Shown piece by piece: positions 1 through 64,000 of a stretch of 64,000 nt of DNA. The stretch comes from Haplosporangium gracile (Eukaryota > Mortierellomycota > Mortierellomycetes > Mortierellales > Mortierellaceae). The stretch spans positions 1 through 64,000 of the forward strand of contig JAAAUF010000034.1 in NCBI GenBank assembly GCA_015499985.1, given 5' to 3'. Numbering within the stretch: position 1 is the first letter of the stretch; each line of letters opens with the position of its first letter. The position numbers and the translations under genes were made by a program. The notes under the pieces were generated by a model, which saw only the letters and a program-made list of their open reading frames with translations, was not told where the DNA came from and ran no database searches.

Positions 1-2307
1 TGTATTTTTTTTTTTTTTGGATGTTTGTGTCGGCGCTTGGAACCAAAACAAGCATCGAAATAAGTCACTGCCCATTATCTTATGCAGTCCGAAATGCAGA
101 GGAAGGGTAAACCTTGGCCCATAGAAGTTTGACGAAACGACTATTGTAAGGAAGAGGAGGTAGGAAAGAAAGTAGTTTGATTTTCTTGGTTTTTTCTCTC
201 CTCCTCCACAGAAAATTACAGGGAACTAGATGCGGCGAAGTCTTCGCGTTGTTTGTTTTCCTTCCCATTGGATATGCATGTCCATCTCGACGGTATGTAC
301 TTTTGGTAAAGTTGCAGTAACAGAGGAACAGAGGGAAAACACCAATTGGCTCATGCAACAGGCTTACAACAGAGGGAAAGAACGAGCGAAAGCGAGAGAG
401 AAAAGGGAGAGCCTAGATTGTTTGTTTATGTGCAGATGCAAAGATTTGTTTACAGAAAGGACTGGTACATGCATCTAGAACAGCAACATCGGAACAAAAA
501 TAAGGCTGTACCTGTACCTGTGCCTGGAAGGTAGATTCAGGAACTTACATCCACGAGTCCAGTCTCTCGTTTTCTTTACCCGTCGTTGTCCGTTCGTGAG
601 ACTAGGGTTTTGTGTGCGTAGAAAATAGTTCAATTGCAATAATCCCGTCTTGGTAATGAGAGTACATTGCATTGATGATTGTTTTTTGACAAGTCCGTCT
701 TGCGAGTGGGGTGGTTGGCTGCCCCCAACCCGCCACTCATATTTTTTCAACCTCCGTACTGGCTATGGAGAAGCACGTTTTCAAACAAACAAGGCAAACA
801 AAACAAACAAACGAACAAAGCAAAGCAAAGCAAAACTGCCAAAAAGGAAACAAAAGGAGAAGAACAAAGAATCCCTCGGGAAGAATGTCAAAAATAACAT
901 TTTCGCATGGCAATATTCCCCACTCCGCCACGGGAACCTATTCTTGGCTTGGTTTGGTTGGATTGGATCGATGATGATGATGATTTTAGTATACATGTAA
1001 CTCATACGAGAAATGCGAAATTGCTCTCAAATTGCCAATTTCTGTGTAGTGGATTTCCCGTCCTGTCTTTATCCTGAAACGAACCATTGGACATCATCAA
1101 ACAAAAAGGAGCCAGACTAAGAAAACAGAAAGGAAAGGAAAAGGCTATTTCTATTCGTCCATCGCCTCCCCTTTTGTCCCGTTCCCGCGCGAGCTGAGCG
1201 GCTACTGTCTACGTTGATTGTTTCCGCTTCCAGGTCAAGACCTTTTTTTTTTTTACTCCCCCAGCCCAACGACATCTTGTTTAAAAGTGTTGTTGCACAA
1301 GGAAGTGAAAAAAAGATGATCTGGTTTCATTGGCACATACTATCAAGATTATTTTTTTCTTTCTCTCGTTGTCTTTCCGCGGGACGACAACTAGAGCAAG
1401 ATCGAAAGAGCGAAGAGCGAAACAGTGAGAAAAGAGAGATATATGAAGAGATATGCATGCACTCGACCCTCCAAGGAATAAAAGTCCCGTCCCTGTTTCT
1501 CCACAAGGAACGAACGAACGAAGGGGAGGAAATGAAAAAATAAAGATAGAAAAGGAACCAGTCAATCAGTAGAGAGGCGAATTGGGAATGAGGGTAGGAA
1601 ATTTCCATTTTTCTTGATGAACCAGTTGCATTCTGTTGTTAAGATCTGCTCTCAGCAAAAGAGCGAGCGAGATGGTAAGGACCATTCTTGCTTTGTGTTT
1701 TGTGAACCATCTCGTTTATGACTGAACCATCTTGTGTATCACTAGAAGTAGTAGGAAAAACAAGCTGGTACTGTCATCTATATAGGAATAGCCCAGTTGA
1801 TGGGGTAAGTGACGGGCATCGCCAGCGCGAAAAGGGTTGTTGACTACGATGTATTCTCGTCTAGGCGCTGAGACAATGCGTAGTTGACACTGCTGAGGAT
1901 CAACAAGTGTACGTGAATCAATTTTGTACGCGTCGTGCGCGACTTAAAAAAGACTGCGTTTTTTGGCGTCCCCTTAGACTCTTTAAAAGAGAAAGAAGGG
2001 ATGCATGCGCGGCATCATTTGCGCTCTCGTTTCATTTGACTCCAGGAATCCGCTCTTTGCATTCAGGAAGGAGACATCAGCTGCATTCAAACACAAACGG
2101 AGACAACAAAACAACAACAAGCAAGAAAGCCAACATCATTCTGTAAAACGTCGAGGAAAGAGCGCCGAGCCGGACACTTTCCCCAGGTGTTCCTCTCCTC
2201 CGTTCAGAAAAAAACAGCCTTTTACAACCTTCGCCTCCGTTCTTTTTTTCCACCTCCAAGCACCCAAGATTAAGCTCCAGTACAACCCATCTGTCTCCAA
2301 CGCGAAC
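1..2307. other. 5' spacer, no gene recognised
   Basis: No open frame here looks like a protein. The frames present are short, low-complexity and made of A- or T-rich runs, and none has a recognisable domain or a matching splice structure. There is a poly-T run at the very start and purine-rich stretches around 780-880 and 1390-1550. The last 300 bases are rich in A and C and could be the leader of the ORF that begins at 2308. An in-frame upstream ATG at 2005 keeps that frame open, so part of 2005-2307 could be coding. Confidence 0.5.
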
Positions 2308-3003
2308 ATGTCGTCGTCAGTCAGGCGGTCATCCCTGTCGACCAAGAAAAAGGCAGCAGGGACGAGCACAAAAGTGTCCACAGGACATCGGGACATCCGG
2401 AAGTCCTTTGCGTCACCAGAACCACAGGATACAAAGCAACAAAACTCCTCCGCCCCCCAATCTGCGCAACCTCGCCAAACAAAGCCTTTTCCAGAGACAC
2501 CATCAGAAGACCCCAACACATTGATATCGATCACACATCAGCAATCCACAGACTCGACGCCACCTCTCGCCTCGCCAAGCCGTTTAACTCGACAGCGGGT
2601 CAAGGAGCACCGTGACCAAGAATTACAGCCACCGTCTGTCGGGGCCCCAACGCTACCAACTTCGATAGGTACCAAGCGCAGGAGTTCATCTGCTCAACAT
2701 CCCACCCTCGACAACGTTACTGCACGCTGGCGCCGCTTGACGAGAGATATACCTGCACCGGAAGAGCCAGCAGAATTCAAGGTTACGGAACGCAAGAGTC
2801 GCAAATTGACAGACAGTGACTCTATCATGACTACCTCTTTCAGTGCTTCAGGGCAAAAGGCTGTCACACCATCAGCTCCAGTTGGTGGCAGCGAGGACAG
2901 TTTGGACCACGATGACCCAAATGAGACAGTGGGGCTGAACCAGATCGAAATCAAGAGTAGTACCAGTCAGGCCAGGAAGACGGCGACCCGAGGCCAGAGG
3001 TAA
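2308..3003 (+). CDS. Disordered basic/Ser-Pro-rich protein, or first exon of the TRIP12-like ligase
   Basis: This open frame encodes about 231 residues rich in Ser, Thr, Pro, Gln, Arg and Lys, with no recognisable fold. It starts MSSSVRRSSLSTKKK. The ATG at 2308 was chosen because the sequence before it in the same frame (open from an ATG at 2005) looks like leader. The stop TAA overlaps a good splice donor: CAGAG|GTAAAA at 2999/3000. If that donor is used, it joins in frame to the acceptor CCCACAG|C at 4479/4480, which lies inside the TRIP12-like reading frame. The composition resembles the long disordered basic N-terminus of animal TRIP12. The two readings are a separate small gene, or exon 1 of the ligase across an unusually long 1.48-kb intron. 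The sequence alone does not decide between them. Confidence 0.45.
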   Translation: MSSSVRRSSLSTKKKAAGTSTKVSTGHRDIRKSFASPEPQDTKQQNSSAPQSAQPRQTKPFPETPSEDPNTLISITHQQSTDSTPPLASPSRLTRQRVKEHRDQELQPPSVGAPTLPTSIGTKRRSSSAQHPTLDNVTARWRRLTRDIPAPEEPAEFKVTERKSRKLTDSDSIMTTSFSASGQKAVTPSAPVGGSEDSLDHDDPNETVGLNQIEIKSSTSQARKTATRGQR

Positions 3004-4447
3004 AAAAAGAACACATTGCGATATTTTTTGTGGGTATTTTATGGTTCTTATTTGGATGGGGATGGTGCCATTGTCCCAGTGACCATTGGGCGGGAGTGAG
3101 CCCTTGTTTTATGTTACTGTTCTGTCGTCTTCGTCATTTTCTCCCCTTATGTACGCATACAGAAAATGTGAAGTTGCGTGCTCCTATTTCTTATTTCTCC
3201 TCCATACCTCTACCCCTTCCATCGCCAATGCGTGTTCTTGAACACAAGAGATGTCAAATGGTTTCGACTTTTCATCGCCTCTGTTTGCCACTCGTCACTC
3301 TTCTTATACGCTTGTGTCTTCTGTCATCAAAAGATTTACGCGACGATGGAGTGTGTGTATGGTCATTTGGGGTCAGCATGAAGAGGGTGTGTGTGTGCGT
3401 GTGGTCCGTGTGTATGCCATTGAGTGTGTTATCTTTGATGTTGTTGACTATCTGTCGATTCTGCCAGATCTTTTCTGCTTTGATGTTTCCGCCACCTTTT
3501 TTCCCCAGTTCTTGTTCCCCTTTTGTTCAATCCTTCTTTCCCCAGTTTCTCTTTTCTCGTTTTTGTCTTCCCCAGTTCTCTTCTTTATACTATTTCTCTT
3601 TTTTCTTTCCATATCCTTCTCACACACAACCACTCTTTTCCTTCCTTGCCCTCCCCAAAACAGCCACTCCTCTTCCCGCTGTGCCTCGCTTGTTTGGCGA
3701 TCTCGTCCCTCGTCTTGGCATTGTCTTTTTTTTTTTATTTTATTTTATTTAATACTTCATTCATTCACGCTCGCACTCTTGATTCATCACAAAAAAAACA
3801 CATCCTCAACCTCGAATCGCAAACTACATTCTCCACTTTCAAACAGACAAACAAACAAATCAACAAGCCAACAAACCATTCGAAACTTGCTACTACCGTA
3901 AACAGTCCTGGACCCAGTCAACTGGTACATGCAACCCGCAACCTTGAAAAAACTAAAACAGAGAAAAAGCATTGACAGGTGGTGATGACAGTGACCCTTT
4001 GGCCTATGGGTTGTGGGTGGATTATACGACAGCTTCTGTACCTTATTTTAATTGTGTTTTATTACCATGCAGATGTCTTTTCCTTTTCCTTTATCATCAT
4101 TCTTCTTGTCACTCTTCTTGTCACTTTCTTGGTCACAAGTTCACTACACTTCTTTCCTGGCCACACAAACAGCTCTATCTTTCTCTTTAAAACTTATCCT
4201 CGTACAAAAAAGCATATGAAAGCAGATCGATAGATATCTACTTCTCTTCCAAAAAGCCACTCTTGCTAACCTATGACCCTTGTCTTCGTCGTTTTCCTCC
4301 TCTTTTCTCTTGTTCCTCCCTTTTCTCTACTCATTTAACACTTCCTTCCTTACCTTACCTATTCTTTTTAACCTGGAATATATTACCCCCTTTCCGGTCA
4401 TTTATTACGCCTTCTTCCTTCCATCTCTGGTCGTTCCTTCCTCCTTC
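3004..4447. other. Pyrimidine-rich spacer or long intron upstream of the TRIP12-like gene
   Basis: The + strand is strongly C/T-rich, with many TTCTTTCC, CTCTTTT and similar tracts, TATTTTATTTTATTTAAT at about 3736-3753, and TATCTTTCTCTTTAAAA near 4171-4190. Open frames here are low-complexity Ser/Phe/Leu strings and are not credible proteins. The region is either the promoter and leader of the gene starting at 4448 or a long first intron ending at CCCACAG (4479). Confidence 0.5.
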
Positions 4448-7400
4448 ATGCCTCGGCCTGATCCTTCTCCTACCCACAGCAACAAGAACCCATTTCTCAC
4501 TTCCGCAGCTTCATCCAGACCACCTTCAACTTTCGCTTCTGCATTCAATTCAGCCTCCGTCTTGACCTCGTCCTCTTCGTCAGCTTCGACATACCAGCCC
4601 ATTATCTCGACCTCGCACGCTATCACTCGTCACCTGGCCAAAGTCTCCAAGCAGGCACAGCAGGACTATATTGCCTTTTCATCCGGAGTCGACGGAACCT
4701 TACCATCACCTGTCTTGGCAGAATCCCCCGTCGTCTCCAGCTCGTCGTCAAGCTCGCGCAAGCGCACTTCAACAATTACAGAACAGCCAAAAAGCTCGAG
4801 CTCGAGCCAAAGTCACACTACTCGGTCCCGCTCCCAGTCTCAATCCACAGGTACTCTCTCAGGCAGCCATCACAAGAAGCGTCGGCTGCAAACCATCACC
4901 AAGCCCCAATCATCCTCCTCGACTTCAAGCTCCTCCGTACAACCCGTTACCACTCGTTCTCGATCAAAAGCATCAGGATCTCTTAGTAGGGACTCTCAAG
5001 ATCTTGCTCGATTTATGCGACAGTCGAAAATGAGTACCTCTCAAAAGCGATCAAGCGCCATCTCCAAGACACCTTCAAAGGACATCGATATCATGGATGC
5101 ATCTCATCACCAGGACTCTGCAGACCACACATTCAATGAGGATGTCGACCAGTTAAAATCTTCACAAGGATTCAGTCAGGAGAATTGTGACGAGAAGGAT
5201 GCCTCCAAGGACAGCTTTCCGACAGGAGGCGTGGCCGCAGGAGGCGACAATGCAGGAAACATCGCCTCGTCGGAATCGAATCGCGCTGAGGGAGACGAAC
5301 AAGTAGGTGATGACGATGAGGAGCACGACGAAACCGGAGAGGTTGACGAGGAAGGGGACGAAAACGATGATGAAGGTGATGAGGATGAAGAAGAGGACGA
5401 CTATGATCACCACCAGCAGTCGAACGACCAGGATGGTATATTCTCGTCTGGTGGCAGTATGAGTGGTATGGTTTCCGGAATGTCATCCAGGCTCAAGGGC
5501 ATCCTCACCAACCTCCGCGCTTACGAAGACCCATCGCTTCAGTTAATTGCCCTGCAGGATTTGGCGGTTCTTTTGTCTGTCTCTACTGAAGATACGCTGG
5601 CTGGATATTTCAGCTGCGAATCTTTTGTCAAGGAGCTTGTGCTCCTGTTGCGCGGCACAGGCGGGGATTTCGACAACCCCGAGATCATGTTGTTGGCTTG
5701 TAGATGCCTCTCCAACTTGATGGAGGCCATGCCTGCCTCTCTCGGCAGTGTCGTCTACAGCGGAGCTGTCCCGGTCCTCTGCTCCAAGTTGCTCGAGATT
5801 CAATACATCGACCTCGCAGAGCAGTCCCTTACGGTAAGTTCTAAAGCCGTATTTGTCATTTTACGATATTATTCTCGATTTCTTACTCTGAGCTCACTGC
5901 TGATATATTGCTCTTGTTCGCCGTTCATCACTTTAGACTCTTGAAAAGATTTCATCAGAATACCCGCATGCTGTCGTCAAGGAAGGTGGACTTGCTGCGG
6001 TTCTGCTATTCTTGGACTTTTTCTCGACAAATGTCCAGCGCACGGCTGTGAAGACGGCAGCAAACTGCTGCCGAGGAATGCATCAGGACAGTATCTCTAT
6101 GGCAAAGGATATTCTTCCAAACCTGGAGAACCTTCTCCAGTACTCGGACCAGAAAATTGTTGAACAAGCTTGCTTGTGTTTTGTCCGCCTCGCCGACAGC
6201 TACAAGTCCAACGCTGCGCATCTTCAGGTATGAACAGGACACAATGTGAATGTGCTAGAATGTTGTTTTTTTTGCACAGCCGTTGCGAAAGAAACAGTGC
6301 AAGATTACTAATATCAGAGCCGACTTTTCGTGTGTTTGTCTTTCGCTCTTTAGTCCGTCGTCACTGAGACCGTCCTTCGCACAATTTTGTCGTTGCTCTC
6401 TCCTAATGCCAACGTGATTGTCGGGTAAGTCATTGAACAGTTTTGGGCTACAAGTTCAATTCGCTGCTTTTAGGTGACAGCTCCTAATATATTCGCATCT
6501 TTTTTTTTGCATCATAGACCACACGTCTACACACTTCTGCTGCACTTTTTGAGTACGGTAGCTGAGCACTCGCCTCCTCTCGGCTTTGCACTTCTGGAGA
6601 TGGACATTGTCGACACACTGTTTTTGACGCTTACAGGAACACATACGCCTCATGACTGCGGTGAGGACAGCGGCGCTTTGAACGTGCCAAATGTTGGTTC
6701 ACGCCCCAAAGAACAAGTCTCTGAAGTTATTGGCATCGTGTCGCAACTTTTGCCTGCGCTTCCCAAAGGTAATTAATTTCTTGTTGACTTTTTGCTACCT
6801 AATTTAGAAATTATTGGATAAAGCATGGCTTCTAACCACATCGCTTCAACTTTTTGATATTGTAGAGGACCCGCTTTTCGATACCGAGTTCAGGTATCAG
6901 GCGGTCAAGAAAGAGGCGGAGAGCATGAGTACGAGCGCTGCCGACGGAGAGGATGTTGAAATGAAGCCCGCAACCGTTGACAGGAAAGTAGAGCTGTTGG
7001 CGTCGCACCCGGATAGCGTTCGACGTATGGGCACCATCCTGATCCCAACGCTGATTGAGGTTTACTTATCCACTGTACACCTCAAAGTCCGACAACGTGC
7101 CATCAATGCGTTGGTGAAGTTGATCTACTTTTCTGGCGACGGCGTCCTGGAATCTGTCTTGAAGGTAAAGAACATGTTTTGATGCTGCTCTTTTTGACCA
7201 GGTGGCTCATGGGCAGGAAAAATGGAGACAATTACTAACGCAAACAATCTAAATTCTCATGTTATAGAGCGTCGAGCTGGCGAGCTTCTTGGCTGTCATT
7301 CTCTCTCAGCAGGAACATCAGTTGCTAGTGGTAGCAGCCTTGCAGATTACGGACATTCTCATGACGAAGATCCCATCGACATACCGGCAGTATTTGGAGA

Positions 7401-10400
7401 GAGAAGGTGTGACATTCGAAATCTCAAAGCTCGCTTACCTTGGTGTTGAGCTGACGCTTTCCAAGAACTTGAAGTCAGCCGACACTGCTGAGGGTTTCAA
7501 GGACAAGGAGGATAAATCAGCCGAGACCGCACCATCGGAATCTACCAGCTCTACTGAAGAGACCATCACAGAGGACTCGTCAAAGAATGAGTCAGGGCCT
7601 GCAGCCTCGGCACAAGACCTTGCTACGGAGGCAGCGGCAGACGATTTGTCTGTGATGGCTTCAGAGACAGGTCAGAAATTGGTTCAGCTGATGAGCGGTA
7701 TCCGGAGCATGCGGGACCAGCCTGCAGTGGGCGAGTCGGTCAGCGAACAGCTTGAGGCCCTTGGAGGAGAGTTGGAGGCGGCGGCAGCACGGCTTTCACA
7801 GCCAGGTCAAGACTCCGACCCAGCTCTCTCGACTCCTGCTGCTGCAACCTTGAACCAACTTCGGTCTCTGCAGCGATTCATTGCTGGAGGTTCGCGCTCA
7901 GTAGCCACAGCTCAGAAGGACGAGAGAGGCCTTGGTTCAGGCAAGATCAAGGACTGGATTTTAGAACAAGCAAGGATTCTCGTGGAGCTGTTCCATGCGC
8001 CTGGTTCTGAGAACGGAGACGAGGCCAACCAAGGAACGTCCGTCCTAGTTGATCTTAAGCGGATGAGCGAAGCTCTGAACGGTTCACAGGATGTTGCATC
8101 TGCGTCCATCAAGGAGCTTGCGCAATACTTTAGTCGGATGGGCGTCTCAGGCATTTCGTCCTTTGAGTTTCTCAACAGTGGACTTCCGCAGTCCCTGCTT
8201 GGCTACCTCACTGATACATCCATCAAGTATACTGCTACTCAGGAGACCAGGATTCGGCAGTTCATTCAAGAGTTCATGGTTGTCTCTCAAGGTACACCCG
8301 ATGGTTCGACGCCCACTCCGCTTGCATTGCTCGTAAAAAAGATGCAGGAAGGTCTTACTCGCATGGAAACATTTGAGGTGGAAGCCGCGCAAGGTTTGTT
8401 GGCAGAGTCACGAGGCGGACCATCTTCCAGCCTTGCCACTCAGGTGCGTCTTAAGCTGTCACCGGAGGAGGGCACCGAAGTGCCATCGGGATATCAGAAT
8501 TTGATTGTCTCGATCCACGCCATTGCGACCTTCAGGACTCTGGACGAGTATCTTCGACCCCGTTTGAAGCCCAAGCTGGCTGCGCCCGAAAAGGCTTCAA
8601 CTTCTCACTCTCCTAAGGGAGGATCCAAACGCCCAGAAGATACAACGAGCAAGGACACCGCAGGGAAAAGCACTGGGTTGGACAACATGGCTGGCGCTTC
8701 TTTGGAGGAGAAGTCGACCAAGGATGAAACTTCAGATGCACAACCAAACAAGAACGCTGAAGTCATTGAGCCCGAGGACTCCTTTGGCGAGAGTGACGAG
8801 GGCGACATCGAGGAGATGGATTACGATTTGGACCAACGGTCAGCTGTGGTGGATTCGGATGTCAAAATGTCCGATGCTACCAAGTCGGAGATCGAGGGCG
8901 GTTCGACGAAACGAGACGATAAGGACAAGTTGTCGAAGTCAAGGGCCGCCAGTCCTTCTAAGAAGGACACCACGTCTTCGGACTCGGGCTCAGCCTGGCA
9001 CATTCAGTTCTCGCTTCACGGAACCCCCATTAGCACCGACATGACAGTCTATGGCGCTATCCACGACTACGAGCGAAAGAACAATAAGACTGCAACCTCG
9101 CGAGGCATCTGGTCGTCCATGTACCCCATCAAGTACAAGCGGGTCGATACCCCAGCACCTGAGCACACATCACCAACGACTCAGACGCATGGTCATGACG
9201 AAGTCGATTTGACCTTTACTGCAAAGATGCCCAAGGGTCTGCTCCAGAATGCCGACTATGCGGCCATTCTCGGATTGTTGCGCGTCCTGCATGGCCTGAA
9301 CGATGATTGGAGACGGTTTTATGGATCAGAGGAGCAGCTGCCATCAGTGACACGGTACATGGATCAGCAGGAGTTTGTCAACAGCAAGATCTCGGCTAAG
9401 GTGAATCGTCAACTGGAGGAGCCTTTAATCGTCGCCAGCTCGTGTCTTCCCAACTGGACTGTCGGTCTCGTTGGTGGTTTCCCGTTCCTGTTTCCCTTTG
9501 AGACACGCTATACCTACCTCCAGTCGACTGCCTTTGGATTCTCGCGCTCCATCATGCGCTGGCAAAACCAACAGCAACGCAACGGTCACACGGACCAGCG
9601 TGACGACTCGCAGAACTTTTTGGGCCGCATTCAGCGCCAGAAGGTTAGAATTTCAAGACAGAAGGCACTCGAGTCTGCAGTGCGTGTCATGGATCTGTAC
9701 GGATCGCATCAAGCGATGTTGGAGGTGGAGTACTTCGAGGAGGTTGGTACCGGTCTAGGACCCACACTGGAGTTTTACTCAGTTGTTTCAAAGGAGTTTT
9801 GCAAGAAGTTCCTGAAGCTCTGGCGCGATGTTGATTCTGACAGCACAATCAAGTATGTCACTGCACCACAAGGTCTTTACCCCCGACCGATGGCAAGTGT
9901 CCCAGGTCACGCCGACAACCACAGGTATGATTTTTCTTATGTTGTTTTCATGTTGTGAGTGACGGAAGTGTGCACACACACACATATAAATGACGCTAAC
10001 GTATTTGCTATTTCATAGGAAAATCTTAAAGCTGTTCAAGTCGCTTGGTCAGTTTATCGCCAAGGCCATGCTGGACTCTCGGATCATCGATGTGCCTCTG
10101 TCAGCGCTGTTTGTGAGTCAGCTTTTGGGACGCAATCTCAAGCCAAGATTACAGCTTGTCGCCTCGATCGACCCTGTTCTTGCCCGGTCCCTTCAAAGCC
10201 TGCAAGCCTATGTGATGGAAAAGAAGCACATCTACGGCCTCAATCTACCTAGTAAGGAACGCGAGTGCGCACTGAAGAATATTGACGTCCAGGGTGCCAA
10301 GCTGGATGATATGGGTCTTGACTTTACTTTGGCTGGCTATTCCGAGATTGAACTCAAGGTATATGAACGTGCTAAGCTGGCTGCTACATGTGGTTTCGCT

Positions 10401-11241
10401 GGACATTATGTTTCACTTGATGAAAGTTCAGAGACTAACCTCAGGTTGTGTTGCTTCCTTATTTAGGCTGGAGGCACTAACATTCCTGTGACCATTTACA
10501 ATGTCGAGGAGTACATTCAATTGACTGTGGATATGACAGTCGGTCGTGGAGTAGAGGCACAAGTGGCGGCATTCAGGGACGGCTTCAACTGCGTCTTTTC
10601 GATTCAGGACCTCGCAGGTTTCCGTTCAGAGGAGTTGGTCAGACTTTTCGGCTCCGGTGACGAGGACTGGTCCTACGAGAGTACGCTACAATTATATACT
10701 CCGCCATGTCGTCCAGGATCAGCGTATAATTCGAATAATGGGCTAACTTTACATAATGCCCTTTTCATTTTCAATAGCACTTGTGGATACTGTCAAGGCG
10801 GACCACGGATTCCGAAGCGAGAGTCGCGCGTTTAAAAACCTGCTGCGTGCCATGAGTGAGCTTGACAAGGAGGAGAGACGCCAGTTTTTGCAATTCATCA
10901 CCGGTAGCCCCAAGCTTCCTATTGGAGGTATGAACATGCTGCCGATATGGACTTGATGTATCAGTTCATATCTCTGAACTCTTTTCAACTGAAGGACGGT
11001 TTTATTAACGGACCATTTAATGTTTGACTTAATGGTTTATGTAGGATTCAAGGACCTTCACCCGGCATTCACGGTTGTGTGCAAGCCCTTTGAGGCACCT
11101 TTGAAGGCCGACGACTATCTGCCGTCGGTGATGACATGCGCCAATTACTTGAAGATGCCCGATTACTCGACTAAGGAGGTGATGATGGCCAAGTTCAAGA
11201 CTGCATACGAGGAAGGTCAGGGTAGCTTCCACTTGTCCTAA
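4448..11241 (+). CDS. UFD4/TRIP12-like: HECT-type E3 ubiquitin ligase, TRIP12/Ufd4 family
   Basis: The encoded ligase would pass ubiquitin from an E2 to substrates through a HECT cysteine; the family acts in the ubiquitin-fusion-degradation pathway. Ten exons fit in phase: 4448-5833, 5937-6227, 6354-6424, 6518-6768, 6866-7164, 7268-9924, 10019-10358, 10467-10680, 10778-10927 and 11045-11241, giving about 1951 residues. A Ser-rich disordered N-terminus and an acidic stretch (about residues 275-325) precede ARM-type repeats (about 340-830) that closely follow TRIP12, for example the Ala-Asn-Cys-Cys helix in exon 2. A second disordered acidic region and the conserved pre-HECT segment lead to the HECT domain (about 1540-1951), with VEYFEEVGTGLGPT and the catalytic loop VMTCANYLKMPDYS near the C-terminus, which ends FHLS as in TRIP12. 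ATG 4448 is the first in-frame ATG of the long exon; a start at 2308 through a long intron is possible. An AATAAA lies at 11385. Confidence 0.93.
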
Positions 11242-11522
11242 AAGAGACATAGATATGGACAGCAAAGCTGTTTTCTCGTTTTATTCTTTTTTCTTCTTTT
11301 TCTACAAACCTAGTAATGCAAATCGAATGTACTTTTATCGCCCATGTACTCCTTCCCCCTCTGCCTTTTTCGCATTTGCCAACAAATAAAAAAATGAACA
11401 AAACTGCTTTTTCATGGTATAAGTTGTCCTTGTTTAGAGGCAGAAAAAATTGAAATTTCTTTATTCCCCTTCTCCTCTTCTCTTCCTTTCGCCTTTCCTC
11501 TGGTAATCTTACCACTGTTGAC

Positions 11523-11866
11523 ACTCTTGCGTCATCCTTGAGAGAGCTGTTTGAAAGCTTCTTACTCGCTACTCTCTTTTTTGAATGTTAAAGAGCTTCC
11601 AAACAACGCAAGACTGAATGAAGCCCTGCAAAGGTTGGTCAACTCATAGACCCAAAAAAGACGGTGGCTGCGCCTTTCTCCACTTCTCTTCACCTATTCA
11701 CTTGTAGACTTGCAACCGCAAGCAATCTTGTGTAGCCCTTGAGTGAGCTGTGTATGGTCGGTTCAAGCTTTTCCTTTGCGTTTACTCTCTTTTTCGAACT
11801 ATACCCTTGTAAACAGTACGAGATTGAATGGGATCTTGCAAACAGTGAAGTCGTAGACTTGCAAGA
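11523..11866. repeat. Diverged tandem duplication downstream of the ligase gene
   Basis: Two segments, about 11523-11655 and 11717-11866, share the same order of blocks: CTTG..(T/A)GAG(A/T)GAGCTGT, then AAGCTT, then TACTCTCTTTTT, then A(C/G)A(C/T)TGAATG, then TGCAAA and TAGAC. They lie in the spacer after the ligase and contain no open frame. The alignment was made by eye and similarity is only moderate. No mobile-element ends were found. Confidence 0.45.
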
Positions 11867-12321
11867 GACGATTCTTTCCTGCCCCATTTCTTTCGTACTT
11901 TTTAATATTCTAGATTGAGCTTTGCCGAATTAGTTTTTGTAGACCACTCCATTCATTTATGTTTTGTTTTAAGGGCTTTTCAATAAACAGTGCTGGAAAA
12001 AAATGCATAGAATGGAAGCCGGTAAGAAAGCAAGTCGAGTCCAGATGATGATGTGTGTAGGAAGACGCATTTGACACGGACGCGTCTCTCTATCATGTTT
12101 CACCGACGCCCCTAAATTTTGTCGCAAAGTTAAAGGATGTTTGGTGTTTATTGTTGGGACATCAGATTGGTTCATAAAATAGTCGTAATTAGGATGGATG
12201 AAGGGTGAACTATACAAGCAACAAAAGGAAGGGGTGCGGCTGGAGGTTATGGTAAAAAGTGGAAAGATATGAAAATAAAAAAAAAGAGACGATGGAGATA
12301 GACAAGGTTGAAGAATGAGAA

Positions 12322-13713
12322 CTAGACGATTCTGCCGGTGACATGAGGGTTATGGCTCGGATGACCCATATCAAACAGGCTGTCCTCCCCTACTCCTTCT
12401 TCCTGGATCTGGGGACGCCGTTTCTCAACCTCAAGCACATGTAGGTCAGGTGCGCTGCCGTTTGACGAGGAAGGAGTCGATCTCTCACCACCGTTACTAC
12501 TAAAGGTACTGCTGCCACTGCTACTGGTATTTTTACGGCTGGAAAAGGACCACTCGCTCTCATTGGATTCATGGCGTTCATTATCCCCTGTAGAAGAGAC
12601 ATGCGGGTTGTGGCTCGATTGGCCAATGTTAAACAAGCTGTCCTCCCCTACTCCTTCCTCCTGAATCTGAGGACGGCGTTTTTCGATCTCGCGCAGGTCT
12701 GGTGTACTACCGCTCAATGATGCACCAACGGTCGAACATTCGCCCTTGGGGCCATAGACGTCGCTCTTCTCGGCAGCAGGTGACTGCGATTGAGACGGCG
12801 GCAGGTTGATGACGCGGGGTTGGCGGAATGTGGGATGGTGTCGTAACGAGGCCATGGGTGAACCAGGAGTAACAGGCGAGCTTACAGCAGCAGGGGTGTA
12901 TGGTCCTGCCCAATCCTGAAACACACTCTGATCCATGACAGATTGAGGATGGAGTCGGTCGGTCCAAGGTCCTGGGTGCATTCCGCTAAGATGTCTGTTG
13001 TGGTACCAGGTGGGCAAGAAATCGCTCTGGTTCGTAGTCGCCTCGATGTGTTTCTCTTCACGGTCGAGGCGGTCGTTTCGGTGGCCCAGGGTATCAGTCA
13101 GGAGACGGAGTTGTTCGGTAAGCTCGCCCTTTTCCTTCCTGTGCTCTTTCCGACGACCAAAGCGAGTGTACTTCATGAAAAGAGCACCAGCGGCGAATCC
13201 GATGATCAGAGCTCCCGCAATAGCGAATCCGAACAGGAGACCGGTCACTGAACTGGGCACAAGCGTGTAGGAACCTGCCAAAGATGCTGATGATGCTGTT
13301 GGTGTAATGACGCCACGAAAGGAAGTTGGAGAGCCGGGTTGCAATGTGATGCCTGCGAGTGTTTCGCTAGAAGCTGTTGTTGTTGTTGTTGTTCCTCCGA
13401 GAAGAGCAGAAGTAGCGATGCTGCCAATTGGAGCAATAATCCCGGGCTCGGAGGTAGGAACTACTACTACTACTACTCCTTCTCCTCCATTGTCGGTGAA
13501 GGTTGGGTTTGCTGTGGGTTCTTTAGGGTTGTTGGTTGGCACTGAGAGGTCTTGAGTTGTTGTTCTGCCTGGTCGTCCTGGGTAAAGTGGTTCTGTTCTG
13601 GTGGGTATTGCCCAGGATGGAAAGTCTGTGAAGACAAAAGTTCCAGTAATGGGGTTTGGGTAGGCGGTCGGGGTGTCCGTGGTCGATGCTGGGAGTGTTT
13701 CGAAGAGTTCCAT
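12322..13713 (-). CDS. Ser/Thr-rich single-pass membrane protein with duplicated cytoplasmic tail motif
   Basis: One exon encodes 463 residues. Residues 1-155 are rich in Thr, Ser and Pro, as in O-glycosylated fungal cell-surface proteins, with no obvious N-terminal signal peptide. A hydrophobic helix at about 157-180 is followed by KYTRFGRRKEHRK, which by the positive-inside rule places the C-terminus in the cytoplasm. Next comes a predicted amphipathic stretch, GELTEQLRLLTDTLG, which is almost identical in the protein at 48744. The tail carries two near-identical copies of a motif: EKRRPQIQEEGVGEDSLF followed by an SHNPHV element, the second copy close to the C-terminus. Its paralogues are the broken gene at 48744-49952, the fragment at 50339-50463 and, through the tail motif only, the gene at 53804. 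Function is unknown; the layout resembles wall-sensor or mucin-like receptors. Confidence 0.85.
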   Translation of the reverse strand: MELFETLPASTTDTPTAYPNPITGTFVFTDFPSWAIPTRTEPLYPGRPGRTTTQDLSVPTNNPKEPTANPTFTDNGGEGVVVVVVPTSEPGIIAPIGSIATSALLGGTTTTTTASSETLAGITLQPGSPTSFRGVITPTASSASLAGSYTLVPSSVTGLLFGFAIAGALIIGFAAGALFMKYTRFGRRKEHRKEKGELTEQLRLLTDTLGHRNDRLDREEKHIEATTNQSDFLPTWYHNRHLSGMHPGPWTDRLHPQSVMDQSVFQDWAGPYTPAAVSSPVTPGSPMASLRHHPTFRQPRVINLPPSQSQSPAAEKSDVYGPKGECSTVGASLSGSTPDLREIEKRRPQIQEEGVGEDSLFNIGQSSHNPHVSSTGDNERHESNESEWSFSSRKNTSSSGSSTFSSNGGERSTPSSSNGSAPDLHVLEVEKRRPQIQEEGVGEDSLFDMGHPSHNPHVTGRIV

Positions 13714-15002
13714 GGCTTGATGAAAGGGCTGAAAGAATGTTGTGTCGTAAAGAATATTAGGCTGTTAAATGAGCGGGCAAGACAGATCGTCAAGGGAAGG
13801 GGTCGTGAGGAGGCAGGGAGGTCGTTAAGAACAAGGTATGACTGAGAGATGATGAAGAGGATGAAGAGGAGGAAGGAGAGAACAAAAAGAAAAAAAAGAA
13901 AAAAAAAAAAGAGTATAGTGTGTCAGATTGTAGCATGACATATTTTATTTTATTTTTTGGTTTACTGCAAAAGAGCAGTTGAAAGACGAAAAAAATGTTG
14001 AAAGAGACGTTTCGAGGGTAATTGGGTCTCCGGCTTGCATGGTCGTGATATTCAAGAATGGCTGAGAGTGAATGAGAGATACATTGTGGTCAAAGAATGG
14101 TTTGATTTCCATCTCTCTCTTTTTAGACATCATTGCCAGTCCGCTCATCGAAGAAAAAAAAAAAAAAAAGAGCTCAGAAAAAGAGAGACGTTTGGTTGGG
14201 TCACGACAGTACAACCGTTGCAAGTAGAGAACTCTGACCTTTAATTTCATATCCTGTGATTGTAAAAAAGGGACCAATATGTGAGCACACATTCTTTTTT
14301 TTTTCTCTCTTATCCTCTCCTCTGGACCGCTCTCAGCCATCAACAAGCACCTCTCATCCCTCATGCTTTCTTGATTCCTTTTGACTTTTTAGTTTTTTGC
14401 CGATCCAAAAAGGTTTCTTTCTTGCATTATTTGTTCGTTTGCTTCTATTGTTTTACGCCCCCTCTCTCGCAGATTTGTAATGCAGAAATGCAACACTCTA
14501 ATGCGGAAGAATCACCTTTTTTCCCGTTTTTCTGGATATGCATCTAGAATGATGCAAGAAAACGAATACCATTGGTACTCGGATGTGGATACCAATTATT
14601 CTTGGGTGACTGAAAAAGTACAAGAAAGAAAAGTGGAAATCCGTGAGTCGTTGTTTACTCATTTGTATTGCTTGGACACCACCCACTGACGAGTTGACGT
14701 CTTCAAGATGAGAGCCCTATCGTGATCGATCGGGTCGTTGTATGAATCTCAAATGGATGAATCTCAAATGAATGATCATGGTGGTTCAAATAAAAAAAAA
14801 TAACGTGGGTGGGGCATGCCTTCCTCTACAGTTATTGCCTATGGCTCAAAGGCAATAACTGTGCGAGATCACTACGAACGCCTGAAATTGTTTGATCGAT
14901 TTTGTAAAAATTGATCAACGGTCGACACTACTAAGAGCCTCGCTCACGTCTATTCTCTATTGTTATCCTATTTTTCACACAACAGCAGCAACGGGAACAG
15001 AA
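13714..15002. other. Divergent spacer between membrane-protein and GST genes
   Basis: No gene was recognised. It serves as the shared upstream region of the divergent genes at 13713 (-) and 15003 (+). It holds purine-rich tracts around 13850-13910 and 14150-14190, a 14-base direct repeat ATGAATCTCAAATG at about 14739 and 14757, and the perfect hairpin listed separately. Confidence 0.6.
14828..14862. promoter_or_regulatory. Perfect 13-bp inverted repeat upstream of the GST gene
   Basis: ACAGTTATTGCCT (14828-14840) is followed by a 9-base loop and then by its exact reverse complement AGGCAATAACTGT (14850-14862). It lies 140 bp before the GST start codon at 15003. It could be a dimeric regulator site, a hairpin in the leader, or the trace of a small element. 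Function is unknown. Confidence 0.55.
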
Positions 15003-15961
15003 ATGTCTAAATTGATACTTCCTGCCGCCAAAAAGGCGTCGTCCAAGATCCTCAGCGAAGTAACGAAAGTCACCTCTTCAAAGTTCCAAGTCGCCTACTT
15101 TAATTTTCATGGCCGCGCAGAATCAACTCGATACCTATTGGCACATGCCGGAGTTCCATGGAAGGAGACTGTCTTTGTAAAGAGCTACGCGAAGCGTCCA
15201 TCTTTGTTTTTCTGTATTTTTGAACGTCCGCCTCCATCAATTACCCGGGTTTTCAATCCGCTTGAATACTTACCGCTCCTCTTGCTTCTTGTCCATGATT
15301 TTATTTTATTTTTCTTTTCAGGACCGACCGACGGACCCAGAATGGCAGCGACAGAAACCAAAGACCCCTTACAAATGTCTACCCGTCGTGTACGAGGCAA
15401 CGTCCTCGGGAGCAGTGCTCGAGATATCAGAGGTCCTGCCAATCGAGCGGTATCTGGCGGACAAGTTTGGATTGGCAGGATCTGATCCCTGGGAGAGGTT
15501 CCAGGTGGAGCAAGCAGTCTCGTCGATCGAGAGCAGTCAATTGATGTACCACTCCAAAGTCGTTTTACTGAACTGGCCCTCACCGGGTGCCGCGGATTCG
15601 AGCGAGAATCAGATAAAGAGACAGTGGCGTGCGGAGGACGCAAATCGGTTCTATGAGACTGGATTGAAGAATTTTGCCGACATCTATGAAGAGAAGCTGC
15701 ATGAGAATGGGGGGAGGATGGAATGGACATTATGTTGGTGACATGATATCACTGGCGGACATCAGAGCCACCGTGCTGATAGATCGATTGATGCTATTGA
15801 GACCTGAGGGAGCGAACCCGGTACCGCTGTCAAAGGACAGGACACCAAACTTATGGCGTGTTCGAGAGTCAGTTCATCAGATCCCTGCAATTACTCGGTG
15901 GACAGAGTCAAAGAGGTACCAAGCCCTGGATGCCTTGACGAAAAAGTACTTTGGTATGTGA
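15003..15961 (+). CDS. Sigma-like glutathione S-transferase with apparent frameshift
   Basis: The family conjugates glutathione to electrophiles. Exon 1 (15003-15176) holds an N-terminal extension and the thioredoxin-fold start QVAYFNFHGRAESTRYLLA, whose Tyr is the usual catalytic position of sigma-type GSTs. An intron (15177-15321) is followed by exon 2 with the LPVVYE and IERYLADKFGL glutathione-site strands and helices. The frame is lost at a run of six G (15709-15714): the upstream frame would stop at 15739-15741, while the helical C-terminus, NGHYVGDMISLADIRA and onward to the stop at 15959-15961, continues in the next frame. Removing one G restores an ORF that aligns along its length with the intact paralogue at 23194-24056. 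This may be a recent loss-of-function mutation or a sequencing error. The start at 15003 is chosen because the upstream in-frame sequence is not conserved in the paralogue. Confidence 0.8.
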
Positions 15962-16400
15962 GAAAAGAATGATCGTTCTTGCGTCTGAGTTTTTCAGGTG
16001 TTTGACAAAAGCAAGAGGCGTCGACATAAAAAAAGCCCTCTCACACACACTCTCTCTCTCCCTAAATTTCTATGACCTTTTGTCACACGCAATAGTTAAA
16101 GCATGCAATGCACGCATTAGAGGGTCTAAGTAAGCCCTAAAAGAATTAGGATTTGCCATCCATTCGATGCAAGGATACTATCCCGCATGCATGTGAGCCC
16201 AGCCAGGGCAGGTATTTTTTATTTTCAATTGCGACTGTCAAAAATGTTGCAAAAAAGATGCTAATGCCTAGACTCTTCCTCTCAAGGATGCTTTTTTTCG
16301 CGCACCTAGAGATATCGCGTTCTAGTAATTGTGAATTGAAAAGGTTTATAGTCGGATTGCAAAACACGATCAAAGAAGAAAAAAAAAAAGCAAACTCTAT
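15962..16400. other. 3'-3' spacer
   Basis: This short spacer separates the convergent GST (+) and first Sel1 gene (-). It contains CT-rich and A-rich tracts and no credible ORF. Confidence 0.6.
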
Positions 16401-18358
16401 TTAGTGTGACCAATAAAATGTATGTTGTGCTTTGAGGGTCTCATAGGCTTCACGCGCACCCTTGTACCCTCCATCGGCAGCTTTGAGGTACCAATTCATG
16501 GCGAGGGAGCTGTTCCAGAAATGCTTAGAACTATACATGATACCAAGGTTGAACATCGACGGTATATGTCCTTGTCTAGCCGCCCTGAGGAACCAATACA
16601 GAGCCTCCTCGTAGTCTTGCACAACACCCCGACCCTTGAAGAAGAGGACCGCGAGACAGGACTGCGCCTCGACATGACATTGTTCGGCAGCCTTGTAGAA
16701 CCAGGGCACGGCCTTTTCATCGTCCTGTGGAACACCTAGACCATTGGTATGCACGATTCCAACGTGGAACTGGGCGTCGCGGTGGCCCTCAGCAGCAGCC
16801 TTTTGGAAGTGCTTCATGGCCTCAGAGTGGTCCTTGTGAACACCGCCTTGGCCGTCAAAGTACATGGACCCGAGCTTGAACTGAGCTTCAACATGTCCTT
16901 GGCTGGCGGCCTTTCGGAACCACCCGCAGGCCTTGAATCCGTCCTTGGGTATCCCCTGGCCTTGTGAGTATAAAAGGGCAAGGCTGAACTGGGCTGGTGC
17001 ATGGCCCTGATCGGCGGCCTTGCGATACCATCGAGAGGCTTCTGCAATATCCACCTCCTCTACTCCCCAACCTTGAGCATACATGAACCCGAGGTTCTTT
17101 TGTGCATCTGCGAGCCCCCGGTTGGCGGCCTTGCGGTACCATTCAACAGCCGCAATGTCATCCTCTTGGGCACCACCTTGACCCATCTCGTACAACAGCC
17201 CAATCTCGCACTCTGCTCCTGCATGACCTTGCTCGGCAGCCTTGCGAAACCAACCCATTGCCGACTCGTAACTTTGGAAAAGTCCGTCGGAACCATTCTT
17301 ATAGGCAGTTGCCAGCCTGAACTGTGAGCGGGAATCTCCCTCCTGGGCCTTGACAAAGGTGTAGGTAATGTCCTCTGCGATATCGTGAGTGCTGTCAAGG
17401 TAAGAAAGACGATGATTCTGCATGGATCGAATGTTGTTTGGAGGCATGACCTTGGCCGCTGAGGTGTTGTTGTTGCTGCCTTCCGAGCTCCTGTCGCCGA
17501 TATCAGTGTAATTTTTAAACAGTTTGTCAGTATCGTCGGCAAAGTAGTCGGGGACGAGATCGTACGCTCTAGATGATGTGGCTGAAGCAGAAGGAGGTGG
17601 TGATTGAGGTGGCGACAAGAGGACAGAATGAAGCGGTGGCTGAGGTGCTGGCCGTGATGTAGGTCTAGATGCCAGCCGCCTTGATGGCTTGGATTGCGAA
17701 AGAGGAAGTGGTTTGGACGCATGTAATTGTGATGTCTGAGACGCCGGCAGGAGTACTGACTGAAGCGCCGGCCCTGGAACCAGTTCAGATACTGGTTGAG
17801 CTGGCGACTCAAGTAGCGGCGGAGATGTTGACCGAGGTGGCGATTGAGGCGGAGTCAGAGTCGCTGGTACTGTAGTAGTGCACACTAATGGATCATCCAC
17901 AAGCACGTCCAGGACGGTGTGTGGCACAGCGGCAATGCGAAGAGGTTCGAGACTAAAATGAAAAAAAAAATGTGGAAAAAAGGGGGAAAACAAAGCCGTC
18001 GCTCGTATTACAACCACAATCTTGTTTTTTCTTTTGTTTCAGAATAAATACGGCACAGCAAAGCACAAAAAAAAATGAGGACAACTTACTTTCTGAAATC
18101 TTTGTCCTTCAGAAAGGGTAGAACCTTGATACCACGGCGAATGTTTACGGCGTTCTTGAAGGCGCTCAGAATATCATCCCAAAGGACAATGTCTTTTCCG
18201 TCAGAGTCCAGACGGACCTCGATTTGGACGATCTCTGAATTCGACGGCAGTGTGGTTGGAAAGGCAGAAGGAGCAGCGCCAGCAGAGGACAGGTTATTCT
18301 TATAAATGGGGCGTATCGCCTGGGCCCCTTCCTGAGGATCTTTATGCTTGATCAACAT
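16401..18358 (-). CDS. Sel1-repeat protein A with shared N-terminal module
   Basis: Two exons (18358-18090 and 17952-16401) join in phase to give about 606 residues. Exon 1 encodes a compact module of about 90 residues with the pattern IVLWDDILSAFKNAVNIRRG followed by VLPFLKDKDF; it continues across the intron into LEPLRIAAVPHTVLDVLVDD. A Pro/Ser/Gln-rich linker of roughly 170 residues follows, and then about nine Sel1 repeats of about 36 residues (pattern A..WYRKAA.QGHA.AQ..LG.MY..G.GV) running to the C-terminus. Sel1 repeats form TPR-like solenoids that bind proteins. There is no membrane segment. Genes B and C directly downstream carry the same module and intron, so this is a tandem duplication. 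The cellular role is unknown; adaptor or signalling scaffold is the family expectation. Confidence 0.88.
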
Positions 18359-18750
18359 GACCTCGACGAGTTATATAAGAGAGTAAACGAGTTGTTGCTG
18401 TTGTCCAAAAGGGTGACAGAGTTGGTTATGTATCGAGGAATTCGAGGTGAGAAAGGGGGAGACAAAAGGGGGAGAGAATACTTGACTGGGCGAGAGATAG
18501 AATGTATGAGTGATTGAAGGATGAAGGAGAAAACAGCAGATGTGAAAGAAAAGAGAGAAAGAGAGAGAGGTGGTGAAGAAGGAAGAAGTGAGGGAAGAGA
18601 GAAAAAGGTCAAAGATGTGGAGAATAAGAACTGGAAACAAAAGAAACAAGTGACGTGGGATATGGTCGAGTTTAACATCATGGCACATCAACGCATGGCG
18701 TGCATTGGGCGGTCTGCTAACAGTCACATTCGCAGTGTTACACTTTACTT

Positions 18751-20293
18751 TCAAAAGGTTAAATCAGGATCATGTCCTTCTTTCTGGAGATCCTCATAGG
18801 CCTCCCGTGCAAGCTCATGCCCTCCTTTGGCGGCCTTAAAGAACCATCCCATAGCCTTGCTCTGGGTCACGGGAACTCCTTCACCCGTAAAGTACATGCA
18901 GCCAAGGTTGAACTGAGCACTAGCATCGTCCTGCCTGGCAGCCTTCATGAACCACTCCAAGGCTAGTTCACTGTTCTTCTCAACACCGTCGCCTTTGACG
19001 TAGAGAGTACCAAGGTTGGACTGAGCCTTCGCCAGGCCTTTTTCGGCGGCCTTTTGATACCACTCGGCGGCCATCGTACTGTCCTTCTTAACGCCACGAC
19101 CTTCCTCGAAGAATAGACCGACGTTGTACTGAGCTATAATATCGTCTTGTAAGGCAGCTCGGAGAAACCAATGTTTTGCTGCCAGGTCGCTCTGCTGATA
19201 TCCGTTCGAACCATCTCTGTAAGCCTCAGCTAGCTTGACCTGTGCACTAACTTGTCCTGCTTTAGCGTTGATTTGGGTGTTAGTGCTGACAAGGGTGATG
19301 GATATGGGTTTGTCCGTGGCTGAAATTTGGTGTCCTTGCTGTGTATGAGTGCTGGGTGAAGGGTTGGCCGTGGTTGGAGTATCGGTGTTAGTGTGGGTTT
19401 GGGTACTGGTGCTGATCTTGGCGCCGGTGGAATCGCTGGAGACTACTAGAGGTATATTGGGTTGCTCTGAGCCGACGCTGGATTGCTTTCGTTTTATGTC
19501 TGAGATGTCATTGAGAAGTTGCGTGTTTCTTCCTGACCGAACATTCGCTTGCACAGATTGAGATGTAGGTGATGTTATTTCCGACTGAGATGATGATAAA
19601 GGTGGCGACGGGGGTGGTGACTGAAGTGTCGACTGAAGTGTCGACTGAGGCGCCGTTTGCGATGCTGTTTGCGATGCTGTCTGAAGCACTGGTTTAGGTG
19701 CCGACTGGACTTTTGGTTGAACCATCGATTTAGGTGCTAATAGAACTTTTGACGGAGGCGCAGGTCTTGGTGCCAATTGGGATGCTGAGCGGGGCACTAG
19801 CAGATTCGCTGAGTGAGGAGATAACTGAGATTTTGCTGTAGGCGCCACGTGAAATGCTCGTAGGACTGCTGTGACAAGGTCTATCTGCATCAATGGCGTT
19901 TCCAAGTAAACGTCCAGGACAACATTGGGCCTAGCAGTAAGGCAAAGAGGTTCGAGCCTATAACAGTTGCGGACAAAATTCTTGCGCGTAAGACTTTTTT
20001 ATTCTGCAAATATATAAATCGCGAGATATTTACATGGCACATTATAAATACCTTTTTCTATCACTGCCTCTCACGAAAGAAAGAAGTTCGGATCCGTGGC
20101 GGATATTCAGCGCGTCCTTAAAGGCAAACACGATATCCTCCCAATAAAAAATCTCTTCACCCGTATCGCTCAAGTGGAGGGCGACATGAACCACGTTCGG
20201 GTCTGTGACGGTCGCAAGGCTTGGTGTGCTGATATTAAAGACGGGGCGTATGGCTTGGACGCAAGGCCGAATATTTACTTCTTCACGCGACAT
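18751..20293 (-). CDS. Sel1-repeat protein B with shared N-terminal module
   Basis: Exons 20293-20052 and 19957-18751 join in phase (the donor GGTATTT leaves AG, completed by G) to give about 482 residues. The N-terminal module has EIFYWEDIVFAFKDALNIRHG and, after the intron, LEPLCLTARPNVVLDVYLET, matching genes A and C. The linker (about 100-310) contains short degenerate repeats of Ala-Pro-Lys and Thr-Ala-Ser-Gln/Thr-Leu-Gln-Ser type. Five Sel1 repeats follow, for example AAEWYQKAAEKGLAKAQSNL. The first in-frame ATG of the second exon lies inside the conserved module, so the real start must be in exon 1. It differs from gene A mainly in the linker and in repeat number. Confidence 0.85.
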
Positions 20294-20491
20294 GGAATTT
20301 CCAGTTGCCTTTGATGTGGACGCAGTTCTCGATGAAAGACGATTGAAGGAAAAAGAAAAGAGCGTGCTGAGTGAATGGGTGTGACAGGAGAGGTTGAGAT
20401 GAAAGTTCAGACATGCATTTTTTTTCTTTGATTGGTGTGTGGCTAAATAACGTCACGAGAAATTGAGCCAAAAATTTTCAGAAATAGTGCA

Positions 20492-21943
20492 CTACGGTAC
20501 TTCGACTGGGAGACAATAGCCTTCTTCTCTGAGTCTTACTATATATCTCCGAGAGCGGAAGCATCCAGCGTTGGCTGCCTTGAGATACCATTCAATGGCC
20601 ATGAGTTTGTCCGCGGGAACTCCTTGGCCACGCTCGTAAATGGTGGCGATGTTGTATTGGGCATTTCTTTCCCCTTGAATGGCAGCTTTCATGTACCACT
20701 CAAAGACCTTAGTGAGATCCTTTGGTATCGAGAATCCTTCGTCATAGTACCCTGCCATCTCCATCTGGGCTTTAATATGACCCTGGTTGGCTGCCTTGAG
20801 ATACCACTCTATTGCTGTCTCGTCACTGCAGGAGAACCCATCGTAGCCCTTTCTGTAAGTTTGAGCAAGCTCATACTGCGATTCGGCGTTTCCTTGCTTC
20901 GCCTTGGCGACGATATCTGCCGTATACGCGGACATAGCCTTGATGTCACTCTCAGTCAAAAATGATTGCTCTTGTTCGAAAGGAATGGCGGCAGGAACCT
21001 TGATGTTATCCTGGTCGTTGTTGCATGGGTGCTCGAAGCTGCTGTCGTCGGACTTTGTGTGAACGTTGGCGATGTAAAGGGAAGCTGATACCGGGTTAAT
21101 AGCACCTGGTGGCCAGCTCTTTGTGAGCGCATCCACATGCCACAGCGTCAGGGTCTCAGTAGCCGCTGACGTCGGATGTTGGGAATGAGACGTGTCTGTG
21201 GGGCTAATGGAGCTAATGTCGATGTTGTTCTAATTAGAACCCTGCTGTTCCTGTCGTTGAGGAATGTCGCCTGGAAGTTGAACCTTAACTGAACTGTTGC
21301 AATTGTTGGAAGCGCGCGCAGGGATTGAAGGCGAGTTGTAGATGGACTCGAATTCTTTGGCGAAGCCGCATGCCATGTTCCTACTGAGACCTTGCACAGT
21401 CTCTTCCGTAAGAGACACCAATTGCGTCATCGACTGAGAGGACGATTGCTGAGACACCGCCTGGAGTGCAACCTGGAGTGCAGCCAGGGCCGCTGTCAAT
21501 ATAGCGTCCTGCTTCTCCGAGGATTCTTCAATATATACGTCCAAAACCGCGTCTGGTACGGCAGCAATACAACGAGGTTCGATACTAGGAATATGCGAAC
21601 AAAAAACATTGTCAGCTAGGTATCTATATGTTCACAGCGGTGTATGTGGATGAATACCTATAAACCAAATAATGACGAACGAGGAAGAGACATACAGCAT
21701 ATAGTCGGTTCCTCGAAGGAAAGGAAGGACATAGCACCCTTGACGGATGTTAACCGCGTCCTTGTACGCAAACAAGACATCCTCCCAAATAACAATCTCT
21801 CGTCCTGAAGGATCCAGATAGATAGCGACGGAAAGAATCTCTGTATCCGGAAGTGCGTTAGTGGCAGGTAAAGTGCCAGTCGTGTACACGGGTCGTACCG
21901 CTTGGACTCGTTCTTGAGACTGATTCTTTTGTTCCACTAACAT
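20492..21943 (-). CDS. Sel1-repeat protein C, interrupted by an in-frame TAG
   Basis: Exon 1 (21943-21696) encodes the shared module (EIVIWEDVLFAYKDAVNIRQG). Exon 2 starts at 21584 with IEPRCIAAVPDAVLDVYIEE, again matching genes A and B. The same frame runs to 20492 and ends with about four Sel1 repeats (for example AIEWYLKAANQGHIKAQ), but a single TAG lies in frame at 21232-21230 (codon 201, after GSN). Both flanks read on as ordinary protein in one frame, 446 residues in all if the stop is ignored. Either the gene is a young pseudogene, or a short in-frame intron removes the TAG; a 60-nt candidate from GTTAAG to AATTAG exists but its donor is weak. If translation ends at TAG, only the N-terminal module and linker are made. 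Confidence 0.7.
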
Positions 21944-23193
21944 TATTCTGGAAGTCTTCTGGCGCGTATGTTGTTGAATGAATTACTTGCTTGGCAAAGT
22001 GATGGGGAAAAAAAAGAGGAAGCTGTTGTTGCGAGTGTGCTGAGAGACTGGGGGCGACATGAAGGTGACAGAGGGACAAAGAAAAGATGAAATTAAGGGG
22101 TTCTGGTGATCGTTTTTTCTTCTAATCTTAATGGGCGTTGAGCATAGTGTGCGCATGGGACAGGTTTTTTTTTTTGTAAAAGGCAACATCGGGCGCAATG
22201 CGCAAAGCTATATGACGATACACTTTCTTTTTTTTTTCTTTTCCTTGTCTTTCCATGAATTGCCTCTTGGTTTGTTTTTGAATCGTTGTTGTCGTCGCGT
22301 TCGTTTATTATCTCGTTGTTCAGTGGTTACCGATAAAGCTTAGTTTCAGTTTCTTGTCCTTGAATTCCTTCATCACTAAAAAGAATACATATATTTGTCT
22401 ATCTGGGGTAGGGTTCTGACCGCCTTCTGATATTTTTACTAGTTTTCTTTAGATCTTGTCAATTACAGAGGCTTTGGGTAGCAAACTCTTCATAGCTGAG
22501 AAGGTCTAACCATAAACAAAAGGCGGTTAGAGCCCTAGTCTGGGGCGATCAACTCACTTCTGGCAGTCGACAACAAGCGATCGTCAATCTGTTAACCATA
22601 CGTGACTGATAGACGTTTGAATCTTTTTGCGTCTTTCGCTTCTTACTAGCAAAAGCATACATTTCTACTCGCTTACTCGCAAGCACTAAATCGTGGACTA
22701 GAGACCCGCTAGAATGAGGGACAAGATACGTGAGAACGTAGCCTAGCTCACTGTTTACATTAACAAGTTATGCTCCACTCAAGAATTACGCTAACTAAAG
22801 GGAACAGTGCGGGTCGTGGCCGTCATTATGTTTATCCAGAGCATGCATAATATGCAGCCTGTCTCGCACTTTCATCCTCCAAATCCTGCCTCTCTTTCTC
22901 TCCCGATCTTGTCCCTTCACCCCTGACTACGCGTTGCCATGACCTTCTCCCCTCCATTGCTGCTTGCCTTTTTGTTCAAAAGTCACTAATACGGTTTTTT
23001 TTTCGAATTTGAGTTGTCAATGAAAGCGTGGGAACCACAATTTTCAGGGAGGAGATTTTTTACATTTTTCTCATTTATTTTGCTATGTTATTTTTCAGGA
23101 AGGGGGTATGTAGCATGAAATGATGATAAGAAGAGGGGGAAAAAAAGTGAGACTTCACTCAACAGCACGAGAAAAGAGTCTCAGTTCTGGCAT
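21944..23193. other. Spacer between Sel1 cluster and second GST
   Basis: About 1.25 kb with no credible ORF. It is A/T-rich, with T-tracts at 22159-22168 and 22227-22238, and contains the promoter of Sel1 gene C. No repeats or mobile-element ends were recognised. Confidence 0.55.
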
Positions 23194-24056
23194 TTAGAAC
23201 TTAAACATGTTCTTGGTACCAGCGTCAAGCTCCTGGTAGCGCCCAGTCTTCTTCCAGGCAGCCAAAGTAGGGTGAGAGTTGACCTTCTCCAACACCTTCC
23301 ACAAGTTGGGAGTCTTCTCAGCCGAGAAGGGCACCTCATCAGCACCCTTGGGTCTCAAGAGCAAGAGACGATCAAGCAAGTTTGCAACCTTGATATCGGC
23401 AAGCGTGGCCGAGTTTCCGACATAGTGTCCGTTGGAACCGTTCTTGACGAGGTGGGCCTCGTGGATAGCGATGAACTTGGGGAGAACCTCGACGTAGAAT
23501 TTGTTGGCTTCTTCGACACGCTTGTCCTGGGCGGTGCCGATGATCTTTTGGGAGAAGGCCTGAGCGACGCCATCGGCAGAGGAGAAGATCTGCTCGACCT
23601 TGTGGGCCTCATAGGCGTTCTTGCCGTAGAGGCCGTACTTGTTGGCGAGGTAACGTTCGATGGCTTGGGACTCGGCCAGCTCGAGGATGGTGCCGTCTTG
23701 GGTGGTTTCGTAGACGACGGGGAGGACCTTGAAGGGGGTGTGCTCCTTCTGGTTAGCCCAGTCCTGCAAGAGAAAAATGTCAGTTGAGAAGAATGTTAGA
23801 AACATTGCAATTGCAGTTGATTGATCGAAATACATGAACAGAACAACAGAGTAAATCAATGACATGGGATACTTACGACTGGAAGCTCCTCCCACTTGGC
23901 GCCGCTGTAGGCGAGGAGGGTGCGGGTCAATTCACCGCGGCCGTGGATTCCAAAGTACAGGACCTTGTAGGTCGAGTCGGTCGACTTGGCAGCCTGGCCG
24001 AGGACGGTGGTATCAGCCTTGGTGGGGACGGGGAGGGAGACGTTGGTAGCGGCCAT
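23194..24056 (-). CDS. Sigma-like glutathione S-transferase, intact paralogue
   Basis: Two exons (24056-23877 and 23763-23194) give about 249 residues. The intron sits at the same place as in the GST at 15003, just after the first beta-alpha unit. Residues 1-35 are an extension. YKVLYFGIHGRGELTRTLLA begins the thioredoxin-like domain, and LPVVYETTQDG and AIERYLANKYGL line the glutathione site. The helical C-terminal domain contains NGHYVGNSATLADIK and LLLLRPKGADEVPFS. The length is near the family norm (about 205) plus the extension. The two GST genes bracket the Sel1 cluster in opposite orientation. A TTTATACATGACAT element about 110 bp upstream may be the core promoter. Expected role: cytosolic conjugation of glutathione to toxic or oxidised compounds. 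Confidence 0.92.
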
Positions 24057-25704
24057 TGTGTGCTTGTTGTAGATATTGCTGGTTCTTGAGTTGAAGAAGA
24101 GTGGTTGTTGTTTTTGTTGTTGAAGGTGAAGAGAAAATGAAAAGTGGGATAGTCGGGCAAATGGCCTTGCTTTTATACATGACATTTTTGGTCTCCGATG
24201 GTTGTTGGTGTGTGGGTGGAGTAAGTATGAGCAGAAGAAGAAAAAGACTAACACTAGCCACTGTATTCCCTTAGTTCCTCTGCTTGTGCAATTCGATTAA
24301 CCAGCCTTGTTTATCCATGCTGTGGGGTGTCGTCAAATGGTGTCGTCTCCTTCCGCTGTCAGCGCTCCTTACACACTTGTATTCCTTTGTCCCATTTGCC
24401 CAACCAACTCAATTTTCGATTATTAATTCAAGCGGCGGGGGATGCGCGAAAGCAGTCCCCAAGGAGAAAAGAGGCGCGCTCTGAAATCAACATCTAATTG
24501 GATGATCATTTTGATCACTCATTTGTGCTCCCCTCTGCCACATCATCACCCAAACTACCCCGATCCTTCGTAATGTACCATGGCACTCATACATTGAACA
24601 AAACCGGATCTGATAATAATTGAAACCAAACCTGGAAAAGGCCAGACTCAGGCTCCTGCTTCTTGTTACACCGCTATACAAACTCTCACGCCGCCCCGCT
24701 TAATAATCACAAACCTCAATTCTAACAATCAGGTCCAGCCCATATACCTCTATCTTTCTCATTTCTATCGATTGTGCGTTTCTGGTTAAACTCTCTCTAG
24801 TCGACCGTGGTTATCCCCAGCCCAGCCCACTTAGGGGGCTGAAAGGGCCCAATAAACAAATGTTGGCTTTTGAGGTTGATCGAAAACAAGCATTTTCGCA
24901 AGCGTGGGGCAATGCATCGAATGCCAAAGATTGTTGTCGAATGTTTAGATCTGCATGACCATGTCCATGTCTCCCTCCTCGTTGAAAAGTATCACTTATT
25001 CCGCTTTGCTGCATGTTGTCGACTGTGACCAATATCCCAATGGAAAAAAAAGTGGGTCATAGAGATGAAATGGCTTGCACATACGGAGCCGCAACATCCT
25101 CTCCCCTGCACCATTGTCAGTCAACACATTCAGTTCAAAAGACCCCCTTAATTGCACCATGGTTGATGCCCCCCTTTTTTTCCTTGAACTTCAAATCCCT
25201 CGCCGTCTCCTAGCAATGCCATCAATTTTTCTACCTCTCCCTGGGCTACCCTCTTTCCTCGAGCACGCAATTAGGGGGCGTTCGAGGCTCATAACCGTCA
25301 ACAATGGCATCGAATGGCCCCTTCTTCTTCCTCTTCCTCCTCCTTACACTCATATTCAAATGGTTCAACTCCGAGCTTGAGTTCTAAACACAAAAAATTG
25401 CCCTTATTTCCCTTTTTCCCGTTAAGTTTTCGCGATGGATGATGGGGCAAATGTGAAAAAAATGGGAGAAGGGCGGACAGGAAATGGCGGGCATCATCTG
25501 CGCAGTCATCGTAAAAGAAAAAGAGTCTGGCCGCCCAACACTCCCCTCCTTTACTTGCTAAGATATGGTCCACTAACAGACGCGGCTGAATAGTCTCATT
25601 CTGCTATGCTCCACCCCACCTCACTCCACATCAAATGCGCATTGCCTAGCGTCGATACATATTTTATTTGCTAAACGAGATAGAGAAAGCTTATTCAAAG
25701 GTAT
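24057..25704. other. Spacer between GST and SDR genes
   Basis: About 1.65 kb without a credible coding region. The first part is the GST promoter. The rest is A/T-rich with mixed-composition short frames. Nothing else was recognised. Confidence 0.55.
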
Positions 25705-27081
25705 TTAGGGCAATTGGTGAGCCACCAACTCCTCATCGTTCCACGAAAAGAACTTTCCACTGAGCGACGAAGGAGCCTTGACAGCCAAGCTGGCAATGAC
25801 GTGACCAGGCTGGTCGGGGTGGAGCAACTTCTTGCTGGTGTGGAGGTCTACGAACCGGGCGTGCTGTGTGGGGATCATTCCAGTGACACCTGCAGAATGT
25901 ATTGAAAAGGAGTAGCAATGTTTCGCATTTGCCTTGTGGTCAGTTTCTAGTAACGATGTTTTTTTCTATATCCTTCTCTTGTGAACGCAAAGTAACATGT
26001 CTCTTGTCTCTTACCCTCACGACGAATGACGGCCTGCATCTCAGTATCGACGACACCAGGTCGGATAGAGACAGAGGTCACCTCGGATTCCTCCTTGGCA
26101 AGGATCTCTCCGAACATCTTCAAGGCAGCCTTGGATCTATATCATCACCACAAAAAAAATTCAATTGATTAAGAAACAGTCCTTATGACGTCAAACATGC
26201 TAAACAAATAATCATATTTACAATGAAGGGAGGAGGAGAAATATGGAAGACTTACGCACAGTAGGCACCCCAGCCATGGTAAGCATCGATAGCAGCGCCA
26301 GAGCTGACAAAGATGACACGGCCCTTGGATTCGCGGAGAGCAGGGAGGGCGTGCTGGACGAGGGTGATAATCGAGAAGAAGTTGACATCAAAGTTGCTAT
26401 TACGAACAATAACAATTGATCGTGGGAATATTGAGTGAACGATCTTATTTTAGAGTACCATGAAGTAAATACCAACCTCATACGCAAAACACGGACAAAC
26501 AACGCAAACGCGAATCGGATGTCAAAAAAGATCGCCTCCAAAATTGGATGAGAAAAAGAAAAGAGCTATGATGTGATGTGACTTACTGCTTCCAGTCCTT
26601 GACGTTGGTGTTGGCAATGGGTGCCAGGGGTTCAAGAACACTACAGCGAGAGAAGAAAAGAGAAATATTTTCATAACAGTCAGATCTCTATGCACGATCC
26701 ATCCTCTCCTTCATCCCCTAATTTTTTACTCGACACATGTATGCACGTTTGTAACAACAAAATCAACAAGCAGCAAAGAAGCAAGAACACTCTGTTTTAC
26801 CCAGCGTTGAGAACAAGTCCGTCCAGACGACCACCCCAGGACTTGGAGGCAACATCGATAATCTCGGAAGCAGTCGATTCGACAGTAACATCGCCAACGA
26901 CAAACTTGAAGCGATCCTTCAGCTGGAGCTCGGTCTCGATATGGTTCGACAGCTCCTGAAGGGCGGCCTGGGAACGAGCAACACCAATAACGTTGGCGTT
27001 CAAGTTCTTGATAGCGAGGAGGGCAATCGAGCGGCCAATACCGCGGGAAGCTCCGGTGATGATGAGGGTGGGGTTGGTCAT
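25705..27081 (-). CDS. Short-chain dehydrogenase/reductase, Irc24/YIR035C-like
   Basis: An NADP(H)-type oxidoreductase of the classical SDR fold. Five exons (27081-26801, 26640-26587, 26396-26256, 26136-26015, 25889-25705) join in phase to 260 residues. Residues 9-16 read TGASRGIG, the dinucleotide-binding loop. NAG closes beta-4. FDVNFFSI is the dimer-helix region, VIFVSSGAA holds the catalytic Ser, and GWGAYCASKAAL holds the Tyr-x-x-x-Lys pair. RPGVVDTEMQ is the usual segment after beta-6. These blocks resemble the budding-yeast Irc24/YIR035C group of diketone (benzil) reductases, so reduction of a carbonyl substrate is expected; the natural substrate cannot be told. No signal or membrane segment is seen. 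The small second exon (54 nt) is well supported by both splice sites. Confidence 0.93.
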
Positions 27082-27438
27082 TTTGGATGAGTTGGGAGGC
27101 GGAATGAATGTGTGGAGGTGAATGAATGGAAGAGAGAAAAAAAAGTGAATGAGCGTTTTAATAAGAAATCGAAGACAAAATCAAGTCACCTTGCGGTAAG
27201 ATCCCGATGTGCATTCAGATAAATAACAGCGCTCTACCTCTCCGGGCGCGCCGTCTTTTCAATGCAACGGACCATTGTCTGTGCGAAAGGTGCATGTTTC
27301 AGTGTTTTGTTGTGCTGTGCGCAAAAGCGGCGCCTTTTCCTGAAAGCAACAAGGACGGGTGATCCGATAATCCACAATGGGCCAATGATTGAACGAAACT
27401 TAGAGTGGTATGATACAGGGAGGAGTGGGATTTATTTT

Positions 27439-28365
27439 TTAGGCCTTGTTGGAGGTCTTTTGCTTCTTGGCTGGTGGTTGGGATTTGGACGAGATCTTCC
27501 TGTCAGACTTGGCGAGGGACTTGTTCATGGTCTTGTTCGCATCCTTCTCGGCCTTCTCAACAATCTTCTCGACCTTCTTTTCCGCATCCCGCTCAGCCTT
27601 CTCAACAATCTTGCCGACCTTCTTCTGGACCGCCTTGTCCAGCTTCTTAACCACCTCCTCGACCTTCTTCTCCGCCTTCTCAACAATCTTTTCTACCTTC
27701 TTGCTCTCCTTTGTTGATCCTGCAGTTCCAGCAGCAGCCGCGGCGGCGGCCATCTTCTTCTCCCATTGACGCTTCTTCTTCTCCTTGAGCTTGAGCTTTT
27801 GGGCAGCCTTGCGGTCCTCCTTCTTCTTCAACGCCTTCTCCTTCTTCTTCAAGTTCTTGGCCTTCAACTTCTCGACCTGCTCCTTGGTCCGGTCTTCCTT
27901 GAGCGCCTTTTTGTACAGTTTGAGGTTGACCTTGTGTTCGTATCCGTTCAGATGCACCTGGACCATCGTCTCGTTCTTGAGCGTCTTCTTGGGACAGATC
28001 TTGCAGCGGAAATGTGTCTCTCCCTCCTCCTCCTCAGCCTTCTCAGCATCCTCCTCGTCCTCGTCTGATGAACCGCTTCCTGCTTCCTTATCCTCGTCCT
28101 CGTCGTCGTCTGAGCCGTCCTTCTTGTCTTTCTTCAGAGATCCCTCGTACTTTTGGATGTATGACTCAAGCTCGGCATCCTCGTCGCTGTCCAGATCGCT
28201 GTCACCGTCGATATCGCCATCGTCGTCTGAAGAGCTGTCAGAGTCGGAGCCAGAGTCTGAGAAATTGGCCATGGCTTTCATCTCGGCCAGGGCGTCGTCT
28301 CCTGTGGGCATGACCTCGGTGTAGATGGCATTCCTTGCCAGTTCCCTGTGCGCGCGTTTCAACAT
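27439..28365 (-). CDS. C2H2 (U1-like) zinc-finger protein with acidic and KEKE coiled-coil regions
   Basis: An uninterrupted 308-residue protein. Residues about 35-110 are a long Asp/Glu/Ser-rich tract. Then comes one zinc finger, FRCKICPKKTLKNETMVQVH, with a second His six residues later (C-x2-C-x12-H-x5-H, the spacing of U1-type fingers that bind RNA). The rest is Lys/Glu-rich predicted coiled coil with four near-copies of KKVEKIVEKAEK, ending in a basic stretch (PPAKKQKTSNKA) that could be a nuclear or nucleolar signal. The ATG at 28365 was chosen because upstream in-frame sequence includes a 20-base poly-A tract of leader type. The layout is typical of nucleolar ribosome-assembly factors, but the orthologue was not identified. 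Confidence 0.85.
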   Translation of the reverse strand: MLKRAHRELARNAIYTEVMPTGDDALAEMKAMANFSDSGSDSDSSSDDDGDIDGDSDLDSDEDAELESYIQKYEGSLKKDKKDGSDDDEDEDKEAGSGSSDEDEEDAEKAEEEEGETHFRCKICPKKTLKNETMVQVHLNGYEHKVNLKLYKKALKEDRTKEQVEKLKAKNLKKKEKALKKKEDRKAAQKLKLKEKKKRQWEKKMAAAAAAAGTAGSTKESKKVEKIVEKAEKKVEEVVKKLDKAVQKKVGKIVEKAERDAEKKVEKIVEKAEKDANKTMNKSLAKSDRKISSKSQPPAKKQKTSNKA

Positions 28366-28938
28366 CTTTGTTTTACGTGTTGTTGGTTGGCTCTGTGGTT
28401 GGTATGGGTTGTTGTTGGTGTTGTTAAGGAAAAAAAAAAAAAAAAAAAAAAGGCGTTGTTTGTTTTCTAGTGTGGTATTGACATATATCCTAACATTTCC
28501 AAATGTTAATCCTAGTATTAAATCCATTTGAGATGTGGCTGAGACGACCGAAGGTCGACGAAAATAGTGACTGCCCTAGGGCGGAGCTCAAGCAGTTGTG
28601 TCTTCTGAGGACGAAGTTCGAAGCAGTATCTTGGTGATAGGTGGGTAGGATATGGGGGTTGGGGTGAGGGAGGGAGAGAGGGGAGGGGGTACATACATTC
28701 TTCTTTCTTTCCCACCCACATACACACTCCATCACGCTCCTCACTCTGTCTATCTTCTACAGTCGTCTCATCACTCGACGCTATGGTGTGCTTTCTATGC
28801 ACACGACCAGGCTACAATAAAGCAAAATGCTTTCCAAGGTACCCGCCCCTCTATTTCAATTTCTTTTTATCAACGTGACTTTCCAGACAAATAGTTCTAA
28901 CTCCCTTCTCTTTTTTTTTTTTTGGGTGATAGCTGTCC
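28366..28938. other. Spacer with poly-A tract
   Basis: This is the leader and promoter side of the zinc-finger gene (poly-A at 28431-28451 on the + strand) followed by GGGAGGG-type purine runs near 28665-28690. No gene was recognised. Confidence 0.5.
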
Positions 28939-29015
28939 ATGCGGTGCGAGATGTGCTTTTCCGCACTTATGTTTGGAGGATCCGACACCAGCTATCCCAG
29001 CCGCTGTTCTGTAAG

Positions 29016-29052
<37 letters not shown>

Positions 29053-29673
29053 CTAAAGCAGAACATATCAACTACGAACCAGCAACCAACACTGACATCT
29101 TATAGTTCGTTTCCAACAATAGTGGCAAGCGGCCAGCTGCGAAAGGAAAGAGTGTCCGTGGTCGACCTCGGAAAAAACCTCGCCGAGATGAAGTATCGGT
29201 CGACGATGACGAGGAGGAGCAGCGCCGTTTGGCCGATATGAACCTAACGCGAGAAAGAGTTGCTGAGCTCTACAGCTGTCTCCTGTGCCTTAAGAAGCCC
29301 TGTGACTCCAGCACGCGTTTCATTTGCCCTTCTGTGACTGAATTGGAGCAACTCTTTCTTGATGACAGACCGTTATATGACACCAACGTGGCGGAGGACG
29401 ACAACAACCAATCCAGTTCTGAGCCCACTCCACCAGTTGATGATCTCTGTCCAAACTGCTGCAAATCCGACCACAAGTCTCGCGCCAGTCCGTTGTGCCC
29501 TCTCTTTTCCTCCAAGAACGGCAGGGCCTTCGACGTTCTGTATTGCCCGAGTGCGTTTCCAGGAGCGGAACATCTTTGGTCCTGATGTCAAGAAAGGGCG
29601 CCACCGTCTTGGCCCAATGGTGCCATGTCCGGATTGTGATGCGTTGGGCTGGATCCAAGAGAGTTCCTTCTAG
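28939..29673 (+). pseudogene. Cys-rich, AT-hook-bearing ORF of a decayed mobile element
   Basis: Exon 28939-29010 (MRCEMCFSALMFGG...) is joined by an intron (29011-29105, GTAAGT to CTTATAG, containing an ATT microsatellite) to 29106. The product has an AT-hook-like block, RGRPRKK, an acidic stretch, and paired Cys motifs (CLLCLKKPC, CPNCCKSDH) suggestive of zinc binding. The frame stops at 29583-29585, but a further Cys pair (PCPDC) and FGPDVKKGRHRLGP-type sequence continue in another frame to 29673, which indicates a one-base frameshift near 29550-29560. A tyrosine-recombinase remnant follows 160 bp downstream, so I read this as the N-terminal, DNA-binding part of the same element. The family is not recognised with certainty. 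Confidence 0.5.
29017..29051 (+). repeat. ATT microsatellite inside an intron
   Basis: About eleven uninterrupted TAT/ATT triplets lie within the putative intron of the Cys-rich element ORF. Confidence 0.95.
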
Positions 29674-29832
29674 AGCACCCAAGGACCGGAAAATAATAAC
29701 TAGGGGTTGTTGTTGATAATGTAATAGGGAAGATGGAATAACGAAAAGAGAAGGATCTGTTTAATTCAGGGACGAAGAGTGCTTATGTGCTCTTCGGCCC
29801 CTATGTACACGTGATTATAGCTCAAACTTGAG

Positions 29833-30630
29833 TTGCTCAATTTTTTGGCCGACGGTATGGAGACCAGGGAATGGTCGTCTGGAACAGTCAACAACTATCA
29901 CTCCGCCATCCTCAACTTGTTTCCAGATCGCCTTTCTTGCTGGATCAGCTCGACCTTTCGTGACTTTTTCCGTCACCTGTCCAGCAACGCAATCAAGCGT
30001 TTTATCAACACGCCTGCACCTGTGCTGGACCATTTTCGAGGCATAGGACCCAACTCGGACCTCAAACCCAGCCAGCTACTGCAAAGCTGTGCTGGTTGTT
30101 GGCTGCGTGCGGTTTCATGCGCCCATCAGATGGATGTCTCTCACAGCTCGGTTTTACCATCTGGTGAACTTGAGTTGCAAGTGGTGGGACCCAAGGAGAT
30201 GAGCAGGCTAACACATTATCAAGTCGGTTTTTATCCACCCTCATGAGGGCCCTCTTGTCTGCCCAGTAGCCGCTTACCAGTACTATGTGGCACAGTTCGG
30301 CTCTGCAACTCTTACCACCGTTAAGCACCCCTTTTGGACCAGACCTTCGTTCCTTTGATTCGACACACCTTCGATCTCAACCAGGCTGCCTCTACAGACA
30401 CAATCGGCCGCCACATCACTAAGATATCCGACCTTCTCCCTTTACCTAATGGCATGGAAAAGGCGCCTTCTGGTCGCTCTCTCGGCTCTTCTCTAGCCAT
30501 TGAGCATGATGCTTCTTCGGACAAGGTGCAGGCCCAAGGCTTTTGGGCGCACTCGGCGACGTATGATTCTTTCTATCGCTTGTCTCGCCGGTCCGTCAAG
30601 GACTTGACCCAACTTATGCTGGCTGACTAG
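29833..30630 (+). pseudogene. Tyrosine-recombinase (Crypton/YR-retroelement type) remnant
   Basis: Three frames together resemble an integrase-like tyrosine recombinase. 29833-30225 holds an N-terminal core-binding-like region and WLRAVSCAHQMDVSHSS followed by VVGPKE. 30220-30348 in another frame gives FIHPHEGPLVCPVAAYYQYY, the segment that usually follows the first catalytic Arg region. 30334-30630 gives HITKISDLL, then GRSLGSSLA (the box with the second Arg), then GFW and TYDSFYRLSRRS with a candidate catalytic Tyr. At least two frame changes and an internal stop mean no intact enzyme is made. Similar domains occur in fungal Cryptons and DIRS/Ngaro elements. No reverse transcriptase was found nearby, which favours a Crypton-like element, but this is an inference. 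Confidence 0.6.
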
Positions 30631-30640
30631 TAGCTGGATT

Positions 30641-30745
30641 GACATGAAGTGAGTTTCCCTGTCTTGAAGTACAATGTCTCTTTTCGCCAAGGACTTGTCC
30701 AATGGCTCATAAACATTGTACGAGAAAGGAAACCCATTTCATGTC
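30641..30745. repeat. Imperfect inverted repeat after the recombinase remnant
   Basis: The left arm 30641-30677 begins GACATGAAGTGAGTTTCCCT and ends GTACAATGT. The right arm 30713-30745 is its imperfect reverse complement, beginning ACATTGTAC and ending TTTCATGTC. A loop of about 35 bases separates them. It starts 11 bases after the recombinase stop, so it may be an end structure of the element. Confidence 0.7.
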
Positions 30746-30878
30746 CTACTCATCTCATCCCTTTTTCAGTTTAGTTTCTGCCTCGCCAAGTTCCTACGCG
30801 GATGGTGAGGTTTTATGTACTGCACTATTTTTTCCTTTTATCTTTGGATTTTCTGAGAAAATAAAGATCGACACGTTA

Positions 30879-30902
30879 GACATGAAGTGGGTTTCCCTTC
30901 TC
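30879..30902 (+). repeat. Third copy of the GACATGAAGTGGGTTTCC motif
   Basis: This 24-base site matches the outer part of both arms of the inverted repeat (30641-30661 on +, 30722-30745 on -) with one to three differences. The copies are ordered direct, inverted, direct. Confidence 0.75.
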
Positions 30903-33133
30903 GTTATGACCTGTCAGATAAGTCCTTAGGGCGATATAATATCCACACTTAGCCCGAACTTTATTTCAGCCACTAATCAGCCACACTATAGCGCCCAATT
31001 CTGTACCTCAAAATAATCGTCATCACGCCCCAATCAATTGAGCGCATGCGGACGAGACACCTCCATATTTTTCATCGTAGTGAAAAACAAGGAAACGGGC
31101 TCCTTCTAGACTAAGCCCGTGAGGCGATTAGAAAGGGAAAGAAAGAGGGAAAGGATAGAGGCCACCCCAGTTCCGGCAGAAAAGGTAGGGGATGAAGGGG
31201 AGTAGAGGGTACGGTGACAAAAAAGGATATGCCTCACTGTGCCTCAACACGCGCTACAAACAACAGATAAAAGCAAAAGCAAAATGCGGGAGATGGAGAC
31301 TCACACATGTGTTGTGTTGCAGATAAGTCCAAGAGGCGAGGAAATGAAGGAGAAGGGAAGAAGATGAGGGAGCAAGAAAGGTAGAAATAAGAATGGGAGA
31401 GGGAGAAAAGGTAGGCTTAAGAGAAAAAAGAATTTGAGGCAAACACTAAGAAGGAAAGAAAGATAGAAAGGTGGAGAAAGGAAGATGAAGTAAGAAAAAA
31501 GGAAAAGCAAAGCAGAAAAGCGTAGCTTACATATGAAATAGATGCCCCAACTCGGTAGTAGAAGTGTGTAGATGATCAGATAGATGAGTCAGTTGGCTTC
31601 TCTTTTGTCTTATCTTGACACTGTTGGCTTTCTCAAGCCGGTGCCAGGGACCCTTGTGGATGTCAGGCGACGTAAGGTAACAGCAACCTGATACTTCTTG
31701 CCTCGTTTTCTGTCTTCTCCCCTCTCGCCTTGCATGTGTATTGAGCGCACAAAGATTAAGAAGAAAAAGAAACAAACAAGATCGAGGCAGAGGGCACAGC
31801 GCGTTGATTCTGTGGAAGGAAAAAAGCGGACAGGGGTTGCCGTTGGAGAAGAAAATAAATAAATTTAAAGAATAAGGGGTTGACACACACCATGGCGCAT
31901 CCTTTTTCTCTCTTTTTTCCTTTCCCTTGCCTCTTCCTCATTCAGTTATCTGTTCATCACTTCCTCTTCCTTCATCACGCCGAATTCCATTTCACTTTCT
32001 GATCATCCCATCATCAACATCGTTCCATTCTCCGACCCATCTCCCTACTTATTCTTCTCTCTCTTTCTTATTCGCCATCAACGCTCATTCCTCATTCCCG
32101 CGTGCGAACCAAGGCGAAAACATAACAACAACAACCACAACAACCCCAACCACAGAGACCTTAGGTACTTTTCAGCGAACGTGCGCTATGCATACTAGAA
32201 CCGACCCAACTGCACGCCTGCTACAACTTGGGACCTAAAGACTCATCATAATCATCAGTTTTGGTGGGTCTACTGCTTCCAAGCCGAGGTGACAACCAAC
32301 ACCTTGCTGTCGTCGCCTTTGTTTTCGTTCATCATCCAGTCCAAAAACACGGCAGGCTTGCGCCGGGTATGAGAAGTCTCCGGAGTGCTGTTGGCAAGCG
32401 CGAAAGAGAACCAATTGTATCTTCTTAAGCAAAAACTAACCTTCCGTCTCCTCTTGGCATTTAGATATTGTCTCCACTTGACAGGACAGCATCCTTTGAT
32501 ATTCATAGCCAGCCAAGAACAGCGACAAGAAACAGCAGTAAGCACGACACACCAAAAAAAAAACAACTACAGCAAAAAGCAACAAGAGCTACAAAACAGG
32601 ACCAACACTACAGCAGGAGACAACAAACAAACTGTAAAAAACAATTATTGTCGCCTCCCTCGCTTTCAGTACGTGCCTTGTTTCTTCCCAGCATTGGACA
32701 TAGTTAATTTCTCCTCACCACCGACGGATGTTGACCAACTAACGACTCTGCATACACATAGATTTTTTTTCTTGTGAGCAACACAACAGCCCCGTCCACC
32801 AAGTAAACAAACGTTCGCATAGGACCCACTAGAGTTTGTAGTTGGGCGTACACCTTCCGCGGAAAGCAACGCCATAACATATTTGCATTGACAAATTGCA
32901 CTTTCCTCATACAATAGACTCCTTGCCTCCAATCTTGTTTTTGTCTGCTTCTCTGCTCTTGCACCAAAAGTCTGCCCGTTCCCCCCGCGCATACAACAAC
33001 GAACTTTTGATATCCTCCAAGGTAAGACAAGAGTATTTCCATTGTGCAGCGTTTTTACTTTTGTTGGTCAAGGTAACAAAGACTTATGCTTGCTGTCATG
33101 ATTGCTGCTTGATATACTATTAGTGCACACGCC
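30903..33133. other. Promoter and leader region of the NLR-like gene
   Basis: No protein gene was recognised. Purine-rich tracts occupy 31130-31510 and C/T-rich tracts 31900-32090, the latter typical of fungal transcription-start regions. A probable 5'UTR intron runs from 33022 (CAAG|GTAAGA) to 33123 (CTATTAG), ending ten bases before the start codon at 33134. Short frames at 32270-33040 have no coding character. Confidence 0.6.
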
Positions 33134-36100
33134 ATGTCCAAGGAATCGCATCCAACCCCATCAGGTCCCTCACCTCACAATAGCCGGTCGGGCCCCAATT
33201 CTGCCCTTGTCAGCCGTGACAGAGCAGCTAATAAGGCAGTCGAGTCATCGTCATCTCGCCCTGATCGATTTATCAGTCACGAAGTCAGCGATGCCGACAA
33301 CGAGGTTGTCTCTTCCCAGCCTGTGCGCAAACAAAGCAAGTTTTTTGGATTTTTCCGATCCTCTAATTCGAGTCCTAAGGTCAAAGTCCTCCCGAGCTCT
33401 AAACCCAAGGAATCTGTCAACCGACTTTCAACCTCCAGTACCCCAGCGACTCCCCATCGAATTTCCACCGCCAGCACCCAGTACACTGCCGACATCGAGA
33501 ATGAAGCCTCCGGAACTGTCAAAATCGAGCACGCGTTCTCCGGCACGGCCGTCAAGAGCCCTTCTTCCGACGTCCAGCCTTCAACCCTGCCGGCCGAACC
33601 TCGCTTGGACGTCTTCCTGCAGAATTTCAACAAACCTGCCATCGTTATTCCTCTGCCCGAATTTGGTGCCCGTATCGACGCCACACCTCAGCTTGCCCTG
33701 TGCATTGGCTTGCTTCTCAAGGACAGCGACGCTCTCGGCCACAAAGAGGATCTTTCCTTGCAGTATATGTCATTTGGCACCGCTGATCAACTTGCCTGGC
33801 TCAAGAACACGAAGCAAGACCCCACCGAGCAGGAACGTTTACACTGGCTAATAAACCGTATCGTGGAGGAGTTTGCAAAGGACGCCTTCAAGAACTCGAC
33901 CGAAATCGCTGAGATAGTGCTCCTTGGCCCTGTCCTGGACAGCGAGTATTACCGCAGACTGCTGTCGTGCACCATCACTGCATTCGACCAGAATGTGCTC
34001 TTGGATGTCGATCTACTCCAAGGTCTGGTGCAATTAACCCAGTCTGGTCCTCGCGGGTCGCTCGTCTCCGATGACTTGGTCAAGGTTCTCAGCGTCCTCA
34101 GGGTTCGACTTCAGAGGACTCACCAACAATCCTCCGAGCATCTTTTCCACCTGACTCTGGCTGTGTCAAGGCTGCTCGATGTCATGGCGGATCACAAGAT
34201 TGAAGATCTGAACCGCGTTGAGGAGCATGAGCCTCTGTCTGGGGTGTTGTCTGGCCTGAAGGATAGCTCGAACCCTTACCTTATGTACCAAGCCTGCTAC
34301 GCGTTCCAAGCGCTGCAGTACGTGCCTAGCAAGGAGACCCCGCTGCAGGCGGTCCTTCGACACTCTACTGGGGTCGCAGATGGATTGGTCAAGGTCACAG
34401 CTGTGTTCAAACTGGATTTAGGCGCAGTCCTTGAGGGCCTCGGCAAGCTACAGGAGGCGTTCGGCAGTACCGTTGGAGCAGCTGTTACTGTTTACAAGGG
34501 TGAGAGCTCATTGATGGAGAGTGGCCAAGGAGTTCTCGATGCCCTGAGGGAGAGGTTTGGGTCTGGTCAGAGGCAACCATGGTATGCTGCCATTCGTGCC
34601 GCTCAGGTCTTCGTTCACTCTGGTCAGCTGAGAGATCTCAACCAACTCGTCCGTGAGGCACCTTGCCGTCGTGATCCTCTGTTTCAATGGGGTATCTGCC
34701 AACTGCTGGGTGAGATCGCATCCGACAACATCTGGACCACCACTGTCCGTCAGCAAGCTGTCGACCTTCTTGAATATTTATACAAGCACGATGCCGAGTG
34801 GGGTCAAGATGAGAGCGTCAAGACCTGGATGCTCAACATCATGCGTCAACTCGCCACCATTTCTGACCAAGCTATTAGCACCAGTGCCCATACTGTGCTG
34901 AAGGATCTCAATCAGGACCAAGGCATCACCACCAGCCTTCCTTACCCGCTCAGAAACCGTCTCCCCCTGCCATCCTGCTCACCGACACTCACCCGTGTAT
35001 TACGCATCCCCGATGTCGAGTACAGTTTGCACAAGCTGCGCCAACAGAGGCTCGAGGAGCACCGCAAGGGTGTCTACATCCCTCCCCAAGCGAAGGCCAG
35101 CTTACAGACATTAGATGACTCACTTTTCTCGCTCATAGAAAAGGTACAGGAGTTCTTGGCCGGTCAGAAGCAAGTGTTTCTTGTGCTGGGTGATTCTGGT
35201 GCTGGCAAGACAACGTTCAACCTCGAGCTGGAGCATACCCTATGGAAAAGCTACAAGAAGTACGAACCCATCCCTCTCTACATCAACCTCCCCACCATAG
35301 ATGACCCAGAACACGACCTCATCGAAAAGCAACTTCAGGACCACAACTTTTCAGAGGACCAAATCCACGAGATGAAGCTACACCGCAAGTTCATTCTCAT
35401 CTGTGACGGATACGACGAAAGCCAGCTCAAGACTAACATCCACACCGCCAACCAGTTCAACCAGTCAGGGCAGTGGCAAGTCAAGATCGTCATCAGTTGC
35501 CGTACTCAGTACTTGGGAAGGGACTATCGCTCCCGGTTCCAGCCGCAGCCGCAGCCAGTCGATCGATGCCAGCGGACTACAATGGATCTCTTCCAAGAGG
35601 CGGTTGTTGCAGCTTTCTCGAGAGCTCAGATCCAGCAGTATGTCAACGAGTATATCAAGAAGCTGCCTGCATTCGATCCTGTCCAGAAGACGCCGTCATG
35701 GACCGCAGAGGAGTACATGGACAAGCTAGTCAACATTCCAAACCTGATGGATCTAGTCTCAAACCCCTTCCTTCTTAAGCTCACTTTGGATGCGCTCCCA
35801 GCCGTTATTAAGTCCAAGACGAACCTCTCTGCAATCCGCGTCACACGCGTGCAACTCTACGACAGCTTTGTCACGCGGTGGCTCGAGGTCAACCGTACGC
35901 GACTGGAGGCCAGCCCCTTGAGTGACGAGGAGCAAGCAGAACTGGGGATGCTGATCGATGACAACTTTATCTACCACGGCATCCACTACCAAAAGGATCT
36001 TGCCACTACAATATTCATCGACCATGGAGGCAACCCAATCGTCAAGTACATTCATCTTCGTGATAAGGGCACCTGGAAAGCAAGGTTCTTCGCCCCTAAC

Positions 36101-38620
36101 GGCCAAGCCAAGTTGCTCCGAGAGTCGAGTACGATAACGCGGTCCGGCGCTTTCTTTCGGTTTCTCCACCGGTCACTTCTGGAGTACTTTTATTCGAGAA
36201 CTATTTACGACCCTCTCGACTCTGACAGTGAGGTTGATGACTCTGGCGGACGAGAACCAGCCTTTGACCTCAAGACCTGCCTGGCGCAGAAGAACCTTAA
36301 CGAAGAACCATCGATCGTCCAGTTTCTAGCAGAGCGGGTGCCACAGGATCCATCATTCCGACAACAGCTGCTGGATATGGTTGACGAGTCCAAGGCAGAT
36401 GAGGTCGATGTTGAGATCAAGGTCGCAGCAGCGAACGCCTTCACAATCCTGGTCAAAGCTGGTGTGACCTTCCATGGGGCGAATCTCCGAGGTGTCAAGA
36501 TTCCACGCGCCGACCTCTCCGGCGGTCAGTTCGACTATGCTCAGTTCCAAGGAGCCGACTTGACAAGGGTCAACCTTGCAGGGAGTTGGCTGAGGCAGGC
36601 GAACTTGAGCAACGCGCAGATGGAAGGCGTCCGATTTGGGGAGTTGTCGTATGTTGAGACGGACGGTTCTGCGACAGCTTGTGCTTACTCGCCTGATGGA
36701 AAGATATTGGCTGCAGGTCTGGATGAGGGTGGGCTTGAAATCTATGACACTAATACCTGGAGAAGAATCTATCGATGCCTGGTCGATCACCCGGTCCTAA
36801 GTGTTGCATTCTCACCCGACAGTCGAAGAATCGTTTCCGGAAGCGAGGACGGCAAAGTTCGATTATGGGATTGCACTAATGGCGAAAAGATTTTCGTGAT
36901 GGAGGGGCACCTTCGCTCTGTGAACTGCGTTGCCTTCTCACCCTGTGGTAAGCAGATTGCCTCAGCCAGCGCTGACGAGACGGTGCGATTGTGGAATTCA
37001 AAGACCGGAAAGTGTACTTTTGTTTTGAAGGGCCATACCAACTGGGTCAAGAGTGTCCAATATTCACCAGACGGACGGCGGCTTGTATCGGGTGGTATCG
37101 ATGAGAAGATTCGGTTCTGGGATCCGGAGACAGGAGAGCCCGGCGCCGTTTGGATTTCTTCGTTGGGGACAGTTTTCAGCCTGGCCTTCTCCAGAGATGG
37201 ACGATGGATTGCCTCCGCTCATGAGAGAGGTAGATTGCAGTGTTGGCATGCGGTGTCGGGAGAGCTGGGCCCAGTCTTACGTGGCCACACCGGGACTGTT
37301 AAAGATGTTACATTCTCTCCAGACAGCCGGTGGATTGCTTCGTCTAGCAACGACGTAACGATGAGATTATGGGACGCATCGGCAGGCACCCTTGCCTTCA
37401 TGTCTAGTAGCCACAAAGCTCCCGTATACAATGTTACCTTCTCTCCGGATGGCCGTCAAATCGCGTCAGGGGGTCGTGACAGAAAGGTGCGGTTGTGGGA
37501 GGTGGATTCAGTCTTGTCGTCGGGTATTGCGGTACACAATCAACTCGGGCCTGTAGTGAAGACCGTGTACTCTCCAAATGGCCAAGCTATTCTCACAGCT
37601 AGCGGTGAGCAAACCGTCAAGCAATGGGATTCTCTAACAGGAGCGCCTGTGCCACTTCCGATCAGGTTACCAGAATCTCTGTTAGTCGACTCCGTGGCGT
37701 ATTGCTTGGACGGCATTCCAGTCATATTCAGCACTCAAGATGGAACCACTCGATTGTTGCAGCTTCAGGAAGGAGGAGCAGAGACTGTAATGGAAGGCTC
37801 AAGTACGATGAGGCGCGTGGTCATGTCACCAAGCTGTCGCTTTATTGCCTCGCTTGACTTGAACGATACTGTGGAGTTATGGGAGCTCGGCGTAACGCAA
37901 CACAAGTGCGTTCTTCTGCAGAAAGGTGGAACTACTGGCGAGACAATCGGCTGTTTGGCGTTCTCCACTACAGGAGATCGACTCGCAGTTGGCTCTTGGA
38001 GTGGCATCGTTTGGATCTTCGAATCTCGATTGGGAAGCCTAGTAATATCCAAGAAGTTGACGAATCAGGAGGTCTCAACGATGTCGTTCTCACCAAATGG
38101 TCTGCAGCTTGCCATAGGTACTGTTGAGTCCTCGATTTACCTTTGGGATTTGCAGTCGGAAGAGTGTGCAGTCGAGCTGAAAGAGCACACCGAATGCGTG
38201 ACTTGTGTGGCCTACTCGCCGTGCGGTCAATGGATCGCTTCTAGCAGCATGGACAAGACTGTTCGACTTTGGTCTCGGCAACAACCACCAAGCGAGACAG
38301 AGAGTTGGTCATGCATCCATACTGTCCAAGATTTCTTTCGCCATGTTCTTACTACGGCCTGGAGTCCGACCGTTCCTATGGAGTTTGTTACTGGGTGCTG
38401 GGATGAGTCTGTCCGGGTCTGGCGAGTCTCAGGCAAGGGCGAGGATGTGGTTGTCAAGCTAGTTTGGGGAACCAATCTTGCTATTCTCCACGCCCCAGGT
38501 CTTGTACTCAAAGATGTGGCTGGTCTTAGTTCAACCTACCGGAGGTTGTTGGTCCAGCGCGGTGCCATTGACGAATTCTTGCCTTTGGAGAGAGCTGGAG
38601 GACTAGAAGTCGAGAAGTAG
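33134..38620 (+). CDS. NLR-like STAND receptor: helical repeats - NACHT - pentapeptide - WD40
   Basis: One uninterrupted frame of 1828 residues. Residues 1-150 are Ser-rich and probably disordered. About 150-650 is helical, ARM/HEAT-like, with no recognised effector fold. The NTPase core follows: GDSGAGKTT (686-694, Walker A) and FILICDGYDE (753-762, Walker B), then a helical region to about 1090. Pentapeptide-type repeats at about 1110-1170 (GANLRG, GADLTRVNLAGSWLRQANL) form a short beta-helix. About fourteen WD40 blades (1180-1800; pattern VAFSPDGRQIASGSxDxTVRLWD) fit two seven-bladed propellers. Such proteins sense a ligand through the repeats and oligomerise through NACHT; in fungi they act in non-self recognition and regulated cell death. 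The N-terminal output domain is not of a named type. The first ATG after a leader intron was chosen as start. Confidence 0.93.
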   Translation: MSKESHPTPSGPSPHNSRSGPNSALVSRDRAANKAVESSSSRPDRFISHEVSDADNEVVSSQPVRKQSKFFGFFRSSNSSPKVKVLPSSKPKESVNRLSTSSTPATPHRISTASTQYTADIENEASGTVKIEHAFSGTAVKSPSSDVQPSTLPAEPRLDVFLQNFNKPAIVIPLPEFGARIDATPQLALCIGLLLKDSDALGHKEDLSLQYMSFGTADQLAWLKNTKQDPTEQERLHWLINRIVEEFAKDAFKNSTEIAEIVLLGPVLDSEYYRRLLSCTITAFDQNVLLDVDLLQGLVQLTQSGPRGSLVSDDLVKVLSVLRVRLQRTHQQSSEHLFHLTLAVSRLLDVMADHKIEDLNRVEEHEPLSGVLSGLKDSSNPYLMYQACYAFQALQYVPSKETPLQAVLRHSTGVADGLVKVTAVFKLDLGAVLEGLGKLQEAFGSTVGAAVTVYKGESSLMESGQGVLDALRERFGSGQRQPWYAAIRAAQVFVHSGQLRDLNQLVREAPCRRDPLFQWGICQLLGEIASDNIWTTTVRQQAVDLLEYLYKHDAEWGQDESVKTWMLNIMRQLATISDQAISTSAHTVLKDLNQDQGITTSLPYPLRNRLPLPSCSPTLTRVLRIPDVEYSLHKLRQQRLEEHRKGVYIPPQAKASLQTLDDSLFSLIEKVQEFLAGQKQVFLVLGDSGAGKTTFNLELEHTLWKSYKKYEPIPLYINLPTIDDPEHDLIEKQLQDHNFSEDQIHEMKLHRKFILICDGYDESQLKTNIHTANQFNQSGQWQVKIVISCRTQYLGRDYRSRFQPQPQPVDRCQRTTMDLFQEAVVAAFSRAQIQQYVNEYIKKLPAFDPVQKTPSWTAEEYMDKLVNIPNLMDLVSNPFLLKLTLDALPAVIKSKTNLSAIRVTRVQLYDSFVTRWLEVNRTRLEASPLSDEEQAELGMLIDDNFIYHGIHYQKDLATTIFIDHGGNPIVKYIHLRDKGTWKARFFAPNGQAKLLRESSTITRSGAFFRFLHRSLLEYFYSRTIYDPLDSDSEVDDSGGREPAFDLKTCLAQKNLNEEPSIVQFLAERVPQDPSFRQQLLDMVDESKADEVDVEIKVAAANAFTILVKAGVTFHGANLRGVKIPRADLSGGQFDYAQFQGADLTRVNLAGSWLRQANLSNAQMEGVRFGELSYVETDGSATACAYSPDGKILAAGLDEGGLEIYDTNTWRRIYRCLVDHPVLSVAFSPDSRRIVSGSEDGKVRLWDCTNGEKIFVMEGHLRSVNCVAFSPCGKQIASASADETVRLWNSKTGKCTFVLKGHTNWVKSVQYSPDGRRLVSGGIDEKIRFWDPETGEPGAVWISSLGTVFSLAFSRDGRWIASAHERGRLQCWHAVSGELGPVLRGHTGTVKDVTFSPDSRWIASSSNDVTMRLWDASAGTLAFMSSSHKAPVYNVTFSPDGRQIASGGRDRKVRLWEVDSVLSSGIAVHNQLGPVVKTVYSPNGQAILTASGEQTVKQWDSLTGAPVPLPIRLPESLLVDSVAYCLDGIPVIFSTQDGTTRLLQLQEGGAETVMEGSSTMRRVVMSPSCRFIASLDLNDTVELWELGVTQHKCVLLQKGGTTGETIGCLAFSTTGDRLAVGSWSGIVWIFESRLGSLVISKKLTNQEVSTMSFSPNGLQLAIGTVESSIYLWDLQSEECAVELKEHTECVTCVAYSPCGQWIASSSMDKTVRLWSRQQPPSETESWSCIHTVQDFFRHVLTTAWSPTVPMEFVTGCWDESVRVWRVSGKGEDVVVKLVWGTNLAILHAPGLVLKDVAGLSSTYRRLLVQRGAIDEFLPLERAGGLEVEK

Positions 38621-38828
38621 AAGGTGGGATGTGGTGGTGGGAAGTGAAAGCGAGAAATGGCTAGCAAAGAAGATAATAAGACAGACGAGTATTAAGAGTC
38701 TTATTTGCATGGTTTTCAGGCACGACCTGTAGAATAATAATAGATACTTGAGGCAGGTCCAGTGAGCATGAAACGTTTTTTCTCTCTGTCGATCCAAGGA
38801 AAACAAGTATAGAAGGTTGAAGGTTGGA

Positions 38829-38863
38829 GATTGAAGATTGAAGATTGAAGATTGAAGATTGAA
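38829..38863 (+). repeat. GATTGAA heptamer tandem array
   Basis: Five perfect copies of the 7-mer GATTGAA lie between the NLR-like gene and the ORF on the opposite strand. It is a simple sequence repeat. Confidence 0.95.
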
Positions 38864-38868
38864 GAAGA

Positions 38869-39413
38869 TTAATAGTAGAGTACGTTTTTATTTTTATTCT
38901 TGTTGAACAGTTCTACCGCTGTTATAGCTGACGCTGTGAAATGACCCTCGACAACGGCTACAGAGAAGTCATAAGCAGTAATCTTAAACTCCTGTGCCTC
39001 ATACTGAGACTCATTCATCCTGATTGGTGCCGACTTCAACAAGTGTGACACTGTGACCTTGGGCGAGATGGGAACAGAAGTACGCAAAGTCATGCCATAA
39101 TATGTGGATAGTCCTCGAGCTGAAAATTGAGAGTTGACCAAGGTTACGTTCGTTATGCTCAATCCAAGATAAACAATCGGACCATCTAGCTGGAAGCATA
39201 ACTCTCGGTGTAGATAGAGGTCCTCCAAGAAGGAAGAGACACCTGCCAAAGATCAAATATCCAGTTCAGCTGGAAGGGGTCGGGTTGAGTGTTCGCCAAA
39301 ATCGAGAGATCGGTTGAGTGAGCTTGGTGAAGGGAATGTGGTGACTGCTGCCAAGACTTGCGGACCAAAAGCGGAGGCGAAACGACCAAAGGGTTGCTAA
39401 AGGGGTTGGCCAT
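38869..39413 (-). pseudogene. Frame-broken ORF of unknown family
   Basis: Two overlapping minus-strand frames give a continuous-looking product. 39413-39186 starts MANPFSNPLVVSPPLLVRKS and leads to NWIFDLWQVSLP. A frame one base off then runs from about 39249 to 38869 with FLEDLYLHRELCFQLDG and a mixed hydrophobic/polar C-terminus ending NKNKNVLYY. Changing frame by one base near 39237 would join them into about 180 residues. The alternative is a short intron starting GTGTCTC. No domain is recognised. The two halves have similar composition, which argues for a single gene with a recent lesion rather than two small genes. Confidence 0.5.
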
Positions 39414-39471
39414 TCCATCCCAGCCTTGAAAGTTTACTAAACGGGTTGACCATCCTATCCAGTCTTGAAAG
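39397..39471. repeat. Tandem duplication across the start region of the 39413 ORF
   Basis: Units 39397-39432 and 39437-39471 match with a few differences: CTAAA(G/C)GGGTTG(G/A)CCAT, then CC, AG(C/T)CTTGAAAG. On the minus strand each unit contains an ATGG(C/T)CAACCC(C/G)TTTAG start context, so the initiation region is duplicated; only the inner copy opens the long frame. Confidence 0.75.
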
Positions 39472-39792
39472 AGTTTGTATATGTGCTTGTTGTTCTGATC
39501 GTCCGAGTAGGCAGCCTGCTTTCCGTTCCTTGACTTTATAAATCATGGCTATAGATTTGGGTGGCGCGTGGCTTATGGACTGCTAAAAAAACATTTCCTT
39601 CCCCTCACTCCAGAGACCTGGCAACATCAGGTCAAATCTCTACCTCACTCTAAGCCTCACTGGGGATTTATTAAGTGTATCCTTGGTTGCTTCCAGCTTC
39701 CCTTGGCAAGTGCATCTGTCCTCGCATTGTAAACAGCACACCACTCACCTTTTCTCATCCTCCCTCATCAACCAACAACCCGTCTGTCTGCC

Positions 39793-40744
39793 ATGGCCGA
39801 CTACGAGACTGCTGGAGGCTCACTCAAGTTCAAGGGTAGCGGAGGCATCACCAAAAAGTAAATTTAACAACCACAGCCCTCACAACAAACCAGCACTTCG
39901 CATTCAACTCTCCACTTTTTAGCAACTTACCAGCTCTCCTCCATGGACTCAGCTCACACAGCGCCATGTCTCGTTCTTCTTGTATCCAACTTTCCCAGTG
40001 ACAATACCCACGCGGCCTGGACTGCTTTTTCATACCAGAGACGACCTAAACTTTCGAAAGTCTAACCATCTTTGCCTATTATCATCCATTTCCCCTTGTT
40101 TCTAGGAAGAAGAAAAAAACCGATCCAGCCAAAGTAAAGGCGGTGCTGGATGCCAAGGAGTCAACCCCACCACCCTCCAAACCCATTCGCGTCCTCGAAA
40201 AGACTGCCGCCGAGAAGCGCTTCGAAGAGATCCAAAAGAAGCGGGTATGTTTTTTGTTATCTTTTTGCTACCATGCGTCACCTTGATTGTCGAGAGACTG
40301 ACGTTTGAGACAAAAGTATTAATTGTGACGACACGCGACTAATGTGCTTACTTCTTATTTTTGATATGTTGTTCGTGTACAATAATAGCAAGAGGAAAAG
40401 GTCCTCAAGTCAGCTATGAAGTCTCACAAGGAGAAGGTCGCAGTAAGCCAAACGTTCCTCTGTGCTGCTTTGCTGTTATTTCTGTGTTCTTTAAGTTCAA
40501 GTGGCGTCTGTCGTCTAGAAAATTCTACCATTTTCCAACCTACACTCTCTCACACAGTCAATGCGGCGGTTTTATGAAACCCACTTGAGTTGCTTGATCC
40601 TTCACAACACACTACCCTCTTGCCATTTTTTTCTCACACAACGTTTGTTCCCTTACCTTCGTCTCGTACATAAAATAGGAATTGAACCGGAAACTGGAGG
40701 AGATGACTGAGCACTACGATATCCCCAAGGTCGGACCCGGATAA
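39793..40744 (+). CDS. FAM32A-like: FAM32A homologue
   Basis: Four exons (39793-39857, 40106-40244, 40389-40442, 40679-40744) join in phase to about 107 residues. The protein is small, basic and helical: a start rich in Gly (GGSLKFKG), a Lys run (KKKKKTDPAK), a helix ending FEEIQKKRQEEKVLKSAMKSH, and the highly conserved C-terminus LEEMTEHYDIPKVGPG. This matches animal FAM32A (112 residues) in length and order, including TEHYDIPKV. Human FAM32A is known in the post-branching/second-step spliceosome, where its C-terminus reaches toward the active site, so a nuclear splicing role is expected. AATAAATAAA at about 40825 is a likely polyadenylation signal. Confidence 0.93.
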
Positions 40745-41228
40745 CATCGTCCTGTCCATATCTCTCTGTGCTTTCTGCTTTTGCAGATGTGAAAAGGTCC
40801 GTGTCTGACGGGTCTTTCTGTTCAATAAATAAAATCAATCAAAATATCAACAAAAACCAACATGGCGAATCCTAAGGCGTTTCCCCTGTCTCAGGCTACT
40901 GCGGGCCGCTAGGTCCCTTCAACTTGACTCATTTGCAGAACATGGTCAATCGTACGTTGGGGTTGGTGTAAGTGGAGGTTTTTTTATTTTTTTGATTGTT
41001 TGTTTAAAGCTATGTACAGATGGTGTTTTTTCTCAAGAAAAAAAGAGGTTTGGAAAGAATAAAAAGAAAATGGCCGCAATAAGAAAAAAAAGGGTTGCAA
41101 AAAAGAAAAGTTCTTGCAACGCAAAGGCTGAGCGATCTGAGCTGGTCCAAAAGATGGAGTTGAGTCGTGAGTACGGTTATCTGTTGTAAACGCCTTAATG
41201 AATCTTCCTATGCAGCTAGATGACAGAC
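40745..41228. other. 3'-3' spacer
   Basis: Lies between the convergent FAM32A and Stf2-like genes. It is A-rich in the second half (41030-41120) and has no credible ORF. Confidence 0.6.
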
Positions 41229-42602
41229 TTAGGAGGAAGCCTGGTCGTCGTTGGTGGTCGACTGCGCCTGGATGTTACTGTTGGGTCGACTGTTGTTCTG
41301 CAACATGGTGAAAGTCTCGGCGTCAATCACCTATCAGATAACAAGAGTAGCAATCACAAGGGTGGTTAGTGTGTATTAGGTAGAGAGGAAACCGTTGAGG
41401 GAGAAAAAAAAATTCCGCGTCTGTCCAGTCCGGACGGGTCGTGTGAGTCGTTTTTTTTTGTCGATTATTAGTGCAACACACACGCCAATCCATCGTAATT
41501 GACCGTGTCGGGGGTAAATGACTGGGGTCAGTGTGAGCGTGAGTATACATCGATATATGTACAACAGAAAGAGAGCGGTTTGCGTGTCTGTTGTGTCTGC
41601 TGTGTGTGTGTGGAGTGGAGTGGGTGTTTATGCTTCGAAGGAGAAGGATCGCGTGAGACCAGTGAAAAATTTCGTCCAACCCACAATATTCATGCAATTC
41701 TAAAAGAGACGACCTGTCAAGACGAATTGGTCGGTCGGTGGGAAAAAAAAATGGAAATCCATCACGCCTTATTTCTTAGTCTTTCCCAACCTCCCTTCAC
41801 TTCTCTCGCGCTCTCTCTACACTTCTTTTTTTTCTACGTATTCATCCAGAGAAAAAGAAGGCAAGAAGAAGGGGATACTTTGCTGCTGCTTACCGTGATC
41901 TTGTTCTCAGCAGGGGACATCGAGACATTGTCGCTACAAATAAGGACATGCCGTGAAGAGAATAGGAAACACTAATAGAGTTAATATAAGTACAATTGCA
42001 TGTTTGCTTGTTTGTTTGCTTTGCATGAATAATAAAAGAACAGCGACAGCGCTTGTCGTTATTTCAACCTCAGCTCCAAAAACTCAGTCGTCACAACCAC
42101 CATCGCCCACTCCTACTACGCCCTTTTCAACTTCCATGGGAACACAAATAAGAGCAACGAACAATCGTCCACGTTATTGTGTCGACCTCTTCTCATACGA
42201 TCTCAAAATAAAAGGTAAGCAACGGCTCAGGTGCGTCTGCTTACCTCAAGGCAGAATTCTGCTCCTGCTGGTTCAATTCACATCCTGGGACGCCCCAGTT
42301 GCCGTGTCCAGCACCAGCCTTCTTGGGGATCGCTCTGGGATCCGAGAGGCCATTTCTATGACCCACACGTGTACCATCGTCAAGAAGAAAAAAAAAAGAA
42401 GCCATGTCAGCAAAGAAGGATGTGATGAGTGGGAATACAACCGTTGACAACAAGGGTTCGGAAAACATAACGCAACAGACGAAGAATATTAACAAGCCAG
42501 GACAGACAGAGTCGTTCTTAGTCTTTACCTGGATTGACGGCGCTCGCGTTCGCGCGGGGGGTTGGAGGGGTCCTTGTACTCGCCGGTGCGTGTGCGTGTC
42601 AT
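41229..42602 (-). CDS. Small Stf2/Tma10-like protein
   Basis: Four exons (42602-42529, 42355-42245, 41933-41894, 41330-41229) join in phase to about 108 residues. The start MTRTRTGEYKDPSNPP and the central AIPKKAGAGHGNWGVPG resemble the short hydrophilic Stf2/Tma10 family of fungi (Thr-Arg-Thr start; Gly-x-Gly-x-Asn-Trp-Gly-x-Pro-Gly core). Family members have been linked to ATP-synthase stabilisation, ribosome association and desiccation tolerance. The C-terminus (SPAENKIT, then a Gln/Asn/Ser-rich tail) is not conserved. Exon 3 is only 40 nt. Because the coding exons are short and the introns long (about 170, 310 and 560 bp), this gene is easy to miss by ORF length alone. Confidence 0.8.
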
Positions 42603-42896
42603 TCCTTTGGATGGAAGAAAGGGGTTGGAGGTCTTTTTTGTTGTTGTTTGGTGTAGTGTGGTGTGTAAGAGTGAGGTTGATTTGAGTGAGAGTGCGTTGG
42701 AGTTAAGAGGAAGAAGGAGGAGAGAAGTGAAGAGGACTAAGAACACCTTTTAAGGTGGGCCAGTGACGAACAGTGCGTCGTTTTCTCTACCGCACCACCC
42801 TCACAACGGTAGGAAAAATTCAATAATGACTCGACAGGGCACATGACCACTGTTCTATTTCAAAACAAGCGCCTTCTACACACTACACTAGCGAAA

Positions 42897-45800
42897 TTAG
42901 CACCGTTCATAGTAAAGAATATACGGACGGCTCGCAAGCACCTCATCCAGAGTAGCAGACCGGACCTGGGTGTCGCCGCAATAGATCCACTCCCGAGTAT
43001 CCTTTACAGGCGTAGAGTCGGGAACAACGCCGTCCGTTTTGAGCTCCTTGTCGTTCACGGGCCTCTCCGCTGAGGTACTCTCCAACGACCTACCCGCAGA
43101 GGCGATTACACCATTTGGACCACCGCTAACAGCCCCTTTCTTCGCCGCTGCTGCTACACCTCCACCTCCACCACCCTTCTTCTTCTTTTTCTTCGAGCTC
43201 TGCTGAGCCAACATCTCTGAAAGCGGGATATCAGGCAAGACAACCTCAACTCCATTCGAGACCGCCGTCGTCGTCGTTGATGGCGTGCCGGGCTCTGTAA
43301 TAACAGGGGGAGGGGGGACTTCGACCTTGGAGGAGAGCACAAAGTTGGTATAGTGGCCCGTGGCAAGGGAACCCTGATGGACCGTGGCGCCATACAGCCT
43401 ATACTTTGTCGAGCCGCCGCCTTTCTCTCCATTCGCAAAGTTCTCGACGACCGCCAACTCCTTGACTCCACTCTCGGTCTCGTCGTGCAGCTCGCTCTTG
43501 GGTATGCAGAACGGCGCCATGTCGAGCTCAGTAGGGATATCGACATGGTCCTCGATTTTTTTCATTAGTCCAAATGACGTGGTTGTGTGCTCGAACCGCT
43601 TTAGATGAAGAACTAGTGTCGACGGGAGACTTGACACCAGATACCGCTTATATGCCCTACGGAGAATGGCATTCGACGCCTGCACCTTGCCTTCAGTAGA
43701 AGCATCGTCCTTCTTCTCTGCCTTTTCGTCTTGCTTCTCCTTCATTTTCTCCACCTTCTCTTCCTTCTTCTCCTCCTTCTCTTCCTCCTTCTCCTCCTTC
43801 CCCTCCTTCTCTTCCTCCTTCTCTTCCTCCTTCTCTTCCTTCTCGGCTGCATTATCCTCCGTCGCCGCGCCGTCTTGTGTCTTGTACGACTGGACCAACT
43901 TGTAACAGTTCTCACAGGCAAACTCGTTCTCGCCATCCAAGAGGTCGACATTGGTGAACTGAATCAACGACCGCTCAATCGACAGGGCCTCAGAGTTGTT
44001 AGACCGGGAAGGAACGTTCTTGAGCAGCTTCTCGACATGGCGCCAGTGCTCCTCGGATCCTTGGTCAGCCTCCAAGATCCCTTGACCATCGCTCGACTCG
44101 GATGTACGCGAGAGCTCGAACCCAGCCATGCGTGATTTTGCCCTGAGACTGTCCATCAGACTTCCGCTCCCAATCGAAACTGGGGCTCCCTTAATGGGTA
44201 ATGAAAGGTCATAGTAGTCCTCGTACGCGTACGAGCACTACAATAGCAAATAATTTTATAAATCGTGCATTAGTCTCTACACATCGCCTCGCTCAGTTGA
44301 GGCATATCAATCAAAAGAATATTAACAAGAGCTCTGTACCTTCTTGCACGCATCACACACGATGACACTGACGAGCTTTCCAGAGAAACAAGTGTCGATG
44401 AAAGGGACATACTTTGGTGGCGATGTTACTTCCTTCGTATCTCTACCAGCTTGCTTCTGCTGTTGCTGCTCTTCCTCCGCAAGCCGCTTCTTAATCAAGT
44501 CTGCCTCCTCCTGTCGAATACCCTCCAGCAAATGCCGCATCAACTCTTGACTATCCTGTTCTCGGAACCCGCGGAAAATCTTCCACTTCTTGGCAATCTG
44601 TGTGAACAAATCTCGAGGGGTCACGGTCCCACCCTTTTGTTTCCACATTGTGAACAAAAAGTCCTTGAAGGTCGTCGTTAAAGGTCCCAGTCCTGTTCGT
44701 GTGGTCGCAGAGATGGATTTGGAAGCGTGGTTATTGTCGGAGAGGATCTCGCGGAGGGACTTTGTTTCAACCAAGACCTGGATGACTGAGTTGAAGAAGC
44801 AGGTGTTGCCGAGATTCTGGAGTCCTGGCGCATGAACCTTGATCTTGCTGGATTTGTTGCCCTTCCCTTTCCTGGATTGTGCGAGCAGACCCTCTAGTAG
44901 GCAGTGAACATCGTCACGTTTAATTATCGATTCGAGTCATACAATGAACGCATTGCAGTCCGACTTTAAAGTTACCCACGCTACAGGTGCCGAACATGAA
45001 GCACACGTACCTCTGGCTTTTGCTTGCTTTGCTTGGAGAGTCCTGGCAAGGAGCGTTTGACACTCCTGGAGGATTGGGTTCTTGTCCTTGGATGTTACCA
45101 CCTGGTCGTCGCACTCGTAGCACCTACATTGTATGACAAATACACATTTTACTGTTAATACATAAGTCTACAGCAATTAACAAGAGCTAGGATAAAACAC
45201 AATAGTCGCTTACCAGACGTCCATGGACCCAAGGTTCATGACCAAAGGGTGATTATTCGTAACCTTGTCATGGTGCTTTAGCGCATGCTTTTGAAACAAC
45301 CTTCCACAATTAATCTCTGAGCACGTAAGACAGAGAGACAGGGCGTCTAACGGCAAAGGCTCCAACCAATCATCAATTGGACCCGACGAGGGCAACATCG
45401 AGAGAGGTACCCCCAACTGTTGAGCAATACTCGTCAGCTTAGTGTGCTGATCCCGACATCCATGGCAGTGGTCCAAGTCTGCAGGTGCTGGGTGGGTCGC
45501 AGTCAAGGTCTTTCGGATCTTGGGCAACTTGACGGCTTCCTTAAGGTGTGGACACTTTTCAATCCCCGCTGCGAACTGGGCTTGATAGTCGTCGTCGTCT
45601 CCAAGAGTGTCCTTGAGCAGGGTGTCGTTGTTTTCTTCCTCAGTTGGCGGTTTTGGTGCCGTGTCGGTATCTCCTGCTGCTCCGTCATGTGCGGTGGTAG
45701 GAGTTGGCGTGTTGTTGTTAGTGTTGTTGGCGATGGCTGACTGCAGTGAAGCAGCAATTGCTTCTGACAAATTGGATTCTTCCAGTGAAGCGATACCAGC

Positions 45801-46092
45801 GTTATTGGCCTCCTCCCGGGTTCTTGCAATCATTTCAGCCAAAATGACATTGTCTAAACAGTTTATTATGCGAGTAACATAAGCGAAACAAAAACGTCAG
45901 TACTTTTCCTGCACTGGCAGAGTTTGACCTATTCCCTTTCAGTTATCAGCTATCTGGTGCACTGCAATTGCATTTGTCACTTGTGTTGTTACCTGTGGCT
46001 GAGATATCGTCGCCACTATTCTGTTTTGGTCCTGCTGGTCCCTTGTTGGGTCCTTTTGACTTTTTTACTGGCTTTCTCTTCTTTCCTGCCAT
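42897..46092 (-). CDS. USP16/45-like: Ubiquitin-specific protease, USP16/USP45 family
   Basis: Cysteine protease that removes ubiquitin; human USP16 acts on histone H2A. Five exons (46092-45993, 45853-45214, 45123-45011, 44893-44340, 44237-42897) join in phase to about 915 residues. A basic N-terminus (MAGKKRKPVKK) precedes a ZnF-UBP domain (about 115-255): CPHLKEAV, DHCHGCRDQ, LCLTCSEINCGR, then HALKHH and VWCYECDDQV. The catalytic Cys lies in QNLGNTCFFNSVIQVL (about residue 310); CDACKK and ACENC are the finger Cys pairs. The His box is VHQGSLATGHYTNF near the C-terminus, which ends YILYYERC. A Glu/Lys low-complexity block of about 55 residues is inserted in the catalytic domain between the second Cys pair and the palm. 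All catalytic signatures are intact. Confidence 0.94.
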
Positions 46093-46843
46093 TCTTGAAT
46101 TACCGTTTGTTGAATGTAATGTAAAAAGTGAATGTAAATGTGGAGAGAATTCAAAAACACCAAAAAGTAGGAAATAGGTTATATATGAGGATGTGGTGTG
46201 GAGAGTGGGGAGGATACGTATGCACCTGCCACGCGTGCGTCGTGTGATAAAATAAAAACGTGACCTAAATGGGTCATTGGTCGCACATGGTTGCTGATAT
46301 CGTCACTATAAAACGTCTCATCAGTGACCGACGCGTTCGCATTGGACGCCGATCAAACAACAACATAATTCTCTCTTCGCGATTACGCGCAACAGACACA
46401 CGTTTTTTATGCTCATTTGATTACAAAGACTTTAACTGTATCTCAAGGGCCAAGTTCAATTCCTCGGAAGGTTTTTATCTATCTTAATCTCTTTCTCTCT
46501 CTCGCTCTCTTCCTCCAAATCGTGCAAACTTGTGTCATGGCGTAAACCGACATGATATATAGGGGGAGCCACATTTGTTTTCCCGCCAAGTTTGTTTTTG
46601 CTCAGAGAGAAATAGTATCCGAAAAAGGTCATCATTCTCGGTAAATTTGCCTTTTGACTTTTGTTCCTTCCTCTTGCCACGTTTGCATTCGCACAGCGTA
46701 ACTGTTTTCGCCGCGGAGCGTTAAGGCCTACTTCACCTCCACGACATAATTGAGAGGAGAGGCGTAAAGGACAGGAGCAAAAAAAAAAAAACGAGCCCCA
46801 GTTTGGGGTCAAATCCCACACCGAGAGAAATATGAAAAGTGTC

Positions 46844-47095
46844 CTACTCCCAGGTACCGTTGATGTTGAGCGTCAAAAGGCGGGAATTTAGTTTTTTGAC
46901 ATGGCGCCCACCCTCATACAGTGCGCTTAATAAGAATACAACCAAGGCTGTCGATACGAGAGCAGTTGCAACAAATTTACCATCGAACTTCCGTGGTACT
47001 AAACCAACCAAGTACCATGCGCACTTGGCGAGCAGGGAAAACTGCCGTTTTTTATTTTGAGTTGGGAATAATGAATGGTATGGTTCGTCGTTCAT
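46844..47095 (-). CDS. Possible small membrane-protein fragment
   Basis: A frame of about 83 residues holds one clear hydrophobic helix, FVATALVSTALVVFLLSALY, followed by EGGRHVKK. A helix ending LYE and then a basic turn is seen in Ctr-type copper transporters, but the Met-x3-Met signature and the other helices are absent. It could be an exon of an undetected gene, a relic, or chance. Confidence 0.2.
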   Translation of the reverse strand: MNDEPYHSLFPTQNKKRQFSLLAKCAWYLVGLVPRKFDGKFVATALVSTALVVFLLSALYEGGRHVKKLNSRLLTLNINGTWE

Positions 47096-48108
47096 TATTT
47101 CTCCTCAGCCGAGACTGACCATTGAGCAAGACTGTTGATTTTGCATGTATGATGGAAATATGGGAAAGACGCTGGAAACGAACGAGCGGACTACTAATGG
47201 ACGAGGGGAGGGGATGAACACGTACTGCATTGAACCTTTACCTGTGTTTGCTTGTCAATATCAGTAAGAGAAATTTCTATAAATTTTCGTTCTCAGTCGT
47301 TCTTAATCAACTGCCACTCAGTTTTGCTAAAAGCTGATCAAAAAGTTGGTCAATGCTAGCATCTTGAACAAGGGAAGACAATGTCATCGTCAACCCAGCG
47401 TCCAGGATCAATATCCTTCGAGAATGAAATCAAAAAAAAAAATTGAAGTATTGTACAGCACATCACTTTCTGTACTCTCAATACACTTCTAGCATGGACA
47501 GAAAGATGTAGGCGAGTAATACACAGTTCTCGCATTCCGTTGTCGTTACGTGCTTGTTGCCTGAGTGATAAGTAAGGGTCGAAAAAAAGAGGGAGGGGGC
47601 TGAGAGTGATCGACTCTGCGGCGTGGATTGAAAATCTTAAAATGGTGAGCGAAACAAATAATACAACGGCGCACTCCTCTGCCAAAGGTCATCCATCCTA
47701 TCAATGAGCAGACATTTCTTGAAAACAGCAGCATGGCATATCTTACGTCTTGGAAAAAATAATTGACTTTGTTTTCATGGTAAACAAGCGTGCCCCTTCC
47801 ATGTGGAGCTGCTCAGAAACGTTGGATGAACGATGGTATGAATGAAGTGATCAAGAAAAAAGCAAAAGCGAGCCCCTATCGGAGAGGAAAATTCGTGACT
47901 CATTAGAATTCACTGCCACAAGTTTGGATCCAGACACCCAGATGTCGAGAAGGGAAAAGGAAGAAGGCGGCCAATGGTTTGCTGTAAACATGCGTTTGCA
48001 CAGCGCTTTGAGGTATGGTAAGGAAATGAATGGCAACATAAGCATGCCCTCCGTTTGTTAAATGGCGAGAAAGTCCTTGCACAACGCACATGAATTACTG
48101 TCCAAAAA

Positions 48109-48150
48109 AAACAAACAGCAAACAAACAAACAAACAAACAAACAAACAAG
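48109..48150 (+). repeat. AAAC tandem repeat
   Basis: About nine copies of the tetramer AAAC with one interruption (CAGC near the start), in noncoding DNA. Confidence 0.9.
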
Positions 48151-48743
48151 GCACAGGGTGTAGTTTCCAAGGTAAAAATTGCTCTCAAAATCAACGTTGA
48201 CTTGAACTGAACAGGGTTCTGATTGACGACGTTGATGTGCTGTCAAGTCCAGTCCAGGCCCAAAGAAAAGCATATAGGAACCAATCCTCCGTGAAAGGTG
48301 ATATGAACAAACAAGCAAGGGAGTGGGAAGGAGGGAAATGTCGCTACTTTTGCCTGTTCTGATTCCTTAAGCGTAACAAAGTAGAGGCGTCTTTGGTTTA
48401 TTCTGATCGGCGGCACTCACATTTGTCCATGCTGCCCATAGAATAATTTGGCAGTGCAAACAGAGAACGGCAAAAAAGTTTCTTTTCCGTTTAGATTCCA
48501 CCGCGGCGGCGGCGCCCGTTAGGCGAGCCCGTTTCACATCCGCAGGATCTGAATAAAAAGGCAAAACGACTGTTACTCCTGCAGGGACCAGGGATCATAA
48601 ATACTCGGCCTCAATAACACGTCCATTTTGCTTCCCCTACCCTTCGCTTTACACATTTCGAGTCCCCCGTCTTTTTTCTTCATTACTCGTCTCGCCACAC
48701 GTTACATTCTCCTTCGATTTCTATATTATATCTCATACCAAAC

Positions 48744-49952
48744 ATGGAGCCTCCATTACCACCGCCACCGCCTCCACCCACAAACATCTTTCCGACATGG
48801 AGCCTCATCACTTCTCCTGACTTTCCAGGCACAAAGTCATCTACATACATGACCACTTCGAGGGCTGTCCCAACAACTACATCAGAGGTCGTTCTAACAA
48901 CAACAGCGGCAGGAGTAGGTGGTGGAAAAGGCAATACCTCTGATTCGACCAAACCAACAACATTATCAACATCCTCATCACCCGCCTATTCCACTCCTGA
49001 TTCCTCACGGCCAACCTTTGACGGCCCTGATTCCTCAAGTAGTATTGTCAACAGTGGATCTATATCAACAACAAGTGCATCAGGGAGCGAAGGAGGAGCA
49101 GCAGCAGGAGTAGGAGGAGCTGTGTCAGGAGGCGACATCACTCTCCGATCTAGTGTGCCCATCACCTATCGCAGCAACCCAGCAGGAATAAATCCCCCTG
49201 CCATCTCTGGATCTGTCATCTCCGGTCCCATGACGGGTGTCGCCTTCACTTTAGCCTTCCTCGGAGCTCTTCTCATTGGATTCATTGCCGGTTTCTTGAT
49301 CACAAAGTATACTCGGCTGTGCGGTCGTACTAGAGCACACAAAGAACCAAAAGACGAGCTGACGGAACAGTTGCGACTTTTGACGGATACTCTTGGTCAA
49401 CAAAACCAGCAGCTTGTACAGAGTCAACAATATCAGCGTTACCACCATGACCGGCCGCACTTGAATGGGGAGAAGCTGGCCCATGCCACTGCCAACCAGG
49501 CAGAATTCTTTCCCTTGTTCACGCGCAATCCCTCTGCTTCTTTCGCTGCCTTGGGTGGTCATGCAGGAGAAAGAGGAGGAAGAGATGCTGTTGATTGGTT
49601 ATATCCACACTCAGTTTCGGACCACGGCCAGTACCAGGACTAGGACTCTGTTAGATCGCCTTTCATTCCTGAATCATCCCTGGTCTCAGCACGACCTGCA
49701 TCATCAACGACAACAGCAACACTAAGCTCGCACATCCCTCCAGCCACCCATTTGCCACCGACTGTGCTCCCGCCAGATGTCGAGATCGATGGTCCCAAGG
49801 GTGAATGGCCAACCAAGAACGGGTCACCGAAAGCCACTGTCTCGGATCTGAATGAGTTTGAGAGGAGGCGACCCCAGATCCAAGAGGAAGGTCTAGGAGG
49901 AGACAGTCTGTTTGATGTTGAGCGCCCAAGTCATAAGCCTCAAGCCGACTAA
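48744..49952 (+). pseudogene. Paralogue of the 12.3-kb membrane protein, interrupted by in-frame TAG
   Basis: The frame from ATG 48744 encodes a Pro-rich start, a Ser/Thr/Gly-rich ectodomain, a membrane helix (about 164-187, TGVAFTLAFLGALLIGFIAG) and the juxtamembrane DELTEQLRLLTDTLG shared with the gene at 12322. It stops at TAG 49641-49643 (residue 300). The same frame then continues for about 100 residues to a TAA at 49950-49952 and carries the family tail motif FERRRPQIQEEGLGGDSLF. In the paralogue the position of the TAG is a Trp (TGG): VFQDWAG against QYQD-stop-D. So this is very probably a TGG-to-TAG change. If translated as is, the protein keeps its membrane anchor but loses the tail motif. 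A short spliced intron removing the TAG is the alternative. Confidence 0.75.
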
Positions 49953-50338
49953 TAGATGGCTTGATTCCTGTTTGTTTACTCCGAGTCTAATAAAAAGAAC
50001 TTAAAAAAGACACCCTCATGGCAAAGTCGTGTGCGTATAGCAGCAGAATGTTAAATTTCATCCCGCACTGCTGTGTGTATCATGTGTGGATTTGCGTAAA
50101 ACGATAAAAGAACAGCACCCGTCTCTTTTTTTTTCTTTATGTTCTGAATCATTTCTCACTCCCATTCTTTCACTTCCATTTCATTGCACCTTTTGCCTTT
50201 TCTCACGTCTCCTTTCTTCTCCAACTTTCTGTTCTGCAACCCGCCCATATCCAGAGCAATTGAAGCCATGCTGTGCGCTGGAAGAAAACGAAGGAACGCC
50301 TCCAAGCAATACGCCCCCTATCTACTACAAATACGGCC

Positions 50339-50463
50339 ATGGCGAACTTGAACGAGTTTGAAAGGAGACGGCCTCAGATCTAGGAGGAGGGGAGGGTGAG
50401 TATAGTCTGTCCAATATTGAGCATCAGAGTCATAATCCCCATGTCACCGCTATCATGGAGTAG
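50339..50463 (+). pseudogene. Tail-motif fragment of the membrane-protein family
   Basis: The segment reads NLNEFERRRPQI, then TAG (50381-50383), then with a one-base frame change a GEYSLSNIEHQSHNPHVT segment ending at TAG 50461-50463. This is the C-terminal tail motif of the genes at 12322 and 48744, with one stop and one frameshift. It lies about 390 bp after the tail of the 48744 gene. No membrane helix or ectodomain precedes it, so it is a leftover of a tandem duplication. Confidence 0.75.
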
Positions 50464-53400
50464 TGCAGCATGGAGCAGTGCAGCATTGCTCGTTTTTTGC
50501 GTACCAAATGAATACAACTTCATCGTTCACCATTTACTGGCAGTTCATATTAACCATTCGTGTACAATGAGGTCCATTTTCTCGGTATTTGTTCATCAGT
50601 TCAAAAAATGTAAAAAGATGTCCAAACGTCAGTTTTGACGTTGCTTGTCTAGAAAAGTAAGCTCGGCGCCTGCTACGCATATCGCAAAATGGCCACTTCG
50701 ATACATCGTGTGGGGTCGAAGATTATTGCGTCATCGTCGCGAACTAAGACCTGCTTTGATCAATGCTTCGCCCTCTCGTTTCTGCTCACTAATCTGGCTA
50801 GTGTGAAAACTAGGAACGCTGATGGACTTTAAGTGGTTCATCACGTCCTCTACATGCTTTAGTTCCTTAAATCAACAAGGTTGGTGGCGTAGAAGTATGG
50901 TTACTTGAGATCCTACTTTCTTCGACCGCACGTTCAGCTACAAGAAAAAGTCGAAATGTGAACTGATGGCCAGTGCCAGATTCATAAACGCACACTTTTT
51001 TCTTCTACTGTAGAAAGCCCAACCTACTCCACCACTCTTGGAAGGAAGGGAGGGAAAAAAAGCATACAACATTGTTCTTTAATTGTTTTCACAAGAACAG
51101 ATACCGAAATAACAAGCCGAACAATCCAACTTATTTCTCGCAAGAGTTGACCTGTTTTCAACTTTTTTGTTTAGCACTCTTTTTTATTTTTTTTTACTTT
51201 CTAACATCGTCTTGATAGTGAACGGCTGAAGAAGGGGAATATCAACATACCACGTCTATTCTTAGTCGTGGTTCCGCCATTTGCATATACCTGTAGAGAT
51301 AGCAAGATGTCTCAGGGAGTAAGAGGGACATGAAGTAATTGTCCTTTGAGCTCACTGTCAACTGACTAAAGACGCCGCTGTTCCACGACCCATCAAAGGT
51401 GCATCCCCCCCTCCCTTTTTTTTTTGCGCCAGTACAAGGATCACACATGGCGTGAGTGACTCATGAAGACATAAACCACGATGCTCATATTTTCTGTATG
51501 CTTTCGCTGTGCATAAAATGGGACTAACGCTCAAAATGGCGCCCTCCTGTCGCTACCGCAGCTTCCAAGCACCTACACCAACCTATTTTGGATTAGCTGA
51601 GGAAAATATAACGTGAAGCATGGATGGTGAAGTTTGAAAGAAAAAGTGATCGGTGGAACAAAAGGATGGTGGCAAAAATAAAGAGAACAAACTAACGAAG
51701 TATGGACAGATGAAGAGAGGGAAGAGGAGCCAGGCGAGACTAAATCGCAAGTCGTCCGACTGGAAATGGTGCGTTTTGTGTTTTTTCTGCGCTTTTGCAG
51801 CGGCTCGCTCCTTCACCCGCTCGTTTTCAATCAAAGACGGTAGATGTGGGATGGAAAACGGGTAAAACCAAGGAAGAGTCAGGGGCGGAGGAGGAATGGA
51901 ACAAAGAAAGGATCAATTCAATAATTAACGATCGAGGAGACACAAGAGAACACAAAATACAAAATCGATTGTATATTAGAGATGAGTCTTGTTGGGGGAG
52001 AGGATAGGGGAGGGAGAGTGGAGAAGGGGAAAGTGGATGTGGAATCTGTTTTTATGATCGGACCGCAACCAGTCGCATTTTTTTTCTTCATGCCATTTTT
52101 CGTTTTGTGTCGCTTTTTATCGACTTGCTCCTCCATCGCCCACTTTTTTTCATCATCAATAATAAAGGAAACATGACTTGAATCGACCAAAGACCCACTT
52201 TGTGCGTCATTACGTTCTCCTTAAAAACATGCATGTCCAAATAGTACGAAAAGAATAATACTGAGCAGAACGAATGAGCTTTGTCTGCACAGCCTGGTTG
52301 CTGTGGCGGTGAGGGTGATGGCAAGGGTTCTTCTCGTCGATTGCGAGATGGAGGAAAGAGGGGTGAGAGTAAAAGCAACAAAGCCAACTGAGAACAGTGT
52401 CAAGGTGATCAATAATAGGAGGCGTAGCTTGCTCCAAACAAGTTCAAAGCCATGTTTCCTTTTGTTTTATGTTGGGAGAAGGAAAAATGGATGACAAAAT
52501 ACGAGGGCGGATGGGGAGATTTTATTTTCTTTTGGAGCTTGCGCAAGAGTCGATTTGGAGCAGGCAGTATTCAAAAATTGCCGTTTAGTGGTTCGTAAGG
52601 TTGAGAGCACTGCCACTGTGTGACAATACTTGGGACAATTGAGGGGTCTGAGAGAAGGAAAAAAAAAGAGCAAGAGGGAGGAGAGGTGCAGGGGGGCTGG
52701 GCCACTGATGACAAGAAGCAGATGTGCGTTGCGCGAGATGCTTATTTTGAGTTTGAAAAAATAAAACCGAACCGAACACGGTCCAGATGGACAACCTGGA
52801 TTGCGGTCTAGATCGCTATTTACATACCATTTTGCACCCAAGAAAAAGTGAAAAATTGCCCCTGTGCAACCCGCCCAAAATACCATACTCATCAGGATAA
52901 AAGGAAAGGAACAAAGGTCCTAAGGGTCGACAATCAAAAAAGAAGAAGGGATGAATGAACACGGTGATTTCAGCGTCCGCGGGAGGGAAAGGAGAATGAG
53001 GGGTCGAAGGAAAAAAAAGTGGCAGGATTGAGCCCAGTTGATGAAGGACGAGTGAGTGAGGATGTCAACAGAGAGGCAGGCTGAACAGGGCAGGGCATGA
53101 CGAACTGGTTGTGTTGCCACCTCACTTATGGTTTTACTTTACACTTGTATATCTTCCTCGGGGATTATAGGAAAAGAAAAACAATCAACGAGTGCTGGGT
53201 GTATAAGGATATACATATGTCTGGAGAATAACCAAATGACAGAGGTTGCAGTAATGATGCAAAACAAAAAAGGCGGAGGAGGAGGAGGAGGAGGAAGAAG
53301 GAGGAGGAGTTCACCTTACCTTGTAAGCCAAACTTCACGACCCAACCCCTATGCTTGCAAGCACGGTGAGTAAATAAAAAGGCCTGTTCGTTTGCTCTTT

Positions 53401-53803
53401 GATGTTTCTTGTTTTTTCCTTTTTTCTCTCCTTCTGACCCATTTTTCCTTCTCTTTTGAGAGGGTTTTTTTGTTAGTACTCGTTGTTTGTTTGTTTATCT
53501 TTTTCCTTTCCTTGTACCTCTTCAAACTTCACAACACACTTTCCCTTCCCTTCACTTTCACACTCATTTTCAATCGGCTTTCCTCGACTCCAAGCTAAGC
53601 TCACCTTTTTGTTTACAACACACATACACTCCGAACGTCCATCAACAAAAGCGACCCTGTCCCTCTCAACACACAATCGGCCGCAGCTTTATTGTCCGCA
53701 AACAGCAAAAAAAGGTCTAGAAGTTTAAGCAACAACTTAAAAAACATCACTACCGCCACTTTTTTTCTCTCATTTTTCATTTCTCTTCTTTATTTTTTCT
53801 GCA
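50464..53803. other. Long spacer, no gene recognised
   Basis: About 3.3 kb of A/T-rich DNA with purine and pyrimidine tracts and no frame with coding character. A GGA/GAA repeat lies at 53274-53309. The stretch 53400-53803 is C/T-rich and ends in the start region of the next gene. Confidence 0.5.
53274..53309 (+). repeat. GGA-rich microsatellite
   Basis: About ten GGA triplets, interrupted by GAAGAA, in noncoding DNA. Confidence 0.9.
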
Positions 53804-55687
53804 ATGATTTTCATTCCTCCACCGTCTTCCACAACCACAACAACAACAATGTCAACCTATTCAACGACCTGGTCTCCCACAACCACAACTTGGATCTCCC
53901 CAACCACAACTTGGATCTCCCCAACCACCACCTGGACAACCCCCGCAACCACAACTACATGGCCGACAACTATTGCTACAACAACAACCACCCGCCCATC
54001 CACCACACCACCTCCTCGTACATCCACCGCCCAAAGCCCTATAACCTCATCACCACCTATCAGAACCTCAAATTCTGCCATTTACACCATCCCTTTCACA
54101 TCCCTTATCGGCTCCCCATCCACATCTGCCATCCCCACTCCCACAGACCTAAGCGTCGTCCCTGCGGGCGCCAAGGGCTCCGGTGACGGATCGGGTGGAG
54201 GGATCCCCAAAGTCGCGGTGATTGGTATTGTGGTCGCGGGAGTCGTCATCATCGGTTTCGTATCAATTGTGCTTGTGATGAAGAATCAACGACATAAGCG
54301 ACGGCAGAGGGAGTTGGATCCCAGCGAGTTGTTTGGGCATTTCCATAACCCGCCTCCGCCCTCGCCCTTGACGCATAGCACTTCGGGGCATCATCATAAT
54401 AAGCACGATCAGTACCCGGAGGATAATCAGTATGATCATGGAGGGACGCATCAGCATGAGATGGAGCAGTTGTATCATAATTCCGACTATCACCATCAGA
54501 ACCATCATGGTGTCCATGATGGAGGACATCACGGTCACCACGGCCATCACGGCGGCGATCATAACGGCTATGATCATGGCGGCGGCCACGATTCAGGTGG
54601 AACGAGCCAGGCGCAGAGCCATTACGACCCTAGCAGCGGACAAGGCCAGGCTCAGAGCAACACGTACAACAATCCCAGCAGCGGTGGTCATCAAGCCATC
54701 GGAAACGACGGCGCCACCGGAAACCAATATGCACCCAACGGCGGTAACGGCAGCGGCGGCGGCGATTTCCAGGGTGTCGGTCAGGGCATGAGCGACACCG
54801 GCACCGGGTATGGCCATAGCGGAAACGACTTTGGAGGATGCGGTCAAGGACAGGTCGACCCTTCATCTGGATACGGCGGTAACGGTGTGAGTGGCGGCAG
54901 TAGCAATATTGGCACACCAAGTACAGGAACCGGTGGCGTTGGCGGAATGGGCTCCCCACCGACCACATCCATCCCCTCAGGCTTCCAAGGCGGATACGCC
55001 CCCTACGCAATCGGCGCGATCCCCCCACCAGTCCCCTTCATCCCCAACCGCAACTCTTCAAACCGAAACCGCATCTCTGTCAACCCAGTCAACACCACCG
55101 CACAACAGGAATCTTACCTCCTCGATATGACTTCCATCCCTGCACCTCAGGGCACCTCCTCGACCAGTTACAGACCCCTTGACCGGTTCTCGTCCAACAC
55201 CTCCAGGAGCACATATAATTCAGGCAACGGCGGAAACAGTCCGGTCCCACCACCGATCCCGCCACATCCCAGCTCATCGACCATCACTCACTCGACCTGG
55301 GACGATTCCACACAAGAGTTTAGACCCGAACGTCCCCTGAGCCAAACCAGTATGGCCAGCAGCACCACCACCGGCCCTTACCATCAATCTATCGGTTCCC
55401 CCGTCATGTATCAGGACTTTATCCCCTCACCTCACACCAAGTCCCCCTCCCCCATGATCGCCTCTGTACTCCCCTTAACAACGTCTTCCACGGCAGGCAC
55501 CCGACGCTCAGTGGGTGCACCCCAGGACCGTGGCCCCGATTTGGCGGCAGCTTCTGGAGGACAGGCTTCAGACTTGAACACCTTTGAGCGGAGAGCCCCG
55601 CAGACGCAACAGGAGAATGTCCAGAACCCGGATAGTCTGTTTAACGTCATCGCCTCTACCCTGCGCCGACCCCAAGGCGGTGCTTAA
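53804..55687 (+). CDS. Thr-rich single-pass membrane protein with His/Gly-rich cytoplasmic region and family tail motif
   Basis: One exon, 627 residues. Residues 1-110 are Thr/Pro/Ser-rich with a WISPTTT repeat. A membrane helix at about 135-159 (VAVIGIVVAGVVIIGFVSIV) is followed by a basic NQRHKRRQR stop-transfer, so the C-terminus should be cytoplasmic. About 180-265 is very rich in His with Gly and Asp (for example HHGHHGHHGGDHNG), which could bind metal ions. Gly/Ser/Asn-rich and Pro/Ser-rich segments follow. The end (DLNTFERRAPQTQQENVQNP then DSLFNV) is the tail motif shared with the genes at 12322 and 48744, although the rest is unrelated. The ATG at 53849 is an alternative start. Function is unknown. 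Confidence 0.85.
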   Translation: MIFIPPPSSTTTTTTMSTYSTTWSPTTTTWISPTTTWISPTTTWTTPATTTTWPTTIATTTTTRPSTTPPPRTSTAQSPITSSPPIRTSNSAIYTIPFTSLIGSPSTSAIPTPTDLSVVPAGAKGSGDGSGGGIPKVAVIGIVVAGVVIIGFVSIVLVMKNQRHKRRQRELDPSELFGHFHNPPPPSPLTHSTSGHHHNKHDQYPEDNQYDHGGTHQHEMEQLYHNSDYHHQNHHGVHDGGHHGHHGHHGGDHNGYDHGGGHDSGGTSQAQSHYDPSSGQGQAQSNTYNNPSSGGHQAIGNDGATGNQYAPNGGNGSGGGDFQGVGQGMSDTGTGYGHSGNDFGGCGQGQVDPSSGYGGNGVSGGSSNIGTPSTGTGGVGGMGSPPTTSIPSGFQGGYAPYAIGAIPPPVPFIPNRNSSNRNRISVNPVNTTAQQESYLLDMTSIPAPQGTSSTSYRPLDRFSSNTSRSTYNSGNGGNSPVPPPIPPHPSSSTITHSTWDDSTQEFRPERPLSQTSMASSTTTGPYHQSIGSPVMYQDFIPSPHTKSPSPMIASVLPLTTSSTAGTRRSVGAPQDRGPDLAAASGGQASDLNTFERRAPQTQQENVQNPDSLFNVIASTLRRPQGGA

Positions 55688-55954
55688 AAAGTGTGCCGCT
55701 TTTTCTTTGTTCATGCCTCTTATCATTCATTCATCTACCCTCCCATGTCATATTAAATATACATAATAAAAAACATATCATCCCCCTCCTCATTAATTGT
55801 TCAGATACTTTCATGTCCACAAAAACCGCAAAACTTTTTGTTTTTTTTTTAGCTATGGTTTTTTATTACGAAAACAAAAAGGTATTATTATAAACAGGAT
55901 GAAACAAAAAGAACAACAGAGCAACAAACAAGAAAGAAAAAAAAAGCCCATCTT
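55688..55954. other. 3'-3' spacer
   Basis: Short A/T-rich spacer with AATAAAAAA-type signals near 55765, between the membrane-protein gene and the AMP deaminase gene, which converge. Confidence 0.7.
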
Positions 55955-58900
55955 CTACTCCTTAGAATCCATCTCCTCCTCATCAACCTTCTGCTCAGCG
56001 GCAAGACGCATCCTCTCTCGCTTCTTGGCAGCAGCACGTTCAGCCATCTCCGAAACACCAGCGACCACAGAAAGCATGCCCAACTGATGCGCAACCGTCA
56101 TCACATTTGTGTGCAATCCACCACCGGTCTCATAAACAGTCTCCATCGAAGCCTTGGGCAAATGAGGGTGCGTCTGGATCAAGTTCATATCCGAGATGTC
56201 ATTCAAAGCCAAACTGCTGTTGGTCTGAGGGTTCAAGGAAAAGGGCGAGTTAGGGGTACCAGAGCCACCGTGAGCACCAGTGAACGCGAAAAGCGCAGGC
56301 GAGGCCGCACTAGACGCCATACGCTTGCTCAGATCTTGGTGAGCGGTGGTGAACATGGGAGGGTGGGCCAACTGGGAGTATCGCTGGAGCATATCGAGTT
56401 CCTCGCGGAGGGTCTCGTGACGGAAGGCGACACGGATGTTTGGGACGTTGGTCTTTTCCATGTCGTTACCCTGGACACCGGGGAGATACCACTTCTTGCC
56501 GATCCAGTGCTTCTTGATCTTGTTCTCAAAACCAGAGTGAACCACAGAGTTTCTTGAGATCTCGCACATATCTGCTCCCGACAACTTCCAGATCTAATAT
56601 TTTACAATCAAATACAAAAGTAAATATTAGTATCGCTTTCTGAAATCATCATTACCAATGGTAAACACCACAATGCTGCAGACGAAACAATACAAAATGG
56701 GAGTTCTTACCTGCGCTGCGACACTGTATTCCTCGATGAGGGGCTCCTTGGTGAAATGGAACTGAAGGGGATCGTCAGTACTCAAGCTGACGTTGAGACC
56801 ACGGTGGAAGAAGGCTGGGAAAGGGTTGCGCTCATAATCAAGGAACAAGGCGTTGTTGGACAAAGGCGACATAGCAATACCCATCTGGGTCAGGTAGAAC
56901 AGGTACTGGAGGGCGGGGACCTTGCGCAACAAGATTCCGTGAGAGATACCGAACGACGTCAAAAAGGCCGATGTCAAGTGATCAGTGTCTCCTGCTTCAC
57001 CACAATGGGGTCTGAACACAAACGTGTCTATCATACAAGGGCAAAGAGGGTCAAGGTTAATACTTGATTAGGTAATTGCATGCTGACCAGAGGAATAGCG
57101 ACCAATCAATGACAAGAGGAAGACTTACTGAAGCCACGCTGCTGGCGGAAGCGGTTGAGGGAGGTCATGTTGGCAAACATGTAGTAAATGTAGTAACTGT
57201 AGGGGGGGTTCATGGCAGTGTTCCAGACACGAGGGTAAGGATACTTCTTGTAGATGCGGCGCTCGGCCTTGGACTCATCATCGACAGAATCGAAACCAAT
57301 GACTCTCTGAAGGAAGATGTGAAGGTTGGGGTGGCTGGTAGGGTCCTTGGTGACCTCGAACAAAGGCTTGAAGATGTTCAAGATGACCTTCTCAAAGTTC
57401 TCGACCGTCTTGGTGGCCTTGTAGACGTTGTACAGACGGGGGACCTGGATCAACCAACGGACGTTGGGCGAAAACAACTTGTTATTGACCACCCAGTCGG
57501 CCAGCTTGTCCCACTCGTTCTCGGCACGACCGTAAATCGATATACGATATTCGGCCATCTGATACTTGCTCTGCTCCAGATCCGAAAAAACCTCCTTGGT
57601 AATGTCGGCCAGGTAGCGACCCTGAATCTTATTGTCCGTCTTCATAAAGATCTCACGGAGACGAGACTCGCCAATGGGGTTGTACTTCAAGTTGAACTTG
57701 TCGAACCGATGGAACGAGTCCTTGTGAGCCTGTGCGCGTAAAAAAAGTAAAGTTGTAAAATGTGTCAATAACTATTCTGGGAAAAAACAAGCATGAAACA
57801 ACATACAATAGAGAAGCTATAACTTACGTGCATATCCATGGTGTCGATGCTGAGGTCGTAGGCGGTGAGATTCAAGGACTGGAATACCTCCTCGAGGGTA
57901 AGGTCCTTACCGTCACGGAAGATGACAACGTCCTTGGGAGTCTTGCGCATCTTGGACTTGATGAAGCGGAGCAAATGCTTCTGGTTCATGCAGGAGCTGT
58001 GGTGGACGTGAGTATCAACCTTACGGACATTGTAAAAGTCACGATGGGGCACACGCTTGGCCTCGGCTAACTCTTCGTACTCGTTCAACAAGATGTACAT
58101 GTTCCACTTGCTCTCGAGGTACTTAAGACGACGGAAGGCAAAGCTCTTGGTGGGACCATCCGAGATCACGGAGAGGACAAAGTCCAAATCCTGGAAGTAC
58201 TCCTTGGGCTTGGGCACATGAACAATAGGCTGCTTCTTGGCATGGTGTTCCTGGCTCTCATAGACCTATGCCAGATACAGGATAATTAAATGAGAGCAGT
58301 CAACGAAAAATGTTAGTTAAAGAACATGGATGAGCTAAATTAATTAAAATAAATACAAGGTTCGTGTCCATAAATACAAAGGCAAGTCGCTTTGTTTTAC
58401 CTGGTAGACACCGGTGTCGTCCATCTCATAAACAAAGCCGCAAGAGCCGGGGATCTTGCATTCTTCGCGAACAAAGTCGTTGCCGATACTGTCAGGACCA
58501 TCGGTAACACGGCCCTTGTTCTCGGTGACGGGCCAGGAGGGAGGTGGGGGACGAGGGTAAATAACCCAATCATCCTTGTCAATGGGGTTATCTCCGACGC
58601 GCTGGCAAGAGACCTTCATGTACTTTTCACGGAGGTCGAGACACTTTTGGAAGTTGGTGTAGAGCGACTGGAGTTCGAGGGTGATCTCGTCGTTGGGGGC
58701 AAAGTTGGGCTTTGTCTTCTCATCGGCCTTGGGTTCCTCCATGAAACCTGCGTCGGCGTCGAGTTTGCGCAGGTTCTCGGGGGTGGTGTCGAAGAGCATG
58801 GCGGCCTTGCTGTTCTTGGGGAGGGTGGGCAGGCCGATGACGGGCTTGGAGGGAGTGTGAGTCTCGTGGGCCAGATACTTGTTATCCTCCTATTGAACGT

Positions 58901-59407
58901 TAATCGAGCATTGTCATTGTTTGTATGATTGTGAGTGTGAGCATACGAATGATGGCAATAATAATAATTAAGATTTAGAACATTGAAGGACAAAAGAGGG
59001 AATAGTTGAGCGTGGGAAAGCATAATTCATCTCCATACATGGGTTGTGTATGTGAGTAGTGAACAGAAATATACAGATGGACTTCGCCCAAAGGACACAC
59101 AAAGTGAAACAATGCATATATAAACGTAACAAAAGCGAGACATGATGACACTTACAAGCTTCAAAGCCTTCTCGGCATGGTACGAGAAGTAAGGCGTGTG
59201 TTCATGCTCGAGGGGGCCATGGTCCGTGGCCTTGGACTCGTCCAGGTCGGGGCGGTTGTCGGGAATCTCGAAGGAATCTTCCTTGGGCGACTCGGGATTG
59301 GGAGGGGCCTCGTGGTTTTCTTGGTCTTGACCCTGGGCCTGGATAGCGGCTGCCTCTTCTTCCTCGGCACGGATAGCATCGAGCACGTCGCGGTGGTGGT
59401 TGCACAT
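55955..59407 (-). CDS. AMD1: AMP deaminase
   Basis: Zinc enzyme that converts AMP to IMP and ammonia in the purine-nucleotide cycle. Six exons (59407-59156, 58889-58401, 58265-57828, 57729-57129, 57027-56711, 56593-55955) join in phase to about 911 residues. The N-terminal 170 residues are variable and acidic. The catalytic (beta-alpha)8 domain holds [18 protein letters not shown] (about 329-345, first zinc ligands), [24 protein letters not shown] and [11 protein letters not shown] (about 674-684, zinc Asp and substrate contacts). All match the AMPD signature; the length compares with 810 in budding yeast. The final 130 residues (Gly/Ser-rich, then [17 protein letters not shown]) are lineage-specific. 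The first ATG of the acidic N-terminus is used as start. Confidence 0.96.
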
Positions 59408-60326
59408 TGAATCAGGGATTCTTCTTGAATGAGTGTGAATGGAATGGAATGAGCTTTTTTGTATGTGTGTGTAGGAGTGGGGAGGAGTGTGTGGTGTGTA
59501 GGAGTGTATTGGGAGTGGAGAGGTGTGTGAAGGGTTATCCACAAGACAAAAAAAAAGACCCCCGAAAAAAAGAAAAACGACAAAAGACAAAAAGAGAGGA
59601 GAATGCAAATCAGCCAGCCTTTTATACTTGGAAATCTGGTGGCTGACGCGGACTGCGGACATTTAAAGGTTATCCTTAAACCAAAAGAAGGGGCCAAGCA
59701 ACCTCGACAAGAAATGAAAAATGGATCTTGGCCCCACTTCTTCATCACCCTCAACAATACTAATTACCATGGAGAGAGTACATCTTATCAATGCCAATTC
59801 CCAATTGAATGCTAGAGGTATCCTTCACTTTACAGTCATCGTGTATCTCTATCCCCACAACAAGAGCTTGATCACCTGGGTCTCCTGGCAGTTAGTTCCC
59901 CTTATCCACCTGGTTCATTACGGCCGCTTTGGTTCATTGCTCGGATTTTCTTGTCTCTGCCTGCCCCTCCCTTCTGTTCTTATCGTTCTGAACCCAGTTT
60001 GCCTTTTAGTGTCGCACGAGAGCAAGTAGAAAAAAAGTGGGTCCACCTCACCCCCACAAAAATCGAAGAGTGAACATTTTTTTCTCAGCCACCTTCTCTC
60101 GATTTAATCAGGTGACCGTGGTCAGTTTTGCAATGATGCATGCAAAAAAAAAAGTTCGCGTCCTTTTACTCATTCACCTTCTTTCTTCTTCCTTCTTCAC
60201 TTTCATTAACCACCCGTCAAGACCCGACACCCACGACAGCATCGACAATAGAAAACTACCTTATTTCCATTCAACTTGCACCTTCCAAAGTTCGCCGAAT
60301 TCAACAAACAAAACAGAATTAAAACC
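59408..60326. promoter_or_regulatory. Divergent promoter region between AMP deaminase and HD-domain genes
   Basis: The 920-bp shared upstream region of two nucleotide-metabolism genes on opposite strands. GT-rich tracts lie near 59455-59525, and a CTTTTATACTTGG element at about 59619-59631 is a candidate core promoter. No ORF is credible. Confidence 0.5.
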
Positions 60327-61833
60327 ATGGACAACGTGCTCGATAGTTCCCAGAGCCCTCCCTCGCCCGTGGTCAAACTCCAATACCACGGCGCAGTCTA
60401 TGATAGCTCAATCCGTATCCTGCCCGGAACTGATAACAAACAGTTTTACGACGCCGCAAGGAATATTGCCAGCTTCCCTCAATCAACACCCATTTCATTG
60501 CTCCGTCTGGATCACAGTGGAGAACTTATTACCGACCCCGGACTCTTGAACGATGATGAACTTATTGAGATCATGGAAGGCACTCCTGATAATGGTATGT
60601 CAGTTTGATAAACTTGCATTTTTCCCAGCTTCTTGGATTATTTTTTTGGCCAGCAGGTTTTGAGGTATCGGAAAGAGTATGTACAGCCAGGATCGGATGG
60701 ACAGTACTTTTTTCCGCTCACACGATGACATAATTGCCATTTCTAACATTCTTTTTTAGCCAGCGTGGTGGCGCGCATGACAGAACTGGACGCCAGCCTG
60801 AACCACGGTGGGTCCAACCACAAGGCCAAGACTCAGTCCGTCAAGGGAACTCTCCAATTCCTGCACATTGTCGAAAAGCTTAAGGTAATTCATCATTGCT
60901 GCAAAACCAGCGAGCATTTTTTTTTCTCCGAGTATCTTGAAAGTTACGTCATATGAGAATCCTGAACCCAAAAATTAGGGGAGCCATAGATACATATGTT
61001 CAACTTTTCTTTCTCACCCTAACATCCGTCATTAATTTTCTTGACACTTGTGATAATCTACAATAGCGCACAAAGAGAACTGGATGGATCAACCACGGGA
61101 TCCAGCCAGCAGAGTCGATTGCAGATCACATGTATAGGATGGGCATTATGGCCATGCTGATTGACGAAAAGACGGCCGGCGTGAACAAGGACAGGTGTAT
61201 TAAGATGGCGATCGTGCACGATCTTGCTGAGAGTCTTGTTGGCGATATTACTCCCTATGACGGCGTCACTATCGAAGACAAGCATACTCAGGAGAGGGTA
61301 TGTCATAACTTGTCATGACGTGCCGCAGTCAACAACAGCATCAGTCAGATTCTTTTCGTGCTTGGTTGGTTCACAGATCGAGCATGAACATTGTTTAACT
61401 AACGGAAGGTACTACTTTGTGTGCACGTTTTTTTTTCAATTGTTAGAATGCGATGCATCATCTTTGCCACGAGTTGTTGGGATGGAACGCACAAGCACAG
61501 GAGATCTCTGGACTCTGGGCTGAATACGAGGCTGCTACTACTCCCGAGGCTCTCTTGGTCAAGGACTTTGACAAGTTTGAGATGATCATGCAGGCCCTCG
61601 AATACGAAAAGTGTAAGAACATCCTCCTTCTTTGCCATTCCGTCAATATGTTATCAAATGTATCCTTTTCAAAATCGTAACATGTATTTGTTTTCTTGAA
61701 AAAAATAGCTGAGGATGTGACACTGGAGGACTTTTTCGCAGGAACACGCGGCAAGTTCAAGCATCCTATGGTTACAGGATGGGTCGATGAATTGGAAGCA
61801 GAGCGTGCACAACACCGCGCTATCAAGTCCTAA
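60327..61833 (+). CDS. HD-domain 5'-deoxynucleotidase, HDDC2/Ygk1-like, with N-terminal extension
   Basis: Metal-dependent phosphohydrolase that removes phosphate from (deoxy)nucleoside monophosphates. Five exons (60327-60594, 60760-60884, 61067-61297, 61447-61612, 61709-61833) join in phase to 304 residues. The HD domain spans about 108-295: RTGWINHGIQPAESIADHMY (His about 152), MAIVHDLAESLVGDI (His-Asp about 182-183), LWAEYEA, then KFEMIMQALEYE and GKFKHP. The order and spacing match human HDDC2 (204 residues). The first 90 residues are extra: a compact alternating beta-type sequence (VKLQYHGAVYDSSIRILPG ... LLRLDHSGELI ... DDELIEI) that resembles a ubiquitin-like fold by eye. Exon 1 corresponds almost exactly to this extra module. 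Confidence 0.93.
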
Positions 61834-61987
61834 ATGCATTTTTCCTCGCGTGGCATCTTCTGCATTACATCTCTCCTTGTATCTTGATCATCAGACTCAT
61901 GTAAGCGCAATAAAAATACACAAACAAAAACTATATTTACAATGGTGGTGAAGATCTGCCAAAGTCCATTTCTTACGAAACTCCTGT

Positions 61988-63471
61988 TTAATCGTCATCG
62001 CCGTCATCATCGTCGTCGCCGTATGCGACAAGCGGCACTGGTTTGGAGACCAATCCTGATTTAGAAGACGACGGTGGTGTTGCTGTTGTCAAGGTAGAGG
62101 AGGACCTAGACGACGCTCCTGATCCCAAATTAAGGAAGGGGTCGACTTGGAGTTGGGTGTTGGCTTTAACAGTCGATGTAAGAGATCGAAGGATCCTGTC
62201 CTTATCTGATCCTGATTCTGAAGATCCCATAGAAGCAACGAGAGTACTCGTTTTGGATAGCCCGCCAATTCCGCCGCGACCACCTGTCACACCACTCCCT
62301 CCAGCAGCTGCTGTTGTGACAAGTTGACGACCCCAGTTCTTTTGCTGGTGCTGATTTTTAGGAGCACTCTTGGCAGCCGCAAACAGAGCTCCAGACTTGA
62401 TCTCCTTCAACCTCTGCATCATCACCGCCTTCTCCCCAGCATCAAACTCGACCAAATTGGTCGCCTCAGCATCCTCCTGACTTTCAGGCAAAATCTTAAA
62501 CCCAACCCCGATCTTATCCGCAAGCGCCTCCGAACTCCTAATCTTTGCCCTCTCATTCCGAAACTCCTTCCTCAACTTTTGCGAGAGCGCATAGGGGTCA
62601 CTCCACTGTCGGTCGCTGATATGTTGCAGTTTGGTGAGAACTGTGGCGTCGGCTTGGAGGGCGTTGATTTGGTCGAGACGAGAGTGTTCAAGTTTTGCAA
62701 ATTTGTCATTGGCACGTCGTTCAAATTCTTCGGGTGTGTCGATTTTGAGCGTCCCACGGTCTTCTGCTTCTGCGAAGTCGTCCGTTTTGCGCCTCGCTCC
62801 TGCCGTTACTTTGTATGCCGCGTTCTATATTCTCAAAGGTATATTCAATGTAATAAGGCTGTGAGCTAAATGAACATAACGAAATGATGGTCATATTCAA
62901 TATGAAATTAATTAGGATGCAAATATTTTACCTTGGGGTCAGTTTGGATCTCAAACCAGCTCGAGCAGTGATGACACTTCATCCGGAAGCTGAGGATCGG
63001 TGTCGAGTAGTACTTTCCAATCGTCTTCTTCTCTGCGTTATATCTCACGCCTAAATATAAGACACGAGAATTCATAAAGACAGAGTTGCTTCAGTCTCAG
63101 CAGCAATCATGCATGGATCAATCTTACAAATAACAAAAGAAAAGTCAAAAGGATATGAAGCTTACCGGTGGCGGCAGACTTGTTGCAGCCGTTGCACCAG
63201 ATAGAGTAGGGTAACTCGAAACGCACGATGAGGATTCCTTGATCCAGCTTTCTTGCTCTGTCCCGCAACGGGTGTTGTCCGACGTATTTGTTGATTGAGC
63301 CCTATGAATTTTGAATAAAAATTGTTGTTGTCAAAACGTGGAGTGTGTAAAACGTGGATTGGGTACAAAACTGATTAGTTTGAGTGTGTCCATGTATAAA
63401 ATCGAGTTGTGTACCTTTGAGGGATCCCAGTCGGGTGGGTAGTACTTGTTGGTTGCCTTGCGGTCTGCCAT
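61988..63471 (-). CDS. YJU2B/CCDC130-like: Splicing factor of the YJU2B/CCDC130 (Cwc16/Saf4) family
   Basis: Four exons (63471-63415, 63301-63166, 63050-62932, 62824-61988) join in phase to about 382 residues. The start MADRKATNKYYPPDWDPSK is the family hallmark. Then come RARKLDQGILIVRFELPY, IWCNGCNK and, after GVRYNAEKK, MKCHHC, which together form the conserved zinc site. The C-terminal half carries a helical region (DKFAKLEHSRLDQINALQ) and a variable Gly/Ser tail ending in an Asp run. Yju2/Cwc16 proteins act at the catalytic core of the spliceosome around branching; the YJU2B/Saf4 branch has been linked to rejecting or disassembling faulty complexes. It is tail-to-tail with the HD-domain gene (154 bp). 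Confidence 0.94.
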
Positions 63472-63734
63472 GGTGAATCGTCGTGAGTATGCTGTCGAAT
63501 GGAAAGGAAGGTGTGGAAGGAATACACAAAAAAGTCAAGAGTGAACTCGCGTCCACTTTTACCCTTTACTCAAACGGGGCACAGTCGAATACACTCAAAT
63601 GGATGAGCAGTCACTCGCTATAGGCTTTTGTGTGGGGATGCATGAGATAGTGCCGTGCCGCTTTTGCTTTTCACCGTGCCGCCCAAAAGCCCTACCTCTC
63701 AACTTTTACACCCATCACACCCACCCACACACAA
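63472..63734. promoter_or_regulatory. Short bidirectional promoter
   Basis: Only 263 bp separate the start codons of the YJU2B-like gene (-) and the ORF at 63735 (+), so the two very likely share a promoter. It contains the pair GTGCCGTGCCGC / CACCGTGCCGCC (63648-63684) and a CACACCCACCCACACACA tract just before the + start codon. Confidence 0.6.
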
Positions 63735-64000
63735 TGTCCGAAGAGTGGCAGTTCCATGGGTACACCCTGCGCGAGATCTATAACAGTCTAGGGTTTTCCT
63801 GTCAGGCGACATTAACGAATGGCAAGACATTCTCAGGACGCCTCTACAATGTCGACCCAGAGACCTTTACGCTCCTTATTCTCCAGTTGCCATTAACTCA
63901 GGAACAGAAACAGGAACAGAGTGCGAAGCGGTCGAGTGAGGACAGGGATACAACAGTTGAGGCGAACGAACAGGAGAGCGGTGGTAGTGAGGTGACTAAG
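63735..64000 (+). CDS. Small Sm-like (Gemin6-type?) protein, cut by window end
   Basis: An open frame begins at ATG 63735 and runs off the window without a stop (88 codons seen). It starts MSEEWQFHGYTLREIYNSLG and continues with QATLTNGKTFSGRLYNVDPE and a hydrophobic TLLIL strand, then a charged, Gln/Glu-rich linker. The pattern of short strands with a polar turn (TNGKTFSGRLYNVDP) is that of an Sm/LSm fold; Gemin6-type proteins, which help load Sm rings onto snRNA, combine such a fold with a divergent tail. The match is by eye and weak. Its shared promoter with a splicing factor fits an RNA-related role. Confidence 0.5.

Follow-up and report, generated by a model that had tools for sequence, protein, structure and literature searches.

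The window, by which we mean the whole stretch of 64,000 nt that was analysed, carries at 33134..38620 on the forward strand a complete, intronless coding region for a protein of 1828 aa; the open-frame listing gives the surrounding stop-to-stop frame as 33113-38617. This single open frame bears out the first-pass annotation, which had described the coding region as free of introns, and Pfam matches together with pLDDT values reproduce the domain order proposed there: a disordered N-terminus, a helical region, a NACHT domain, a pentapeptide repeat and WD40 repeats. All features lie on the forward strand. The disordered N-terminus (aa 1-155; 33134..33598; pLDDT below 50 for aa 1-153) contains a short basic-hydrophobic motif, RKQSKFFGFFRSSNS (aa 65-79; 33326..33370), a variant of the family motif RKRDKxxxFFRSSxS. 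A conserved box (aa 156-220) and an ARM_5 alpha-solenoid (Pfam match at aa 221-579) together occupy 33599..34933. The putative NACHT switch cassette (aa ~620-1100; 34991..36433), near both ends of which candidate exchange breakpoints fall, retains in translation the Walker A motif GDSGAGKTT (aa 686-694; 35189..35215) and the Walker B motif FILICDGYDE (aa 753-762; 35390..35419), both intact as had been claimed. A pentapeptide repeat (PF00805; aa 1113-1148; 36470..36577) is followed by 14 WD40 blades (aa 1164-1764; 36623..38425) at a spacing of 39-50 aa, where about fourteen had been anticipated, and by a C-terminal tail with an LLxQRGAI-type motif (aa 1771-1812; 38444..38569), which occurs within the last 60 aa of 42 of 86 proteins sized 1500-2200 aa.

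In a Pfam search of the 1828-aa protein, NACHT (PF05729) scored 34.4 bits (E 2.5e-8) and the pentapeptide repeat reached E 2.4e-14; the WD40 region was recognised by Pfam WD40 repeats and also matched solved WD40 structures, and its 14 blades would fit two 7-blade propellers. The predicted structure of aa ~620-1100 aligns with the core of animal NLRs. Three attributes of an NLR are thereby present: a NACHT NTPase with Walker A and B motifs, a predicted core fold of nucleotide-binding, helical and winged-helix subdomains, and C-terminal superstructure-forming repeats, here the 14 WD40 blades.

Elsewhere in the window, a search with 240 family proteins at E 1e-5 found no family fragments. Three ORFs with Sel1 repeats (PF08238) are clustered at 16404-21229 (-), some 12 kb from the NLR gene, and a ubiquitin carboxyl-terminal hydrolase with zf-UBP (42900-45896, -) is spread over three successive ORFs. 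The latter gene probably has introns, unlike the NLR gene; the earlier contrast with neighbouring housekeeping genes containing several introns thus probably holds for the one gene checked, whose deubiquitinase domain runs across successive separate ORFs.

The helical region, initially described as repeats of unknown type, is Pfam ARM_5 (PF23948), matched at aa 221-579 with 222.9 bits (E 8.7e-66) against a Pfam cut-off of 27 bits. Within aa 1-650, ARM_5 alone exceeded its Pfam cut-off and no HET domain was found, which speaks against a known enzymatic or death-fold head there. In structure comparisons, the kind of check that had been suggested for residues 1-650, the head matched generic ARM/HEAT solenoids, with importin-alpha found by Foldseek and importin-4, CAND1 and SF3B by VIA-align. 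In front of this head, 71 of the 133 usable N-termini carry the RKRD[K/V]-plus-hydrophobic motif, whereas shuffling predicts 0.8, for a pattern set after the sequences had been viewed and among sequences that share ancestry; an earlier, looser pattern had hit 128 of 211 proteins, some of them evidently falsely, and the counts quoted are those of the stricter later pattern. The motif lies 82-111 aa (10th-90th percentile) from the conserved box. No support was obtained for the RKRDK motif as an NLS or as an importin-like autoinhibitory tail, the motif being unstructured in the model; that it serves as a membrane or partner docking motif is our guess.

At E<=1e-3, 1173 database proteins match aa 1-1180, and the gene is therefore not a chance ORF. 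The organisms named among the best 120 of the 1173 all belong to genera which we take to be Mortierellaceae, many of the proteins having the same domain set; the closest named protein among them is P0002 from Linnemannia elongata (88% over aa 1-1180). Queried with aa 151-610, a search that admits short candidates only returned 188 proteins, the best 120 of which again name those Mortierellaceae genera only. One protein of L. elongata (P0156) combines ARM_5 with PF13966, presumably a reverse-transcriptase-associated zinc finger, a combination that may stem from an inserted transposon or from a fused gene model. Two others (P0009, P0118) carry PF13499, PF13405 and PF13202, which we take to be of EF-hand type, beside NACHT and WD40.

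The gene's own genome (G000; 37.5 Mb, 1157 contigs) gave 27 ARM_5 matches at E<=1e-3, which were grouped into 22 loci, 21 of them above the Pfam cut-off. Inspection covered 21 ARM_5 loci, namely 20 stretches and the window gene, with C542 left out. In eleven of the 21, ARM, NACHT and WD40 features lie in one open frame of 1500 codons or more; L037 and L047, which are among these eleven, lack the N-terminal box if trimmed to their first Met. The remaining ten are shorter or interrupted. The ARM domains of L038, L041 and L044 are identical to those of the H. gracile proteins P0095, P0055 and P0078. NACHT was matched 23 times in the same genome, in part on contigs free of ARM_5 (C43, C352, C427, C711, C1020, C1029, C1122), which possibly carry further NLR-like genes of other architecture. 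With 22 ARM_5 loci in its genome, the gene is one of many. It codes for a true NLR-type receptor from a family that had been described before, and we count it as a known kind because both the NACHT-PPR-WD40 NLRs of Mortierellomycota and the NLR_Helical domain have been published. The earlier proposal of an immune or allorecognition receptor of early-diverging fungi is partly supported: the receptor type is retained, but the family is already in print.

From sequence comparison, the NACHT region (aa ~620-1100) has a history separate from that of its flanks, with ARM, pentapeptide and WD40 co-varying. Trees of ARM, NACHT and the two WD40 halves (WDa, WDb) were built from 29 sequences, nine from the gene's own genome and 20 hand-picked database proteins. 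The NACHT data reject the other three trees, with log-likelihood losses of 1900-2139 and AU p <=0.0011; for the ARM data the loss is 720 with the NACHT tree, 170 with the WDa tree and 282 with the WDb tree, and for the WDa data it is 578, 121 and 36 with the NACHT, ARM and WDb trees, respectively. Since the ARM and WD40 trees of these 29 sequences also reject each other, recombination extends beyond NACHT. For P0010 and P0067, two L. hyalina proteins from contigs of equal listed length, sliding-window identity is 82-98% in aa 241-600, drops to 42-72% in aa 601-1080 and returns to 80-95% in aa 1101-1160; the transitions fall near aa 620 and 1100. Among 118 of 119 sequences (database models >2200 aa excluded, a few own copies present twice), 32 of the 179 pairs with an ARM identity of at least 85% have a NACHT identity of at most 65%, which amounts to few events because many pairs share members; the opposite contrast (NACHT >=80, ARM <=62) occurs in none of 244 pairs. 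Cutting the NACHT distances at 40% gives three large types of 40, 35 and 32 members, two of which merge at 42%. Mapped on the ARM tree, a 'quick' tree whose only support values are SH-aLRT, they require 15 changes where 2 would be the minimum; taken singly, the types cannot do with fewer than 5, 7 and 5 changes if well-supported branches are kept. Across 83 sequences, identities correlate at 0.83 for ARM-C/WDa, 0.78 for ARM-C/pentapeptide, 0.91 for NBD/WHD-HD2 and 0.53 for ARM-C/NBD, and the difference of 0.30 between the first and the last has a bootstrap range of 0.19-0.43. Within its own genome, the gene is nearest to L040 in ARM (70%; L038 68%, L041 55%) and to L041 in NACHT (73%; L040 56%).

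We infer from these patterns that the NACHT region has been repeatedly exchanged between paralogs as a switch cassette. The same data allow either direction of conversion, so the ARM and WD40 flanks might instead have been homogenised among copies while old NACHT types persisted in place, the cassettes themselves never moving. That other boundaries recombine too, as the mutual rejection of the ARM and WD40 trees indicates, lends this some weight, as does the pair L047/L048 (C1114, C503), where dS is 0.37 over ARM and NACHT but 1.67 over WD40; the young difference in the former and the old one in the latter mean that sensors may be replaced as well. However, the flanks share a history across NACHT, as the correlations of 0.83 and 0.53 show, and homogenisation needs both flanks to be converted, whereas a moving cassette needs a single internal tract. 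We therefore regard flank homogenisation as a possible but secondary account, and cassette exchange as the preferred one. Titles and abstract openings of the open-access papers that our searches listed yielded no account of a separate NACHT history in Mortierellaceae.

The WD40 sensor was compared blade by blade, with blades placed by their strand-c ends and numbered over 42 residues with W at 41. Some blades had been called near-identical at first sight, but the best of the 91 blade pairs reaches 48% in protein and 55% in DNA (ungapped), with a mean of 27% in protein; repeats termed 'highly conserved' in the literature exceed 85% identity over at least 100 aa (PMC4986451, in part). In comparisons with seven relatives, 84 of 98 blades found their best match at the same position, so the blades do not homogenise. 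For this gene, near-identical blades and the concerted evolution that had been suggested for them are both ruled out by the blade identities and the positional matching.

Variation is instead concentrated within blades. Among 69 relatives, column entropy in blades 2-7 is highest at positions 16, 34, 18 and 15. Changes were also counted over 9 of the 14 blades in 20 close pairs that share no member and whose WD40 regions are 75-92% identical. The five fastest positions are 34, 18, 16, 15 and 36; replacements hit 295 of 659 cells at positions 16, 18, 34 and 36, as opposed to 921 of 6640 at the other positions, an odds ratio of 5.0 that was obtained without a housekeeping WD40 family as control. 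This set of four was chosen after the entropy result and the HNWD paper, and the pair count, drawn from the same family, is therefore not an independent test. The window gene and P0002 differ at 11 of 34 top-face cells against 39 of 326 elsewhere, and P0054 and P0051 at 14 of 35 against 25 of 336; P0096/P0066, P0078/P0060 and P0056/P0045 have no or negligible top-face excess. Residues 16, 18 and 34 are reported as the interaction hotspots R1-2, R1 and D-1 of Gbeta (PMC3419727, in part), and in HET-E-type repeats codons 7, 9, 25 and 27 are described as positively selected, flanking the constrained top-face codons 8 and 26 (PMC1805685, in part). If the repeats are aligned on the conserved V (17) and D (35), as we did, the offset is 9 and the four codons would correspond to positions 16, 18, 34 and 36. 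The family-wide concentration of replacements on four top-face WD40 positions goes beyond what we found in print.

Top-face positions diverge also when paralogs merely change partners, and the gene product could on that account be a scaffold of STAND type that signals in development or metabolism, outside immunity, and whose WD40 region binds varied endogenous partners in each paralog. The 20 close pairs are indeed pairs without established orthology, and no dN/dS>1 was seen in own-genome pairs: in the top-face class dN is below dS in four of five, those with finite values, the pairs themselves starting at a dS of 0.37 (L047/L048) and continuing at 1.24. Large families with broken copies fit recognition better, as does top-face change in pairs still 79-90% identical over WD40 (e.g. 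P0054/P0051), and we find the scaffold reading unlikely beside that of a recognition receptor.

Equally doubtful, in our estimation, is an origin of these genes in, or their sharing with, the endosymbiont Mycoavidus, in which case they would serve a host-symbiont dialogue and not allorecognition. Available passages report Mycoavidus homologs about 45-50% identical and best reciprocal hits, with transfer proposed (PMC11291939), and homologs of the helical domain (PMC9815663). No bacterial ARM_5 was found in the genomes we searched, a set that may lack Mycoavidus: none of 13 pattern stretches was confirmed as a relative, and neither the 16 genomes with a motif match nor the 392 genomes from the family to which an Undibacterium genome belongs yielded it. 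A profile of ARM, NACHT and pentapeptide matched 90 of 399 genomes of the order of that genome; among the places listed, all but one start at profile position 1023 or later, in the end that holds the pentapeptide repeat, the remaining one (G535) matching part of NACHT. With tblastn, aa 1-1180 matched one plasmid record, over aa 684-909, and aa 151-1180 matched 94 phage records, the five listed covering the pentapeptide end only. As the searched genomes may lack Mycoavidus and an empty result is not absence, these negatives do not contradict the published claim. Finally, wrong gene models or alignments in database proteins, such as the long models P0003 and P0031 that carry two ARM_5 stretches like fused models, are a very improbable source of the NACHT discordance, for models >2200 aa were excluded, own-genome open frames agree (the gene being nearest L040 in ARM and L041 in NACHT), and NBD and WHD/HD2 are mutually consistent.

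We thus consider the gene likely to encode a recognition receptor of the NLR type (a STAND NTPase) that would act inside the cell and belongs to the Mortierellaceae family with ARM_5-NACHT-pentapeptide-WD40 architecture. The domain order, the intact NTPase motifs, the predicted NLR core fold, the multicopy family with broken copies, the top-face variation and the separate inheritance of NACHT form the basis for this reading. The protein would reside within the cell, where its 14-blade WD40 region may bind a protein ligand through the top-face residues. Binding would release the NACHT switch, which may then swap ADP for ATP and oligomerise; the ARM_5 solenoids so clustered, with their flexible basic-hydrophobic N-terminal tails, could recruit partners or a membrane and so produce the output, perhaps defence or cell death.

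A broader proposition, to which we give even chances, is that Mortierellaceae keep NLRs whose NACHT core serves as a cassette, traded time and again from one paralog to another through double-breakpoint recombination. ARM heads and WD40 sensors that are alike would thus have been paired with several old switch types that diverge from one another, which might keep co-expressed receptors from forming mixed oligomers, and the sensor would diversify at the same top-face positions as ascomycete HET-E, without repeat homogenisation. Recognition receptors of early-diverging fungi are little studied, and in this family the separate histories of head, switch and sensor allow the three to be distinguished, which makes it a case open to testing. 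Should the hypervariable positions match those of HET-E, the WD40 top face would be in use for diversified recognition in two distant fungal lineages; should switch exchange prove true, it can be asked whether NACHT types avoid cross-activation between paralogs. The value of the gene lies in these two family-wide patterns, which make recognition surface and switch exchange testable.

The head of Apaf-1 is a CARD, and no ARM_5 head of the kind found here is present in it; its core (PDB 5juy, 3sfz) also matches the gene more weakly than those of NLRC4 and NOD2. The closest published counterparts are the NACHT-PPR-WD40 NLRs of Mortierellomycota (PMC11291939), which share the named architecture and the phylum; the available passages of that paper neither spell out PPR, which here corresponds to the pentapeptide repeat PF00805, nor name ARM_5, and contain no analysis of module histories such as ours. 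N-terminal helical domains of more than 500 aa are described as shared by NLRs of Pezizomycotina and Mortierellomycetes (PMC9815663). Compared by description only, the helical region of the gene fits this NLR_Helical domain in length, in being an alpha-solenoid and in its occurrence in Mortierellomycetes; here it is further assigned to PF23948, with a conserved short motif in front. For Entomortierella parvispora, 26 'N-NACHT' NLRs are reported (PMC12258605, in part). HET-E, HET-D and HNWD of Podospora anserina (PMC1805685, PMC2873952, in part) likewise join NACHT to WD40 and vary at four top-face positions, corresponding by our assigned offset to those of the present family. The gene differs from them in having pentapeptide and ARM_5 regions and no HET head detected in aa 1-650, and its blades, unlike those of HET-E and HNWD, are not near-identical (best 48%) and mostly keep positional orthology. 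The combinatorial domain assortment described for fungal NLRs (Dyrka 2014, PMC4986451, in part) similarly has modules recombining between lineages, with N-terminal domains fused to different NOD lineages; here, by contrast, the two flanks resemble each other in history more than they do the NACHT region between them, within a single architecture.
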